DNA of 64,000 bases from Polytrichum commune. Lineage: Eukaryota; Streptophyta; Polytrichopsida; Polytrichales; Polytrichaceae. Location: contig OX485804.1 in assembly GCA_950295325.1 (NCBI GenBank), positions 20,336,001 to 20,400,000 of the forward strand. The letters are read 5' to 3'. Below are positions 1 through 64,000 of the stretch, piece by piece. Numbering within the stretch: position 1 is the stretch's first letter; every line of letters begins with the position of its first letter. Made by a program: the position numbers and the translations under genes. The notes below the pieces were generated by a model. That model saw only the letters and a program-made list of their open reading frames with translations, was not told the DNA's origin and made no database searches.

Positions 1-2790
1 TGCGGATCCCAGTTTGGGACATGGTTTTTTGACTCAAATCAAACAACATTATGATTTGTATTATGAAGAACCTCAAATGAATCAAGAAAAACTTCAGCAT
101 CTTGTGACATCGTAAGTATATGTTGCGCAGAAGGTTAAATGGTTGGGGCTGTAGAATTCAACTCCTGCATTTCGTATGTCTTTGAAATTTCCAAAGATGC
201 CTATTTCCGATAAGGCTTTTGATTTGTGGTTATAGAAAACAACATTTTGAAGTCATGTAATAATATTTCGTTGAAATCTGTTTTGATTTGAATAATTGTA
301 ACTATTATTTTCATATTACATGTATTCAAAAAATTTGTTCTCACTTGTTTTTTACTTTTTCTTTCAACAGTGGGCTAAAGAAGCTCTTGCTCTCTAGGAA
401 TCCACAATTTCTGAATTAAACATCACCATCAAGATCGTTCCTGAAACGGTGTAACCTTTGTCACTTTTTGTTGATTATGTTGAATTTTAGAGGGTTACTT
501 GTTAGGAAACGACATTTTTCAAATTGTTCAAATCGAATGATGGCATTATAAAAAACAAGATTTTTGATAAGCAACATGGGGAACTTCAAGCCATGAGGCG
601 GGTTGTTTATAGGTATATGTGATATTTGTGTTGAATATATTTTATGTCTGGCATTCTTAATTTTTTTGACTTGGTTCTAATTTTTTGGTTTACACAGATA
701 CTTTAAGCGTGTGTTGTTGCCTGCCAATGCTTTAGATAAGCTACCAACATCTTTTGACAATTTTATGGATGTTCAATCGGAGAATTCAATGTTCACTCCT
801 GAAATATGCAAGGATTGGAATGAGGTCCATTCGTATGAATGCGGATGGTATTTGGATTGTCCTAAGAGGAAAACCCTGCATTCCAAATTGGAATTGCGTA
901 ATCATCTTGAGCCAACATTTGTTCCACCTACAGTTGAGGAAGATTTCTTACGTAGTGCACCCATTGAAGGCAAGATGAAGAATAATACTAAAGTGCCCGA
1001 ACAATCCAAAGACAATGGTCTAATGAATGATGAACCTTATGGCAAAAAACTTAAGGTTTCTAAGCCTTCAACTTCATCAAGTACCAACCATATTCTTACT
1101 ACCATTTTGGAGTCTTTTATTTTTTCAGAATCAAGACTAAAGTTTCTCAAACTACATAATGTAGTTATGATAATGACTCATTTTAAATGATTATTTTTTG
1201 AACATATTGAATGTCAAAGAAAAAACCAACTCTTGGCCTCAATCTTTTCATGACATCAATGCATTTTTTACAAAGGTATTTTTTTGCCGATTTTAAAAAA
1301 AAATGTTAAATAATAAATCCAATTTTGTTTTGCATTTTTTGGCTCAATAATATACTGAACGTTTTTTTATTGTATTTATGGTGTTCAAGTTGGTGCAAAC
1401 CGCACATTTTACTTTCAAGGTGTTCCGAAGGCAACACCAACAATTGATTTAGTTATGGCAGATATTCCGGAGGGGCTTCATGTGCCTGGAATTTTAACAC
1501 CTTCGTCTTTCATACCTTCTTGGAATGAAAATTTTAATAAATTACTTATTGTTTTTTTTTCATTTTGCATGCAATATCTTCACGACGATGGTGTTTTGTT
1601 GATATTTCATCCTGAAGATCCAAAGTGGACGAAAGAATTGTCTACATATTTTATAATTACTATTTCAAAGTTGGTCATGGACCTTGGACTTGTGTGAACC
1701 CACTTCGTCTAGCCAATCTTCGCAATCCAAACAAAATGTTTAGTTTCACAACTCCTTTCATAATAATTTTTACTTTTTTTAATGAACCACGTTGTTTGTG
1801 TACATTATAGTTTGATTGGTTTGTTATTTTACTTATGTTACATTTGTTGTGCAGACCATCAAGTTCACTGCCATCTTACTTGTACGCTCTTTCAGTGATA
1901 GTACTCGATAAAAACGCATGGTTTGTCTTTTCAAATGAATATTGACAAAGATCTTTCGGAGAATGATATGAATTTGGATGATGATATTTTATATAACTTC
2001 ACGAATACTAGTTCTCAACGAATGAGAGATGATGGTATCACACCTTGGAGAGGCCCGCGAGAAAAACATTCATTGTTCTTCCAATGTTTGATTGATGCTT
2101 TCTCAAAACCCAAAGACATTGTTACAGACTTCGTTGCTGGCACATGTATAAAACATTTTCTTTGTGCTTTGAAATTATTTTATTATGTCTTATTTACAAA
2201 CTAACATGTTCTCATTTATTGATCTTTTGATAATTGTTTCTTATCTCTTTGATAGGACCCTCCATACATGCTTGCCGCACTTTGAAGCGTCACCTCTTCG
2301 CGTTGGAAGGTGATAAAGATGTTTTTGATTCCGTCTTGAAGTCTTTGATTATACAATCTCCTCTACCTATTGGCAAATATATCAATTTTGATGATTCGGA
2401 TGATTCTTCAATTGTTAATCACAAGGTCATCAATATATTTTGTGAGTAAGTTTTGTTTGTTTATCTTGTTCGAAAGCTTCATATGGTTGATTGTATAATT
2501 TTCACTTGCATTATATTGTATATGTATTTAGTTGGATTATTATGGATATTAACACATCTATGTTGTCATGTGCTAGCAATGTGATATCACAATGTCGCCG
2601 ACGTTGGCGACCTTTTTTTGAAGATTTAAATTTTGTAGCAAGTCCATCACCTCCACGAAGCCTTTCTATCTATGCCGAGACCATGGCTTCCGTTCTTGCT
2701 GCTCTATCTTCCCATTCCTTTACCCATAGCAAATCTAAACGGTATAATCGTCGGGTTTTGGAGTTCATAGATTTAGAGGCCGAATCATAA
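1..2790 (+). pseudogene. Degenerate DNA amino-methyltransferase-like gene, 5' end outside the window
   Basis: Several exon-like blocks separated by AT-rich GT-AG introns: 2-111 (donor GTAAGT at 112), from 371, 506-612, from 698, about 1390-1700, 1923-2150, 2257-2446 and 2575-2790, ending at TAA 2788. The block order fits a beta-class DNA N4/N6 amino-methyltransferase. IDLVMADIPEG (about 1447-1479) sits where motif IV, (D/S)PPY, belongs. YLHDDGVLLIFHPEDPKW (about 1576-1629) matches the following strand. KPKDIVTDFVAGT plus ACRTLKRHLFALEGD (about 2109-2311) matches the SAM-binding motif I region, split by an intron. The catalytic PPY is absent. An in-frame TAA lies at 417-419, and some splice phases do not join cleanly, so I call it a pseudogene. 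The C-terminal exon (2575-2790) is open. It could instead be a fast-evolving expressed relative with lost catalysis. Related bacterial-type N4-cytosine methyltransferases are known in Marchantia, but the link here is inference. Confidence 0.55.
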
Positions 2791-3321
2791 TCAACATCCA
2801 TCACTTTAAGTTATACTGATAATTAGTTTTTTGTTAGCACGTGTTCAACTCTCATATTTATACTTGGTATCAATACTTTAAAATACATTAACTTATGATA
2901 TACCTTGAAGGACTTACAAATATTTTGTATCCAACTCTATCTTTTTTGCACTCTCTATATTTATGTTGTATAATGACTAATTACAAAATTTAGTATCATT
3001 GGACCATGTTTTGTTTTATTGTTCAATGTGTTCATATTATGAATGTTAATGATCATCATTATCATGAGCATCATTCACTTCAACTTTGTCCATTCCATTG
3101 TCATACGGCATGCAATACAACTATGAAAATTTGTATATGATAAATATACATATGCCCCTAGTCGTGTACATATTGGTCTTTTTCGTTGCTCACTACTCAC
3201 AATCTAGCATTCATGTTGTTTGTCCTTCCCAATCTTCTTATTATTGAACCCTAAAGAATTATTTCTTTAGGCCACGGTTATAGGATACTAGGGGTCCTAT
3301 TACCAAATATTTTGTTTTCTT
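2791..3321. other. AT-rich intergenic stretch
   Basis: I see no gene here. It is the 3' flank of the methyltransferase-like pseudogene. Short imperfect ATCATCATT and GCTCAC words occur near 3050-3065 and 3189-3199. Confidence 0.5.
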
Positions 3322-3373
3322 CACTGCTCACAAATTACCGCTCATCGCTCATTGCTCACTGCTCACCGCTCAT
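3322..3373. repeat. GCTCAY minisatellite
   Basis: Six copies of GCTCA(C/T) separated by short spacers form an irregular tandem array. Single related words lie upstream near 3189. No coding potential is evident. Confidence 0.7.
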
Positions 3374-3684
3374 AAGATAGCACTCCCCCTGAGAGGGAGG
3401 AAGTACTCTTACGGTGACGCTTGGTCAAACATGAACATGGTTTAGAGGAACGGGCTCCCATTCACATCGGTTTACAAACTTAACCCCGATGTTATTTTTA
3501 TTTTTATTGTATTCTACAAGGTAAGAGACCACAACCACCAATAGCCTCATGAGGACAGACAAAAGCGGAAGAGGAGAGTGTCACAAAGGCCTTCTACGGA
3601 GTCCCTTATGTGGGCGGGTGGGATCGAACGTGCTCATGGAGTCATGGCCGCCCTTATTAAGACTCAAGGCATGTTAGTTATGAA

Positions 3685-4138
3685 TAGCTAAACATATAGA
3701 TACAAAGTCAACAACTTATGAGTTCGGATTTTTAGTCATGACAAAAATAAGACAAGGGACCATCTTACACCGAGTGATAGTCTTAAAACCACATAAATGG
3801 ACTATGTTTCACAAAGATGAAAGTCCGTTGCCTTGGACTTCGAGATGAGGATAAGTAGACGTTGCGAAACCCAAGCCACACTCAAACCATACCGCACAAT
3901 ACTCAAATGTATAGCTTAACATATAAATACAAAGGCAACAACCTATGAGTTCAGATTTTTAGTCATGACAAAGACAAGACAAGGGACCATCTTACACCAA
4001 GTGATATTCTTAGAACCACATAAATGGACTTTGTTTCACAAAGATGAAAGTCCATCGCTTCGGACTTCGAGACGAGGATAAGTAGACGTTGTGAAACCCA
4101 AGCTGCACTCAAACCATACTGCACAATACTCAAATGTT
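3685..4138. repeat. Tandem duplication, two copies of about 227 bp
   Basis: The unit beginning TAGCTAAACATATAGATAC at 3685 recurs at 3912 as TAGCTTAACATATAAATAC, and similarity runs on to about 4138. The copies differ by scattered substitutions, so the duplication is not recent. Confidence 0.85.
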
Positions 4139-4200
4139 TAAGATAAGGCGTATGTTTAAGATAAGGAATCGAATCACGTGTGCAAAAGGAGAATTGCTAA

Positions 4201-4563
4201 GGGCTAGTTCACACTATGCCCAAGTCGAGAGGAGAAGCATCACTTTTCTAGACCAAACTATGTCGAGAGGAGAAGCCTTTGGGCTGAAAAAATATATTAA
4301 AATAATCCACTTGAAAAAAAAGTTCAGCCTCTCGACGGAAGTTTGGGTCCATCATTTTGCTCGACTCAAACTTTGCTCGAGAGGCCGAACTCTTGGCACC
4401 ATAACTGCCTAAAAGTGTTGCCACCTAGGCTCTTTTGGAGGCGACGTCCTTTGGACTTCGGCCTCTAGTGTGAAGGCCGAGAGGACGGACTTTGGACATT
4501 TCTACATTTTCATTGGTCCAAACGCTTCTCCTCTCGAAGTTTGGCCATAGTGTGAACCGGCCC
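4201..4563. mobile_element. Tourist/PIF-Harbinger-like MITE, family A copy 1
   Basis: Imperfect terminal inverted repeats of about 44 bp start GGGCTAGTTCACACTATG on the left and GGGCCGGTTCACACTATG on the complement of the right end. They are flanked by TAA on both sides (4198-4200 and 4564-4566). A GGGC start and a 3-bp TWA duplication are typical of PIF/Harbinger. No transposase is present. The interior repeats CTCGAGAGG-like words. Confidence 0.85.
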
Positions 4564-4685
4564 TAAGTATCATGGATACAGAACGGAGACCGAATTAATG
4601 AACTGCTTTTTGAAGTTTGTACATGATACCTAATGGTGTTCAGTTCGAGTCATGTATCACATTGTGGCTTCACTATTAGAATTTA

Positions 4686-5098
4686 GGGCCACTTCGCACA
4701 CGAGCCCAAGAGCCGTGGCCATGAAATTGTTAGAGCCCAAAAGAAAGTGCTATTTCAATGAATTTGTATTCATGCGGGCCCTCACACATGATAAAATAGA
4801 ACAAATCAATGGTTGTGAGCGTTTGGAGTGCCATGGTCTCCCAGTGGTTTTGTGTGAGACCTGCCTCTAAGAAGTGGTCTATGAAAATAGTCCAAGTGAC
4901 CATGAAACATGATCCATTTGATGCCATGTAGGAATCCATGTAAACTTTACCTCAATTTTGCATTCACTTGTATACTCCGTTGGTCCCTCAAGCGTCGTGT
5001 GAAGCGAACTTGGACGGGCTCCACCTTTTCCACCAACGAGAGTGCTTGAAGAGTACTGGTCACGGGCTCTCAGTCTCGTGTATGAAGTGGCCGGGCCC
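4686..5098. mobile_element. Tourist/PIF-Harbinger-like MITE, family B copy 1
   Basis: The left end is GGGCCACTTCGCACACGAGC and the complement of the right end is GGGCCCGGCCACTTCATACA, with TTA at both flanks. The interior matches the copies at 58887-59392 and, more distantly, 30614-31182. It lies only 122 bp from the family A element, so these sites appear to attract one another. Confidence 0.85.
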
Positions 5099-5223
5099 TT
5101 AGCCTGGAAACCTCCATTTCAAACGTAGGTCATTAGCTGTAGATTCTTGAAATGCACCCTAAACTTCTTTCCCAAAGTGCTTCTGAGGAAATTGAAATAA
5201 ATTTCTCCAGTTTTGTGAGCAGA

Positions 5224-5236
5224 GGGGGGGGGGGGG
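5224..5236. repeat. Homopolymer G13
   Basis: An uninterrupted run of 13 G in otherwise AT-rich sequence. Similar runs recur throughout the window. Confidence 0.95.
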
Positions 5237-8200
5237 CTAGGGTCACTACTACAAAATTGTGGCATACTTACGTGCACATCCATTAAATGGAATGTCGCCT
5301 CTCTGGCATTCAAGGGCCATTTCCAGTATTGTTTTGGTTTTGGGTTAACAACATTAAATTTGCCCTTCATTACTAGAAACTGTGATAGTTATCCATTTAC
5401 TGAAGCCGCACTCAAGAATCCCACGTTTTGTTATAATGCATGGACAGAGAGGATCAGACCTGTCTTCTAGAATTTTGTGTGACTCTAATGGGATGCCATG
5501 TCCTCACACAGCTCACACATACACATTAACTTAGTGGACGGCCAAGAATATGTTCTCCTGCATACTCAATTCTCCTGAGCTTTGAGCATGATCCCCGCAT
5601 GCAGTCAAAGGGTTTAATATGATCAAGCTATGTGAGTGCACCTATCTTTGATTTATAACCTAGACTGGATACTAATTGCTCTCCTTAATTTTGTCGTGGT
5701 CGTGTGACAAGCTTCAGTGGTTTCTCCTCTCCTTCAAGTGAGCGTGGTTTCCTTTGGTTGAGATTCACTCTTTGTGTTGGCCGTTTGACCTTTAGTCTTA
5801 GGTTGAATGAGTAACGTATGATATACATGTACATATCCATCTATGAAATATACATGTATGATATTAACATTATTATGAGTCGTCCATGATTACTGTTTCA
5901 AGAATTTAGAGGACATTCACCTTGACTCTAGAAGTAACAAGTTCGACGATCATGTTCCTCACTTTAAATTGATGAAATGTGCCCTGGTAAAATTTCATCT
6001 CGTTATCGAACCTCTACATATGTTGAAATGCATCTAAACCTTGACTTACATTTTTTTGAAAGTGTGGCTTGACTTGACGTCCTCATGTGTGTCCCCACTC
6101 ATGGAGCCACAAACATGCCGCTATCGACTTTTGAGGTTTTTCATGTTTCAAAATAATTTAAGATAAGGGAGCATGCTTTGTTTAAAGCCCCAACATGTGT
6201 GTTAAGGGGATTGTTCACTTCCCTTATCCAAGCCAATTATCTTATAGAGACCTCATAGAATTTATACATCAAGGGTGGGATAGAATATGCGACCTTGCCA
6301 ATCAAAAACTAATGATGATATATCCATGTCTTATTCAAACACCCATTTCTGGGTGCAAAATGGCTCAATATTATTCTAAGAATTAATACGATGGCTTATT
6401 AGTCGAGATAGCCAAAAACTCAATGCTCAACACCCACTCAACACTTATTATCTTATGTACACCCATATGACCACTAAAAAAGATCACCTATATGTTCTTT
6501 GAAAATCGATCACAAATTGAAGTTTAGTCACCTTAATCTCATTCTATGGCACTAGATTTGTATAAAATCTACTATTTGATTGGGTTTTGGTCTTACATCT
6601 ATTGCAGATAATAGAAGAGGCCAAACCTCCTGTAAGTGAACCTAAGCGTAATAAACCCATCTACCTTAGAGGCCCATACCAACAAGCTTGATATTGCCAC
6701 CTCTCTACCTAATAATCTTGACAAGTGATAGAGATAGAGTGGATTAAAACCAACTAAATTGGAAGGTGAGTATGGCCCTACAATTGGCTTTTGGATCACA
6801 TCGGCAACTGCCTCATTCAGTTAGCATGTGTCTATAGATCATGAGGGATTCACTATGAGTTGGTGATTATTGACCTACGTCAATTGAATATTTTGATCAC
6901 AATAGTAGATTTTCATACTTCTTCCAATGATGTAGGGCGATTGCCGAGGACGCATATGTTGGAAGTGATTGGAGCAAAGTTGCAAAAAGTATTAGGGATC
7001 AAAGTGAAGACTTTTTTTTTTTCTTTTTTTTTCTTCTTCTTTCTCTTTGATTGATCATCACGTAGACCCTCAATTGTGTGTACTTAATGAAGCACCTTAG
7101 AATTATGTTTGTATTTTGAAGACATAGACCAATCTCATTACAACATGTGTTTTTTTTGTTGTTTGCTTTTAACAATAAGCCTTGCCATTTACCACTCATA
7201 TAGAGGAGTGAGACCACCTAAGGCCCACACACCTTAACCACATACATGACACATACAAGAGAATGGGTGAGCTACTGCAATTCAAGTAGATATGCATAAA
7301 GGTTAAGGCAACTCCATGTTAATGACATAAATTCTTGTAACTCTGGACGAACTTTGAGGTCCCACAACTTATCCTTTAATCAATCCTATCAAGCATTAGG
7401 TTATGATTTGCAATCTTTATCATGTTTCTATATTTTAGAGTTGAAAGACCTCAAAGTGTGAATGATGAGTTTGAATCAATGTTGAACAAATTATTTGACA
7501 AATGTTAAACTAGCACTGAAAAAATATTAAGCCTTGAAATCCTAAGGGCATGTTTCAACAATACCAACTCGACAATAAATGTTGGCAATCACTTGCATTT
7601 CAAGATGAGGATGCTACATTCCCTACAACTGCCAAGGTAAAGAAGTCATAAGTGAATGCTTTTTCTGAGATTGAAGCATTCTGATGGGAGATCTTCAACA
7701 CACATATTTTCTAGGTACTTGCAAATGTGTGTGGCAGAGATAGCCAAAATTCAATACACATGCGTACGAGATTTGTATGATTTTCTCAACACAAGATTCT
7801 TTTGTTTATAAATTATCCATGTAGGTCCTTTCATGGAACACTCACTATTTATTTATTTATATTTGCTTCAAGTGCACTCCTTGTCACTCCCATGTTTCCC
7901 ACATTTTGGAGGTGCACTCATCCCAAAGATCGTTTTAAAAACTTGTACAAGTGATGGGTCCATCCACTTTCAAATCATGTTACATGCCTTCGTGTCAAAT
8001 TTAGATGCATGGGAGAGCTAATTTGATCACATTCTAGGCTGAATACCATATCACAAGGTGAGCGACCACTTAGTGATGTCAATGGCCACATTTGAAGGTC
8101 CTTGAACACTATCCAAGACACGTATTTGGACTAAGACACCTCTACCGTACCGAGAGGGTATTAATGTCATATCGTGTCATCAATTTGTAACATGTAAGGT

Positions 8201-8489
8201 TCCATGTAAACGGGACTAAGTAACATGTCAACGTATGATGTATACGGTACTAAGATAAGGCACAAAGGGAGCTACAAGCCCGAGGAGAGCAATGGGGGGA
8301 GCTCTCTTGATGTCAATGCCTCCTCCCTCCCATGAGGCTCAAGGTTAGAACATTAGCGTGCTTCTCTACGACATACTTGCTTTGTGAGTTCATAACCATT
8401 TGGTGTCTACGTGATGTTGAAGGATTGGGGGACAAGGATGGCCTCCCAAGCTCATAGCCTTGTCCTTCTTCCCAGACTCATCTTCAACC
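5237..8489. other. Gene-poor intergenic sequence
   Basis: Only short ORFs of at most 72 codons occur, with no recognisable domain. A T-rich, CTT-containing stretch lies at about 7012-7050. I could not pair any terminal repeats here. It is probably old, decayed repeat DNA. Confidence 0.45.
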
Positions 8490-9000
8490 TTAGAAGATGT
8501 CCATTAAAACCAAAGGGCTTAGAGGAGATGATGCTCAAATGGTTATGTCCAGTATACCTCCTAGAATTTTTTGTCCATGGAATGTGACCCAATTTGTGAA
8601 GTCAATGGATCAGCTTCACAAAGTGCCTGCCATCAACAGCATTCTTGCCTAAACCTCTTTAAGATGTATTGTTGATTAGCACGTGTCGCATTAAACAAAG
8701 GCCCCAATCAATCAAAACATGACTTCCCCAGAGCAGAATCTCATCCTCCCCCGCCCTCAATCTAAGCCTTAGATCTCCGTGATGGATGAGCTTCCAAGAG
8801 ATGACGCTCAAATAGTTATGTGATGTGGTAATTTGAGAGAATACTTCCTGGTATGTGACGCAATTTGTGTTATCAGTAGACTCATTTCACAAAATGCGTG
8901 CCAACATCAACATTCTTGCCTGAAACAGTTCAATGTGTGCTGCTAATCAACACATGCTTCACCGGACTAAGGGCCAGGTAATGAATCGAAACACAAAACA
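8490..9000. repeat. Tandem duplication, period about 273 bp
   Basis: GAGATGATGCTCAAATGG at 8525 recurs as GAGATGACGCTCAAATAG at 8798. Later blocks (cacaaaRtgcgtgcc, cattcttgcctgaaac) follow in the same order. The two copies are diverged. Confidence 0.75.
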
Positions 9001-9792
9001 TAACACAAAACATCGTTCTGCTTTCTCATGTGAAATATTCAATAATAGCTCAAGTGTGCATGTAATGAAGGACTCTGTGATCGTTACAAACTCAACGCCC
9101 GGCGAGGCTGAAAAGGGAGCACACATCCTTTATTTTAAGTGAAAAATAAGCAATATGTCTTCACACTCAGGTTGCGGAGAGGTCTATATACAGTGTTGGT
9201 GCACATCTTAAGAAGGCACCACAAGGAATCGATTGAAAACTGACTACCTACTATGATCAATTCCAAAATTGTCGGATGCGCCTAGCGGATGATGAAGTGA
9301 CTGAGTAGCTAATTCTACTGTTGATGCAGTGATGAAATCAAAAACAGGTCAAGAGGCGACATGTAAAGCTAAGGTTATAGCTATACAAAGGGGCCGACAA
9401 ACGGCTCAGAATGCGTTACGGTGCAAAACTACATCATCAGTGCCGGAGTCATTTGGATTCACGCATCAGATCTGGCCGAGCCCATTCATGGCGGTCCATT
9501 CAGATCAAGCACTTTCAGACCAGACCATAACTAACGTTCGACTATACGGCTGTGGAGCGCTTGCCTGGGAACGGAATTTAGAGGCCACTACTCTCTTGTG
9601 CGAATACAAGAAGTTGGCTGCATGGATCAATACTTCTTCCAGCTCAAGGAGGAATCGTATTGAATCCAAGTTGCAGGAGATCGACACATGTAGATACCGA
9701 ACGATGATGTAATCATACCATGACGCGAGGCTGTGCCAAGTGTCGACTTGCGCGGAGCGAGCGGAGGATTGCCTTCCAGGGCCGCGGCAACT
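9001..9792. other. 3' flank of the LAZY1-like gene
   Basis: More GC-rich than the repeats to the left, resembling the gene region that follows. ORFs of 127 codons (+, 9329-9712) and 60 codons (-) overlap but show no known domain. The longer ORF may be chance or part of an untranslated exon. Confidence 0.35.
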
Positions 9793-9798
9793 TTTATT
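9793..9798 (-). terminator. Candidate polyadenylation signal of the LAZY1-like gene
   Basis: AATAAA on the minus strand, about 20 nt after the stop codon at 9819-9821. This would give a very short 3' UTR, so a more distal signal may also be used. Confidence 0.35.
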
Positions 9799-9818
9799 GA
9801 AGGCTCAGATGATAAAAA

Positions 9819-9838
9819 TCACATTTCAAGTACAACAA
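9819..9838 (-). other. LAZY1: Coding exon 5 of the LAZY1-like gene (20 nt)
   Basis: Acceptor CCAG is followed by TTGTTGTACTTGAAATGTGA. Joined to the last base of exon 4 it gives Phe-Val-Val-Leu-Glu-Met-stop. Arabidopsis LAZY1 is likewise described with a last exon of about 20 nt. Confidence 0.85.
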
Positions 9839-12800
9839 CTGGTCACACAAGAAGAACAAGAGTACACAAGGTATTAGAAAACTCTCTTTTCGAGATCCAA
9901 ATAGACCAAAAAAAAAACCCATGGTGAAGTGCTATTTACTATCCATCATACTATATCTATTAGGGTTTGGAACCTCAAAACGATGAATATGCTTCGCAAT
10001 TAAGAGTATATTGCTCAACTCAGTAAGCTCACGAGTAGCTCTCTCTTTCTCTCTCTTTCCCTGGGGTTTGAAGCTGCCTTAACTTGTGTGCCATAATCTC
10101 ATTTGAGTGAACAACTTCGCTTGAAAGCGGGAAACGAAAACTTACATTCGGAGTCAGTTTTGATCCACTTCCCGTCCCGGGGCTGAGGAATCTCGTCGTC
10201 GTCGTCGTCTCTTCTCGTAGGTTCTCTTTGTGTCGGTTCGTCCGCTGTTGGCTTCTCTTTCGTCTCTGCTCTGTGCCTTGTACCGATGATGCTGACACTA
10301 CTTGTCGATTGAGCTAATGTCGCACATTGGCTTCCAAGAGGAGAACTAGTGGGGGTACTTGAGACGCTAGGAAGCTGGACCTCCCGTGTGCTGCAAATGT
10401 TTCCAAGGGGTTGACGATCGGTGATTGGACTTGAAATACCAAGAGGCCAGCCCGCTGGTGTGAACCGCGTGGCAGATGAGTGCTGGTTACGCTCGGTGCG
10501 ATTCGCTATGCATGGTGGACCCAACGCCTGCGCAATCACAAAACGTGCATGGCTGAATTGACGAAAAGCTCATGATTGTCGCGACTCAAGAATGTCGTGC
10601 AAGACCAGGACAGCGAACTCCACAAGAAACCGATCGATCTCTATTTCAAGCTATACATAATCATCCTATTCATTTATAGATATTGAATGCTTTTCAAGGC
10701 CAGATCCCGGGTTCTAACTACGAAATATCTGGTGCCTCAATCTAGCTAGCAAGGGTTCTACCGTAGCATGTGAGACATATGCTTCATTGAAGGCTTCCAA
10801 CTTTTGATCGCCTCTAGAGAATGGTGGCCAAATCACATGAGAATCAGGTGAAAGAATCAGGTGAAAGAACCTCGATCCCGCTTCGAAGGGCAACATAGAT
10901 CAAGAATTGAATTGGTACCCCGCTGTCAATAAACGATTGAAGAGGCTTACCTTGGATAAATGAGGCTTCGACGGCGGACAACGTTGTAGATTAGCGAGCA
11001 AAGAAGTAGGCGATCGTTGTGCAAACGTCGACGCAGAGGATCCATTATTCTCAGGTGAAGATCTCACAGAAGATGTCTTAATCTCCGGTGCTACCTTTGC
11101 ACTAGTGGTACCCTTGCAGGTCGCTCGCCACAACTGGCCAAGTTTACTCATGGTCATACCCTTGCAGCCCTGTTTTGTGAGTGTCTTCTTGGGATTCGCT
11201 TGATCGCAATTGACCGCCTTGTTTTCGCCCTTAGGAAATTTCTTCTTGGTGGTAAAAAGTCCACACATGCTGGTTGAGTAGTATTCGTCGTCGGAGCTGG
11301 CATCCTCCTGAACGGAGCTGCTGAGGGGAGGAGGAACAGATTCAAGCCAGTGAGGCACCAGTTTGGGAGTGTTGTTGTTGTATAACGCAGGATCGATCTT
11401 CTTAAAGTCCGATGGCAACGCTGTGAGGAGGACTATGGGCCTAAGTCCATTAGGAGAGCGGCGGTTGTTGTCTTTGTACAAAGTCAATGCTTTACTTTGA
11501 TTGCACTCAGACGTTTTGTGATGATCCGTTTCGGTGCATTCAGTTTTGTGGTCACCAAAAACTGGATGCTCGTGTTTCTTGCCGGAGGTAATTTCAGGTA
11601 TCCACCTCTGGTGCCAAGTTTTATCTTCTTCGTCGGTGTCCACAGTCTCGTTGTAGTTGTAGTTTTCTGACGCCATACCACCATTGCATGAGAACGTGTC
11701 AAATCCAGGTCCAAACAATTGATCCGCTCCCTTCTCATATTGATTTTCCTCCAAGGCATTACGGATGCCAGCGAGCTGGTCCAACGCAAAAGTGCCGATT
11801 GCGAGAAGCCCCTCCTGTTCGTGTGTGAACACGAACCGGATTGTCTCTTGCATCTTCTCATCCTCGGAGGCGCAGTTGTTGCCGACGGCCTTATGGAACG
11901 CACTTTTCGCATCGTCGTTGCTATAGGCCGCTTGCAATTGCTGTTTCAAATTTCGGTACTGGACTCGATCTTCGAAGGGGTGAGGTGAGGTGGTTTTCCT
12001 GAACTCATTTCCCCACTGCACGCCCTTCCGATCCGCTCCAGTGATCGGCCCGTGGCTGTTCTTCAAGTCTGAAAATAAAGAGCTGTTCGGTGATCAGAAT
12101 TTGTGACGTTCTCTCTCATAATGCAAACTCTATGTTGGATCTGATGCGCAGGACACTTGTGCATAGCAATGAACCTATATTGATAAACATGACCGAACCT
12201 TACTCAAGGTTCCTATTTTTCTACGGCATTGCTCCAACTCTCGGGGGGCATATGTACAAGAATGCATTGGATCAATCCGAAATTGGTACTGCTCGACATG
12301 AGTCGGAGAGAGGACCAAGAATCTTGTGACGATGAGTGAATAGAACGGGTTCCCGTTCCATCTAGTATAACAGCTGCCGATACATGGCGAGCAATGGCAA
12401 CACATCCAAAAGCCATTTGAACGGAAGTAGTCGAGGACTGCACCTGAGTTTTTAATTTGCTGTATCGGTTGTGGAGGAGGATCCTTTCTCCGTCCCCACC
12501 CAAATAGCTGCAATACCCGAAAGTTGCAACAAAATCAGTCGCGCCACTAACAAAGTCAGTGAGTGATATCTTGTCCCTACTCAATATGCATTCCTTCTAG
12601 TTTCTGAGCATCGGATTACTCTCACCCTCCGAATTAAGAGGGAAGAGGCTCTGCAGAGAACAACAAAGCTTATATTGCTATACAACGAGGGAGGGGAGTC
12701 CACCATGGCGGTTGGAAAGATCCCCACTCCTTCACAAACCTGCAACAAAGGCATAGCGAGCCGCAATTGTACTTGCGGACGCCCATTAACGTACCTTCAT
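9819..12800 (-). CDS. LAZY1: LAZY1-like protein (IGT/LAZY family), five exons, 529 aa
   Basis: Model on the minus strand: exon 1 12795-12800, exon 2 12444-12507, exon 3 10951-12068, exon 4 10146-10527, exon 5 9819-9838. All junctions are GT-AG (donors GTACGT, GTGCAG, GTAAGC, GTAAGT). The total of 1590 nt equals 529 codons plus stop, and every junction keeps frame. Hallmarks: N-terminus MKLFGWGRRK (region I, family MKxLGWM), GLLAIGTF at residues 110-117 (the IGT motif), a basic KKKFPKGENK cluster near 298-307, an acidic DDDDD at 503-507, and C-terminus KWIKTDSEFVVLEM (516-529), the conserved C-terminal motif. Known family role: LAZY proteins act at the plasma membrane and on statoliths, recruit RLD proteins through this C-terminal motif, and redirect auxin flow in gravitropism. 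The length is somewhat above typical (about 350-420 aa). I infer a functional gene; expression is not shown. The gene symbol marks family membership, not proven one-to-one orthology. Confidence 0.9.
12795..12800 (-). other. LAZY1: Coding exon 1 of the LAZY1-like gene (6 nt)
   Basis: ATGAAG followed directly by the donor GTACGT. It encodes only Met-Lys; exon 2 continues with LFGWGRRK, rebuilding the family N-terminus. Without this micro-exon the ORF starting at exon 2 has no ATG (it opens at a TTG). This decides the start. Confidence 0.85.
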
Positions 12801-14050
12801 AGTTGCTAGGAGCCTCTAACATGCAATGTCGGCGATGGCCAAACTCTTTCCACTGCAAAACAGCACAAGGAAGAAAAGAAAACCACGTCAAAAGGCGAAG
12901 ACCCAGACGGTTACGAAGCATGTCGCCTTCAGACAAGGCAATGTGAACTTCGGTACTCATCCCGAAGGAGACACAAATGCCAACCACAAAACCAAACGCT
13001 GCGTAGACTCAGCCGGAGACTACAGTTGCGACAAACATTGCATTGGAGAAGGAGGTCGAAGGATTTAAAGGAGGAAAGACAGCGGCTCAGGAACACAACA
13101 CAACTGCAACTACAAGTTCAGATCATCAAAACTATCTCTATAACAATCAGTGAAGTGCTCATGAGCCAACAACAAAATCAAAGGCTGCGTAGACTCAGCC
13201 GGAGACCATAGTGAGCAGGAAAGCAACAAACATTGCATTGAAGAAGGTGGTCGGTGGATTCAACAAAGGCAAGACAGCGGCCCAGGAACACGACTACAAC
13301 TAAAAAATAAAACTACAACTACAACTCCAGATCATCACAACCATCCCCACACCGACCAGTGAAGAACTGCTCCATGAGCCAACTAACGAATCCAGCCCCG
13401 ACTTAATGACAGATGCATTCAGCGTGCCGAATACTACTCCTTCCACGCCCAATACTGACTGCAACAATCAGTGTCCACCATCATCATCACCACCCTGACC
13501 TCTAATCCAATTCTCTCCCCGACACGCCACCAGCCGACCCCACCCACCACCCCAGATCATCCCCCTCCATCATCCCGGCCCCAACACCATGACCACCTTC
13601 AAAACCTGATTATCATCACCACCACTACCCCACCACCAACATAACAAAAATCCACTCTTCTCCAACGTCACTCCAGATCACCGCACTCCCCACCACCACA
13701 CTAAACCATGCCATCCCATCTCACCACCTCCTCTCTGCGCAAAATCATCATTACGCATACCTCCTGTAAAAAAGATAAAAATATGACCTCCGAGCTGCCG
13801 AATCGCCCAGCCGGGCCACAACCAGGCCTGCTGCCTCTTCTGCTTCTTATGCGACGAGATTCTCACACCGCAAAGGAGATCTCTGTGCGAGGGCCGGAAA
13901 CTTTGGCCGAGTGAAGGAATTGAAGCGGACTTCGTGCACGCGATTAGTGCCGGTTAGCGTGACGCCTTCCGACGCTCTCAGAGATTGAGAAAGAGAGAGA
14001 GAGCGAGAGGGGGGGGTAGAGAGTGTTCTGGAGACGAGGGTTCGAACCAC
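12801..14050 (-). promoter_or_regulatory. Upstream and leader region of the LAZY1-like gene
   Basis: No coding exon is seen beyond ATGAAG. On the gene strand the region is purine/pyrimidine biased, with a CT-rich tract at 13988-14010 of the kind often found near plant transcription starts. I cannot place a TATA box or start site with confidence. The C-rich stretch 13430-13800 is non-coding by eye. Confidence 0.35.
12979..13395. repeat. Tandem duplication upstream of the LAZY1-like gene, period about 186 bp
   Basis: CTGCGTAGACTCAGCCGGAG at about 12999 recurs at 13185, followed in both copies by ACAAACATTGCATTG, AAGACAGCGGC and CAGGAACACRAC in the same order. It lies 180-600 bp before the start codon. 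Confidence 0.75.
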
Positions 14051-14374
14051 GGTGGAGGCGGGTGGAGGGGGCTTTGTATGTCCGGGGGGGTCTAAAATGG
14101 AAGGCCGGGAAATTTAGCGCGCGGGGACCGGGGGGCTTTCCAGAAAAAATGAATCAAGAAGATTTGGGCCAATGGGAGGGCAGCCTGCGGGGGTCAGTTT
14201 CATTTGAGGAATCATATCGTCAGTGCAGCTGGATTTGTTGTCACAGGACCTACTAGCTGATATGAAGCTTATAGGTAGGGTGGTGATGAGGCCTTTTATT
14301 TTATTTTTCTAATGCACTGATCTGTGGGGGCTATATTTGGGCCACAGTTAATTGGCAAATGCCGCAATACCTAC
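14051..14374. other. G-rich upstream stretch
   Basis: G-runs near 14008-14015 and 14085-14133. There is no recognisable gene; a 77-codon plus-strand ORF here looks like chance. Confidence 0.4.
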
Positions 14375-14542
14375 CATATTTGCGATACATTGCTGGTTGT
14401 GAAGTTAAACACATTTGCGATAACTTGGTGGGGTTGTTAAGTTATTCATATTTGCAATAAATTGGTGTGGTTGTGAAGTTAAACATATTTGCGATAAATC
14501 GGTGGGGTTGTTAAGTTATTCATATTTGTGATAAATTGGTGG
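14375..14542. repeat. Short tandem array, unit about 36 bp
   Basis: About five imperfect units of the form CATATTTGCGATAAATTGG, each followed by TGGGGTTGTTAAGTTATT or TGGTTGTGAAGTTAAACA. The two tails alternate, giving a higher-order period near 72 bp. Confidence 0.85.
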
Positions 14543-14787
14543 ATTTGTCTACAAAGACTGCACATGTGGGTCACATGGGCTTTTGTTGTGTGGTTCAAAA
14601 CCCATTGGAGTGGACCCACAACTCCAACCTCCCTAATGTCACGCATGTGGCATCCAAAGTGCACGTGGTATTAAGGAGGTTTGTGGTGTTGACATGGGCG
14701 CACGATAATAGAAAATTAGTGTAGCATGTGACATTATGGAATAACACAAAGTCAACACTGCAACAGTGACAATGATGACAACGTGAT

Positions 14788-14952
14788 GATGGTCCGAGAT
14801 GTCCCTAAACTACCGGATGAGAGTGGAGAGGTGCCCAAAACCAAATGCAGTGGTTAGCGGTTCAATTCCCGGCTGTGAAATCTTCTCTCTACTTGCCGGA
14901 AAGAACTACCTAGGTGGTCGCGCACCTCCTATGTCCCAAACCAAAAAAGAAA
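14788..14952 (+). mobile_element. Short tRNA-like SINE, family 2 copy 1 (165 bp)
   Basis: Flanked by 14-bp target duplications GATGACAAYGTGAT (14774-14787 and 14953-14966; one mismatch). It contains a box-B-like GGTTCAATTCC and ends in an A-rich tail. A second copy with its own duplication lies at 44637-44799, which confirms the element's ends. Confidence 0.8.
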
Positions 14953-15152
14953 GATGACAATGTGATACATGCGAGGGTGTGGTTTGAATTCTTTGGTGGA
15001 TTGTTTTGATGTTAAAAACTATGATACATGGGAGGGAAATGTGACAACAAAGAGGGAGATTTAATCTAAGCACATATGTTACCCTAGGGTTTGGAGATAT
15101 AAGAGAGGGATTGACATCACGGAGGTCAGGGTGTAATTGGAACATCCCTGAG

Positions 15153-15412
15153 ATACAATACATATAATATTTAGTGTCGCTTACAATATTATTATTACAC
15201 GTTTAGGGTCACACACTACAAAGTTACACGTTCCTATATCTTTTTATCAGTAATGTATATTTTACCAAGTAAAAAAATTTAATGTTCTACAATATCCAAA
15301 CAACCGATTCGACCTTTGTTAGTAAAAAAAATGAGATGTACATGAAACAATTATAGTGTTGCATAATTCCAAGTAGTAGGTGACACTAAAATATCATATT
15401 TAGTGTAGATTA
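15153..15412. mobile_element. Small TIR element with TAGTGTCRC subtermini
   Basis: The left end reads ATATTTAGTGTCGCTTAC. The complement of the right end reads ATATTTTAGTGTCACCTAC inside an extended inverted match. It resembles the termini of the larger family at 15625, 24025 and 34340. No coding capacity. Confidence 0.5.
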
Positions 15413-15624
15413 TAACTGCTTCAAAGGGCATATTTGTATATGATCTTTTATAAAAGACAGCCCCAGGCCATAGAATGAATTGGCTGTGTGGAGTAAGGAA
15501 AGGAATGGAATGCATGCTGGAAGGGAACACAATTACTTATGCAAAAGAAAACTTGCTATTCAAAGCACTCGTCCTTAGTTGCCACCATGAGTTTGGTTAT
15601 AGGCTGTGGAAGTCGGTGGTTACA

Positions 15625-16246
15625 GCTACACCAAATGTTGCTATACTGTTTATGGTAGTTGGTGTCACTTACACTATTTGCAAAAGGCCTAAACTAGATG
15701 CCTAGATGTTTCAAAGTGTCACGTTTGCTAATCACCAATATGATATTATTTGTCAACATAAGCAATTTTTTAAAGTGTGATTTTTTTACATTTTGACATT
15801 TAGCATAGTCCATTAGGATACTTGAGACGATAGTTTTTGTGTTTTAAGATACAAGGGGAAGATGTTATTAAGCATACTAATGGCAAGTGTCATGTGTTTA
15901 CATTTTAATATGCAAGAGGAAGATATTCTTGAGCATGCTAATGACAAGTGTCATTCGTGTACACTTTAGTCAACTTGTAGATCACTGCATAACATAGGCA
16001 TACACCTCATAGCACTATTGAACATACTTATGCCAAAATATTAGTGAGGGCACTTGAATGCCAAGTGTTTTTTTTGGGGGGCACAAATCGGAAATTCAAT
16101 TGCAAAGAGAACTTGAATGCCAAGTGTCATGAGGTGACACCAATGATGAAGTTGTTGATCATTAGTGTAACCTAGCATTACGCCTCAAAAGTAAGGTAAG
16201 TGACACTATTACACATGCCGCATTGAATACTATAAATGGTGTACCT
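15625..16246. mobile_element. CACTA-like non-autonomous element, copy 1
   Basis: Related along most of its length, in inverse orientation, to 34340-34778, and partly to 24025-24310. Both ends carry a C(A/T)ACACCAxxTxxTGG-like terminus and clusters of GTGACAC/GTGTCAC. Repeated subterminal words are typical of CACTA elements, but I could not fix a 3-bp target duplication. Confidence 0.5.
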
Positions 16247-16589
16247 TCCTTACAAGGCTTACACTGCAACTAGAAAGTCCAGACTCTACTAACTTAAATT
16301 AAAGCATGACCATGATCACTAACACAAATGGGATGCTCACTTGGGTAACGTTACTTTAAAGGGAAGTTAGTCCCCCCATATGTCCCACATGCTCCCTCTA
16401 TGTGAGCAATGTAAAATGTGGGTCCCGTGATCAAAATTGATTTCTTTCAATACATAAGGCTTTACATAGAAATAATTGAAGCTAAGGATCTTATATGGCC
16501 AAATATTATGAGGTTATTGTTGATAGTTAGTACTCTCGTAAAGGAGTTGAAATTTCACCCCTTTAAAGTTCATATTTGAAGGGGTGGAA

Positions 16590-17520
16590 GGCTTTAGACC
16601 TTGTACAACCGCTAGCCCATGGACTTTTGGGGCTAGCGGCTAACCCAATAGCTAAGAGTTATGGCTGAAAATGGTACTTGGAAAGAAAAGAGGGGGCTAG
16701 CCTAGCTATAGCAAGATTGAGACCTGAAAAATATGGGCGAGCCAAGGCCCAACCCCACCTAACTTTAGGGCGTCATTTTAAATGCTAAGAGATGCCCCAC
16801 TTGTAGGGTTGGGCCCATTCACACACATTGTGGTTCGGTTCGGGCTATTTTGTGGCCTTGGTACTTAATGATTGGTTTTAATTTTATATGTATTCCTACA
16901 TATGGGTTGTTTTAGCTACGGAATTGCCACGTCACCCCTAGCAATGTTGCCTTCTCCCTACCTTCTAAACCTCTCATGGTTATTGCTAAACTAGTCTCCT
17001 AGTTTTGGTTTCGCTCCCTCCACCACCAAAGTGATTCTCTTTGTTGCGGAGTTTTTCTTTTACACAACAAATACCACTAGCCATTATTAAGATGACCTCC
17101 CCCAAAACCACGTTTTTGCAGGACTTTAGTAGCAAGTTGGCATAAGTAAGCGCTTGGTGGGGGAGAGATTTAAGCTAAACAATTCGATTGAGTCAAAATC
17201 AACCTCTTCATTTGCACAAAAGAGGATCCAATTGGGTTTAGGGTGACCCAACACACAGTGAGGCGCTTGATGAAACGACGCCTCCTTAAATTTAACATAT
17301 GAGCTAGCTTTTCAGGTCAGCTAGCCCAACTATATGGCTAGATCGAGGGCCTAAAAAATATGGGCTAGCCTAGCTATGGCTAGATCAAGGCCTGAAAAAT
17401 ATGGGCTAGCCCAACTATGGCTAGATCGAGGCTTGAAAAATATGGGCTAGCCCAACTATAGCTAGATCGAGGCCTTGAAAAAAATGGGCTAGCCCAACTA
17501 GCTATTGGGCTATAAAATGT
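16590..17520. repeat. GCTAGCC-rich region with a 41-bp tandem array
   Basis: At 17329-17512 a 41-bp unit (TGGCTAGATCGAGGCCTG then AAAAATATGGGCTAGCCCAA) repeats about 4.5 times. A related single unit lies at 16690-16740. The outer edges, around CCCAATAGCTAAG (16646) and CTAGCTATTGGG (17499), are inverted to each other, so the whole may be a decayed TIR element. Confidence 0.65.
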
Positions 17521-18829
17521 CTAGAAGGCTTTAGAACATGTCCACACATTGTTTTACCAAAGCCTAACACAAAGGGGTGCTAAGTCAAGTGACATTACCT
17601 TAGAGGAGACTATATATGCTCCACATGTTCACTCAATCAATGTTCACATTGTGGTCTTATGATCAAAATTAACATCTTACAGTAGGTACACAAGGCTTTA
17701 CATAAAATAGTTAAAGCTAAGATTTTATTTGATCAAAGATTGTGAGATTTCTTGTGGTCAATTTCCTTACACAAGAGTTGTAACCCACCCCTCTAGAAGT
17801 TGCATATTTGATGGAAGGAAGTCTTCAATGGGGAGACAACACCTCTAAATTGATGATAATGAGAACGAGTGGAGCCTTTGAAATGGCGGTATGGGTTTAG
17901 AGGTGCCCATATTGGGAATATGTGGTCAAGCTCTTACACATCCATTGTACAAAGAGTGTGAACAACATTTGTTAATGAAATTGATTACTTGTCATTCAAT
18001 TCATCAAAACTTATATTTTTTATAAATGTTTATTTGGCACACATGATCATCACACTGATGCAAGTACTAAAGTTGAGACAAAACTAGTACAATAAGCAAA
18101 TTTGTGAATTATTAGACCATCTTTGAAAAATAACAAATGGATAATTTCAAATTTTACTATACTTAGATAGTGTGTGAATAGGGAAACCTAACAACACTTC
18201 TTTGGATAGAAACAACAAATGAGGATTAATAATCAATAATTTTCATCAATATCATGATTATGTTGGGAAGCCCGTTCATTGGTTGGGAGATTGGTTATGA
18301 GTTCTCTAGAGAACCAAAAAATGATATGGTAAATCCAATTTATTTACTCTTCCAGAAACACCAATATAAATTAAACCTTGAACACTCTATAAAACAACAT
18401 TCTCTTTTTAAAAAAGGCTTGCAATTGGTGCAGAGGGGGTTGGAGGATTGATGTGGCAACCACAATGTGGGCTCAAAAAAAAATGTTTAGGGTTAAAAAC
18501 ATGTGTCATTAAGTACTTAGATGTGCATACACTATCTTTTGAGACCTTATGACTTAACGTAAACAAATAGTTGTGGGTAACAAAACATTATAAGGTTTCA
18601 ATCATAACTTCCTACTACAAGCACATGAGACTTAGGCAACACATCCTATGTCCATGAAAATTATCTTTTGTCCCTAAAAATTTCTATAAATCTACCATTA
18701 TGATAGATTTGTGTACTTTTTTTTACCAACACGGGATGTGTTGTCCAAGTCTTATACATATGCTCGTAGTGTCAATATGAAGGAAACCTTGAACAATCCC
18801 CTAAAACAACATTCTCATTTCAAAGAGCA
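17521..18829. other. AT-rich intergenic sequence
   Basis: Only short ORFs, none recognisable. TATAAATTAAACCTTGAACACTC near 18364 recurs in part near 18785, suggesting old repeat DNA. Confidence 0.4.
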
Positions 18830-20912
18830 CCTCCAACCCACGACTTGCCCTTTTTCAATCTTGGTTGTGACACTTCAATCAAGAAGGTTGTGTTGGGTAG
18901 CTAGAAGGGGGGTGTTATTTTTTCTTCGAGGGGAACACAAATATGCTATTAGCAAAGCATTGATGAGATCACCACACAAAATGCAATAGGATACTTGCAT
19001 GCTTCAGGAATGGATACATGCTTTCAACCCTAAAAACTCCATTGGATCGACATTTCCATGATGGATAATAGTTAAGAACTTGTCTTTTGAACACCATGAT
19101 GATGCATATGATATTGCAACTTGCTCGAGTAGTTGGAATAATAGATCATATAGACCAAAGCCCAAGGTTCTATGTGAACTTGGCTATGGAAACAAGATGG
19201 GAGACAACAATGGATCTTAAGATCCCCAAATAGGACCCAACCTCAATAAGAGTTGAAATAGACTATGATCATTTACCATTGAGGTGCCGTGCATGTTTAA
19301 CCTAGAAGCATCAAGCTAGAGATTGTGAAACATTGAGGAGCCTATACACACATGCCCCATCACCCGGATCCAACTACTTGTGGTAATAAATCAAGAAACT
19401 CATCAATAATGGTTTTACCTATGTGAGGGCCTACAAACTCTATCACCAAGGGATCCAACGTGTTGGTGACATTTGGGATATCGATAATTGTACTTGCATC
19501 TTGTGGAACGAGGTACAAACTAAGCTCAATCCCATTGTGCTTGATACGGATGATTGGACCCTACTTACCACCAAAATCATGGACCTTTGGAGACATAGGT
19601 TGGCAGACAACCAATTTGTCATCCACCCCGGACAATGGGTTTTGCTTCTACGTTGAAGGCGCAAATAATCCAACCTATGTCCTTAGGTGCTCGGCCAAAT
19701 TTGCCCTCTCATGTGAACACCAACATTAGCTCTCTCTACCTTTTACATATTTATGTTTTTCAATGGCCACCTACTCCACATGCCTTAGTGAGTGGGAGAA
19801 CCTACTGGCGATACAACTAGCTTCTTCCATCATGTTGAAATCATTCAAACCAATAGAGGACAAAAGAAATAGGAAATTACCTTCTTCTATGGCAAAATTG
19901 CCACACTCAGTTGAGATTTGGACCATTCAAGGTGGGGTGGCTTTTATTTCCTTTATATCACAAAGCTTGACAAAGACTTAGTCATTAACATGATTTCATA
20001 CATAACTTGGGTAGTGGACAAGTGGCAAGGCCACCTCCTAGGGAGCTACCAATTATATTGGTCACGTGTTTGGGACCATACGCGCTCCAACAAGAGGCCG
20101 CTTTTATATGTTCCATTTGGCACAAGGTGGTCACAATTAATAAATGGAGAGCCAACATAGCTCCAGTTTCCATCTCCAAACAATGTGTTTTATGCCTCCC
20201 TAACACTAGTTAATCAAACAAGCATAAGTTTTTGGCATGCATCCAAGCCCAAAAGAGCGTGGTGGTGGATGACTTATGCAAAAAAAACATTGTGGGGTTA
20301 GAGCATCCAAACATGATAGTTTCCATTGGAAACAACCTATCTTTGGGGAGAATACTCTTAAGGACTTTGTAATTAGAATTAAGATTTGGCACCTCCTTTG
20401 TAGCAATCCGCTTTGGACAATTTGGATTGAACATACCAACAGGGTGTTCACCCAAGAACAATTACATGAATCCAAGGTTAAATACTTTATTTGGGATGAC
20501 CTCGTTATATATGCCAAGGTGGCTTGAGCTATGGTTGTAAAATTTGTCAAGATTAGTGCCTACTCGACTGATGCCCTCCTCAAATGTTTTGACAAACTTG
20601 GGGGGCTAGGAATATCCTTTTGTAGATGGGATACTATGATAATCACTTGGAATTGGCACTTTGGTGGTTACTTGGTGGCTTGGGGGTTATCCTTGGCTGG
20701 TTGAGAGGGGGGGGGGGTCCTCGGTTGGGTGGCTTGGTGGGTGGGTTGTCCTTGGTGGGTCATTGTTACTTGGTACTTGTTATTCTTTATGTGGTGGTGT
20801 GGCGCATATGAGGGGCTCTGCCTCCTCTCAAAATGGGTGCGTCTTCCTTGGTTCTTAATGTTGTGGTGTTGACTTTTTGTCCCAAACACACACACACACA
20901 CACACACACACA
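18830..20912 (+). mobile_element. Degraded, internally deleted L1-type LINE (L-A)
   Basis: ORF1-type sequence comes first. GVLFFLRGEHKYAISKALM (about 18907-18963) and EWIHAFNPKNSIGS (about 19008) match the ORF1 copy at 53.9 kb. A zinc knuckle CX2CX4HX4C with one stop inside lies near 19289-19330. The sequence then jumps to the 3' part of ORF2: YKLYHQGIQRVGDIWDIDNC (19432) and the zf-RVT-type block with SIWHKVVTINKWRANIAP (about 20116). Endonuclease and reverse transcriptase are missing, so several kilobases were lost internally. A GT-rich 3' tail region ends in (CA)n at 20885-20912. Frames are broken by many stops and shifts. Dead copy. Confidence 0.75.
20885..20912. repeat. (CA)n microsatellite, probable LINE tail
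   Basis: About 14 CA units directly after the LINE 3' region. The related LINE at 37.6 kb ends in (GAA)n at the same place, so the tail appears to be a variable simple repeat rather than poly(A). Confidence 0.7.
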
Positions 20913-21011
20913 TTATTGAGATTTTAAACTTTTGAAATACATGCAACATTTAAGCATTTAGTGTTGCGGATGATATCTTCTAATGACTCCCTTATTTTGA
21001 ACTCGGTGTGT

Positions 21012-21383
21012 AGTAGACGCACCTATTCCCAATCAAGACCCCATAGGCAATCTACGATGTACTAGAATTTTGATCATGATGGGACTAAGTTTCAATCCAG
21101 CTAGGGTCGACTTTTGATCAAGCCGCAACCAATAGTACCATGAGACATATCTTAGTTCCGAGCGCAAAACGTGGAGGAATGACATGGCAAACTCTAAACA
21201 TTGGTAACATGTCCAAGCCAACTTTTGGCTTCAATAATTCACAATAATTTCCATTTAAAAAAATACGATCGCCGACAAATTTTACAATCCTCTTGATTTC
21301 TATCTTCCTACACGGGAGAAAAAATTTGCACCGCCTTATACTTCCCCCGATCTCTTACGTGATCGGTTATAGGCGCCTCTACT
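21012..21383. mobile_element. MITE family F copy 1 (AGTAGAGGCGCC termini)
   Basis: Ends AGTAGACGCACCTATTCCCA and, on the complement of the right side, AGTAGAGGCGCCTATAACCG. The interior shares GAGACATATCYTAGTT and AAACATTGGTAACAYGT with 35397-35751. Superfamily not certain. Confidence 0.75.
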
Positions 21384-21894
21384 CTAAACAAGCAGCCGTG
21401 TGCACAGAGCGCACAATTAAGAGATCCGGTTTTGTATATATATATATGCCTCCAATCACCACGTCTGCTTCTAAAGGACAGTGTTGATTCCCACCACCCA
21501 AAGGAGCCCTTTTCCCATCCTCCTTATTTCCTTCAGATCCCACTGCCACGTCCGCCACCAGTCCCTTTTTCTCCATCTTAAGTGTCGCATGAACCATGCA
21601 GAAATTAAGCTGCTCTAATTTTATTTCAGTCCCTGCTTGTGTGTCATTCCTGCCTACAATTATATTGCCCACCCGACCAAAGGCCAAAACGCAACTTGTT
21701 AACTTAAAGAGCTCTAACTTAACATGCATGCAAATTGGGCTACTAGGGCTAGACACTCCAGTGACTCCACCCCCTTTACCAAGAGCTGAGCCCCCTGACA
21801 CTGTAAAGTGACAACGCAAGCCGTCGATTCTATTGTAGCCCCTCCTTTTCTTCTCTTTTTCTACTCTCAAGTTGGAACATGGAATTAGCTTCAC
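21379..21894 (-). CDS. Hypothetical ORF, 171 codons, unrecognised
   Basis: The longest open frame in this part of the window not explained by a known element, but I recognise no family. The predicted protein is glycine- and lysine-rich around residues 50-60 and 105-135. It has no obvious signal peptide, membrane segment or repeat. Its 3' end runs into the terminus of the MITE at 21012-21383, and the start is simply the first ATG. The region is slightly more GC-rich than its surroundings. It may be part of an exon, or chance. I see no intron-exon partners, promoter or polyadenylation signal that would strengthen it. Confidence 0.15.
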   Translation of the reverse strand: MKLIPCSNLRVEKEKKRRGYNRIDGLRCHFTVSGGSALGKGGGVTGVSSPSSPICMHVKLELFKLTSCVLAFGRVGNIIVGRNDTQAGTEIKLEQLNFCMVHATLKMEKKGLVADVAVGSEGNKEDGKRAPLGGGNQHCPLEADVVIGGIYIYTKPDLLIVRSVHTAACLE

Positions 21895-22264
21895 GGGCCC
21901 GAATAGACACCGTGAATCTAGGAGCGTTCTAGATTTTACAAGACCTAGTTACGTTGGTAATATAGTGGAAGAGGATAAGGGGGGGGGGGGGTCAAATTTG
22001 TGGGTGTACTAATATATATAACCCTGGCCGGCAAGGTTACTTTATATTCTTAATACCCCCGGTGACTTTACTTTCCTTTCTTTCTTCCTCCCATGACAGT
22101 TTTCAGGGCCACATTCTCCACCTGTCTAAATTCCCGGAGCCATTCCCTAAGGGGGGGAGCTACTTTATAATCTTGTCCAAACACCGCCTCGGAAGGTGGA
22201 ATGTTGGAATAATGGAACGAGGCTTCCGAACCACATTAAGAACGTAGATGCATGGGTATCCAAT
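21895..22264. other. Intergenic, with G-run
   Basis: A run of 12 G lies near 21980-21991. Nothing coding is recognised. Confidence 0.4.
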
Positions 22265-22544
22265 CAGTGTGTATGTTTGACAAATCTCATTCAATTCGAC
22301 GTTCAACTTTGAATCCAAAGTGTCACGTGATGTTCTCAAAAACGAAAATGGAATGTCAATTGACGTCTGCATTTTCTTTTAAAATGTCACGTGCATGTTA
22401 TTACATGTCATTCCAATTTCACAAGCCATACTACATGTCAAAAATCTAAATCGAGCATGTCAATTGACGTACGTTTTAATTCTGTGCAAGTTTTTTGCGT
22501 GTAAATGTCAAAAACTTGCAAAACCTTGTCAAAAATACACACTG
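22265..22544. mobile_element. hAT-like MITE (280 bp)
   Basis: Terminal inverted repeats CAGTGTGTATGTTTGACAA and CAGTGTGTATTTTTGACAA (right end, complement). Flanking 8-bp sequences TATCCAAT and CATCCAAT match at 7 of 8. A CAGTG start with an 8-bp duplication fits hAT. The interior holds at least seven TGTCA words, a subterminal motif cluster. No transposase. Confidence 0.75.
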
Positions 22545-22579
22545 CATCCAATGATTACTTTTTGGTCCGACTCGCCCAC

Positions 22580-23300
22580 TTCTCGTAGGATATGAAAACC
22601 ACACGATTGTTTAGTAGAAGATGGTTAGCAAATCCAAGTCGAGGTTGAAGCCACGTCCCTTTCGAATTTTTGGGGCTTGTGTGAACATCTTCTTCATTAT
22701 TAAAGCCAGGATTCTTATGCTCGTTTAACTAGTCATACAAGTCCTACATCCCCTAATTATGCTGATTGTTAAGGCTAGAATGGTTGTCATGATTTGAGCA
22801 TGTAATCCAATATTGTTCAAACATGTGTCTTTGGTATCCATTCTCATAGCTGCACCAAACCACTCACCATGCAAATTTAGGGGTCGAATAACAAAAATGA
22901 CCTAGTTTGGGTTATCAACCTTAACTTAACCATGTGGCACCGAAGGCAGCGTTTTGCCATTAGAGGCAATGATAAATTAATTGAGGTAACCGGTTGTAGA
23001 AGGAGGTTTTTTTTAGCTCTTCACCCATCTTTGGTAGGACATGATACACAAAATCTATGCAAGATGTTCCAAAACATGTGTGTAACCATTTTCTTCATAA
23101 ATTTTAGAGTGCACATGTGAGAACTCCATTTCCATTAAATGATCGTAGAGGTCCCCTAATTATGTTTGGCTATCGACCCCATAATATTAAACACACAATC
23201 CAATCTCATTGAACACATGTGTTTTTGATATATGTTCTCGGATCCACACCTAAGCATGTACCACTCAAAAATATATGTGCTTGTTTATGATGAAAAAAAT
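22580..23300. repeat. Dispersed repeat family R1, diverged tandem copies
   Basis: Units contain CCAATCTC or CCAATATT, then AAACACATGTGT, TTGGTATCCATTC and ACCACTCA in fixed order (about 22800-22890 and 23195-23290). The same series occurs at 35.9, 36.2, 42.4, 43.15, 43.5 and 49.8 kb and in the right arm near 51.3-52.4 kb. Nature unknown. Confidence 0.6.
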
Positions 23301-23840
23301 GCACGATGTTCGCTTGTCTTGTATCATAACCCTTGGCCTTCCCCACCCTCGGTATATGTTGTAGATCCTCATGATTATAGGATCCAAAAGGGAGGGTACC
23401 AAAATGGTTATGTCCAATAACCTCGCTCATGCCTCCTAGCCTCACAAATCACCTACTCTATAATAAAGATGGGAAATGCATGGGAGATATTTGCAAGTAA
23501 CACTCGGTCCATTCATGCATCGATACGTACGGCTCATTAGTCATTAATGTCTCAAAGGATGAATGCATGTACTTGTTGGAATGATACGGAAAAGAGTGAC
23601 AATAAGTTCAATCGACTAGAAAGAGTGGCTTGAAATTTGTGCAATATCTTTCCTAGATGGAGTAGAGGAAATGATGAGGAATGCAAGTTGTTTCATAATT
23701 TTATTCCATCTAAAAAACTAGTTATGTTTTCCCAAAGAGGTAAGTAAGTCAAACCCCTTGTATGTACACTAGAGTCTCCCTAATATGAGCATCAAAGTAT
23801 CATACTCTACATACAAATGCAAGAAAAAGGAAAAAAAAAA

Positions 23841-23873
23841 AGAAGAAGAAGAAGAAGAAGAAGAAGAAGAAGA
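23841..23873. repeat. (AAG)n microsatellite
   Basis: Eleven AAG units after a poly(A) stretch. No LINE 3' end was recognised next to it. Confidence 0.9.
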
Positions 23874-24024
23874 AAAAGATGGTTAACTCAACAACACCCA
23901 AAAAACGATCATAGTGGTGTGAAACAATACTTATTTGGCCAATCACTTGCATCCTTGTCAGGTAATGACTTTTATAGTTAGCCATTTTGGGTCCACACAA
24001 GAATCATTATACCTCTACTCTAGT

Positions 24025-24310
24025 CCACCGATACATCACTTATGTTACTTAGTGTCACATGCATAATATTGTCACTAACCCGATTTTGAGACGTATGCTA
24101 GGTTACATCAATGATTAACAACTTCACCATAATTGTCACCTCATGACACTTGGCATTCAAGAGTGTTAACTATTATCTTGGCATGAGCATGTTCAATAGT
24201 ATTATGAGGTGCATGCATATGTTAAACAATGGTCTACAAGTTGATTACAGTTGTACACAAATGACACTTGACACTATTACATGACACTTTATACCACAAA
24301 CAATGTAGTG
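24025..24310. mobile_element. CACTA-like non-autonomous element, copy 2 (internally deleted)
   Basis: TAGTGTCACATGCATAATATTGTCACT matches the start of the copy at 34340. The right end complement begins CACTACATTGTTTGTGG. It is shorter than copies 1 and 3 because the middle is missing. Confidence 0.5.
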
Positions 24311-24547
24311 GTCATTCATCATTCTCAAGTTTTCTACTTTACATTACATATTCCGAGCCTCCCAACCTGGTCACTCAACTGTATAAGGGTGAGTTTCCAT
24401 ATAGGTTGCTTGCTCACTAGATTCTAGATAATAATGGGTCGGATGTGTTCTCATCTAGTTAAGTACAAGCCGGTATCCCACCATATTCTAGCGGTCCACC
24501 ATAACATGGACCACCATACTTCCATGCGCCCACTAAAGAATCCTTAA

Positions 24548-24918
24548 GATAGATAGATAGAAACTCCGGTCTCTTTTTAGCAAGGGGCCGGCGTGAATAA
24601 AGTGTCCGTTCGTAATGTCAATGACCCGATGCCCACTGGACAAGGGGACATTGGGGCAATACTACTCTCCCCTTTCGAGGATGGGCACTATAGTGACACA
24701 CTAAACTAGTTCCTAGCTAGCCACTAGTGCCTTGAAGATACCGGATATGGTATCCCCCCAAAGGGCTTTGAGGTACCCATACAACAAGGTCCAAGGACCC
24801 CCCACCATAGTTGGGTGGACTAAGGTGGTGAGCACCACGCCAACATGGGGAATAGAACCCACAACCTCCTCATTGGGGGCCATGAGCCCTAACCACCAAG
24901 CCAAGGCCCGTGGTGCCT
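24548..24918 (-). mobile_element. tRNA-derived SINE, family 1 copy 1 (371 bp)
   Basis: Flanked by 12-bp duplications AAGAATCCTTAA (24536-24547 and 24919-24930). Read on the minus strand, the head carries box A TTGGCTTGGTGGTTAGG and box B GGTTCTATTCC at tRNA-like spacing, and the 3' end is (CTAT)n. Two further copies sit in the inverted-repeat arms with a different tail, (CTTT)n. Confidence 0.9.
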
Positions 24919-24930
24919 AAGAATCCTTAA

Positions 24931-26029
24931 CCTACAAATGTTGGTCATTGTAGGATGAAGACCGGTTGAAGACTAAAGAAAACCAATGTCGATCTAGAAC
25001 TCCATCATTGATAACTGGGAGAGGGGGTTAATAAGTGGACCCGGATTCGAGAAGATGGGAGTAGCTAGTTGGCATAACAATTGGACGGATTGTCCTTGTT
25101 CACACTAGAATATGGTGGGTAAGCGGCCTAGATGAAAACTCACCCTTAGTGGCAGTGACTAGTGTAGTAGCTAATAATGTTGGGGAGTAACATTTTAAGC
25201 ATTTTATAAAGGCCTGAATGGCCAGTGCCCAAGATGGTCTAGTGAGGTGGCCCATAAGCCCCCATGATCACAACACTTTCCAGGCAGTGTTTAAATATTA
25301 ACGGAAAATGCTAATACAATAAGCGCCGCCCCTTCCTTTATTAGCCACTACTACCAAACACATGGCTACATCTTAAGCACTAGAGTCAACTGTTCACTGA
25401 TAAGATGTTAACTTAAGTTGGTGATCATGGTGTTGAAGTGAGTCAGTCTCTTGCATTTCTCCCAATGTAATTGTAATGTTGTAGTAAGTCAAGCTAAAGT
25501 AGGCTTAACAAGCATCATAATCTCCAGGTTGCTAATTTGAGTATTGTTAGAAGTTTGGGATGACACATATATAACATGCACCAGGTTCAACCATGTGCTA
25601 ATGTGAGGTGTTTTCTGTATAAAGTAATCTAAGGCATTGTGGTTATTTCCTTGGGGATTGGCCAATAACTTCATGATTTTTTTTTGTTATTATTAACAAA
25701 TCTTGTGCCAATCCAATGCCATAAGTCATTAACCTATAAATTTTGACGAACCGTATTTTTACACGTTCTTTTGAGTATTCGTAGGAGTTGGGATGATGGT
25801 ACATAACGTGTGCCAATCCGGGTTTTCTTGGGTATGAAGTGCTCCAACCTTTCAATCTAGGTCATGTGGGTGTTCTTTGGCATGTTTTTTCATGTTCTCC
25901 AACTTTTGCCAATTAGATTTAGACAACAAAACTTGTGTTACACTTGCAAAACTATGGAGTGTTGACAAAAGTTGGATTGAGAATCTAACTTTCCTTGATT
26001 TAGCTATGATGATCAAAAGTGCATGTGTG
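24931..26029. other. Intergenic sequence
   Basis: Short ORFs only. There is a diverged repeat of TGTGCCAATCCRRTGCCATAAG-type words near 25705-25830. No gene recognised. Confidence 0.4.
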
Positions 26030-27640
26030 TTGATTCTTTAAATGAAGACCTACCCTTAATCAAGTGCCATAAGTATGACACGAAGGTCAAGCTTTAACAT
26101 GTGATCACTTCCAACCACTATCACTCTCCAAACCCGTGAGACACAATCTTTGGTGTCCACGCCCACACATGTGCCACCCAATGAACATGGAGAGGTCTAG
26201 CCCATCCACTAAAATCTCAACACATTTATTGAAACCTTATATTCGACATGAATGGCTCCCTAAAAAGGACCCAAAAGCCCTCAATCTTCATTCTCCCTCA
26301 CAAAGAATGGTACAACAAACAAACACCCACTCACACTAGTCCCCAACCCGACACCCGCGTGGACCCTCACATTACCCCCCCCCCCCCCAAGAGGACTCCC
26401 ACCCTATATGACCAACCTAAAACCATTCACATTACATGTGTGCACCAATTTCAACACCCACCATCATACTCATCTTTACAAAAAGATTATAGTAATGCCT
26501 TGAAGATGTCCCTAGCCTAAATGGACTCCAACCCTCTACACACACCCATCAAAGTCAACATATCCAATAAATGGAAACACCCCCACCTCCTACAATGACC
26601 TCCCACTTCTCTATTACACACAACCCCTACTATGATTCTTCACCTCCTACAGTTGGCTACACTTATGGAGCATCCAACCCCTTGGCCTACCAAGGCAAAG
26701 AAAACACAATTGGGCTAAGAATCTACCACCCCATGGGCAATATGCAAAGAGTTGACCTGCTCCTTGACAACCAAAACATCGTACAAGCCAAATTAACAAT
26801 CATGTATGTAGCCCCCCACCTCACCAAGGACAACACAGCGCATTCATTGCATTTTCACATACAACATCAATTCTCTCTACGTCATCAACAACCACTTCTA
26901 CCACCCCATCCTTCCAGCATAATGACTCATACATATTGCATATATAAGCCTCCAACAAATCCATGCACGCTCGGGAATCCTTGACAATGAAACCTCTGAT
27001 AAACTCGCAAAACTTGAAGCCAACAAACCACCACAACGTATCACACCTACAATGTACACAAGCCATGCCACCCCCTTATGGCACTCCAAAATAATCATAA
27101 AAGTCCACATGCCACACCCATCCAACACCTTAAACCTTCAAAATTCAAAAAGAATACACCCACCATTCAAGCACTACAATTCCCTCTCTACCTAGACATC
27201 GCAAAATGGCTCAAAAATCCCCTCATAAAACTCCACCATTTCAAACTATTTATGATCATCACCCATATGCACAAACCCCAAAATCACACAAACAACTCAA
27301 GCTACGATACAACTAACACATGAGCATCAAAGGAAACAAACCATCTGGCTCACTAAATTCCCATCCCTCTATTGCCCACTACATGTGCCTCCCTCCATCG
27401 ATTGTCCATGTTCACTAACCCCACCAAATTCACATCCGCAACACAATCGATTGGCAAATTCATAAACTCCTCCTCCGAGACAAGAGACACCTTGCTAATG
27501 ATAGTCATAACCTACCCAAGAGCCTCACCAAATAACACAAACAACCCCCCCCCCCATCCCCCTAGCGGGTGGCTACACTCTTGCCTATGTACAATTGGAC
27601 CATGTCAATGCATTGATAAACTCAAACCGACATCTTAATA
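26030..27640 (+). mobile_element. Remnant of a non-LTR retrotransposon with RNase H domain
   Basis: C-rich plus-strand ORF pieces (26136-26339, 26248-26520, 26571-26984 and the 27.0-kb region) in shifting frames. VDLLLDNQNIVQAKLTIMYV (about 26751) resembles the NT-I-RAEL-A-Y-A helix of RNase H. ARSGILDNETSDKLAKLEA (about 26970-27025) resembles the last RNase H motif, H(T/S)GI-GNE-AD-LAK. TMYTSHATPLWHSK follows. RNase H of this type is known from non-LTR elements of plants and green algae. Reverse transcriptase is not recognisable upstream. Runs of C11 (26376) and C9 (27547) interrupt it. It is a dead fragment; the assignment rests on weak motifs. Confidence 0.45.
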
Positions 27641-28050
27641 ATCACTACCGCCTCCTTGCAAAACCACTCATTGATAGTACACACCTCAAAATTATAGTAT
27701 ACACTCCATCAAATTGACCTTTTGCTAGGACTGCGACCCATAGTCAAATTTTCAAATACTATAGCCAATAACTCTAACCCACACCCAAGTTTGGCTACCT
27801 ACTAGTACTAGATGGCAAGTTGTGAATAATTGCTTGGTTGAGTACCCTTAATATTGGAAGAGAAGCCCACAGTCAAAGGGGCATAATGCTTGGCAAATTC
27901 CCAACCCCACAGTACATCAAATTACAATTGAGTAATATTATGTCATGTGGAAGAGAGGTGGAATCCCTCAAGCATGTTACACTGACAATTAAAAGAGAGA
28001 GCCAAAGTACTTACCAACCAAGACATGCATAAACTCAAGAAGTTAATGTA
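27641..28050. other. Intergenic sequence
   Basis: No gene or element ends recognised; it leads into MITE family F copy 2. Confidence 0.4.
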
Positions 28051-28440
28051 ATAGAGCAACCACAACCATAACCGATCTCTCAAGAGATTTTGTGTCAAAT
28101 CTGGAGAAGTATAAGGTGGTGTGAATATTTCCCAAGTAGGAGGATTGCAATTTTTTCGGTAATTTTATTCCTTAAATTGAAATTAACTACGAATCTTTGA
28201 AAGCAAAAGTTGACCCAAACATATTACTAATGTCTAGAGTCTACCACAACTCCTCAGTTTTAACAGATCATTCCTCCCCGCTTTAGCACTCAAAACTGTG
28301 ACACGTGTCATGACACTATTGATTCCGACATGATCGAAATTCAGTCCAATCTTATTGAAATGCAATCCCAACCTTGATCAAAATACCAATATTCGATAGA
28401 TTGCCGAGCCGGTCTTGATCGGGAATAGACTCTTCTACTA
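28051..28440. mobile_element. MITE family F copy 2
   Basis: Aligns through much of its length with 34941-35322 (TAAGGYGGTG, ATATTTCCCA, GACACGTGTCRTGRCACTATTG, GATCGGGAATAG). The ends are decayed, but CATAACCGATCTC and GATCGGGAATAGACTC are still recognisable. Confidence 0.7.
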
Positions 28441-28920
28441 TAGTGAATGATTTCAGGTAGACATAAGTATTTCATTTGCATGCATGTCTCCTGTAAGGTC
28501 TCCCACCCTACTTAAGATTCTGAGCTAAATTCCTTCTGGTGTTCACTGTGGTCCAGCAGTGCAACAACTTAGTGGAAGTCGTAAACAATGTTGCGAAGGA
28601 AATATTACAATAAGGTAGAGGGTGCTTAAACCAACATTTTAAGCTATTGCACGTACATATGGCTACATGGTTGATATAAAAGAACAATATTCATATTAGC
28701 CTTTGTTCTAAACATGGGTATAAAGAAAGAAATTTTATTTTTAGCCTCAATTAGATATTTGATGAATATTCAAAGTCAAAACCACTAGCTTCCTTGAACC
28801 AATATATAGGCTCCGTGTATGACGACCTTGGATATGATGAGGACCCCCACCTTCATTGCCTAGAACCAACACATCATGGTTGGGTACTAGACCCAAGCTA
28901 GATCAAAGACCAACTAGGAA
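28441..28920. other. AT-rich intergenic sequence
   Basis: Nothing recognisable was found here. Confidence 0.4.
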
Positions 28921-30395
28921 GGGTCAAGTTCCATGTGCCAGTCCCGGTCTGTCTTTTAAATGGGTGAGAAACGGGTGACATCATCCAAAAAATGGGTGAT
29001 GTCACCCATTTTATGGAGGGGTACTTCTATGTGGGGTGCCTTTTTAATATCGATTTCCTACTTTCTAACTAAAGTTGGTGGGTGATAAGACATGACACTT
29101 TATGAAGGTCACCGGCAATGCAGGTCATCATCATTTAACTTTTCATATTTGATTTGCACATCAATTTCCATACATTTATTGAATGAATTCCAAATTATGT
29201 GTTGTTGATATGTGTAGGTTGGTACTACTGTCATCTATGGAAATATGTATATATATATATATATATATATAATAGTCAAAATTGTCATTGTACATTGTTT
29301 ATAAGTGATTTTTGATACATTTTTTTTTATCAAACCCAACACGTAACATGGGCCATCATTAGTACATATTGACTAGAATTAAGATAACGATAGTCTAGAA
29401 TGAATTCAAAGTAAAAGCACATAGTTCATTATTTTTGAGTTAATAGATTTGAAAAAATAACATTCGTTTACATGGTTTAGGGTTTGTTACATGGTTTAGG
29501 GTTTGCCTCGTAGAAGAATTGAATCATTACAGAGGAGAGATTCCTCATGTGATTGTCAATATGTGGTTTAGCTTATTGACGCAATCCATGAATATTTTGA
29601 TTACTTTGGCCAAGATTGGGTAAAAGGCTATAGCAGGACAACCTAGTTTTAAATCATAATTAATCTAAGAATGTCAACAATTTTGATTAATGTAGACTAC
29701 ATTGTAAATTTCAAGTTACACTAGTTTTAAGAAATTAAATGCAAGAGTATGGACTATACCCAAGTGCCCCCGGTTTTGGTAAGTAAATGGCTTACTCACT
29801 ACCGGATTGTTGTTCGGGTAATTAGAATGAGGCGAGTGGTTGTCAACATTGCATGTACTGATACATAGAGATTTTTAAAATTTATACCCCTAATTGATAA
29901 TCTAATTGTCAATGTAACCACTACATAAACTGAAATAATCATGTGTTTGTTTTAATAAAACTTAACTGTGACACCTAAATGATACCAAAATAGTCTTTTA
30001 AATATTTCACAAGTGTTTCCTTTGGTTTGTTTGCTATATATATATAGTTAAGATCTAGATTCTAAAAACATCATAAAATACACGTTCCCTAGGAGTACTC
30101 CTCAAAAGAAAGAACTTGAAGAACAAAGTGGCCTTTAGTATCCAAGGGTGTACCCTAGGTGACTGGCCAATCCGGTCAGCGGAGCTTTCTAACTGGCACA
30201 TGTCCTTCTTGTGATTGTTAGGACCGCCAGTCCTTTGGCACCCGTTCTTGCACAACACAAAATGTGGGACACCCATCCATGGGGGGTACCGGTCCTTGGG
30301 TGAGAGGGATGGGTACATGGCACCACCCTCTTTTCACCGGCCCACCCATCTATTTTTTTAAAAGCGGACCGGGACTGGCACATGGAACTTGGCCC
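28921..30395. mobile_element. TIR element, family D (about 1.5 kb)
   Basis: The left end GGGTCAAGTTCCATGTGCC and complement of the right end GGGCCAAGTTCCATGTGCC continue as AGTCCCGGTC in both, an inverted match of about 40 bp. Flanks are GAA and TAA, so a 3-bp duplication is only partial. The interior is AT-rich with an (AT)n run at 29247-29271. A Harbinger-type origin is likely. Confidence 0.5.
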
Positions 30396-30613
30396 TAACA
30401 GTGTGCAAAGCCACATGACCACCTCCATGCTCCCACCTAATTCACTTGCAAAACCATCACCTTGCATCTTGGATAACAATCCCCTTTGTGCTTTGTGGGC
30501 CTACCTTTGTGACTTTGTGAATAGAATGGCAATAACCCCTCCCCCCTTCAGTGTATAGAATGGCTAGAATAGGCATTGACAAGCCACCCTAAACCCACCT
30601 TGAAGCAACCTGA

Positions 30614-31182
30614 GGGCCACTTCACACATGAGCCAAGAGCCGTGACCTTGTAATGGTGAGGACCCTTGACTCTCATCCAAAGGCCATACCATGGGTGTTG
30701 GGAAAGCCGTTTTATGTAGTCATGGGCCCTCAAGCATAGTGTGAAGTGAGAATGGACCATGTTGCGGGACCATTGCATATTTTGTTGGCGGAAAAAGAGG
30801 GGAGGATTTGGTTTAATACAATATGTCTCAAACTCTATCAATTTAAGAGAATTACTTGATGGTGTTTGTATGTCTTGGAATCTATTTTGGAATATGCCTT
30901 GTAATTTGTCCTGAAATATGTCTTGTTGGGAAATAAATACATAAATAAAATCATGGTCTACCAGAATTTTCGTCATGCCCACCTCTTGGAGGTGGGCCTG
31001 ACGCAAATTCCGGTAGACCATGCACCCTTATCCACAACCTGCCATGTAGGACTCCATGTAGACTTTTCATCCACACACTTTTCTTTGGGCCTTTAGGCTT
31101 TCACCTCCTAGTGTGAAGTGAACTTGGACGGTCTCTACCTTTTCATGGTTATGGGCCTTCAATTTTATGTGTGAAGTGGCCC
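30614..31182. mobile_element. Tourist/PIF-Harbinger-like MITE, family B copy 2 (569 bp)
   Basis: Terminal repeats GGGCCACTTCACACATGAG and GGGCCACTTCACACATAAA, flanked by TGA on both sides. Longer than copy 1 because it holds extra internal sequence, including a near-perfect hairpin at 30952-31022. Confidence 0.85.
30952..31022. repeat. 71-nt near-perfect hairpin
   Basis: Two 34-nt arms starting CATGGTCTACC and ending CCCACCTC pair with only three mismatches around a 3-nt loop (TTG). It sits inside a MITE and does not itself look like the MITE's ends. Confidence 0.85.
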
Positions 31183-32739
31183 TGAGATAGGGTGGAGCCC
31201 GTTACCTACCCTACATGAAGGTGGTGGAGGTCGCTTTAAGGCGGCCCACTAATCACACCTAAAAGCGTCACTCCGTGGACCCATACACTCCTACATCATG
31301 GGGAGCGCTTCAAGACAGCAGGGTGTTGGTGATTGGGAGGCGTTTATAGGTGTTGGTTTTAGCACCCTTTGCCTTCGATGACATCACATTTGAGGACCAC
31401 CGCCTCTATGGTCGATGGAATTGGCTCAAGAAATATTGCATAGTTTGAGGACCTCCGGAGGCATATTTGGAAGATGGAATTCAAGTTTCCGGGTGTGCCG
31501 ATGCCGTGTGGTGATCATCACTACACCATGGTGCTCATGTGATACATATGTTGGTTATAACCTGCAGGTGGCAATTTAAGTTTGTATATACCCTGTCACT
31601 TAGTAGTATAGTGGAAGTATCCCAACAAGGTATGGGCTGATGAGCCCAGTCCCAGCTTGCAATGATTTGGTGGGGGCTACGTTACACACTTTTAGATTAT
31701 TTATTTATTTTTAAGTGATTTTTATACTAATTCTGCAGACATAGGACCAATGACCCGGCACCCAGAATGAATGACGAGTGCTCTATAATATCAAGTACAT
31801 ATATACCAGAGCCTAGATAAACTCCAAGCGCAACGAAGAATCGTTCACATGGCAAGTTATTCTAAGATTGCAAGATTCCGGTCGCGACTTACTTGGGTGA
31901 CACAAGCTCTGTTCCCTGGCTGGACACACACACACATACTCACAAGGCTAATGGGTTCCTTAAATAATGATGTGATTATGCACCACTAATACCACTTAGC
32001 ATTTGTTAATTTATGCATGAACCTCAGAGCGTGGGGGCCTGTAGTACAAGCATGTTCAAGAGGGCCTCCAGCAAGGCTCAACAGTCATATGCAATATATA
32101 CAAAGTAAACCGGTTCAAACAAGTCTATGGTAACTACACCTATAATTAATCCTCCGTTCACACATCCGAGGACCGTGGTGATTACTAGTAGTAGACCAAC
32201 TTAAGGTAGATGGTGTTGAAACCACGGCTTCAATCACTGAGTAAATCCTTAGGTTGACAATGCTGCATCGAGAAGGGGTTTCAACGCACCAAGGTATGCT
32301 TTGTTTCGATTCATAATGCAAAAGTTACAAGGGTTCAAAGTTTTATTGGTACATGATGTAAAACCAACATGAGAATATGATGATGTTAAGGTGGAGGATA
32401 TTCTCGAAAACCAACGTGCGTTTATCTGTGCAAGAATTTAGGGTGTTGGTTTTGGGTGAGACGTCTCCCTTTTTTTTGGGTTGAGTCTTTGTTGAAAGTT
32501 GAAAGAGGATTTGGACACATATGAGCGTGTACCTTTCTGGGACAAAGTAATACATTATGAAATTTCATCGTGTTGGTTATAGATGTGTCCAAAGTTGACA
32601 TGTGGCTCTTATGTTCAAAGCATGTTTGTTTTAGACAAGACTATGTAGTTTGTGCTTTTGATGGTAAGGTCGCGAGTAGGTAGGTATAGTTACGTCCACA
32701 TTGCTTCATGAAGGCCTATGCAGCGACACGCAAAGCCGA
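31183..32739. other. Intergenic sequence
   Basis: No gene recognised. A short (CA)n lies at 31924-31935. Small ORFs (at most 70 codons) lack domain signals. Confidence 0.4.
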
Positions 32740-33566
32740 AACTCAAGCTTCAGCTCAAGCTTGCAAGTTTGGTGGGCCAAGACGAAAACATCCGGACCTT
32801 ACATGTGCCTAAAAATGGTGGAGCTTCGATTCGAGCTCAAACTTGTACTTATGGACTTCAACCTGAGAGTTTTCACAAGGTTGGGATTAGGTTGAACATG
32901 AAACCCAACACAAATAGAAAACATGTGGAACGGAAGCCCTACCATTTTTAGGCGCATGCAAGGCTCCAAATTGTCTTGCCTAAGGGTTGCTTTACACCTA
33001 GAGGCCATGCCAATTCCCCTTGAGGCCAATTGCATGAGATTTCAGCCCCTTTTGGGTTGGAGGCCGGCCTCAACTACACATTATAATAAGATTATAACGG
33101 GGGCCAATTTTCCCATATGTAAAGGCCTTAGGGTCAAGAAGCTAGGCCGTTTCAATAAATCTAGCATAATCCAACGGATCTAGCATAATCTAGGACAGAG
33201 CCGTTCGGATTTCCACATAATCCAATGGATATGGTTTGCTTGAAAAAACCATTTTTTATTTTTATTTTTTTAAAAAATAATTAAAATATGACATTGGTCC
33301 CAAGGCCAAGAATTGGCCCTCCATTTTGGGTGGACCCAATTCAACGAGCTCGGGCCATGTCAAGCCATGCATTTTTTGAGAAAAAAAATCATACCACCAA
33401 ATTGGCCTGGCCTCTAGGTGAAAAGGGGTTGGGACCGACTGATTTTAGCCTTTTGGCCAATCACAAGTGAAGATTTCAAGCCTCTTACACAACGAATTGG
33501 CCCGGCCTCAAGGTGTAAAGCGGCCCTAAGCCCACAAAACTTGCAACCTTGAGCTTGAGCTCAAGC
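32740..33566. mobile_element. Foldback element interrupted by a MITE
   Basis: The left arm (about 32740-32840) contains CTTGCAAGTTTGGTGGGCC and GTGCCTAAAAATGGTGGAGC. The right arm contains the inverted matches CCTACCATTTTTAGGCGCATG (32940-32960) and CCCACAAAACTTGCAACC (33530-33548). The right arm is split exactly by the family C MITE at 32984-33526. Removing the MITE and one TAA makes the arms collinear. Confidence 0.75.
32984..33526. mobile_element. Tourist/PIF-Harbinger-like MITE, family C (543 bp)
   Basis: Ends GGGTTGCTTTACACCTAGAG and GGGCCGCTTTACACCTTGAG (right end, complement), flanked by TAA (32981-32983 and 33527-33529). It shares the GGGCC-TTYACAC terminal core with families A and B but has a different interior. 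Confidence 0.85.
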
Positions 33567-34339
33567 ACGTGTGTGTGGCAAGGGCATGACTCGTGTAGGT
33601 TTTATCCCCTTCATCAATATGTGTAAAAAAACTCCCAAATAGGGAGGGTTTGGAATTCTTCATCGAGGTCGTTGTTGTGCGTTTGAGATTTTAGAACTTG
33701 GCGCTCAAAATCCTCTATGCTCATACATTCTTATCACTTAGAACTCTCTGAGACTTCCCTGATTTTTGGGTTACTTTTTTTGTTATTCTAAAATTTCATT
33801 GAAGAAGCTACCCAAAGGGCTAATAAATCCACACATGCAACATTTAAATGATTATACGGGAGGATTGCTACATTCCAATCGTTATGTTTGACCTCTATAT
33901 GAACTCTCGAAGACCACCTCCCAAAGGAGGCTTAACACCTTGTGTTGCATCATGGTTAACATTGATCAATGTACGGCTAACAACTCACATTCATGTCAGT
34001 ACATGGATACGGACATTACTTTTATTTTTTGAGATATCAATCCCTTTATATTGAACTCCATACCCAACATAAAATTGATTGGTCGTGAACATCATGTCAA
34101 GTGATCTCGTGGCAAAGTTCCCACGATTTCAATGAAGGGCAATTTGATTATCGCAATGGTTAGCACATGGAACTTAATACTTATACAAAATGTGAGTTGT
34201 TGGACGCCAAGGTTTTCAAAACCAACCCCATCACAAACTATTTCAAACTCATTCCAACTTTTTGGGACATGAATATGTGCAAAGTGTGAGTTGCAACTTC
34301 TCACTAAGCCCAAAACAAAAATCTTAGCTTTGGTGACTA
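33567..34339. other. Intergenic sequence
   Basis: No gene or paired repeat ends seen. Confidence 0.4.
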
Positions 34340-34778
34340 CACTAGTAGTACACCATTTATGGTATGTAGCGTCACATGCATAATAGTGTCACTTACCCTA
34401 TTTTGAGGTGTATGCCAAGTTACACTAATGATCAAAAACTTCATCATTAGTGTCACCTCATGACGCTTGCTGTTCGAGTGCATTTACTCATATTTTTCTT
34501 TTGCATACTTAAAATGTAAACATATGACACTTGCCATTAGTATACCTAATCATATCTTCCCTTAGATTCTAAAATATAAAACTATCATCTCAAGTACTCC
34601 AATGTGCTATAATAAATGTCATGATGTAAATAATTCTTTCACTTTGAAAAGTTACTTATGTTGTAGAATAGTATCAAATTGGCAATCAACGGACATGACA
34701 CTTTGAGATCTCTAGGCATCTAGTTTAGGCCCTTCGCAAGCCGTATATGTGACACTAAAGATCATAAATTGTGTAGTA
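34340..34778. mobile_element. CACTA-like non-autonomous element, copy 3
   Basis: The left end CACTAGTAGTACACCATTTA and the right-end complement CTACACAATTTATGATCTTT form an imperfect TIR, both followed by GTGTCAC or GCGTCAC. The interior carries CATATGACACTTGCCATTAG, which matches copy 1 inverted. Confidence 0.55.
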
Positions 34779-34940
34779 AGTAAATCCTACGATGTATCAA
34801 GGGGTTTTTTTGAATAGAATAGGGCCAAGGGGCTAATATCACGTCAATAACAATTACCAATGCTAGTTCTTCATTTCTTTGCTTCTTTCATTTTCGAAAG
34901 TAGCCTCTAGGTGGCATTGTGTTGAATAGGTAGGATCTAG

Positions 34941-35322
34941 AGTAGAGGCACCCGTAACCAATCACTTAAGATATTTCGCACCACTTCTAGAGAAATATAA
35001 GGCGGTGCTAATATTTCCCACAAAGGAAGATTTAAATAAGGAGGATTGCAAGAAAAATTCGGTAATTTTTTTCCTTAAATTGAAAGTACTATGAATTTTT
35101 AAAGCCAGAAATTGGCTTGAACGTATTGCATGTGTCTAGAGTATTCATGCCAAAATCACTTTGCTTTAATTGCTTGTTCCTCCTCACTTTAGCACTCAAA
35201 AGCATGACACGTGTCGTGGCACTATTGTTTCCAATTTGATTAAAATGCAGTCCCAACCTAATCAAATTCTGGTACCCTGTAAATTGCTGATGAGATCCTG
35301 ATCGGGAATAGGCGCCTCTACT
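34941..35322. mobile_element. MITE family F copy 3
   Basis: Ends AGTAGAGGCACCCGTAACCA and AGTAGAGGCGCCTATTCCCG (right end, complement). Interior collinear with 28051-28440. Confidence 0.8.
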
Positions 35323-35396
35323 ATATAGCTCTTATTGACATGTGATTGTGTGCTCGTGGCTTGAGGGCCAACAACAAGCTTGGAATTTCAAATTGT

Positions 35397-35751
35397 AGTA
35401 GAGGCACCTTTTCCCATCTATAGGGTACCATAATCTCAATCATACTAGGATTGAATTTCAATCAAGGGGGGGGGGGTGGGGGGATCAATAATGCCATGAG
35501 ACATATCCTAGTTTTGAGTGCTAAAGCAAGCGGTTATGGCAGACTCTAAACATTGGTAACACGTTCGGGCCAACTTTTTGGCTTCAAAAATCCACAATAA
35601 TTTCAATTTAAGGAATAAAATCATTGAAAATTTTGTCAACCTCATGATTTCCATCTTCCTACAAGGGGAAATAAAATAGAATCGCACCACCTTACACTTC
35701 TCCAAATTTGGCTCAAAATTTCTTAAGTGACCGGTTATGTGTGCCTCCATC
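35397..35751. mobile_element. MITE family F copy 4, in opposite subtype to copy 3
   Basis: Starts AGTAGAGGCACCTTTTCCCA. The right end is decayed (GGTTATGTGTGCCTCCAT). Interior collinear with 21012-21383. It lies only 74 bp from copy 3 and contains a G9 run near 35467. Confidence 0.7.
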
Positions 35752-35819
35752 GTACGCTTACACAACCAAACCACGTGTTGCATTAGCAAATCCACCTCTG
35801 TTGATGTAGTTACGGTCAT

Positions 35820-36462
35820 CGGGAGTGTAGACTATTGGTTTCTTAATCGGATGTGTAAGTCCTCCTAGTTGCGTTCACTGTCGAGTGTAGAGTGGTTAGT
35901 AATGTTTGAAAACACACCCCAATCTCCTTTAAGCACCACGTGTCTTGTTGTGATGTTTGCTCTTTGATCCTCACCGAACCACATACCCACCAAACATAAG
36001 CGAGGGGTCCGATGAAGAAAACGAGGAGCCACTTACGACCCATCTACCACAAGCAAGGCTTGCTTGCTCGTGTGAGAGGTGAAAGAGGGGGGGGGGATCA
36101 AGCAGTGGGTGGGTTGGCGGGGAGTGCTATGTTACAGGGGGCCATCGGAAGTGCAGACTATTGGTTTCTTAATCGGATGCGTAAGTCCTCCTAGTTGCAT
36201 TCATTGTCGAGTGTAGAGTGATTAGTAATGTTTGAAAACACACCCCAATCTCCTTTAAACACCACGTGTCTTGTTGTGATGTTTGCTCTTTGATCCTCAC
36301 CGAACCACATACCCACCAAACATAGGCGAGGGGTCCGATGAAGAAAACGAGGAGCCACTTACGACCCATCTACCATAAGCAAGGCCTGCTTGCTCATGTG
36401 AGAGGTGAAAGGGGGGGGGGGGGGGCGGGGGTTGGCGAGGAGTGCTATGTTACAGGGGGGCC
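35820..36462. repeat. Tandem duplication, period 326 bp, of R1-like sequence with G-runs
   Basis: GACTATTGGTTTCTTAATCG at 35830 recurs at 36156. A 66-codon ORF shadow recurs with two changes. Each unit ends in a G-run (G9 near 36089 and a longer run at 36411-36424). The order of CCAATCTCCTTTAA, GATCCTCACC and ACCACATACC matches repeat family R1. Confidence 0.85.
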
Positions 36463-37259
36463 AGCTTGTTGTTGTCCCCTGAGGGGCAGAAGTGGGAGGA
36501 TTTGAGTGAGCAAGTGAGTGGGAATAGCAACGGAGGCTACCAGCCTGCTTATAAGTAAGCTCATCTAATCATAGGGAGTGGCCAGCGGAAGCCCCATGAC
36601 CCACCCTCCCCTCCTCCCGTCCTTCCTTCTTTAAACTTACCTTTATGGACATAGGGTGATGGAGGGGGGGTTGGGCCAAGAGCAAGCGTACCTCGCATTC
36701 ATCCCATCCCACATCAATGGCCCCGAAAATAACATGCAGTCCGGAATCGGATCGGACAAGGAAACCCCGAATTAGTGTGGCCGAGGTCGTCACTTGCCAT
36801 GAATCGGCAACAAACTTATAGGGGATCAACGTCTTATGTTGCTGCATGGATGCGTGGTGCACGCATATATGACCGATCAGTCGATCTCTTCGCTTGGAGT
36901 TAGGCTTTCGTCACTGCTACCCAAGGTGAGGATGCATGCAGTTTTATTATAGCATATTTCTTTGTTTTCGAGGGAAAATGTTCATGAAACTACCATACAT
37001 CATAAATCGTGAATTTGTCTAGAGAGATCCATTGAAGATGAATATAACACAAACCTATGGGGGTCATGTTATAACTAAGTCCCCTTTCCCTTGGGAGTAG
37101 CGGTAACCCAAAGAGGTGGGCATCAGCCCTTGACCGTGATGGAGCACCATGAAGAGCCAACAATGTCCATGAAATTTTGGGGGCACAAACCAGACAAAGT
37201 GCTAGTCTTTCCAAGCCCAACCGGCTACATGGTGACATGTTTCGGTTGTTGTTGTTGTT

Positions 37260-37294
<35 letters not shown>

Positions 37295-37597
37295 GTTTGT
37301 GTGTGTGTGTGGGGGGGGGGGGGGGGAGGGGTTAGATTGAAGAACATTCTGTAAATTCCTTTACAAACTCAACCAGTTCATGTGTGAGTAGCGTCCAGTT
37401 CTCCTCATTCATTGGAGCCCGAGATGAGCATTGCTGCCATGTTGATTGCTGCTGCTGCTGCAGAGACTCCCCAAATTCCTCATGTTGGGATTCCATGCCA
37501 TAAGTCCCCAGGCAGAAATAATTAAGCATATTGTGTACATATCCCAAGTTAGACTAAGTTATGCACTTCCCCATCTTGCCATTGTCAGCTTTGCCAA
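36463..37597. other. Intergenic sequence with simple repeats
   Basis: Contains (TTG)n, then T33 (37261-37293), (GT)n and G16 (37311-37326). No gene recognised; small ORFs are products of these low-complexity tracts. Confidence 0.6.
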
Positions 37598-40500
37598 CTT
37601 CTTCTTCTTCTTCTTCTTCTGAGACAGAAGGCCGCAAGGCCAATGCCAAATGCACTAAGAAGTAAGGAAGATGCGCGCCCACTTCAAGGGGAAGCGGAGC
37701 CTCATGGACACATCACGCCAACACGTAAAGAGAAAACATCGAACCAAGAAACAAAGACTCCACCTAAAACAACCCACAAATTCTCCTAACCAAGGACCAA
37801 CCCCACCACATAGGTCAAGGATAAGTCCCAAGCCATCAAGTAACGAACCAAAGTGCCAAACAACCTTGTGGCCTATAGACCACGTGAAGCAACTTCTATG
37901 CCAAAGCATAACATAGTGTGCTGGATCCCAAACTTGGGACCAATAAAACCTATAGTTCATAGGGAGGTAACCTTGTCACTTGTCTATTGCCCTAGTCATG
38001 CCATAAACCCTATTGATGACCAACTTTCTATCAAATTTCATAGCATATTTAAGGAAGCAAAGATCTTCAACCCATCACCACCAATCCAGGTCCCCACCAA
38101 GTGTGGCCAATTTGCCATAGAAGAAGGGTATTTTTTCTTTTTTTTCTTTCCCTTCCTGAAACACTTGTGAAACACTTGATTGGGAGAGGCAAGGAACAAT
38201 GGTGTCGGTGCATCCTAGAGGGGAAAAGTCCTCCAATCATAGTACCACAAAAGCTAGGTTGGCCACACTGTTGTAGTAAAACCCCACCCATTGGCTTAGA
38301 TGAGTGACTTTTGGGTCATCTTCTAGTAAGCACCTCCATTTGTCAATAATCTTGGATGTAAGTGTATTCCAATCCTCATTATCCGCCGTGGTGAGCTTGA
38401 ACTTAGTTTGAGCCTCATCCTAGGAGAGAAAGGTGCGGTGTTCACTATCCCAAATGTTGTCCACACATGAATCCTTTTGCAGTATAGTTTGTGAGCCCTA
38501 GCTAGGTAAATCAATTATCAATAAGTTCAAGGCTATTTGATCACTGGATATTAGGTTTTTTTTTCATGCAACACTTACTCCAACTAATCCAATATGGGTG
38601 AGTTGCTCTTGCCCCGACCAAAGGTAGTTTCGGATTGCATCCCTGATGTTCCTAAGCATTTTGTTAGAATCACCCCAAAATATGATGAGTAACCACAAGG
38701 TAGAAAGCATGACGTGGTTAGGGATGACCACTATGCTTGATATGGAGAGTTTCATAATACTTCAATAATCAAGTTTTAAAGAAATTTCCTTATACACAAA
38801 TTGGTCAACGTCTAGGTGTGGAGTTTAAGGCCAAAGGGTACCCCAAAGAGCTTAGAGGGGTCTCCTTCTTTTGCCTGCATCGATATATAAGATGCTAACC
38901 ACTTAGTTTTATGCATGTACCTAACGACTAGTAGGCACATGATCTCTCCTAGTTGATTTCCATCCCTGAGGTCTCACAAAACATTGTGAGCAATCTAACC
39001 AATTCATTCACATGTTGCTTATCTCCTTTAATTATGAATGAAGAATCAATAGCGTATTGTGAGATAGTCCATTGTTTATTGTCCCCCCATTGGCAAGGTG
39101 ATCCCCCTAGGTCTACACTTTGTGCATTCCATCTTAATAATGTGTGTAACCAACTCTTTGACAATAGGAAAAAAATTGGCGCTAGTGGACAACCTTGGTG
39201 GACCCCATGCCCGATGTTGAAACTTTCTCCAAGGCTATGTTGAGTTTGATTGTGGCAATGGCATTTTGAAAGAGGAGTTTCAACTGTCAATAATTTGGTC
39301 ATATATCCCCATCTTTTGCATTGCATGAAAAAGAAAGTTCACAAAACTTTTTCATAGGCCTTCGAAAAGTCGAGTTTTAAGTAGAAAGTGGGTTGTTTTG
39401 AACTCTTGGCCTAGTGCAATGTTTCTTGAGTTAAGACAATGTTGTCAAGAATGAATACAAGCATGTGAAATGCCGTTTGTTGTGGGCTAATAATGATAGT
39501 AAGTAGTGGTTGAAGCCATAATTCAAGGCCTTGGCAATTTTTTGTAAATTACTTTGAGCAAAATAATCAATTGCCAATGGTTAAGAACCCTAAACTCTCT
39601 CACCTTAGGAACAATACTAACTAACCTTTTGTCACCCCCTCGGAGAAACCCTCCTACTCAATCCCATTAAATATCATTTGATGGAAGTCAAACCCAAGGG
39701 CATGTCACAATAGTTGAAAGAATACAACCGGGATCCCATTCTATCCCAATGCCTTCCGATGGCCATTGAGTTAACTACAATGCCAAGTTCTTTGGGTGTG
39801 ATTTCATGTGTGAGGATGTCATTCATCGCCCTGGTGAAGGTGAAAATAAAACCCTCAAACACTTCCCTTAAATGCCACCTTGCATATGTTCATGTGGTTG
39901 TAAAAGTTTTTTTATATAAGAAAATAAATAGAAATAAATAATAGAAATAGAAATTGTGACATACTCGTCTAAATCCTCCCTCTTGGTAAAATTTTTAACT
40001 TGGATATCTTGGACTTGGTAATACGGATGGAAAGTTCTTTGCCTGATTGACCATAAACTCGGCCGAACACTTGTAATCAATTTTTATTCTTGTTACCCCT
40101 AGACATGATTCAACCCCCTTAACCTTCTTGATTTTAACCACCTCAAGTGCATTTTTGAGCTCCGTGGCTTCTCCTTGCTTTTTAATGTCATAGACGTCAT
40201 CATGTAGGGTTGTAGTGGCTATTTGTAACTTAGCCCCAAAGTCTAGTTCTTCTTTTCTATACTCCCTTGCCTTTTGCTTGCTAAGTTCCCTATAGAATCT
40301 TGACACATGCTACAACTTGGAGAAAAAGGAAATTTCCTTGGGGAGAGCAGCCCACTTATCCCTATGTTGGTTAGCAACATTCCATTGCAAATATGCGACA
40401 TTCCATTTGAATGCAAATTTCCGCACTGCCCCCTCCCCTTTGGCCAATACATGTGAACAAAGTGAGTGATAAGACCCCACTAAGTACCCATGAATAAATT

Positions 40501-41165
40501 AAGTCAAGTTCCATAAATCAAGTTCGTTAGACAAAGGAGTGTAAAACCTATCTAGTCGTGCAAGTCTTTTGGCCCATCCTTGTTGTCCTTTATTCCATGA
40601 GTACATGGCACCCTCTGATAGTTAAAGGGTACCTTGCACTTGGAGTGTGTTAAGTAATTCATGCGAGTGTAACCTTTTGAGGCGGTTGTTTGCCCTTTTC
40701 TAGTCATTTAATCCATCCTTCAGCCTTTCAGTCATGTTAAAATCTCCTCCAATGATTCATATGTAGTCTTTGGGTAAAGAGTTTGATATGAGGTGCCGTA
40801 GATGACATTGTTCAGTAGGTATGTTGGGTGCCTATGCATAGGCTAACTTAGATCCCCCCCCCCTTAATGCCTTCTAAGATAATCCAAAAAACTCTATTAT
40901 CAGAAAGGGACCCGTGTGTTGTAACCAATTTAATTTATCTACTAGCTAGGGGAATCCCTACACCTCTTTTGCTTGTAGCGTTAGGGTTAAGCCAACTTCT
41001 TTCACCCGGTGTTGCTTCAAGTATCCAACTAGTGCAACCTATCATAAGTTTCCAACCTCGGTTTTCAATCATCTTCCTTTGAGTTTGTGTTATTGTATCA
41101 TGATTGCACCTTCTTTGTGTACTAGTGAGTTGATACATTGTCTTTCATTCAAAATGCTCTCTGGG
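37598..41165 (-). mobile_element. Degraded L1-type LINE ORF2 (L-B): endonuclease, reverse transcriptase, zf-RVT
   Basis: Read on the minus strand. Endonuclease part: SKRGVGIPLASR (about 40940), APNIPTEQ, and GGDFN at 40736-40750. Linker: EITPKELGIVVNSMAIGRH (about 39800). Reverse transcriptase: GVHQGCPLAP and QYAIDSSF in 38949-39326; the latter is the YADD box with its first Asp replaced by Ile. Downstream: LPNHVMLSTLW-like sequence (38564-38755) and the zf-RVT region with FYWSQVWDPAHYVM (about 37900). The element ends in (GAA)n (37598-37621 on the plus strand). Frames are broken repeatedly. Its 5' side abuts the left inverted-repeat arm within 10 bp. Inactive. Confidence 0.8.
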
Positions 41166-41561
41166 TTATTAAGTCTTCAACACACGAGATGCAAGCTAGA
41201 AACATTATGAATGTTAACTTTAAAGAGAACCACCTCTTTTCTAACTAATAATCCATTGAAATTTCTTTCCACACTATATGGTAAGATCTTACCACTTTGA
41301 CCTCTATAGGGGTTGAGATCTTCTTTGGAAGTAAGTTGGCTTGCTTCATTCATCCCCTTTATCACTTCATCTTCCATTTCAAGGTCGTGTTTTAAAGCCT
41401 CCCCCGAAATATTTTTTTATTTTTAAAATTTTTTCCTGTGGCATTGGATCAAATCTTGTTCCACCCCCATTCCCCACCTTCTCAGCAAAGGTCTCCATTG
41501 TCAATTGCCACATGCTTCAAATCCAGTGTTGTCCTCCTTCCTTTCCAATATGCTTGTCCTA

Positions 41562-41813
41562 CCTTCCGGATTTTTTCGTCCCAAAATAATTGTCCGGTTT
41601 ATGTGCACGTTGAGAAATTTGAGGCTCAAAGTCAAATTTATTTGCGCCAAACTTCATCATCAAGAAGCCTTTCGACACCGCAACTTTGGGGGGCGTTTCA
41701 GAGCAGAAGTTTTTTATTTTAAGAATCATATTTACAACTACTAGGTCAATAGTCAACGGACCTTAATCTCGCCAAAATTAAGAACACGGACAATCGATTT
41801 GAGACGGAGGAAG
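41562..41813. mobile_element. Stowaway-like MITE in the left arm (252 bp)
   Basis: The right-end complement is CTTCCTCCGTCTCAAATCG, the classic Stowaway-type end. The left end contains CGTCCCAAAATAATTGTCCG. TA flanks both ends. The same element is at 53064-53315. Confidence 0.8.
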
Positions 41814-42235
41814 TATATATATTCCAACTTAGCACTCTTCTCTTCATTGATCCCTAGTTCGATCCAAGTTTGGCTCTAAAATCCACAGGGCCTTGCTTCT
41901 TGTACTACGCATGAGTTCCCAACCTTGTGATCCTAATGAGGTTGTCGATGGCAGTAAATAAGGCAGTGTTTGCTCAATCTGATCCAATCCCTGCTAAACT
42001 AAACTACCATAAGATCGATCTACAAATCTCGCCGCAAATGTTATGTGTAAAGGCACGCATCTCGATGGTCTGGAAAAAAACGCAGCCGAGGCTCCACCTC
42101 CTCCTCTGCCTTCAAGCCATCCTTCATCGCGCCCCTCGAGACGAAGCCAACTTCTTCCTTTCCTTGCCCCGGCCCCCTCATTACCAATGTAGACAGGACT
42201 AAGTGCCTACTTTCCCCGACTAGCCTACTTGTCCT

Positions 42236-43265
42236 AGAATATGAAACACACGACAATTAGACCGACAAGACAAGGTGGTTAGCAAGCAACTTGAAATGGA
42301 GATCATCACCACTTTCCTCAATTTTCAGAAACTGTCCCAATGAATATCTTATGCATTATCAAAGTGAAGATTCTCATGCTCGTCTAATGGTTACATAGGT
42401 CATGTCAAGAGAATGGTTATCGTATGTTGAGCACATAGTTCAATCTCTTTTAAACACAATGTGTTTTTGGTATTTGTGCTTGGATCCCCACCTCTAACTA
42501 CATACCACTCACAATGTAAGTGTTCGATTAAGATGAGGAATCTATCTTGATGGGTTACTTGTTCCAACTAGTTCATTTCTCTTAGGCTATAAAACACAAA
42601 GAAAGAGAAACTCCGGTCCCTTTTTAGCAAGGGGCCGGCGTGAATAAAGTGTCCGTTCGTAATGCCAGTGAACCCGATGGCCACTGGACAAGGGGACACT
42701 GGGACAATACTACTCTCCCCTTTCGAGGATGGACACTATGTGACACACTATACTAGTTCCTAGCTAGCCACTAGTGCCTTGAAGATACCGGACATGGTAT
42801 CCCCCCAAAGGGCTTTGAGGTACCCATACAACAAGGTCCAAGGACCCCCCACCATAGTTGGGTGGACTAAGGTGGTGAGCACCACGCCGGCATGGGGAAT
42901 AGAACCCACAACCTCCTCATTGGGGCCATGAGCCTAACCACCAAGCCAAGGCCCGTGGTGCCCTATAAAACACACAATTAGTGCAAGGTGGGTAGCACAT
43001 CTGACTCGAGGCCGTAGCAATGCTTCTTATGATTTTTGGAGTTCATTTGAGTATCCTATTCGTTAATAAAGTAAAGATTCTTGTGTTCATTAGATGGTCA
43101 TATAGGTTCTCTCAATTATGATCACAATTGAACGTAAAGTAGTTATCATGTTTTAAACACGTAGTCCAATCTCTTTTAAACACATGTCTATTTGGTATCC
43201 ATTTGTGGAGCCACAATCAATGGCATACCACTCAAATATAGGTGTATGATTTTAAAAAGTAATTT
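42236..43265. repeat. Two R1 repeat units split by a SINE
   Basis: The unit from AAACACACGACAATTAG (42243) recurs from AAACACACAATTAG (42968). Both continue through GGTTAGCA or GGGTAGCA, AAGATTCT, CCAATCTCTTTTAAACAC and GGTATYYRT. The SINE at 42599-42962 separates them. An inverted part-unit follows at 43440-43560. Confidence 0.7.
42599..42962 (-). mobile_element. tRNA-derived SINE, family 1 copy 2 (left arm)
   Basis: Flanked by CTATAAAACACA (42587-42598 and 42963-42974). Boxes A and B as in copy 1; tail (CTTT)n. Confidence 0.9.
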
Positions 43266-44186
43266 AAAAAGGGTTATCTACCTTATGGTAAAAGTTGTGG
43301 GCTGCATTATTTGCACATCAAAACATTGAGCATAATAACGTGGGTGCACATTGTTTCCCAACCCACAATATTTGACTTTGCAAATCCACATTAGAGGTTT
43401 AGGTACACCTGTCTAAGACATTTACCTATCCTAATTAGATACATGTATGTGAGTGGTGTGTGGTTAGATGTGGATATAGGAATGGATACCAAAAAGACAT
43501 GTGTTTAAGAGAGATTGGACTACATGAAGAAAACATGTTGAACATTCTAGGCTCAATGGGCAACATACCTACCTAGTTGTTTTATGGACAAGATACTTTT
43601 AAATGTGAGTTTTCATAGCCACGAAAGGGATATCATCAATTTTGCATACATTGTTGCTTAAGTCTCATACGACATTCACGGATCCAAGATTAATTATCAC
43701 GTTGACATCCAAGATATAAATTGTGGCAAAAACTCACCATTTAAGACCCGTTTATCTTACAATATTCTAATGGGTTCAAAATAACATTTGAAAAACTGGG
43801 AAATTTAGGGGAAGGAGTTGGGTATGTCAAGGGAGCATGACAACCATAACTAGGGTTGCAGCCAAACCTGATGCAGCCAAGTCATGTGAAGGTGGTGGTG
43901 GTGGGATCTACGTAAGATGGACACATGTCCAACTAATTGTCCAAAGAAAGTGGGCTACATGCCAAAAACATTTCCCCAAAAACAAACATGTGACAAAAGA
44001 AAAGAGGAAATACACATTGAAAGGTGGGGGCATGGCAACTTTATGGGGGCATGGCGGGCATAGGGGGCTTACAATTATGGATAGGGGAATTCATGCATAT
44101 GATGGGACGGCACGTGCACCGGCATACGGGTGCATAAAGTTGGATTCATTTGGGATATTAATTCATATGCATGGGGGCAACATGCC

Positions 44187-44636
44187 TGCACATCAAGGGT
44201 CCAAGCTAGTATAAATACATCTGCACGCAAGAGGCGTGGAAGATGGGAGAGGACAAAATTTGATATTGAATGGTCAATATTAATTGGGAACGAATGTGGT
44301 CATTACAAGAGGTTGAATTTGAAAAGTAAACAAGCATGACCTGTCCTTGTCACCCTTTGTTTCGTGTGGCAACTTGGAAATGTGTGAATTGTCCTTCAAC
44401 TGGCTCAATAAGACAAATGTGAAAGGAATGAATTGTATATTTGCAAGAAATTTAGAAAGTGCTCTTTCTAATTTTGTTATTGATTTCCTTGTAGAAAAAT
44501 TTGACTTCAATTATAATCCCCAATAATAATAATCAATGTTTTAACCCTCCCCTCCCTTCACCCTTCTCCTTTGTAGGTGCTAAGGATACTTTACTCCAAC
44601 TCTCTTTGGTGTTGTAATGTGAATACACTCTCCCTT
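44187..44636. other. Start of the inverted-repeat spacer
   Basis: No gene recognised. Sequence resumes without homology to the right arm. Confidence 0.4.
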
Positions 44637-44799
44637 TTTGTTTTTCTTGGGGAATGAAGGAGGCACATGACCACCTTGCTAGTTGTTCCATCAAGTAGAG
44701 ATATTAAAATTTCAAATCTAATAATTCAACTGTCAATGACTCCATTTGATTTTGAATACCTCTCCACTATCACCCGGTAGTTTAGGGTCATCTCGGACG
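44637..44799 (-). mobile_element. Short tRNA-like SINE, family 2 copy 2 (163 bp)
   Basis: Perfect 13-bp duplications TACACTCTCCCTT (44624-44636 and 44800-44812). On the minus strand it begins GTCCGAGATGACCCTAAAC and ends in an A-rich tail, collinear with 14788-14952. Box B is decayed. Confidence 0.85.
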
Positions 44800-44812
44800 T
44801 ACACTCTCCCTT

Positions 44813-46149
44813 GACACCCACTAAGTTAGTGTGTGGTGCCCTCACAATGTGTGCCTATTTATTCCATCAACGAGTCCTCACTAAATTGGAGTTGATTCCA
44901 CTAAGATCACTTAATATGATGGGGGGGAGCCCAAAACAATAGTATTATATTATTACAGAGTATATTGCTCTGGCTTTACGTGTATGTCTTTAGTTGAATT
45001 GAATGTATCGAATCTAGAGTAGTAAGCTTAAGAGTAAAGCACGTATTTTATATAATCTTCACTAAAGACATGTACCGTTTCTTTGCCATTTCTACTCTCA
45101 CACACCTCTGTAAAGCAATACTGTAGTAACTTGAGTCATTTTGCATGTGTTGCATACAGTCATGGAGAAAGATGGTGGAGGACATCTGAGGATAAATCAA
45201 TGATATAGTTCTCAAGCTCCCATTGGCCCTTATTGGGAATTTTGAAGCACTTTTCAAACATTCTGCCAAAATTTGAGTGTTGGTTTTCGTGCTTTGCAAC
45301 GACTGCAAAACATAATGTGAGGTGAGGAATTTGGAGTCATGGAATGCTTATTAGAGGCATGCTTGGGGTGGTAGGATTTGAACATGGAACCTCCTTAAAC
45401 TGAAAGATATATAGTAAAAATAGATGGTGGTCTAACCTATTTGTCGTCCCGTGTACAAAGGTGATCTTCAATGGGACCACCTCGGACAACGCTAGGGTAA
45501 TCTTCAAATTGAACAATTTTGAACCCATTGTCTTCCAGTATTCAATGTAGTCAGATTATTATCTTGTTTCACATGCCAAATCTTCAGTGTAGTGGGGTTA
45601 CGCCAAACAATGCAATCACATAATATTTTGCTTTTCAAATCTTACCTTCCACAATACAAGATTTGGAAGATAAAATATTACATGCATGGCGCTAGAGAGG
45701 TGCTAAGGGACCACACTAAGCCTTATCAAGGCTAAGTGTTGGGGTTGTCTCGACTGGAGCCTCACACTTCCTTTTACCAAAAATTAAAATCATATATAAG
45801 TAGGGTTATTGAAATAACATTGGAAAGGTATCTCTAGGAGTTTTCCAATAGTGTAGAGAATGTCCCAATTAGGCAAGGGAAGCACCCTATAAAGCCATTC
45901 AAAGTTTGCATGAGCAATAGCCCCAAAAATGATGTTAGCCTCACTTTGGTGTGGACATCATGTTCTTTGATGGTGATGTGGGAAATTTACATGGAGGACC
46001 ATAAGCATACATGACTAGGAAATAATTATTACATAGTTGGCACCCTTCGAATGAAGGTTGGGTTTAAGTTATGTCATGTACTATTCTCCCTTCCAATGCT
46101 TTCCTCCTATTCTCTGATTTTCTTTTTGTACCAAGGTTGAGCATAGAGT
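44813..46149. other. Spacer sequence between the SINE and LINE L-C
   Basis: Short ORFs only. A box-B-like GTTCAAATCC on the minus strand near 45370 is isolated. The last few hundred bases may be decayed LINE sequence. Confidence 0.4.
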
Positions 46150-48240
46150 TTCTCATAGAAGGGGGAGCACATGTTGCATAACCTTCAAAGTTTGTGACTT
46201 TGACCCCATCCTCTCTCTCAATTTCTTGTAAGAGGGTTGATTGAATTTTTTTTCTTTGATGACCTTGAAGAATTCCAATGACAACCTATCATCTTTGCTC
46301 ATCCACCTAACTTCGGCTCCAACCCGTTGCCCTTCAAAAAATTTCAACAATCTTAAGGTTTCTTTGCAATTTGCAATGTTTGGCTTAAACCTTCTAAGGT
46401 ACCTTCCTAGGGAGAGTGTTGCCACCTTTTTGTTAAGCCCCCCAACATTGTATGACATGAAATTGACTTTCATGAGAGGAATGAGGAGAGTGATGCTTGT
46501 GCTTTAGCTTCTTCTACACTTTGTGGTTTTTTCTTGTTCCAAGTGTGTGGGGTTGTGAATAATGCCATTATTTTTTCCCTTTCCCTTTGAACTTAGTTGA
46601 TGTTAGTGGTCTATCAGCGGGGGATTGAGGTTTCCACCATTTTTCTTGAAAATCAACCTCCTTTGGACAAATTTTCTAAAGTGTTCTTCCCCACCCATTA
46701 CTTGCTTTTGGGAGAATCAACCTCTTCCAAGGCACTATTGCATGTAATTATTTGTTTGTCTATCCTTGGGAGTGGGAAGTTGAGGGTAGTGTGGATGGCA
46801 TCAGCCAACAACTCCTAGCATGTGTGGCGCTTCCTCTCTTTGTCACATCCCTCATTCAATGTTTGCCATCCATTAGTGGTCAGGAATCTTGCAGTGACAT
46901 TGGTATCTTTGGGGGCCTTGTGTGCCTTCGATGCATTGTTTGCATTCTATTATCCATGCTTTGGTGTTTGCGTCCTCGTTTGCTCTTGATTATTGCCCAT
47001 CCTTGATCCTCTCTATCACTCCCGTGGCTTGATGTGGGCTTAGAATACTTGTAGCTATGTAGTCGGTTCCATCTTGCATTTTTCTTCCCCTTGTTGTGGG
47101 ACCACTAATGTGCTTTGGCTAGAGTGACTCCATCCCTGGAGCGGGATGGGCACATGGATACCTTCAATGTGTGTGAGCTTTGTTGTAGGTTTTTGTGTAG
47201 ATGTGTCTTATTCAACTAGTTGCCACTCTTGTAAGTTCAGTTGGCCAATGCTTGCCACAATTAATGTTGTTGCATTATTCTATGTTACAGATGGGTCTTC
47301 GACTTTATTTCTGTCTCCACTTACATTTATGACAATCTCTAATTTAGTGTGTCAAAGAGAGACAAAATTTGCACCTCACTAGTAGGTGGTCATAGTTGAT
47401 TAGGGCACTATTGGGTGGATCTTCGTCTATGTACTCAATGGATGTTGCATACCCTTCCAACAAATCTAGAGCTATGCAAAACCTTGGGTTCTCATGTAGC
47501 CAATTACAGGCATCAAATCCTATAATTTCCTAGCCAGTCTACTAGATTGTCTACATTCTAGAGGAATCCTTTAAAGCTTAACCCATGTTGGTATTCTTAA
47601 TGCTTTTGGAGTGTCCAAATTAAAGTTAGGAATGCAATGTTCCATCACACATGTTTCTAGGTATGATTTGTGTGGTGAATTGATTTTACTTGGATTGGCT
47701 TATGTGAGGTAGAAGAAGCCTCTCCAAGCTTGTTGCATTCTCGCTACATCCTCACTTGCCCATTTTGCATTAATAGAACCTAACCAATGATTTTGAGATG
47801 CATGATGAAGGCGATGACCAATAAACTTACTTATGAGTGTATGGCGTGTGTAGTGGTCGATCCGCATGTAATCAATATCCCATTGCTGTTGTGCATTATT
47901 CCATCGCCTCTCCCTCATTAGCTCTTAACGGCTTTAGTCCTAGTTGCGGCATAATGCTTTCATCAACATTGATAAGCTCAATTGGATCTAGGATTGGCTC
48001 TTCACTTGATATCTAGATTTCGCTTCTTGCATGCATATTTTTCCCTTTTTATGTGTATCCTTTGCTCCACTATGAGTCTCGTGTGCTCTAGCCCGACTCC
48101 GTAACTTGTCAACATAACTCGGCATCGTGGCCAATTCTCCCTTTGCAGATCCGGATCAACAAATTTGACTCCCTCCACATTAATTTGTCTCCTCATTGGC
48201 AACCTTACACTACCTACATTTACCTTCCTACGCTCACTGA
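46150..48240 (-). mobile_element. Degraded LINE fragment (L-C): ORF1 and start of ORF2
   Basis: Minus strand, upstream to downstream. ORF1-like KFIGHRLHHASQNHWLGSIN and WASEDVARMQQAWRGFFYLT lie in 47700-47918. RFCIALDLLEGYATSIEY follows (about 47455). The zinc knuckle CKFCLSLTH-x4-C (CX2CX4HX4C with one stop inside) lies near 47330-47375. ORF2 then starts at 46473 with MSYNVGGLNKKVATLSLGRY and an RRFKPNI-x3-KETL segment, the first strands of an AP-type endonuclease. It breaks off near 46153. The segment before 47918 (48002-48202) may be the ORF1 N-terminus. It lies wholly inside the inverted-repeat spacer. Inactive. Confidence 0.7.
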
Positions 48241-48832
48241 TGCTCTCAAACTACTTGTGATTAAAAAATCACTGAAAATGTCACGATTTGCTATAGCATT
48301 TGGTTGCGTTGCTTAGATTTGAGAGTGGTGCCCAAAGCTTGGTTGTTGTTGAGGCTTCCCTCCATAGTGGACTGCACCACTTGTCGTACCCCGAGCAATG
48401 TGCTAAGCTAATCATGCACACCACTAATCCAAATGGACTCAAATAACATGCTAAATCACTTAAAGTGTTGGTTTAAGCACCCTCTCACCTTTCTCCTTGA
48501 AACCCTAATTATATATTTTTATGGTTTTCGGTTTGGTATTCAAACTTTCATGGGATGTTTCCATCAAGCATGCAAACCCTAGTGGTCAGGTTTTAGGTGC
48601 ATCTTGCATATGAATGAGCTCCTAAAAAATATTACAAAGTACATGGCACCCGCATTTCATACTAGAAGCTTTTAAAGTAGGTACATGACTAGCTGAATTT
48701 TGGTTATATACAACCACATCGTGACGTAATGTACTTTCTCCCATTATGAACTTCCACTTGTCGCCAATCCGCATAACTTCAAAATTTGTGAACCTCGTTT
48801 TATAATATCGGAGAGTGTGAGCCAAAAAGTAT
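48241..48832. other. Spacer, no gene seen
   Basis: Short ORFs only; nothing recognised. Confidence 0.4.
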
Positions 48833-48952
48833 TGTTGAAAACCCTAATACAATGGGGGCTACAATATAGGTCCAAACATTGACCACACTTTTGAAAACCC
48901 TAATACGATGGGGGCTATAATATATATAGGTCCAAACATTGACCACTCTTTT
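48833..48952. repeat. Tandem duplication, unit about 60 bp
   Basis: TTGAAAACCCTAATACRATG through GGTCCAAACATTGACCAC occurs twice in a row. The second copy has a few extra TA dinucleotides. Confidence 0.85.
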
Positions 48953-49790
48953 TGTGGCAAAGGGAATGTCCCATGGCACGCATATCCCACAAACATATGA
49001 TGCACCGTCTCTCTAATTGGTGTCATAACGTGTATATCCGGTGTAGGAAAATCTTAAAGATTGGAGGGGTTAGGCTAGCTAACTAGGGCATGTAAGATAT
49101 TGTGGATCTTTAAATGGTGAATACATTGGCTAATTCGCACCCAACTTTTTGCATGTGACAGCCAAGAGACGGCTTGGGTCAAGATGTAAGCTAGGACGGC
49201 AGCTTGGATATGAGCAAGCCAAATGCTTTAGCAAATTAAAGAATCCAACGATAAAGTTGAGGTAAAAATAAGTGAGCTGACCTTAGAAAGCTGCCACCAA
49301 CGATGATGCGACGCAAAGGCCACTAACGTGGGATCTTGGAAAATAAAAATAAAATAGTGCAAACCTTGATCCATCATCATTTTGTGGATGCACTTTTGGA
49401 CCCTAAACGAAAATTTGAAGTTGCAAATGGGTTGGCCAAGCTATTGTAGGTGCAAAGAGCAAGCCGGAAGTTCTAACCTTGGCAATTTGTATCCACCACG
49501 GATCTTCCTTAGAAAAACATTCTTTTTGCTAAGAATCAATAGGAATTCACAAAACCAATGAAGGCACCGTACACTTAACTTAGGGGTTGTTTACACCATG
49601 GGCTCTGAATAATCGCGGTGTCCCTCTTTTTAAATGAGATCATGGAGGAGTCCATGGACTATAGCCCAAAGTCATTTGGAGGGCACAAGCCTTTAGTGTA
49701 AGTTCGAATTCCCGTCGCAAATTCCGTCATGCCTACCTTCAAGAGCCATCATATAATCCCGGTCAACATTATCCATACTTGCCATGTGTT
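48953..49790. other. Spacer sequence, possible small MITE
   Basis: At 49574-49731, GGGGTTGTTTACACCATGG and a right-end complement GGGAATTCGAACTTACACTA may be a decayed Harbinger-type pair. Otherwise nothing is seen. Confidence 0.3.
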
Positions 49791-50135
49791 TAAGAGGGAT
49801 TGGACTACATGAAGAAAATTTGTTTAACATTCTAAACTCAATAGGCAGCATAGTTGGGGGTACTTACCTAGTTGTCTTATGGACATGATAGTTTTGAATG
49901 TGAAATTTTATAGCAGCAAAAGGAATATCATCAATTTGCATACATTGTTGCTAAAATCTCATATGACATTCACGGATCCAAGATTATAATTATCACTTTG
50001 ACATCCAAGATGAGAATTGTGGCAAACAACAAAAACTCACCATTTAAAACCTGTTTATCTTACAATATTCTAACGGTTTCAAAATAATGTGCATTTGAAA
50101 GACTTGGAAATTTAGGGGAAGGGGTTGGGGATGTC
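49791..50135. repeat. Diverged third copy of inverted-repeat arm sequence
   Basis: Collinear and in direct orientation with 43499-43829: TTTAAGAGGGATTGGACTAC, GACATTCACGGATCCAAGAT, CTTACAATATTCTAA and GGAAATTTAGGGGAAGG all recur. Divergence is roughly ten percent with small indels. It ends abruptly at a GATGTCA word where the arms read TATGTCA. Confidence 0.9.
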
Positions 50136-50709
50136 AGCTTGATAATTTATTTAGACTATGATTGCATTCCATTGCATAACATTACCATTACATTGTTCAT
50201 CACTCATTGTTCATGGTTAGAGAAGTTGCCTCATAGGATCATGCTTTATTGTACTATATGTCGCGTCTACCTTATTTCTCCTTTGTCCACGATTGTTTAT
50301 AATCATGACACCTATGCATGCTTGTGTCCATGTGTGGAGCCAACCAGCTAAAGGCTCCAACAATTGCCACGTGGTAGAGTAACCATGTGATGCACTAACA
50401 TGTTAATAAATGGACCATTGATAATAAATCAAAGCCACCTATTCTAAGACAACCTTCACATCCACTTATTCATTAGATTAATTCCGTGGTAGAGTGGCCA
50501 AATTTACTCCTTAAGCAATGGGCTTCTAGAAATGGATGAGTAAGCCCATTGCTTTGGAATATTATGATAATTGATGAATATTGAATATATAGTTGTATGA
50601 GACAATGTAAGGTAATTTAGCTTAAGGCGGTTAGCAATATGTGCACACATATTTAAGGCCTTAGAATATGAATACCCACATCATCTAGATAATGAAGTGT
50701 ATTGTTGAT
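50136..50709. other. End of the spacer
   Basis: AT-rich; nothing recognised. Confidence 0.4.
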
Positions 50710-51914
50710 GGCATGTTGCCCCCATGCATATGAATTAATATCCCAAATGAATCCAACTTTATGCACCCATATGCCGGTGCACGTGCCGTCCCATCACATG
50801 CATGAATTCCCCTATCCATAATTGTAAGCCCCCTGTGCCCGCCATGCCCCTACCTTTTAATGTGTATTTCCTCTTTTCTTTTGTCACATGTTTGTTTTTG
50901 GGGAAATGTTTTTGGCATGTAGCCCATTTTCTTTGGACAATTAGTTGGACATGTGTCCATCTTACGTAGATCCTACCACCACCACCTTCACATGACTTGG
51001 TTGCATCAGGTTTGGCTACAACCTTAGTTATGGTTGTCATGCTCCCTTGACATACCCAACTCCTTCCCCTAAATTTCCCAGTTTTTCAAATGTTATTTTG
51101 AACCCATTAGAATATTGTAAGATAAACGGGTCTTAAATGGTGAGTTTTTGCCACAATTTATATCTTGGATGTCAACGTGATAATTAATCTTGGATCCGTG
51201 AATGTCGTATGAGACTTAAGCAACAATGTATGCAAAATTGATGATATCCCTTTCGTGGCTATGAAAACTCACATTTAAAAGTATCTTGTCCATAAAACAA
51301 CTAGGTAGGTATGTTGCCCATTGAGCCTAGAATGTTCAACATGTTTTCTTCATGTAGTCCAATCTCTCTTAAACACATGTCTTTTTGGTATCCATTCCTA
51401 TATCCACATCTAACCACACACCACTCACATACATGTATCTAATTAGGATAGGTAAATGTCTTAGACAGGTGTACCTAAACCTCTAATGTGGATTTGCAAA
51501 GTCAAATATTGTGGGTTGGGAAACAATGTGCACCCACGTTATTATGCTCAATGTTTTGATGTGCAAATAATGCAGCCCACAACTTTTACCATAAGGTAGA
51601 TAACCCTTTTTAAATTACTTTTTAAAATCATACACCTATATTTGAGTGGTATGCCATTGATTGTGGCTCCACAAATGGATACCAAATAGACATGTGTTTA
51701 AAAGAGATTGGACTACGTGTTTAAAACATGATAACTACTTTACGTTCAATTGTGATCATAATTGAGAGAACCTATATGACCATCTAATGAACACAAGAAT
51801 CTTTACTTTATTAACGAATAGGATACTCAAATGAACTCCAAAAATCATAAGAAGCATTGCTACGGCCTCGAGTCAGATGTGCTACCCACCTTGCACTAAT
51901 TGTGTGTTTTATAG

Positions 51915-52278
51915 GGCACCACGGGCCTTGGCTTGGTGGTTAGGCTCATGGCCCCAATGAGGAGGTTGTGGGTTCTATTCCCCATGCCGGCGTGGTGCTC
52001 ACCACCTTAGTCCACCCAACTATGGTGGGGGGTCCTTGGACCTTGTTGTATGGGTACCTCAAAGCCCTTTGGGGGGATACCATGTCCGGTATCTTCAAGG
52101 CACTAGTGGCTAGCTAGGAACTAGTATAGTGTGTCACATAGTGTCCATCCTCGAAAGGGGAGAGTAGTATTGTCCCAGTGTCCCCTTGTCCAGTGGCCAT
52201 CGGGTTCACTGGCATTACGAACGGACACTTTATTCACGCCGGCCCCTTGCTAAAAAGGGACCGGAGTTTCTCTTTCTT
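51915..52278 (+). mobile_element. tRNA-derived SINE, family 1 copy 3 (right arm)
   Basis: Flanked by TGTGTTTTATAG (51903-51914 and 52279-52290), the complement of the left-arm duplication. It is the same insertion copied, not a new one. Box A TTGGCTTGGTGGTTAGG and box B GGTTCTATTCC are present. Confidence 0.95.
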
Positions 52279-53063
52279 TGTGTTTTATAGCCTAAGAGAA
52301 ATGAACTAGTTGGAACAAGTAACCCATCAAGATAGATTCCTCATCTTAATCGAACACTTACATTGTGAGTGGTATGTAGTTAGAGGTGGGGATCCAAGCA
52401 CAAATACCAAAAACACATTGTGTTTAAAAGAGATTGAACTATGTGCTCAACATACGATAACCATTCTCTTGACATGACCTATGTAACCATTAGACGAGCA
52501 TGAGAATCTTCACTTTGATAATGCATAAGATATTCATTGGGACAGTTTCTGAAAATTGAGGAAAGTGGTGATGATCTCCATTTCAAGTTGCTTGCTAACC
52601 ACCTTGTCTTGTCGGTCTAATTGTCGTGTGTTTCATATTCTAGGACAAGTAGGCTAGTCGGGGAAAGTAGGCACTTAGTCCTGTCTACATTGGTAATGAG
52701 GGGGCCGGGGCAAGGAAAGGAAGAAGTTGGCTTCGTCTCGAGGGGCGCGATGAAGGATGGCTTGAAGGCAGAGGAGGAGGTGGAGCCTCGGCTGCGTTTT
52801 TTTCCAGACCATCGAGATGCGTGCCTTTACACATAACATTTGCGGCGAGATTTGTAGATCGATCTTATGGTAGTTTAGTTTAGCAGGGATTGGATCAGAT
52901 TGAGCAAACACTGCCTTATTTACTGCCATCGACAACCTCATTAGGATCACAAGGTTGGGAACTCATGCGTAGTACAAGAAGCAAGGCCCTGTGGATTTTA
53001 GAGCCAAACTTGGATCGAACTAGGGATCAATGAAGAGAAGAGTGCTAAGTTGGAATATATATA

Positions 53064-53315
53064 CTTCCTCCGTCTCAAATCGATTGTCCGTGTTCTTAAT
53101 TTTGGCGAGATTAAGGTCCGTTGACCATTGACCTAGAAGTTGTAAGTATGATTCTTAAAATAAAAAACTTCTACTCCGAAATGCCCTCAAAGTTGCGGTG
53201 TCGAAAGACTTCTTGATGATGAAGTTTGGCGCAAATAAATTTGACTTTGAGCCTCAAATTTCTCAACGTGCATATAAACCGGACAATCGTTTTGGGCTGA
53301 AAAAAGTCCGGAAGG
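53064..53315. mobile_element. Stowaway-like MITE in the right arm (252 bp)
   Basis: Starts CTTCCTCCGTCTCAAATCG after TA and ends before TA. It differs from the left copy at scattered positions, mostly in its distal part, where the arms become diverged. Confidence 0.8.
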
Positions 53316-53459
53316 TAGGACAAACATATTGGAAAGGAGGGAAGGACAACATTGGATCTGAAGCATGTGGCAATATACAATGGAGACCTTTGCTAAGAAG
53401 GTGGGGAATGGGGGTGGAACAAAATTTGATCCAATGCCAGAGGAAAAATAAAATAAAAT

Positions 53460-54290
53460 AAAAGGATTTCGGAGGAGGCTCTAAAACACGACCTTGAAAT
53501 GGACGATGTAGTGATAAAGGGGATGGATGAAGCAAACCAACTTACTTCCAAAGAAGATCTCATCTCTTTCTAAGGTCAAAGTGGTGAGATCTTACCATAT
53601 AGTGTGGAAAGAAATTTCAATGGATTATTACACTTTAAAGAGGTGGTTCTCTTTAAAGTTAACATTCATAATGTTTCTAGCTTGCATCTCATACGTTGAA
53701 GATCAATCGATCATTGCAAAGTTTGTTGGACAAAAAGCTATGCCTCAAGATATGGAGCTTTGGCTTCAAACCCTAATCCATGAGGTGAAAGGGAACTCCT
53801 TATTTATTTTTGGTAGGAATGTGGGTATGGATAACTTCTCCCTCTCAAGCAATGATAAAGAGGTGATCCATAGGGCGCTCGTGCTATCTCCGTTTAAAAC
53901 TAATGGGGCACTTGTATATTGCAAAATTGGATCCATGCATTTAACCCAGGAAACCCTAGTAATCTAGCATCTCCAATATGGGTATCACTTAAGGATCTAT
54001 CATATGAGCAGCATAATGAAGCTCAAAACATAGCAAAGACCCTGGGTAACATTACATGTGTAGATGCTTCGAATGAAAATGGAAAAGATAAAGATTTTAT
54101 GTAAACCTTAAGGTTATCAATGGGTGGGCGACTAGTATAGCCTTCTTGTTTGAGGAAGGGATCCTCCTGACCAAAGTGTATTACTAGATTTTGACAACTT
54201 GGAATTCAAATGTAGATCTTGCTATACTTGGCAACATATTATTGAAGATTGCAAGGAGGCATAAAGACAATAGCCTAGAGGAGATACAAG
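53460..54290 (+). mobile_element. Degraded LINE ORF1 (L-D)
   Basis: Gag-like ORF1 of an L1-type LINE in several frames. The N-terminal part SGEILPYSVERNFNGLL (about 53585) lies inside the right arm. Past the arm edge come IIAKFVGQKAMPQDMELWL (53713), FSLSSNDKEVIHRALVLSPF (about 53838-53897), WIHAFNPGNPSNLASPIWV (about 53922) and the zinc knuckle CRSCYTWQHIIEDC at about 54211-54252, a perfect CX2CX4HX4C. No endonuclease or reverse transcriptase follows. The left arm carries only the N-terminal piece, on the minus strand (41177-41377), before LINE ORF2 begins. Confidence 0.75.
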
Positions 54291-54919
54291 GCTAAATTAT
54301 GCACATCATTCAACATTGCAAACCAAAAACAAGCATAATGTGGTAGATCAAGATAATTTCCACTAGGTGCAAGCAAAAGAAACACCATGATGAACATCTT
54401 GAATAATAACGAAGAATATTGGAGACAACCATAAGAGCAAGAAAGGTACACAAAACATGCTCCAACATAGCTTCAAGCCACTCCTACCAAGGGTGCAAAT
54501 GGTCTAGATCAAGTAATAGAGGATGAGGCTCCCATTGCAAATTGAAAAGACAAGGAACAAATGAATGTTGGGTCAGGGGTTGCAACCATTTGCAACAATG
54601 TTGCAATAGGACCATGGGGTACAAGGACCACATATCCACCTTGCAACCCAACGATCAATAATGTCGAGGGAGTGCTGAAATCATCAACACCTAGACATGA
54701 AGGCCAAGTAAGAATGGAGAGATAGACATACTACATCTTAATAGTGTATGGAAGTTGTTGTGGGTGAAAACGTGAAGCATGCCATGAATATTGAAATAGA
54801 TGGAGCATGACTAGAAGAAAAGCCAACAAAGCCAAACATACATGCAAACCCCCCATCCTCCCCGGGTCCCCCCCCATGTAGATGTGGAGGAAACAACATC
54901 ATATATTGTGAGCGAAGGA
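54291..54919. other. LINE-derived or intergenic tail
   Basis: Probably the degenerate C-terminal part of ORF1; no motif is readable. C-runs occur near 54848-54872. Confidence 0.35.
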
Positions 54920-55499
54920 ACTGGAATTGTTGACAAGCTCCACGGAGATAAATTTAGCCTTTAGAAGTTCCAAATAAAGATGATTTTGGCTTCCATGGAT
55001 ATTTGGGACATATATGAGAAGGCTCGACTTTCCAATGCAGATCCAAAGTATTGAAGGAGTACCAAAGACGCGTCAAAAATGTCATATCCATCATCTGCCT
55101 CAACATGGCGGACGACCAACTTGTGTACATCAAGAGTTACAAAGGACCCGTGGAGGTGTATAAGACTTTTTAAAACATTTACGAGATAAACAATTTGTCC
55201 AACAACTTCTTTGTTCACCGCAAGTTCTTCACATGCAAGATGCAAGAGGGCAATGACTTCTTAAACCACGTCAACAAGGTTAGAATGTTTACAGATCAAC
55301 TCACATGTTTAGAGGTACTCGTGCGGGAGGAAGACATTGTCATGACTTTGCTCGAAAGCTTGTTGGGTTGTTCGAGTACTTGATGACCACCTTGGAGACG
55401 ACGCTGATGAAGGAATTGACGATGGAGTACGTGATGACACGTTTGATGCATGAGATGTCGAAGCGCAAAGAAAAGGAGAAGACAAAGATGCGGCGATGA
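54920..55499 (+). mobile_element. Copia-type gag fragment
   Basis: Starts with KLHGDKFSL, then KFQIKMILASMDIWDI, with a stop where the family has Trp. It continues with NNFFVHRKFFTCKMQEGNDF (55198) and NKVRMFTDQLTCLEV (about 55280), then after a frameshift near 55375 with YLMTTLETTLMKELTMEYV and LMHEMSKRKEKEK. This is the gag core of Ty1/Copia retrotransposons. It is cut off before the CCHC knuckle, protease and polymerase. No LTRs could be placed, so it is a truncated remnant. Confidence 0.8.
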
Positions 55500-56949
55500 T
55501 GTCGCATCATGATTTTTGTTGTGTAATTTGGATTGGTGGAAGCTAGAGAACTTGACAAACAAACCAACTATCACACACATTGTAAGCCCTAAACCCCCAC
55601 CCTTATGCGTCGTAGTCCGGGTGAGAGCCTATGGCTCACATGCACTTGTGTAACCTCCCTCAACCCTCGGAATCAAGCTTCCAGTGCTCCGACAATACAA
55701 ATGTGAAACACACAACTTTTATTCAAACAACACAAGGTCCAAGTATTGAGAAATACTCCATGCCTCTTGTAGTCATTGCCCAAAGTAATCACCCATGAAG
55801 TATTTAGGCACCATACTTCAACCCTGACGCGCACCTCTCCATGAGGAGTGCCCGAAACACCATGGGCACAAGGGGGACCCCGGAGTGACACCCGGGACTT
55901 GTGGGGCCGTTGGTGAGAGGGCCCAAGTGATCCTAGTGTGGGCGAGGGCCCCGGGCGTTGGGAACGCCTCCCACCCACGGAGATTAGGAGGCATGAGGGT
56001 AAGGCCATGAGCTATGCGTAGCTCATGGCGTGGTGATTCTAGAAATCTCAATGGGAGGTGTGAGCTAGGAGTTATGGCAATGTGAGTGGGGCGCTGTCCC
56101 GAGACAACAACCTGATACAGCAGTGCCTGGGAGTGATTCCCGGGACTACCAAGGTTCAAACAAGCATAATTGCATCAATACTTATGTGAATGGGGCAAGT
56201 GAGGAGTGCATCGACATCTACGTGAAGCGTAGATGAAGATGGAGTGGTTGCTTGTTAGCATCAAACGTCATACAAGGAAGTTATGATGGTCTGAAGTTGT
56301 TGGGGGCTTCTAGGCCCAGAGGCTAAGGGAAAATGTCTACTTGGCCCCAACTCTTGGTAGAGAGACAAGAGGTCTCTTGACGGTGGGGTAGGGGCCCTGC
56401 GTAGAGTCCTAGAGGCTTATATGGGTGAGGTGGTGTGGCCTTACCCACCCGAGGCCGAACGGCACGGCCTCCATTGGCATTGGCCCAATGTTAGGCCATA
56501 GTTGCCTAGTATGCTTCGGGGTGTTGTAGTGTTGCTCCGGCAACGCGATGATCAACATAGGATTGGACTCCCATGGATGGAAGTCCACATCAAAGGAATG
56601 GGTTACTGATTAAGGGGCGAGTCCCGAAAACAAAGTAGGAGGGTTGGTTCCCTCTTATGAATTATAAGGTTCGGGGTAGGAGGAGCTAACCATTAGCATG
56701 GTGGAATGCGAAGGGCTAATGCTCGTAACCTTTGCTAGAAACAAAAATTGGCAAGATTGTTAAGGGGGGGCTAGCAAGGGTTGCGACAAACCCTAACCCC
56801 TACCACAATACAACATCTTGAACCTAGTTCAAGGACACACCGAGTTAACATTCGGATGATCTTCTTTCTCCCACTACAATTTACTATTTGATCTTTCTTC
56901 ACACAACTAAAACACGCCAACCTATCAATCCCACTACTACACTACCACT
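55500..56949. other. GC-richer sequence of unknown nature
   Basis: 55501-55575 repeats the sequence found at 58578-58650. The minus strand of 55580-56165 has LTR-like features: AATAAAAGTTGTGTG near 55705-55725 and TTACA at one end. I found no matching second LTR or target duplication. ORFs of 94-113 codons here show no family. Confidence 0.35.
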
Positions 56950-58140
56950 AATTTGCATTACTCTATTTCATTGACCAACACATTATTTGATGTTATTCCG
57001 GCTTCAACCTCCCTCCCTGCCTGTCTTCCTCAAATATATTGTGCTGGTGTTGGCGGCCAGCAGACCACACCTTCTCACCTCGAAGTTGATCTCAGCTTCC
57101 AGCCGACTGTTGTGGCTGCCTCCCTTCTGTCACCCTGGTAACCACTCTTTTTCATCTCCGGTGAGCCCCTTCGGCCAGATGCTTAGCCAAGTTGAGTTTC
57201 CCCTGCACCTTGCACCCAGTGACCTCCTCGCACCAGCGCAGCTGGATTCCACAGTCCATGCTCTCCCGACCTAGGCCATGCCTCAGAATTCACCTTGTTT
57301 GTGGCTGCATTGACCAGCGGCACCCAATTTGACACATACCAGTTTATGTAGCGAGCTAACCACAACATTCAAATGTGGCAATTGCCACCTACACCCTCGC
57401 TTTACCTCACCAATGCAGCTGTGGGTATTTTGAGGACTCCGCCTTTGACTCCACTTGCCCTGTGCTTCAGTGTTTGAATGTCTCCTGCTACATCCCAGCT
57501 GTGCTCACGCCTCCCTCATCGCATGCCAATCCACCATTGTTTTTAATGCCCCTTCACTTGCCTGAATTGTGCAGGGGAAGAGCAGCTCATTTTCCTGGTC
57601 ACAACGTCCTTGAAGGTATTGAATCCTTTTCACTCCGCGGAATTCTCTCTCCTTGGAAGACTGGAAGTCACCTCTGCTTGCACACCGCCCAACCAGCTTG
57701 AGTCATTTCCTTGTGCTGCTCTTAGATGCCTAGTTGCCCACCCAATTACGTCGCCTCCCCATCCATCACCTCTGTCTCATCGATCTGCCAAACCTTGGTT
57801 CGAAGCGCTTGGATTGCAGCCCTGCCTCCGACTGCCTTCACGTAGCAGCGGCCTCTCATTCTCGCGGCAACTCATCTTTATCCCACCACATCACCTTCGC
57901 TGCTGGAATGACCTTACCCCTCCTTTAGTCGTTCTTACCCAACCAGCTTGCGTGCTGGCCATCCTCTCTGCCGCAACTCTCTTCGGCCGTCAGCTCTCTT
58001 TCCAGCAATGCCGCTGCCAAGAGCTCACCTTCCCATATCCGCATAATTCGAGGGTTTTGGACCCTTGGCCAATCCCGACTCCAGAAGCTTAATTCGAATC
58101 TAGGTCCCACCCTTAAATGGACAATATTTAGCCTAAACCC
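56950..58140. other. Pyrimidine-rich plus strand, ORFs up to 160 codons
   Basis: Unusually C/T-rich for the window. The 160-codon ORF at 57610-58092 is rich in Pro, Ser, Leu and Cys, has no recognisable domain, and overlaps other open frames, as expected from composition. It may be a leader or exon of an unseen gene, but I see no splice-site pattern that joins it. Confidence 0.3.
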
Positions 58141-58409
58141 CCCAAACCACTATCACCTCAGCCTCTAATTGAACTAATTCCCTCTTTTTAATCTTTTTCA
58201 CTTTTAATAACTCGAGTCACACAATTAACTCGACTAAATCCAACTTAACACATAACACACTAAACTTAACTAAATCTAAACTCTTGTCCCTTTTAACTAC
58301 TCACACAACCCAAATACTAAATTTTAATAGTTTTAAAGGTTAAGAAGACATGTGGGCACAATCTTGGGCTCACACACATACCTTATATAGGTTAGCACAT
58401 AACAATATT

Positions 58410-58886
58410 GTGGTCTCCTTATCATCTAGAAAAGAAAAGAGGCCAAGTAGCAGTTGGCAAGCTTGCCATGTGTTAGAGAATTAACAAACATGCACTTTCG
58501 AGAACCATAACTAAACAATGGGAGATTTGTATTTCAATCCAATTTTGCCAATACTTCATCATGGATTTGCTAATGCATCACAACTTTTGTTGTGTAAATC
58601 AAATTAATGGAAGTTGGAGAACTTGGCAAATGGACCGAATAACACCCCCATACCAAATAGGTGACCACATAAAGCTCAAGATATCATCCGATTTTTTTCC
58701 AAAAAAAAGATCGAGTAATAGTTGACGGTCTTGCCAATCATTAAGGAATCAACAGACATGCACTTCCAATAACAAATAACCAAATGAAGGGAGATCCAAA
58801 TTCTGATCCAAATTTTGCCAACGCTTCATTGTGGATATGCGGATGCATCACAAGTTTTGTGTTGTAAAGCTAATCGGTGGACGCTA
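58410..58886. repeat. Tandem duplication, period about 268 bp
   Basis: CTTGCCATGTGTTAGAGAAT at 58462 recurs as CTTGCCAATCATTAAGGAAT at 58730; later CAACAGACATGCAC-, GGGAGAT- and GCATCACAASTTTTG-type words follow in order. Copy 2 runs into the MITE at 58887. Confidence 0.75.
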
Positions 58887-59392
58887 GGCCAACTTCACAC
58901 ACGAGCCGAGAGCCGTGACCATGAAATTGTGAGAGCCCAAAAGAAAGTGTCCAAAGGCCGTCCCAACACACCTCCAAAATCATGTCGTGTAATCACGGCC
59001 CTCAAGTGTAGTGTGAAGTCATATGCGACCGGATCCTCAACCAAATGCTATTTCAACGAATTCCCATTCATGCAGGCCCTCACACATGATAAAATAGAAT
59101 AAATCAACACGGTTGAGAACATTCGGAGTGCCATGGTCTCCCGACGGTTTTGTGTTCGGCCTACCTCCAAGAGACGGTGTTTGAAAACAATCCACGTGAC
59201 CATGAAACATGATCCATTTTATGCCATGTAAGAATCCATGCAGACTGCACACCCATCTCGCGTTCACATACTCCGGTGGTCCCTCAAGCGTGGTGTGAAG
59301 TAGCGAACTTGGACGGGCTCCGCGTTTTCCACCAATCAGAGTGCTTGAAGCGCAATGGTCACGGGCTCTCAGTCTCGTGTGTGTTGTGGCCC
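58887..59392. mobile_element. Tourist/PIF-Harbinger-like MITE, family B copy 3
   Basis: Left end GGCCAACTTCACACACGAGC; right-end complement GGGGCCACAACACACACGAG. Interior matches copy 1 (CCTCACACATGATAAAATAG, CATGAAACATGATCCATTT). The flanking 3-mers are decayed. It carries an extra 80-bp segment compared with copy 1. Confidence 0.75.
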
Positions 59393-60399
59393 CAAGGTGG
59401 CCGCGTGGAGTCTCCTTGAGAAGAGGCTGGGGCAGCCTCAGTGGCCCAGTCTACGACTCCCTGTAAGCACCCATAATGGCTCCGTTCCGTTTGGGGCTTT
59501 GGCAGGAGCCCCCCCCCCCCCTGCTGTCCCCGTTCCACCGTCCCCGTTGTCCTAAGCCTTGTCACCTCCACCGTACGACCTCACTATCATTGTTAGTGAC
59601 GTTCGATATCATTGTTAGCGGGGGTGTCGTCACGAGAGTCAAAAGAGTAGTTAGTTACCTACGGTAGGCCACCTCACGGGGGGCCTTCCCCTTCCCGGCT
59701 AATTGGGCATGATCTTGGACGCGTTGCAAGACACGTCGCCCGAGGCCTTCCACTTCCGGCCAATGTCCTCCCCCTCGATCCACTAAATTGGTGAACCTAC
59801 CAAATTTTGGGGAACAACCCCCACTAACTTCCAAGTGGGGTGGGGTCACCGAGACAAATGGTACCACTTTGCACATATGATGTGTACCCGGATGTGCGAT
59901 GGGGGATGCGCTTCGAAGTGTGCATGCATTTTCAGATCCTTTGCGAGATGAGTGTGTTGGGTTGGCCAGCTAAGTCGCTTCCTTTCTTAGTATTGGAAAC
60001 GCCAAATAAACTGATTGGGAAGTTGGTTGTCGGGCTCCGGAATCCCTTTGTTTTCCCAGGGTTCGTGAGGCACCGTGTATATATGGTACCCTTAGCAAGC
60101 ACTCAATGATTACTACGGTAGCTCAACCCACCACCTAATCCTAACCTACGACCACCCAAAGGAATGGGAGGTCTTTAGTTTTTCGGGAAGGGGAATTTAG
60201 GGCATCTAAGGATCTCTCAGTTATGAGAGATGTGTCTTTAGGTGCAAAGCATGATGAATGTGAGTGAAAACAAAGGAGTTTAAGGTTAACAACCCCCCCC
60301 CCTCTCCAAAAAAGGGGTTATAAAACACGTGTTTTCAGTAAAATTGGACTAAATCCAAATTCAAAATTATTTTATGAGGAACTCTATCATAGGATCTTA
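59393..60399. other. GC-richer intergenic stretch
   Basis: Contains C10 (59511-59520) and C9 near 60293-60301. ORFs of 73-89 codons have no recognised domain. Confidence 0.35.
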
Positions 60400-60773
60400 G
60401 GGCCGGTTTACACTACGGTGGAGAAGGCCTCCGGTCGGTCAAGAATGCTTGGCCAAGACATGGTTATATGAGGCAAATGGTGGATGTGCCGGAGAAGAAT
60501 TAAAGGCAATAAAATGTTTTTATTGAGTTGGGCTTCTCCGGAGGAAGAGTTTCTTGTCCGGCCTCTTGAGGCCGGAGAAGCCCAACTCCAAAAAGTGCCG
60601 CCATGTAGGCGGCCATGTCATTTTATCATCCATGAGAAAAGTTCACCACCATTGTTTTCTTCACCTAGTGTAAACACCCACCGGTCAAGAGTTGCATTTT
60701 CAACCAATCACAATTGAGAAACGCCCTTTTTTTCATGACCGGTGGACTTCTTCACCGTAGTGTAAACCGGCCC
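60400..60773. mobile_element. Tourist/PIF-Harbinger-like MITE, family A copy 2 (374 bp)
   Basis: Near-perfect terminal repeats GGGCCGGTTTACACTACGGT at both ends, flanked by TTA (60397-60399 and 60774-60776). Contains GGCCTCTTGAGGCCGG near 60560. The terminal repeats are the best preserved in the window, so probably the youngest such insertion. Confidence 0.9.
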
Positions 60774-61929
60774 TTATGGTAGGGTTTTATGGTGAGATAT
60801 ATGCAGTGTCTCATATATTGCTCGAATTTGAGTGATTTTATGGAATAAATTTCTCGAAGCAACCCATATTTGACATGTGCCCAAAGCAAGCCCAGGGAAC
60901 TGTAGACTCCAGAAGTAGGTTCTTTCTTTTTGTAGATGGGCTTGACTTACATGCACATGTCTAGAAGGGAAAAGGTCAACTTGAAAGTAATATTCCAACC
61001 ATCAACAAGGCAACACCAACCAAACGAGACTCAACTCAAACACCTCCTAGATTATTCCATCATTGGGATTTCACGGTCTAATCTCAACAATCTAAACACT
61101 CTCAAATGATATAAGAATCAAATGTCAATGACATCGATACTACTATATCCAACCCATAACGACTATTTGAGAAAAGTTCAAAACTAACATCCACTTTAAC
61201 CTCCCCAATTGAAAATGTGAAAATTGTTGTAAATTCTACTTTGCTCTACATGTAATCTTTTGGGATTAATTATGTCAATGGAATTGAGACTTGGGAGTGC
61301 TCCTTCCCTTTGGAAACCTTCCATGATAACAACGGTTGTCAAGGTAGAGTGCATGTGTGTGTGTGTGTGTGGGGGGGGGGGGTTAACTCTCTAGTAGAGA
61401 TATGCACCACTTGCAATAAGGAGGTTATCATCAAGGGGGCTATGCAATATGCACAAATTCATTAGATACTATATAAAATGTCTATTGTATATATTCTCGT
61501 AGGGCATGTCTATTATACATTCGTTAGGTGTCATCGGATGGAGTCCATGGTCCTTGGTTTTTTTTTCATTTTTTGTTTATTGAGGATTAGACGTATGACC
61601 TTTTTTTTGGATATTTAATGTACCAATTTTGAGAGGAAGTTTATAGTTCCTCTAACTTTTTGATGCTTTGGGTCGAGTACGAGTTCCTCTAACTTGTATG
61701 GTGATAATTATGAGGAGGTTTTATGTTCCGTTGTTACGGCTTGCATTCATCAATTAGTGGGTTATATTTCTCTTGTTTAGATCTAATGCCACTCTCAATA
61801 CATAAGTTTCTCATGCAAGAAGGTAATTTCGATTTTGGATTGGTAGTTCAGGTGTAGGTGTGGGTGATCTATTTTGCTATGGTGGGGGTTCCTTTTATTT
61901 ATAAATTCTATCCAATTTTTATGCTTCTT
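60774..61929. other. AT-rich intergenic sequence
   Basis: Contains (GT)n followed by G12 at about 61355-61382. No gene recognised. Confidence 0.5.
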
Positions 61930-62620
61930 CGATTAAGAAATCCCATAATAAAGGGCAGAAATCCATCTAAAAAGGTCATTGTCATAAAGACAGAATTGAT
62001 GCAATCGTAGGTTGAAAATGATTTACATGCAAATGTGGAGTTGCAAAGTGAGCTTCAAGATGCATCGGATGTTCTAATTGAAAAACCTGAAAATGTTGAA
62101 ATGCCTTCTCAACCTAATGTAAAGTCCATTGGGGCTTATATAGAGGTAGGGGAGTCTAATTTTTTTGAAAACACACTTGTTAACCTATTGAATGGCAATT
62201 CAACTTTATCTAAAGATTGATTGACTCAAAGGAATGTTGGCATATATATGAAGCGTAAATTCCTTACCACTGCAAATCATGATACTATGTTGATATTGTT
62301 TTTGATCGTGAAGTGTGTTTTTGAGCACACTTGAAGCTAGAATTGTCAAAACAAACATAGTAGGCCAAAAAAAAGTAGCTCCAACTAAGGTTTGATTTGT
62401 TAGGAGGGTTTATAGTAGAAAATTTGGTAATCATTGGGTGGAGTATACAATTCCAATTGACTTGATGGACTGCCCATCAAACATGAAGATTGGTTTATGT
62501 TGATCTAAAAAAGGAACCAACAAGAAGTAATCTTACGATCTTATGGATCATTTGATGATAAATTTAGAAAACAATAATTGCATTAGCTTCTATGACATAT
62601 ATTACACACTTAGGTGGTTA
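61930..62620 (+). pseudogene. Unrecognised coding-like fragments with stops
   Basis: A frame from about 61935 reads KGRNPSKKVIVIKTELMQS, a stop, then 61 open codons (62035-62220: LQSELQDASDVLIEKPENVE and onwards), a second stop, and MKRKFLTTANHDTM. A further block, VRRVYSRKFGNHWVEYTIP followed by LMDCPSNMKIGL, lies near 62403-62505. Amino-acid composition and the alternation with AT-rich stretches resemble a decayed multi-exon gene, as at the left edge of the window, but I recognise no family and see no SAM-binding or catalytic motif. It could also be transposon-derived. No start, promoter or polyadenylation signal is evident. Confidence 0.3.
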
Positions 62621-63010
62621 TGAGTTACATCCAGGGGATGGAAAAGTCTTCAACAACATTATTATTGAATGTTAGGGTTTAATATTATACATATGACAAG
62701 GGTTCATTATTATTCAAAAGTGTAGTTGTGTGCTTTTCTTAATGACTATATATGAATGTGATTTAGATTTTTTTTTTGCGTGTATATATTTTCACTTGCA
62801 TGATTTTATTTGAAATTGCACGTGTATTGCTTGATTTTAACACAAAAACTTGTATATAGGAAATTTTTAGAGTATGTTGCAAACGCATGTGGTTCTTAGT
62901 TTTTAAGGAAAGGTGCACCCTTGAGGGGGTTCCACTTGACATGAATCAATTGTAAACTTATGGGAGTCATGTGTCTACTAGACCATTTTCACCTTAGTAA
63001 TAGTGGTGGG
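62621..63010. other. AT-rich intergenic sequence
   Basis: Nothing recognisable in it. Confidence 0.4.
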
Positions 63011-64000
63011 TGTTGGAACACGGGATCAACAAAAGGATCCGGTTAAGCGATTTTAGTGCTTAATCCGGTTGTCCGGATGATCCGAGTATCGTTCCAAGAA
63101 CCCTGTGAAGTGTAAGATGGTAGCTCCTCTCCTTCCATGTTTGAAAATCAACCACCGGGCGGAATGGCCTTTCCGTTTCCGGATGGTTACTTGGAAATCC
63201 TCACTTCCGGGACCTACCTTTCGGATGAACCACTAAGGCTAAGACTTACTCCTACTCCTACCTCCTCTATTCCTACCTCCAATGGTGATTTGGCCTATCC
63301 GAGAAAGATACCCTGCTGTGGCCGCATTCCGGTATTCCCTCACAACCAACCCGGATCAGCTTAATCCGGCCTGGTAGGTCACACAAAAAATCCGTGATGT
63401 ATGCCCGAAACTACAACGACAGATTGATCTGGATCCGCCCAGAAGTGATCAACCCAATCCGGTAGTCAGAACTGATCCGGGCCTTTCCCTCTTGTTCTAT
63501 CGTGGCTTCCTAACCCTTCTATTCTCTCTGATACTTTGACACTCTCCAGACTATTCATGCACAAACACACCAGGGCTATAGAGAATCAAAGTTTTATTGA
63601 GTAGAAAGCACAAAACAACAACAAAGGAGAAGAAGACACCTTCTCCAACTTCAAAGCATCCTAAATAGTGGTCTCAATCCTAAAACTGAAGGGGCGGCGT
63701 CGTTGGCCGCTCTAACAAAACCTAACTGAAATAGTGTCCCGGAAGACTCATTTGCGGAAATTCCAGATCTCAGATCCTATTTTTACGCTAACGCAAAATT
63801 TGAACTACCACGTCCCTACACGATCTCCTATTCCTAACTTCCTAACTCAAGTGGTTCGGTGTTTTTTTGTCGCTGTCCCTGCCTTGGACTGGCCAGCTGG
63901 CCCAATGATTCCGGACGCCCCTCCACTTGGGGTCAGGAGCCTCCGCTCCTGGAGTCAGGTGAAGATCTTGCGCATGCTGGGAGAGGGGGTGACCTCTTCA
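63011..64000 (-). mobile_element. Possible LTR sequence running off the window
   Basis: Begins TGTTGGAACACGGGATCAAC, so the minus strand ends in TTCCAACA, a common LTR terminus. AATAAA on the minus strand lies near 63595, as in an LTR R region. TCCGG words recur many times (63050-63490). No second copy or primer-binding site is visible, so this is tentative. Confidence 0.3.

Follow-up and report, generated by a model that had tools for sequence, protein, structure and literature searches.

A probable pair of IGT/LAZY-family genes in the moss Polytrichum commune, with canonical C-terminal tails and an RLD-type gene in the same genome

Introduction

The IGT/LAZY family, comprising LAZY1, LAZY2-4/DRO1/NGR and TAC1, helps plant organs grow at the correct angle to gravity. 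Its genes are described as having five exons, of which the first contributes six nucleotides and the last about 20 nucleotides (PMC9702816). The same exon arrangement is described in PMC10663514, and the available text of that paper reports that TAC1 is without domain V. In the accessible parts of PMC6448822, the genes start with ATGAAG with one exception, and five exons are found in most of 17 genes. Several conserved regions have been defined. Plasma membrane anchoring of AtLAZY1 requires domain (region) I (PMC10663514), region II is defined as GphiL(A/T)IGT (PMC10663514, PMC6448822), and a WxxTD motif together with a VLE(M/I)-type motif is described at the C-terminus (PMC6448822). The biochemical role of this C-terminus is illustrated by Arabidopsis LZY3, whose CCL peptide (residues 274-287) binds the BRX domain of RLD2 with a KD of 9.7 nM through named contacts at W275, K277, I283, L285, E286 and I287 (PMC6941992). 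The same type of interaction, BRX-like proteins included, is reported in peach (PMC10823791).

It has already been published that these genes carry 6-nt and ~20-nt exons, that such exons are conserved from moss to higher plants and that annotation frequently gets them wrong (PMC7893674, PMC9702816, PMC6448822). Among the models of one reference set, 56 of 124 had the expected domains, and the likely cause of the shortfall was misannotation of the short exons (PMC9702816). Short end exons are thus a published hallmark of the family and not unusual. The position of non-seed plants in the family is less clear, as far as the available text of PMC6448822 indicates: the distinction between LAZY1 and DRO1 types is called “enigmatic” in lower plants, and the C-terminal motif of Physcomitrella is described as variable. 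In the literature searched, which consisted mainly of reviews, work on seed plants and papers on other subjects and covered subscription journals thinly, often through partial texts, we found no moss LAZY gene that had been tested.

In this study, we analyzed a 64,000-nt stretch of the Polytrichum commune genome (contig OX485804.1, positions 20,336,001 to 20,400,000), hereafter named the window, in which a sequence-only reading had proposed a complete LAZY1-like gene. Since the exon anatomy is already published, what is new here is one more member of the family.

Results

Gene model of copy A

The candidate gene, hereafter copy A, lies on the minus strand of the window, with a full coding span of 9819..12800 and introns of 287, 375, 423 and 307 nt. 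The coding part of exon 1 (12795..12800, 6 nt) consists of ATGAAG, encoding M-K, and is directly followed by a GT donor; the 5'UTR must reach further upstream. Exon 2 (12444..12507, 64 nt) encodes LFGWGRRKDPPPQPIQQIKNS plus one nucleotide and corresponds to region I. Exon 3 (10951..12068, 1118 nt) carries the IGT motif GLLAIGTFALDQLAG, corresponding to region II, and a YYST..CGLF block. Exon 4 (10146..10527, 382 nt) begins with the residues ALGPPCIANR and ends with DGKWIKTDSE plus one nucleotide, which contributes the opening portion of the C-terminal tail. The coding part of exon 5 (9819..9838, 20 nt) finishes a phenylalanine codon and adds VVLEM and the stop. AATAAA at 9793..9798 on the same strand, some 20 nt downstream of the stop, is a candidate polyadenylation signal by consensus match only.

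Joined in frame, the five pieces total 1590 nt including the TGA stop codon and encode 529 aa, with GT-AG borders at all four introns, so that the five-piece structure originally proposed was borne out on the minus strand. The accompanying description of both ends as micro-exons holds for the coding parts, of 6 and 20 nt, but not for the whole exons, which are larger because exon 1 also bears 5'UTR and exon 5 also bears 3'UTR. Upstream of copy A, a direct repeat is present in two diverged copies at window 12979-13364, with a spacing of 186-209 nt and parts that are 78-90% alike.

Family membership

With five coding exons and a last coding piece of 20 nt, copy A matches the definition of the IGT/LAZY family. 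Its product carries GLLAIGT in exon 3, in agreement with the published region II consensus, and ends with KWIKTDSEFVVLEM, in which WIKTD corresponds to WxxTD and VVLEM to the VLE(M/I) type (region V, CCL). The absence of region V from TAC1, as given in the accessible part of PMC10663514, argues against a TAC1 assignment. The claim of a complete LAZY1-like gene is kept as regards membership of the family and a complete coding region, both with sequence support, whereas the label “LAZY1-like” is better replaced by “IGT/LAZY family”.

A scan of the 529-aa product against Pfam-A, which may or may not include an IGT/LAZY model, returned no family and hence no profile that confirms membership. Searches against solved structures gave matches that we took as chance. 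The whole protein had a single match, a cytochrome (E 0.029). When the 28-residue tail was compared with PDB chains of at least 20 residues, none scored better than E 0.1, and the three nucleotidyltransferase chains found at E 0.1-0.11 were attributed to a chance likeness to GKWIKTD.

Chance controls

We evaluated how often the short end pieces would be expected by chance. The exon-5 signature, [FY][VIL][VIL]LE[MIL] and a stop right after AG, occurs once on both strands of the 64-kb window, at the claimed site, and a signature of this type was present in 1 of 200 dinucleotide shuffles. Similarly, AG followed by [LF][FWL]GW was found once, at exon 2, against a shuffle mean of 0.1 (n=40). In contrast, ATGAAGGT occurs five times in the window against a mean of 3.6 in 40 shuffles and is therefore uninformative alone; a single ATGAAGGT lies in the 2 kb on the 5' side of exon 2. 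The earlier argument that the structure is unlikely to arise by chance thus stands on the exon-5 and exon-2 signatures and on the second copy described below, but not on the ATGAAGGT start by itself.

A diverged second copy on contig C3

A second copy of the gene, copy B, was found from two weak matches on contig C3 in a DNA search; the region is hereafter named L003. On its minus strand, pieces of 6, 67, 713, 282, 250 and 20 nt give a coding sequence of 1338 nt, encoding 445 aa, in a guided model where all introns are GT-AG. The borders were picked with the copy A motifs as a guide, and the model is consequently not blind, but the DNA itself is separate and diverged and could have failed to accommodate it. 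ATGAAG forms the six-nucleotide first coding piece in both copies. Exon 2 of copy B (67 nt) starts with FFGWGRKKDPPP and has the same end phase as its counterpart, and the final piece has 20 nt as in copy A, with FLVLEM as the protein end. Where exons match, their junction phases are equal: 0 for the junction that follows MK, 1 at the end of exon 2, 0 at the start of the exon carrying GPPCIANR and 1 at the start of the last 20 nt. Copy B has six coding exons because one extra intron, its border placement being guided, lies inside the exon-3 region.

Outside the motifs the two proteins are poorly conserved, with 29% identity overall across 565 columns (BLASTP), which suggests that copy B is old. 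Over 394 aligned columns the proteins share 169 residues, 97 of which are encoded by a different codon in the two copies. The motifs themselves are much better kept: 26 of 27 residues are identical in the IGT block (13 of those via a different codon), 8 of 8 in GPPCIANR (six via a different codon), and 15 of 16 residues are kept in the tail block. Conserved blocks are also present between regions II and V, and we do not equate them with regions III/IV. Identity maintained through codon changes is, judging from the two DNA sequences, the pattern of purifying selection on a real protein. At the level of sequence comparison, the strongest support for the copy A model is this second copy on C3, whose DNA permits the same ends and the shared phases.

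Protein searches of the genome with both copies, at E values up to 10, recovered these two loci. One weak extra match, obtained with copy A on C6 (E 0.66), contains four stops and was judged to be chance rather than a third copy. The search scores the best candidates only, and two loci is a lower bound for diverged copies. A DNA search with window 1-20000, in which 39 of 17,758 candidates were scored, yielded at least 77 matches, apparently dispersed repeats; among the matches listed, none was near the C3 copy, and neither the window itself nor the known C3 match was included.

Local repeats were also observed in copy B. The exon-1 region occurs in three units at L003:6785-7600 on the minus strand, spaced by about 245-300 nt. 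ATGAAG|GTAC is intact in two of them (7040 and 7587), while the middle unit reads GTGAAGGAAGTAC. From their sequence, these units are possible alternative first exons of the same protein. Intron 2 (L003:5411-6338) contains about four diverged direct repeats with a spacing of ~230-250 nt.

The C-terminal tail and BRX-domain partners

Both copies carry the 14-residue tail whose Arabidopsis counterpart binds the BRX domain of RLD. In the LZY3 register, which we placed without the LZY3 sequence itself, the contact positions read W, K, V, L, E and M in copy A and W, K, L, L, E and M in copy B. Four of the six (283, 285, 286 and 287) are provided by the 20-nt exon, which lends sequence support to the suggestion that a model without this exon would lose the RLD-binding tail.

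We then sought possible partners in the same genome. A BRX family search gave eight exon matches, read as three loci: one BRX domain at C6 29.03 Mb, one at C2 36.50 Mb, where only the BRX end was inspected, and two at C6 12.41 Mb. At C6 29.03 Mb and C2 36.50 Mb, the BRX exons are bounded by proper splice sites. Upstream of the BRX exons at C6 29.03 Mb, a 745-aa open reading frame contains, as read by eye, RCC1-type repeats and a FYVE-like cysteine stretch. The RCC1-type repeats, FYVE-like stretch and BRX domain of an RLD-type partner are thus found together at this locus at the level of open reading frames. Once joined, its BRX domain matched the RLD2 chains 6l0v and 6l0w (E 1.6e-30 and 4.1e-30). 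All seven BRX residues named in the available text of PMC6941992 are identical in the alignment, their numbering being placed from the residue names.

Other features of the window and the genome

A dispersed repeat at window 1-3388 is probably a transposable element; the matches listed for it include long ones, 70-95% identical, on contigs C1 to C7. Window 4197-4570 holds a short dispersed element of ~370 bp, with a similarity of 94-96% to copies at five further places among the matches listed; its inner parts match in both orientations, as in a hairpin-type element. A tandem array at window 14375-14542 is made of 4.6 copies of a 37-nt unit, with 81% matches. Elsewhere in the genome, three LEAFY-like loci were noted at C1 40.57 Mb, C1 62.30 Mb and C7 8.64 Mb. 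The exon of the C7 locus, the sole one of the three compared with solved structures, found five chains. The best of them (E 6.9e-69, the next being 2.6e-51) was 4bhk, which we take to be the Physcomitrella (moss) LEAFY protein; the match thus points to a moss. Contigs C1-C7 account for at least about 380 of 408 Mb, with lengths of 70.3, 59.2 and 44.7 Mb for C2, C3 and C6 and lower limits set by match positions for C1, C4, C5 and C7, which suggests about seven large chromosomes.

Discussion

We propose that copy A is an intact moss IGT/LAZY-family gene with a diverged second copy on C3, working by the LAZY-RLD mechanism, and we give this reading a probability of roughly 0.88. The exon anatomy, the motifs and the BRX-domain partner genes are present in the genome. 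By analogy with the described proteins, the region I start would anchor the product at the membrane, and the C-terminal tail would bind the BRX domain of an RLD protein and bring it there. Auxin steering and a gravity response in this plant would be the steps that we infer to follow.

The tail could serve another purpose in the same gene. VVLEM might act as an EAR-like motif recruiting TOPLESS co-repressors, with a role in transcription rather than with RLD at the membrane. According to the accessible text of PMC6448822, wheat DRO1-like proteins bind TOPLESS in split-YFP and yeast assays, probably by their VLEM-type end, and IVLEM, of the same type as the moss VVLEM, is called EAR-like. This would offer another use for the tail, but not one that accounts for the preservation in both copies of the entire 14-residue hairpin, beyond VLEM, or for contact positions that fit the RLD complex. 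We consider it unlikely as a replacement for RLD binding, and the two uses are not mutually exclusive. A distinct proposal concerns the 20-nt exon, which could have been kept small for on/off control: retention of intron 4 would yield a protein without the RLD-binding tail. Reading through the exon-4 donor indeed leads to a short other ending after TDSE in both copies (ORF 10099-10569 in the window and L003 2420-2776), and the arrangement is common to two diverged copies and, according to published work, widespread in land plants. However, read-through of almost any intron gives some short ending, and these two endings are unlike each other, which makes such a splice switch distinctly improbable. 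The same degree of doubt attaches to its broader form, in which the start and the tail would have resided on their own tiny end exons since before the moss/vascular plant split and been kept because the choice of splicing or promoter switches function, intron-4 retention giving the tail-less form and the ATGAAG units of copy B serving as alternative first exons.

That copy A is decaying, its end exons being relics and copy B the working gene, could be argued from the 17 ATGs in the 700 nt that precede its start codon, a burden for an unspliced leader. Yet copy A has an open frame of 529 codons, four GT-AG introns and intact family motifs, and the residues that it shares with copy B were kept across many codon changes, so we regard decay as very improbable. 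Finally, the frequency of ATGAAGGT in the window and its shuffles would suit five coincidental open pieces without any gene. Against the same structure in copy B and an exon-5 signature this rare in shuffled sequence, the probability of such a coincidence is practically negligible.

On the preferred reading, one genome offers two resolved, probable moss IGT/LAZY genes, both with canonical tails, together with an RLD-type gene to match. This combination is a convenient setting for asking whether the LAZY-RLD module is older than vascular plants. A further point concerns Physcomitrella, where the C-terminus called variable in the available text of PMC6448822 might stem from a missed last exon.

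Compared with the described members of the IGT/LAZY family, the Physcomitrella homologue included, copy A shares the first coding exon made of ATGAAG only, five coding exons, GLLAIGT, WxxTD and a VLEM-type end in a last exon of ~20 nt. It differs from the Physcomitrella homologue in length (529 aa versus 431 aa, as cited in PMC6448822), and both Polytrichum copies have a canonical tail, unlike the variable one ascribed to Physcomitrella in the accessible part of that paper. Copy B has the ends, phases and motifs of copy A but differs from it in its length of 445 aa, its extra intron and its repeated exon-1 units. The closest counterpart of the proposed interaction is the Arabidopsis complex of the LZY3 CCL with the RLD2 BRX domain (PMC6941992; 6l0v_A, 6l0w_A), which, as far as the available description goes, is matched by sequence at both the contact positions of the tail and the contact residues of the BRX domain. 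W275, K277, L285 and E286 of LZY3 are identical in both moss copies, whereas Ile283 is replaced by valine or leucine and Ile287 by methionine.
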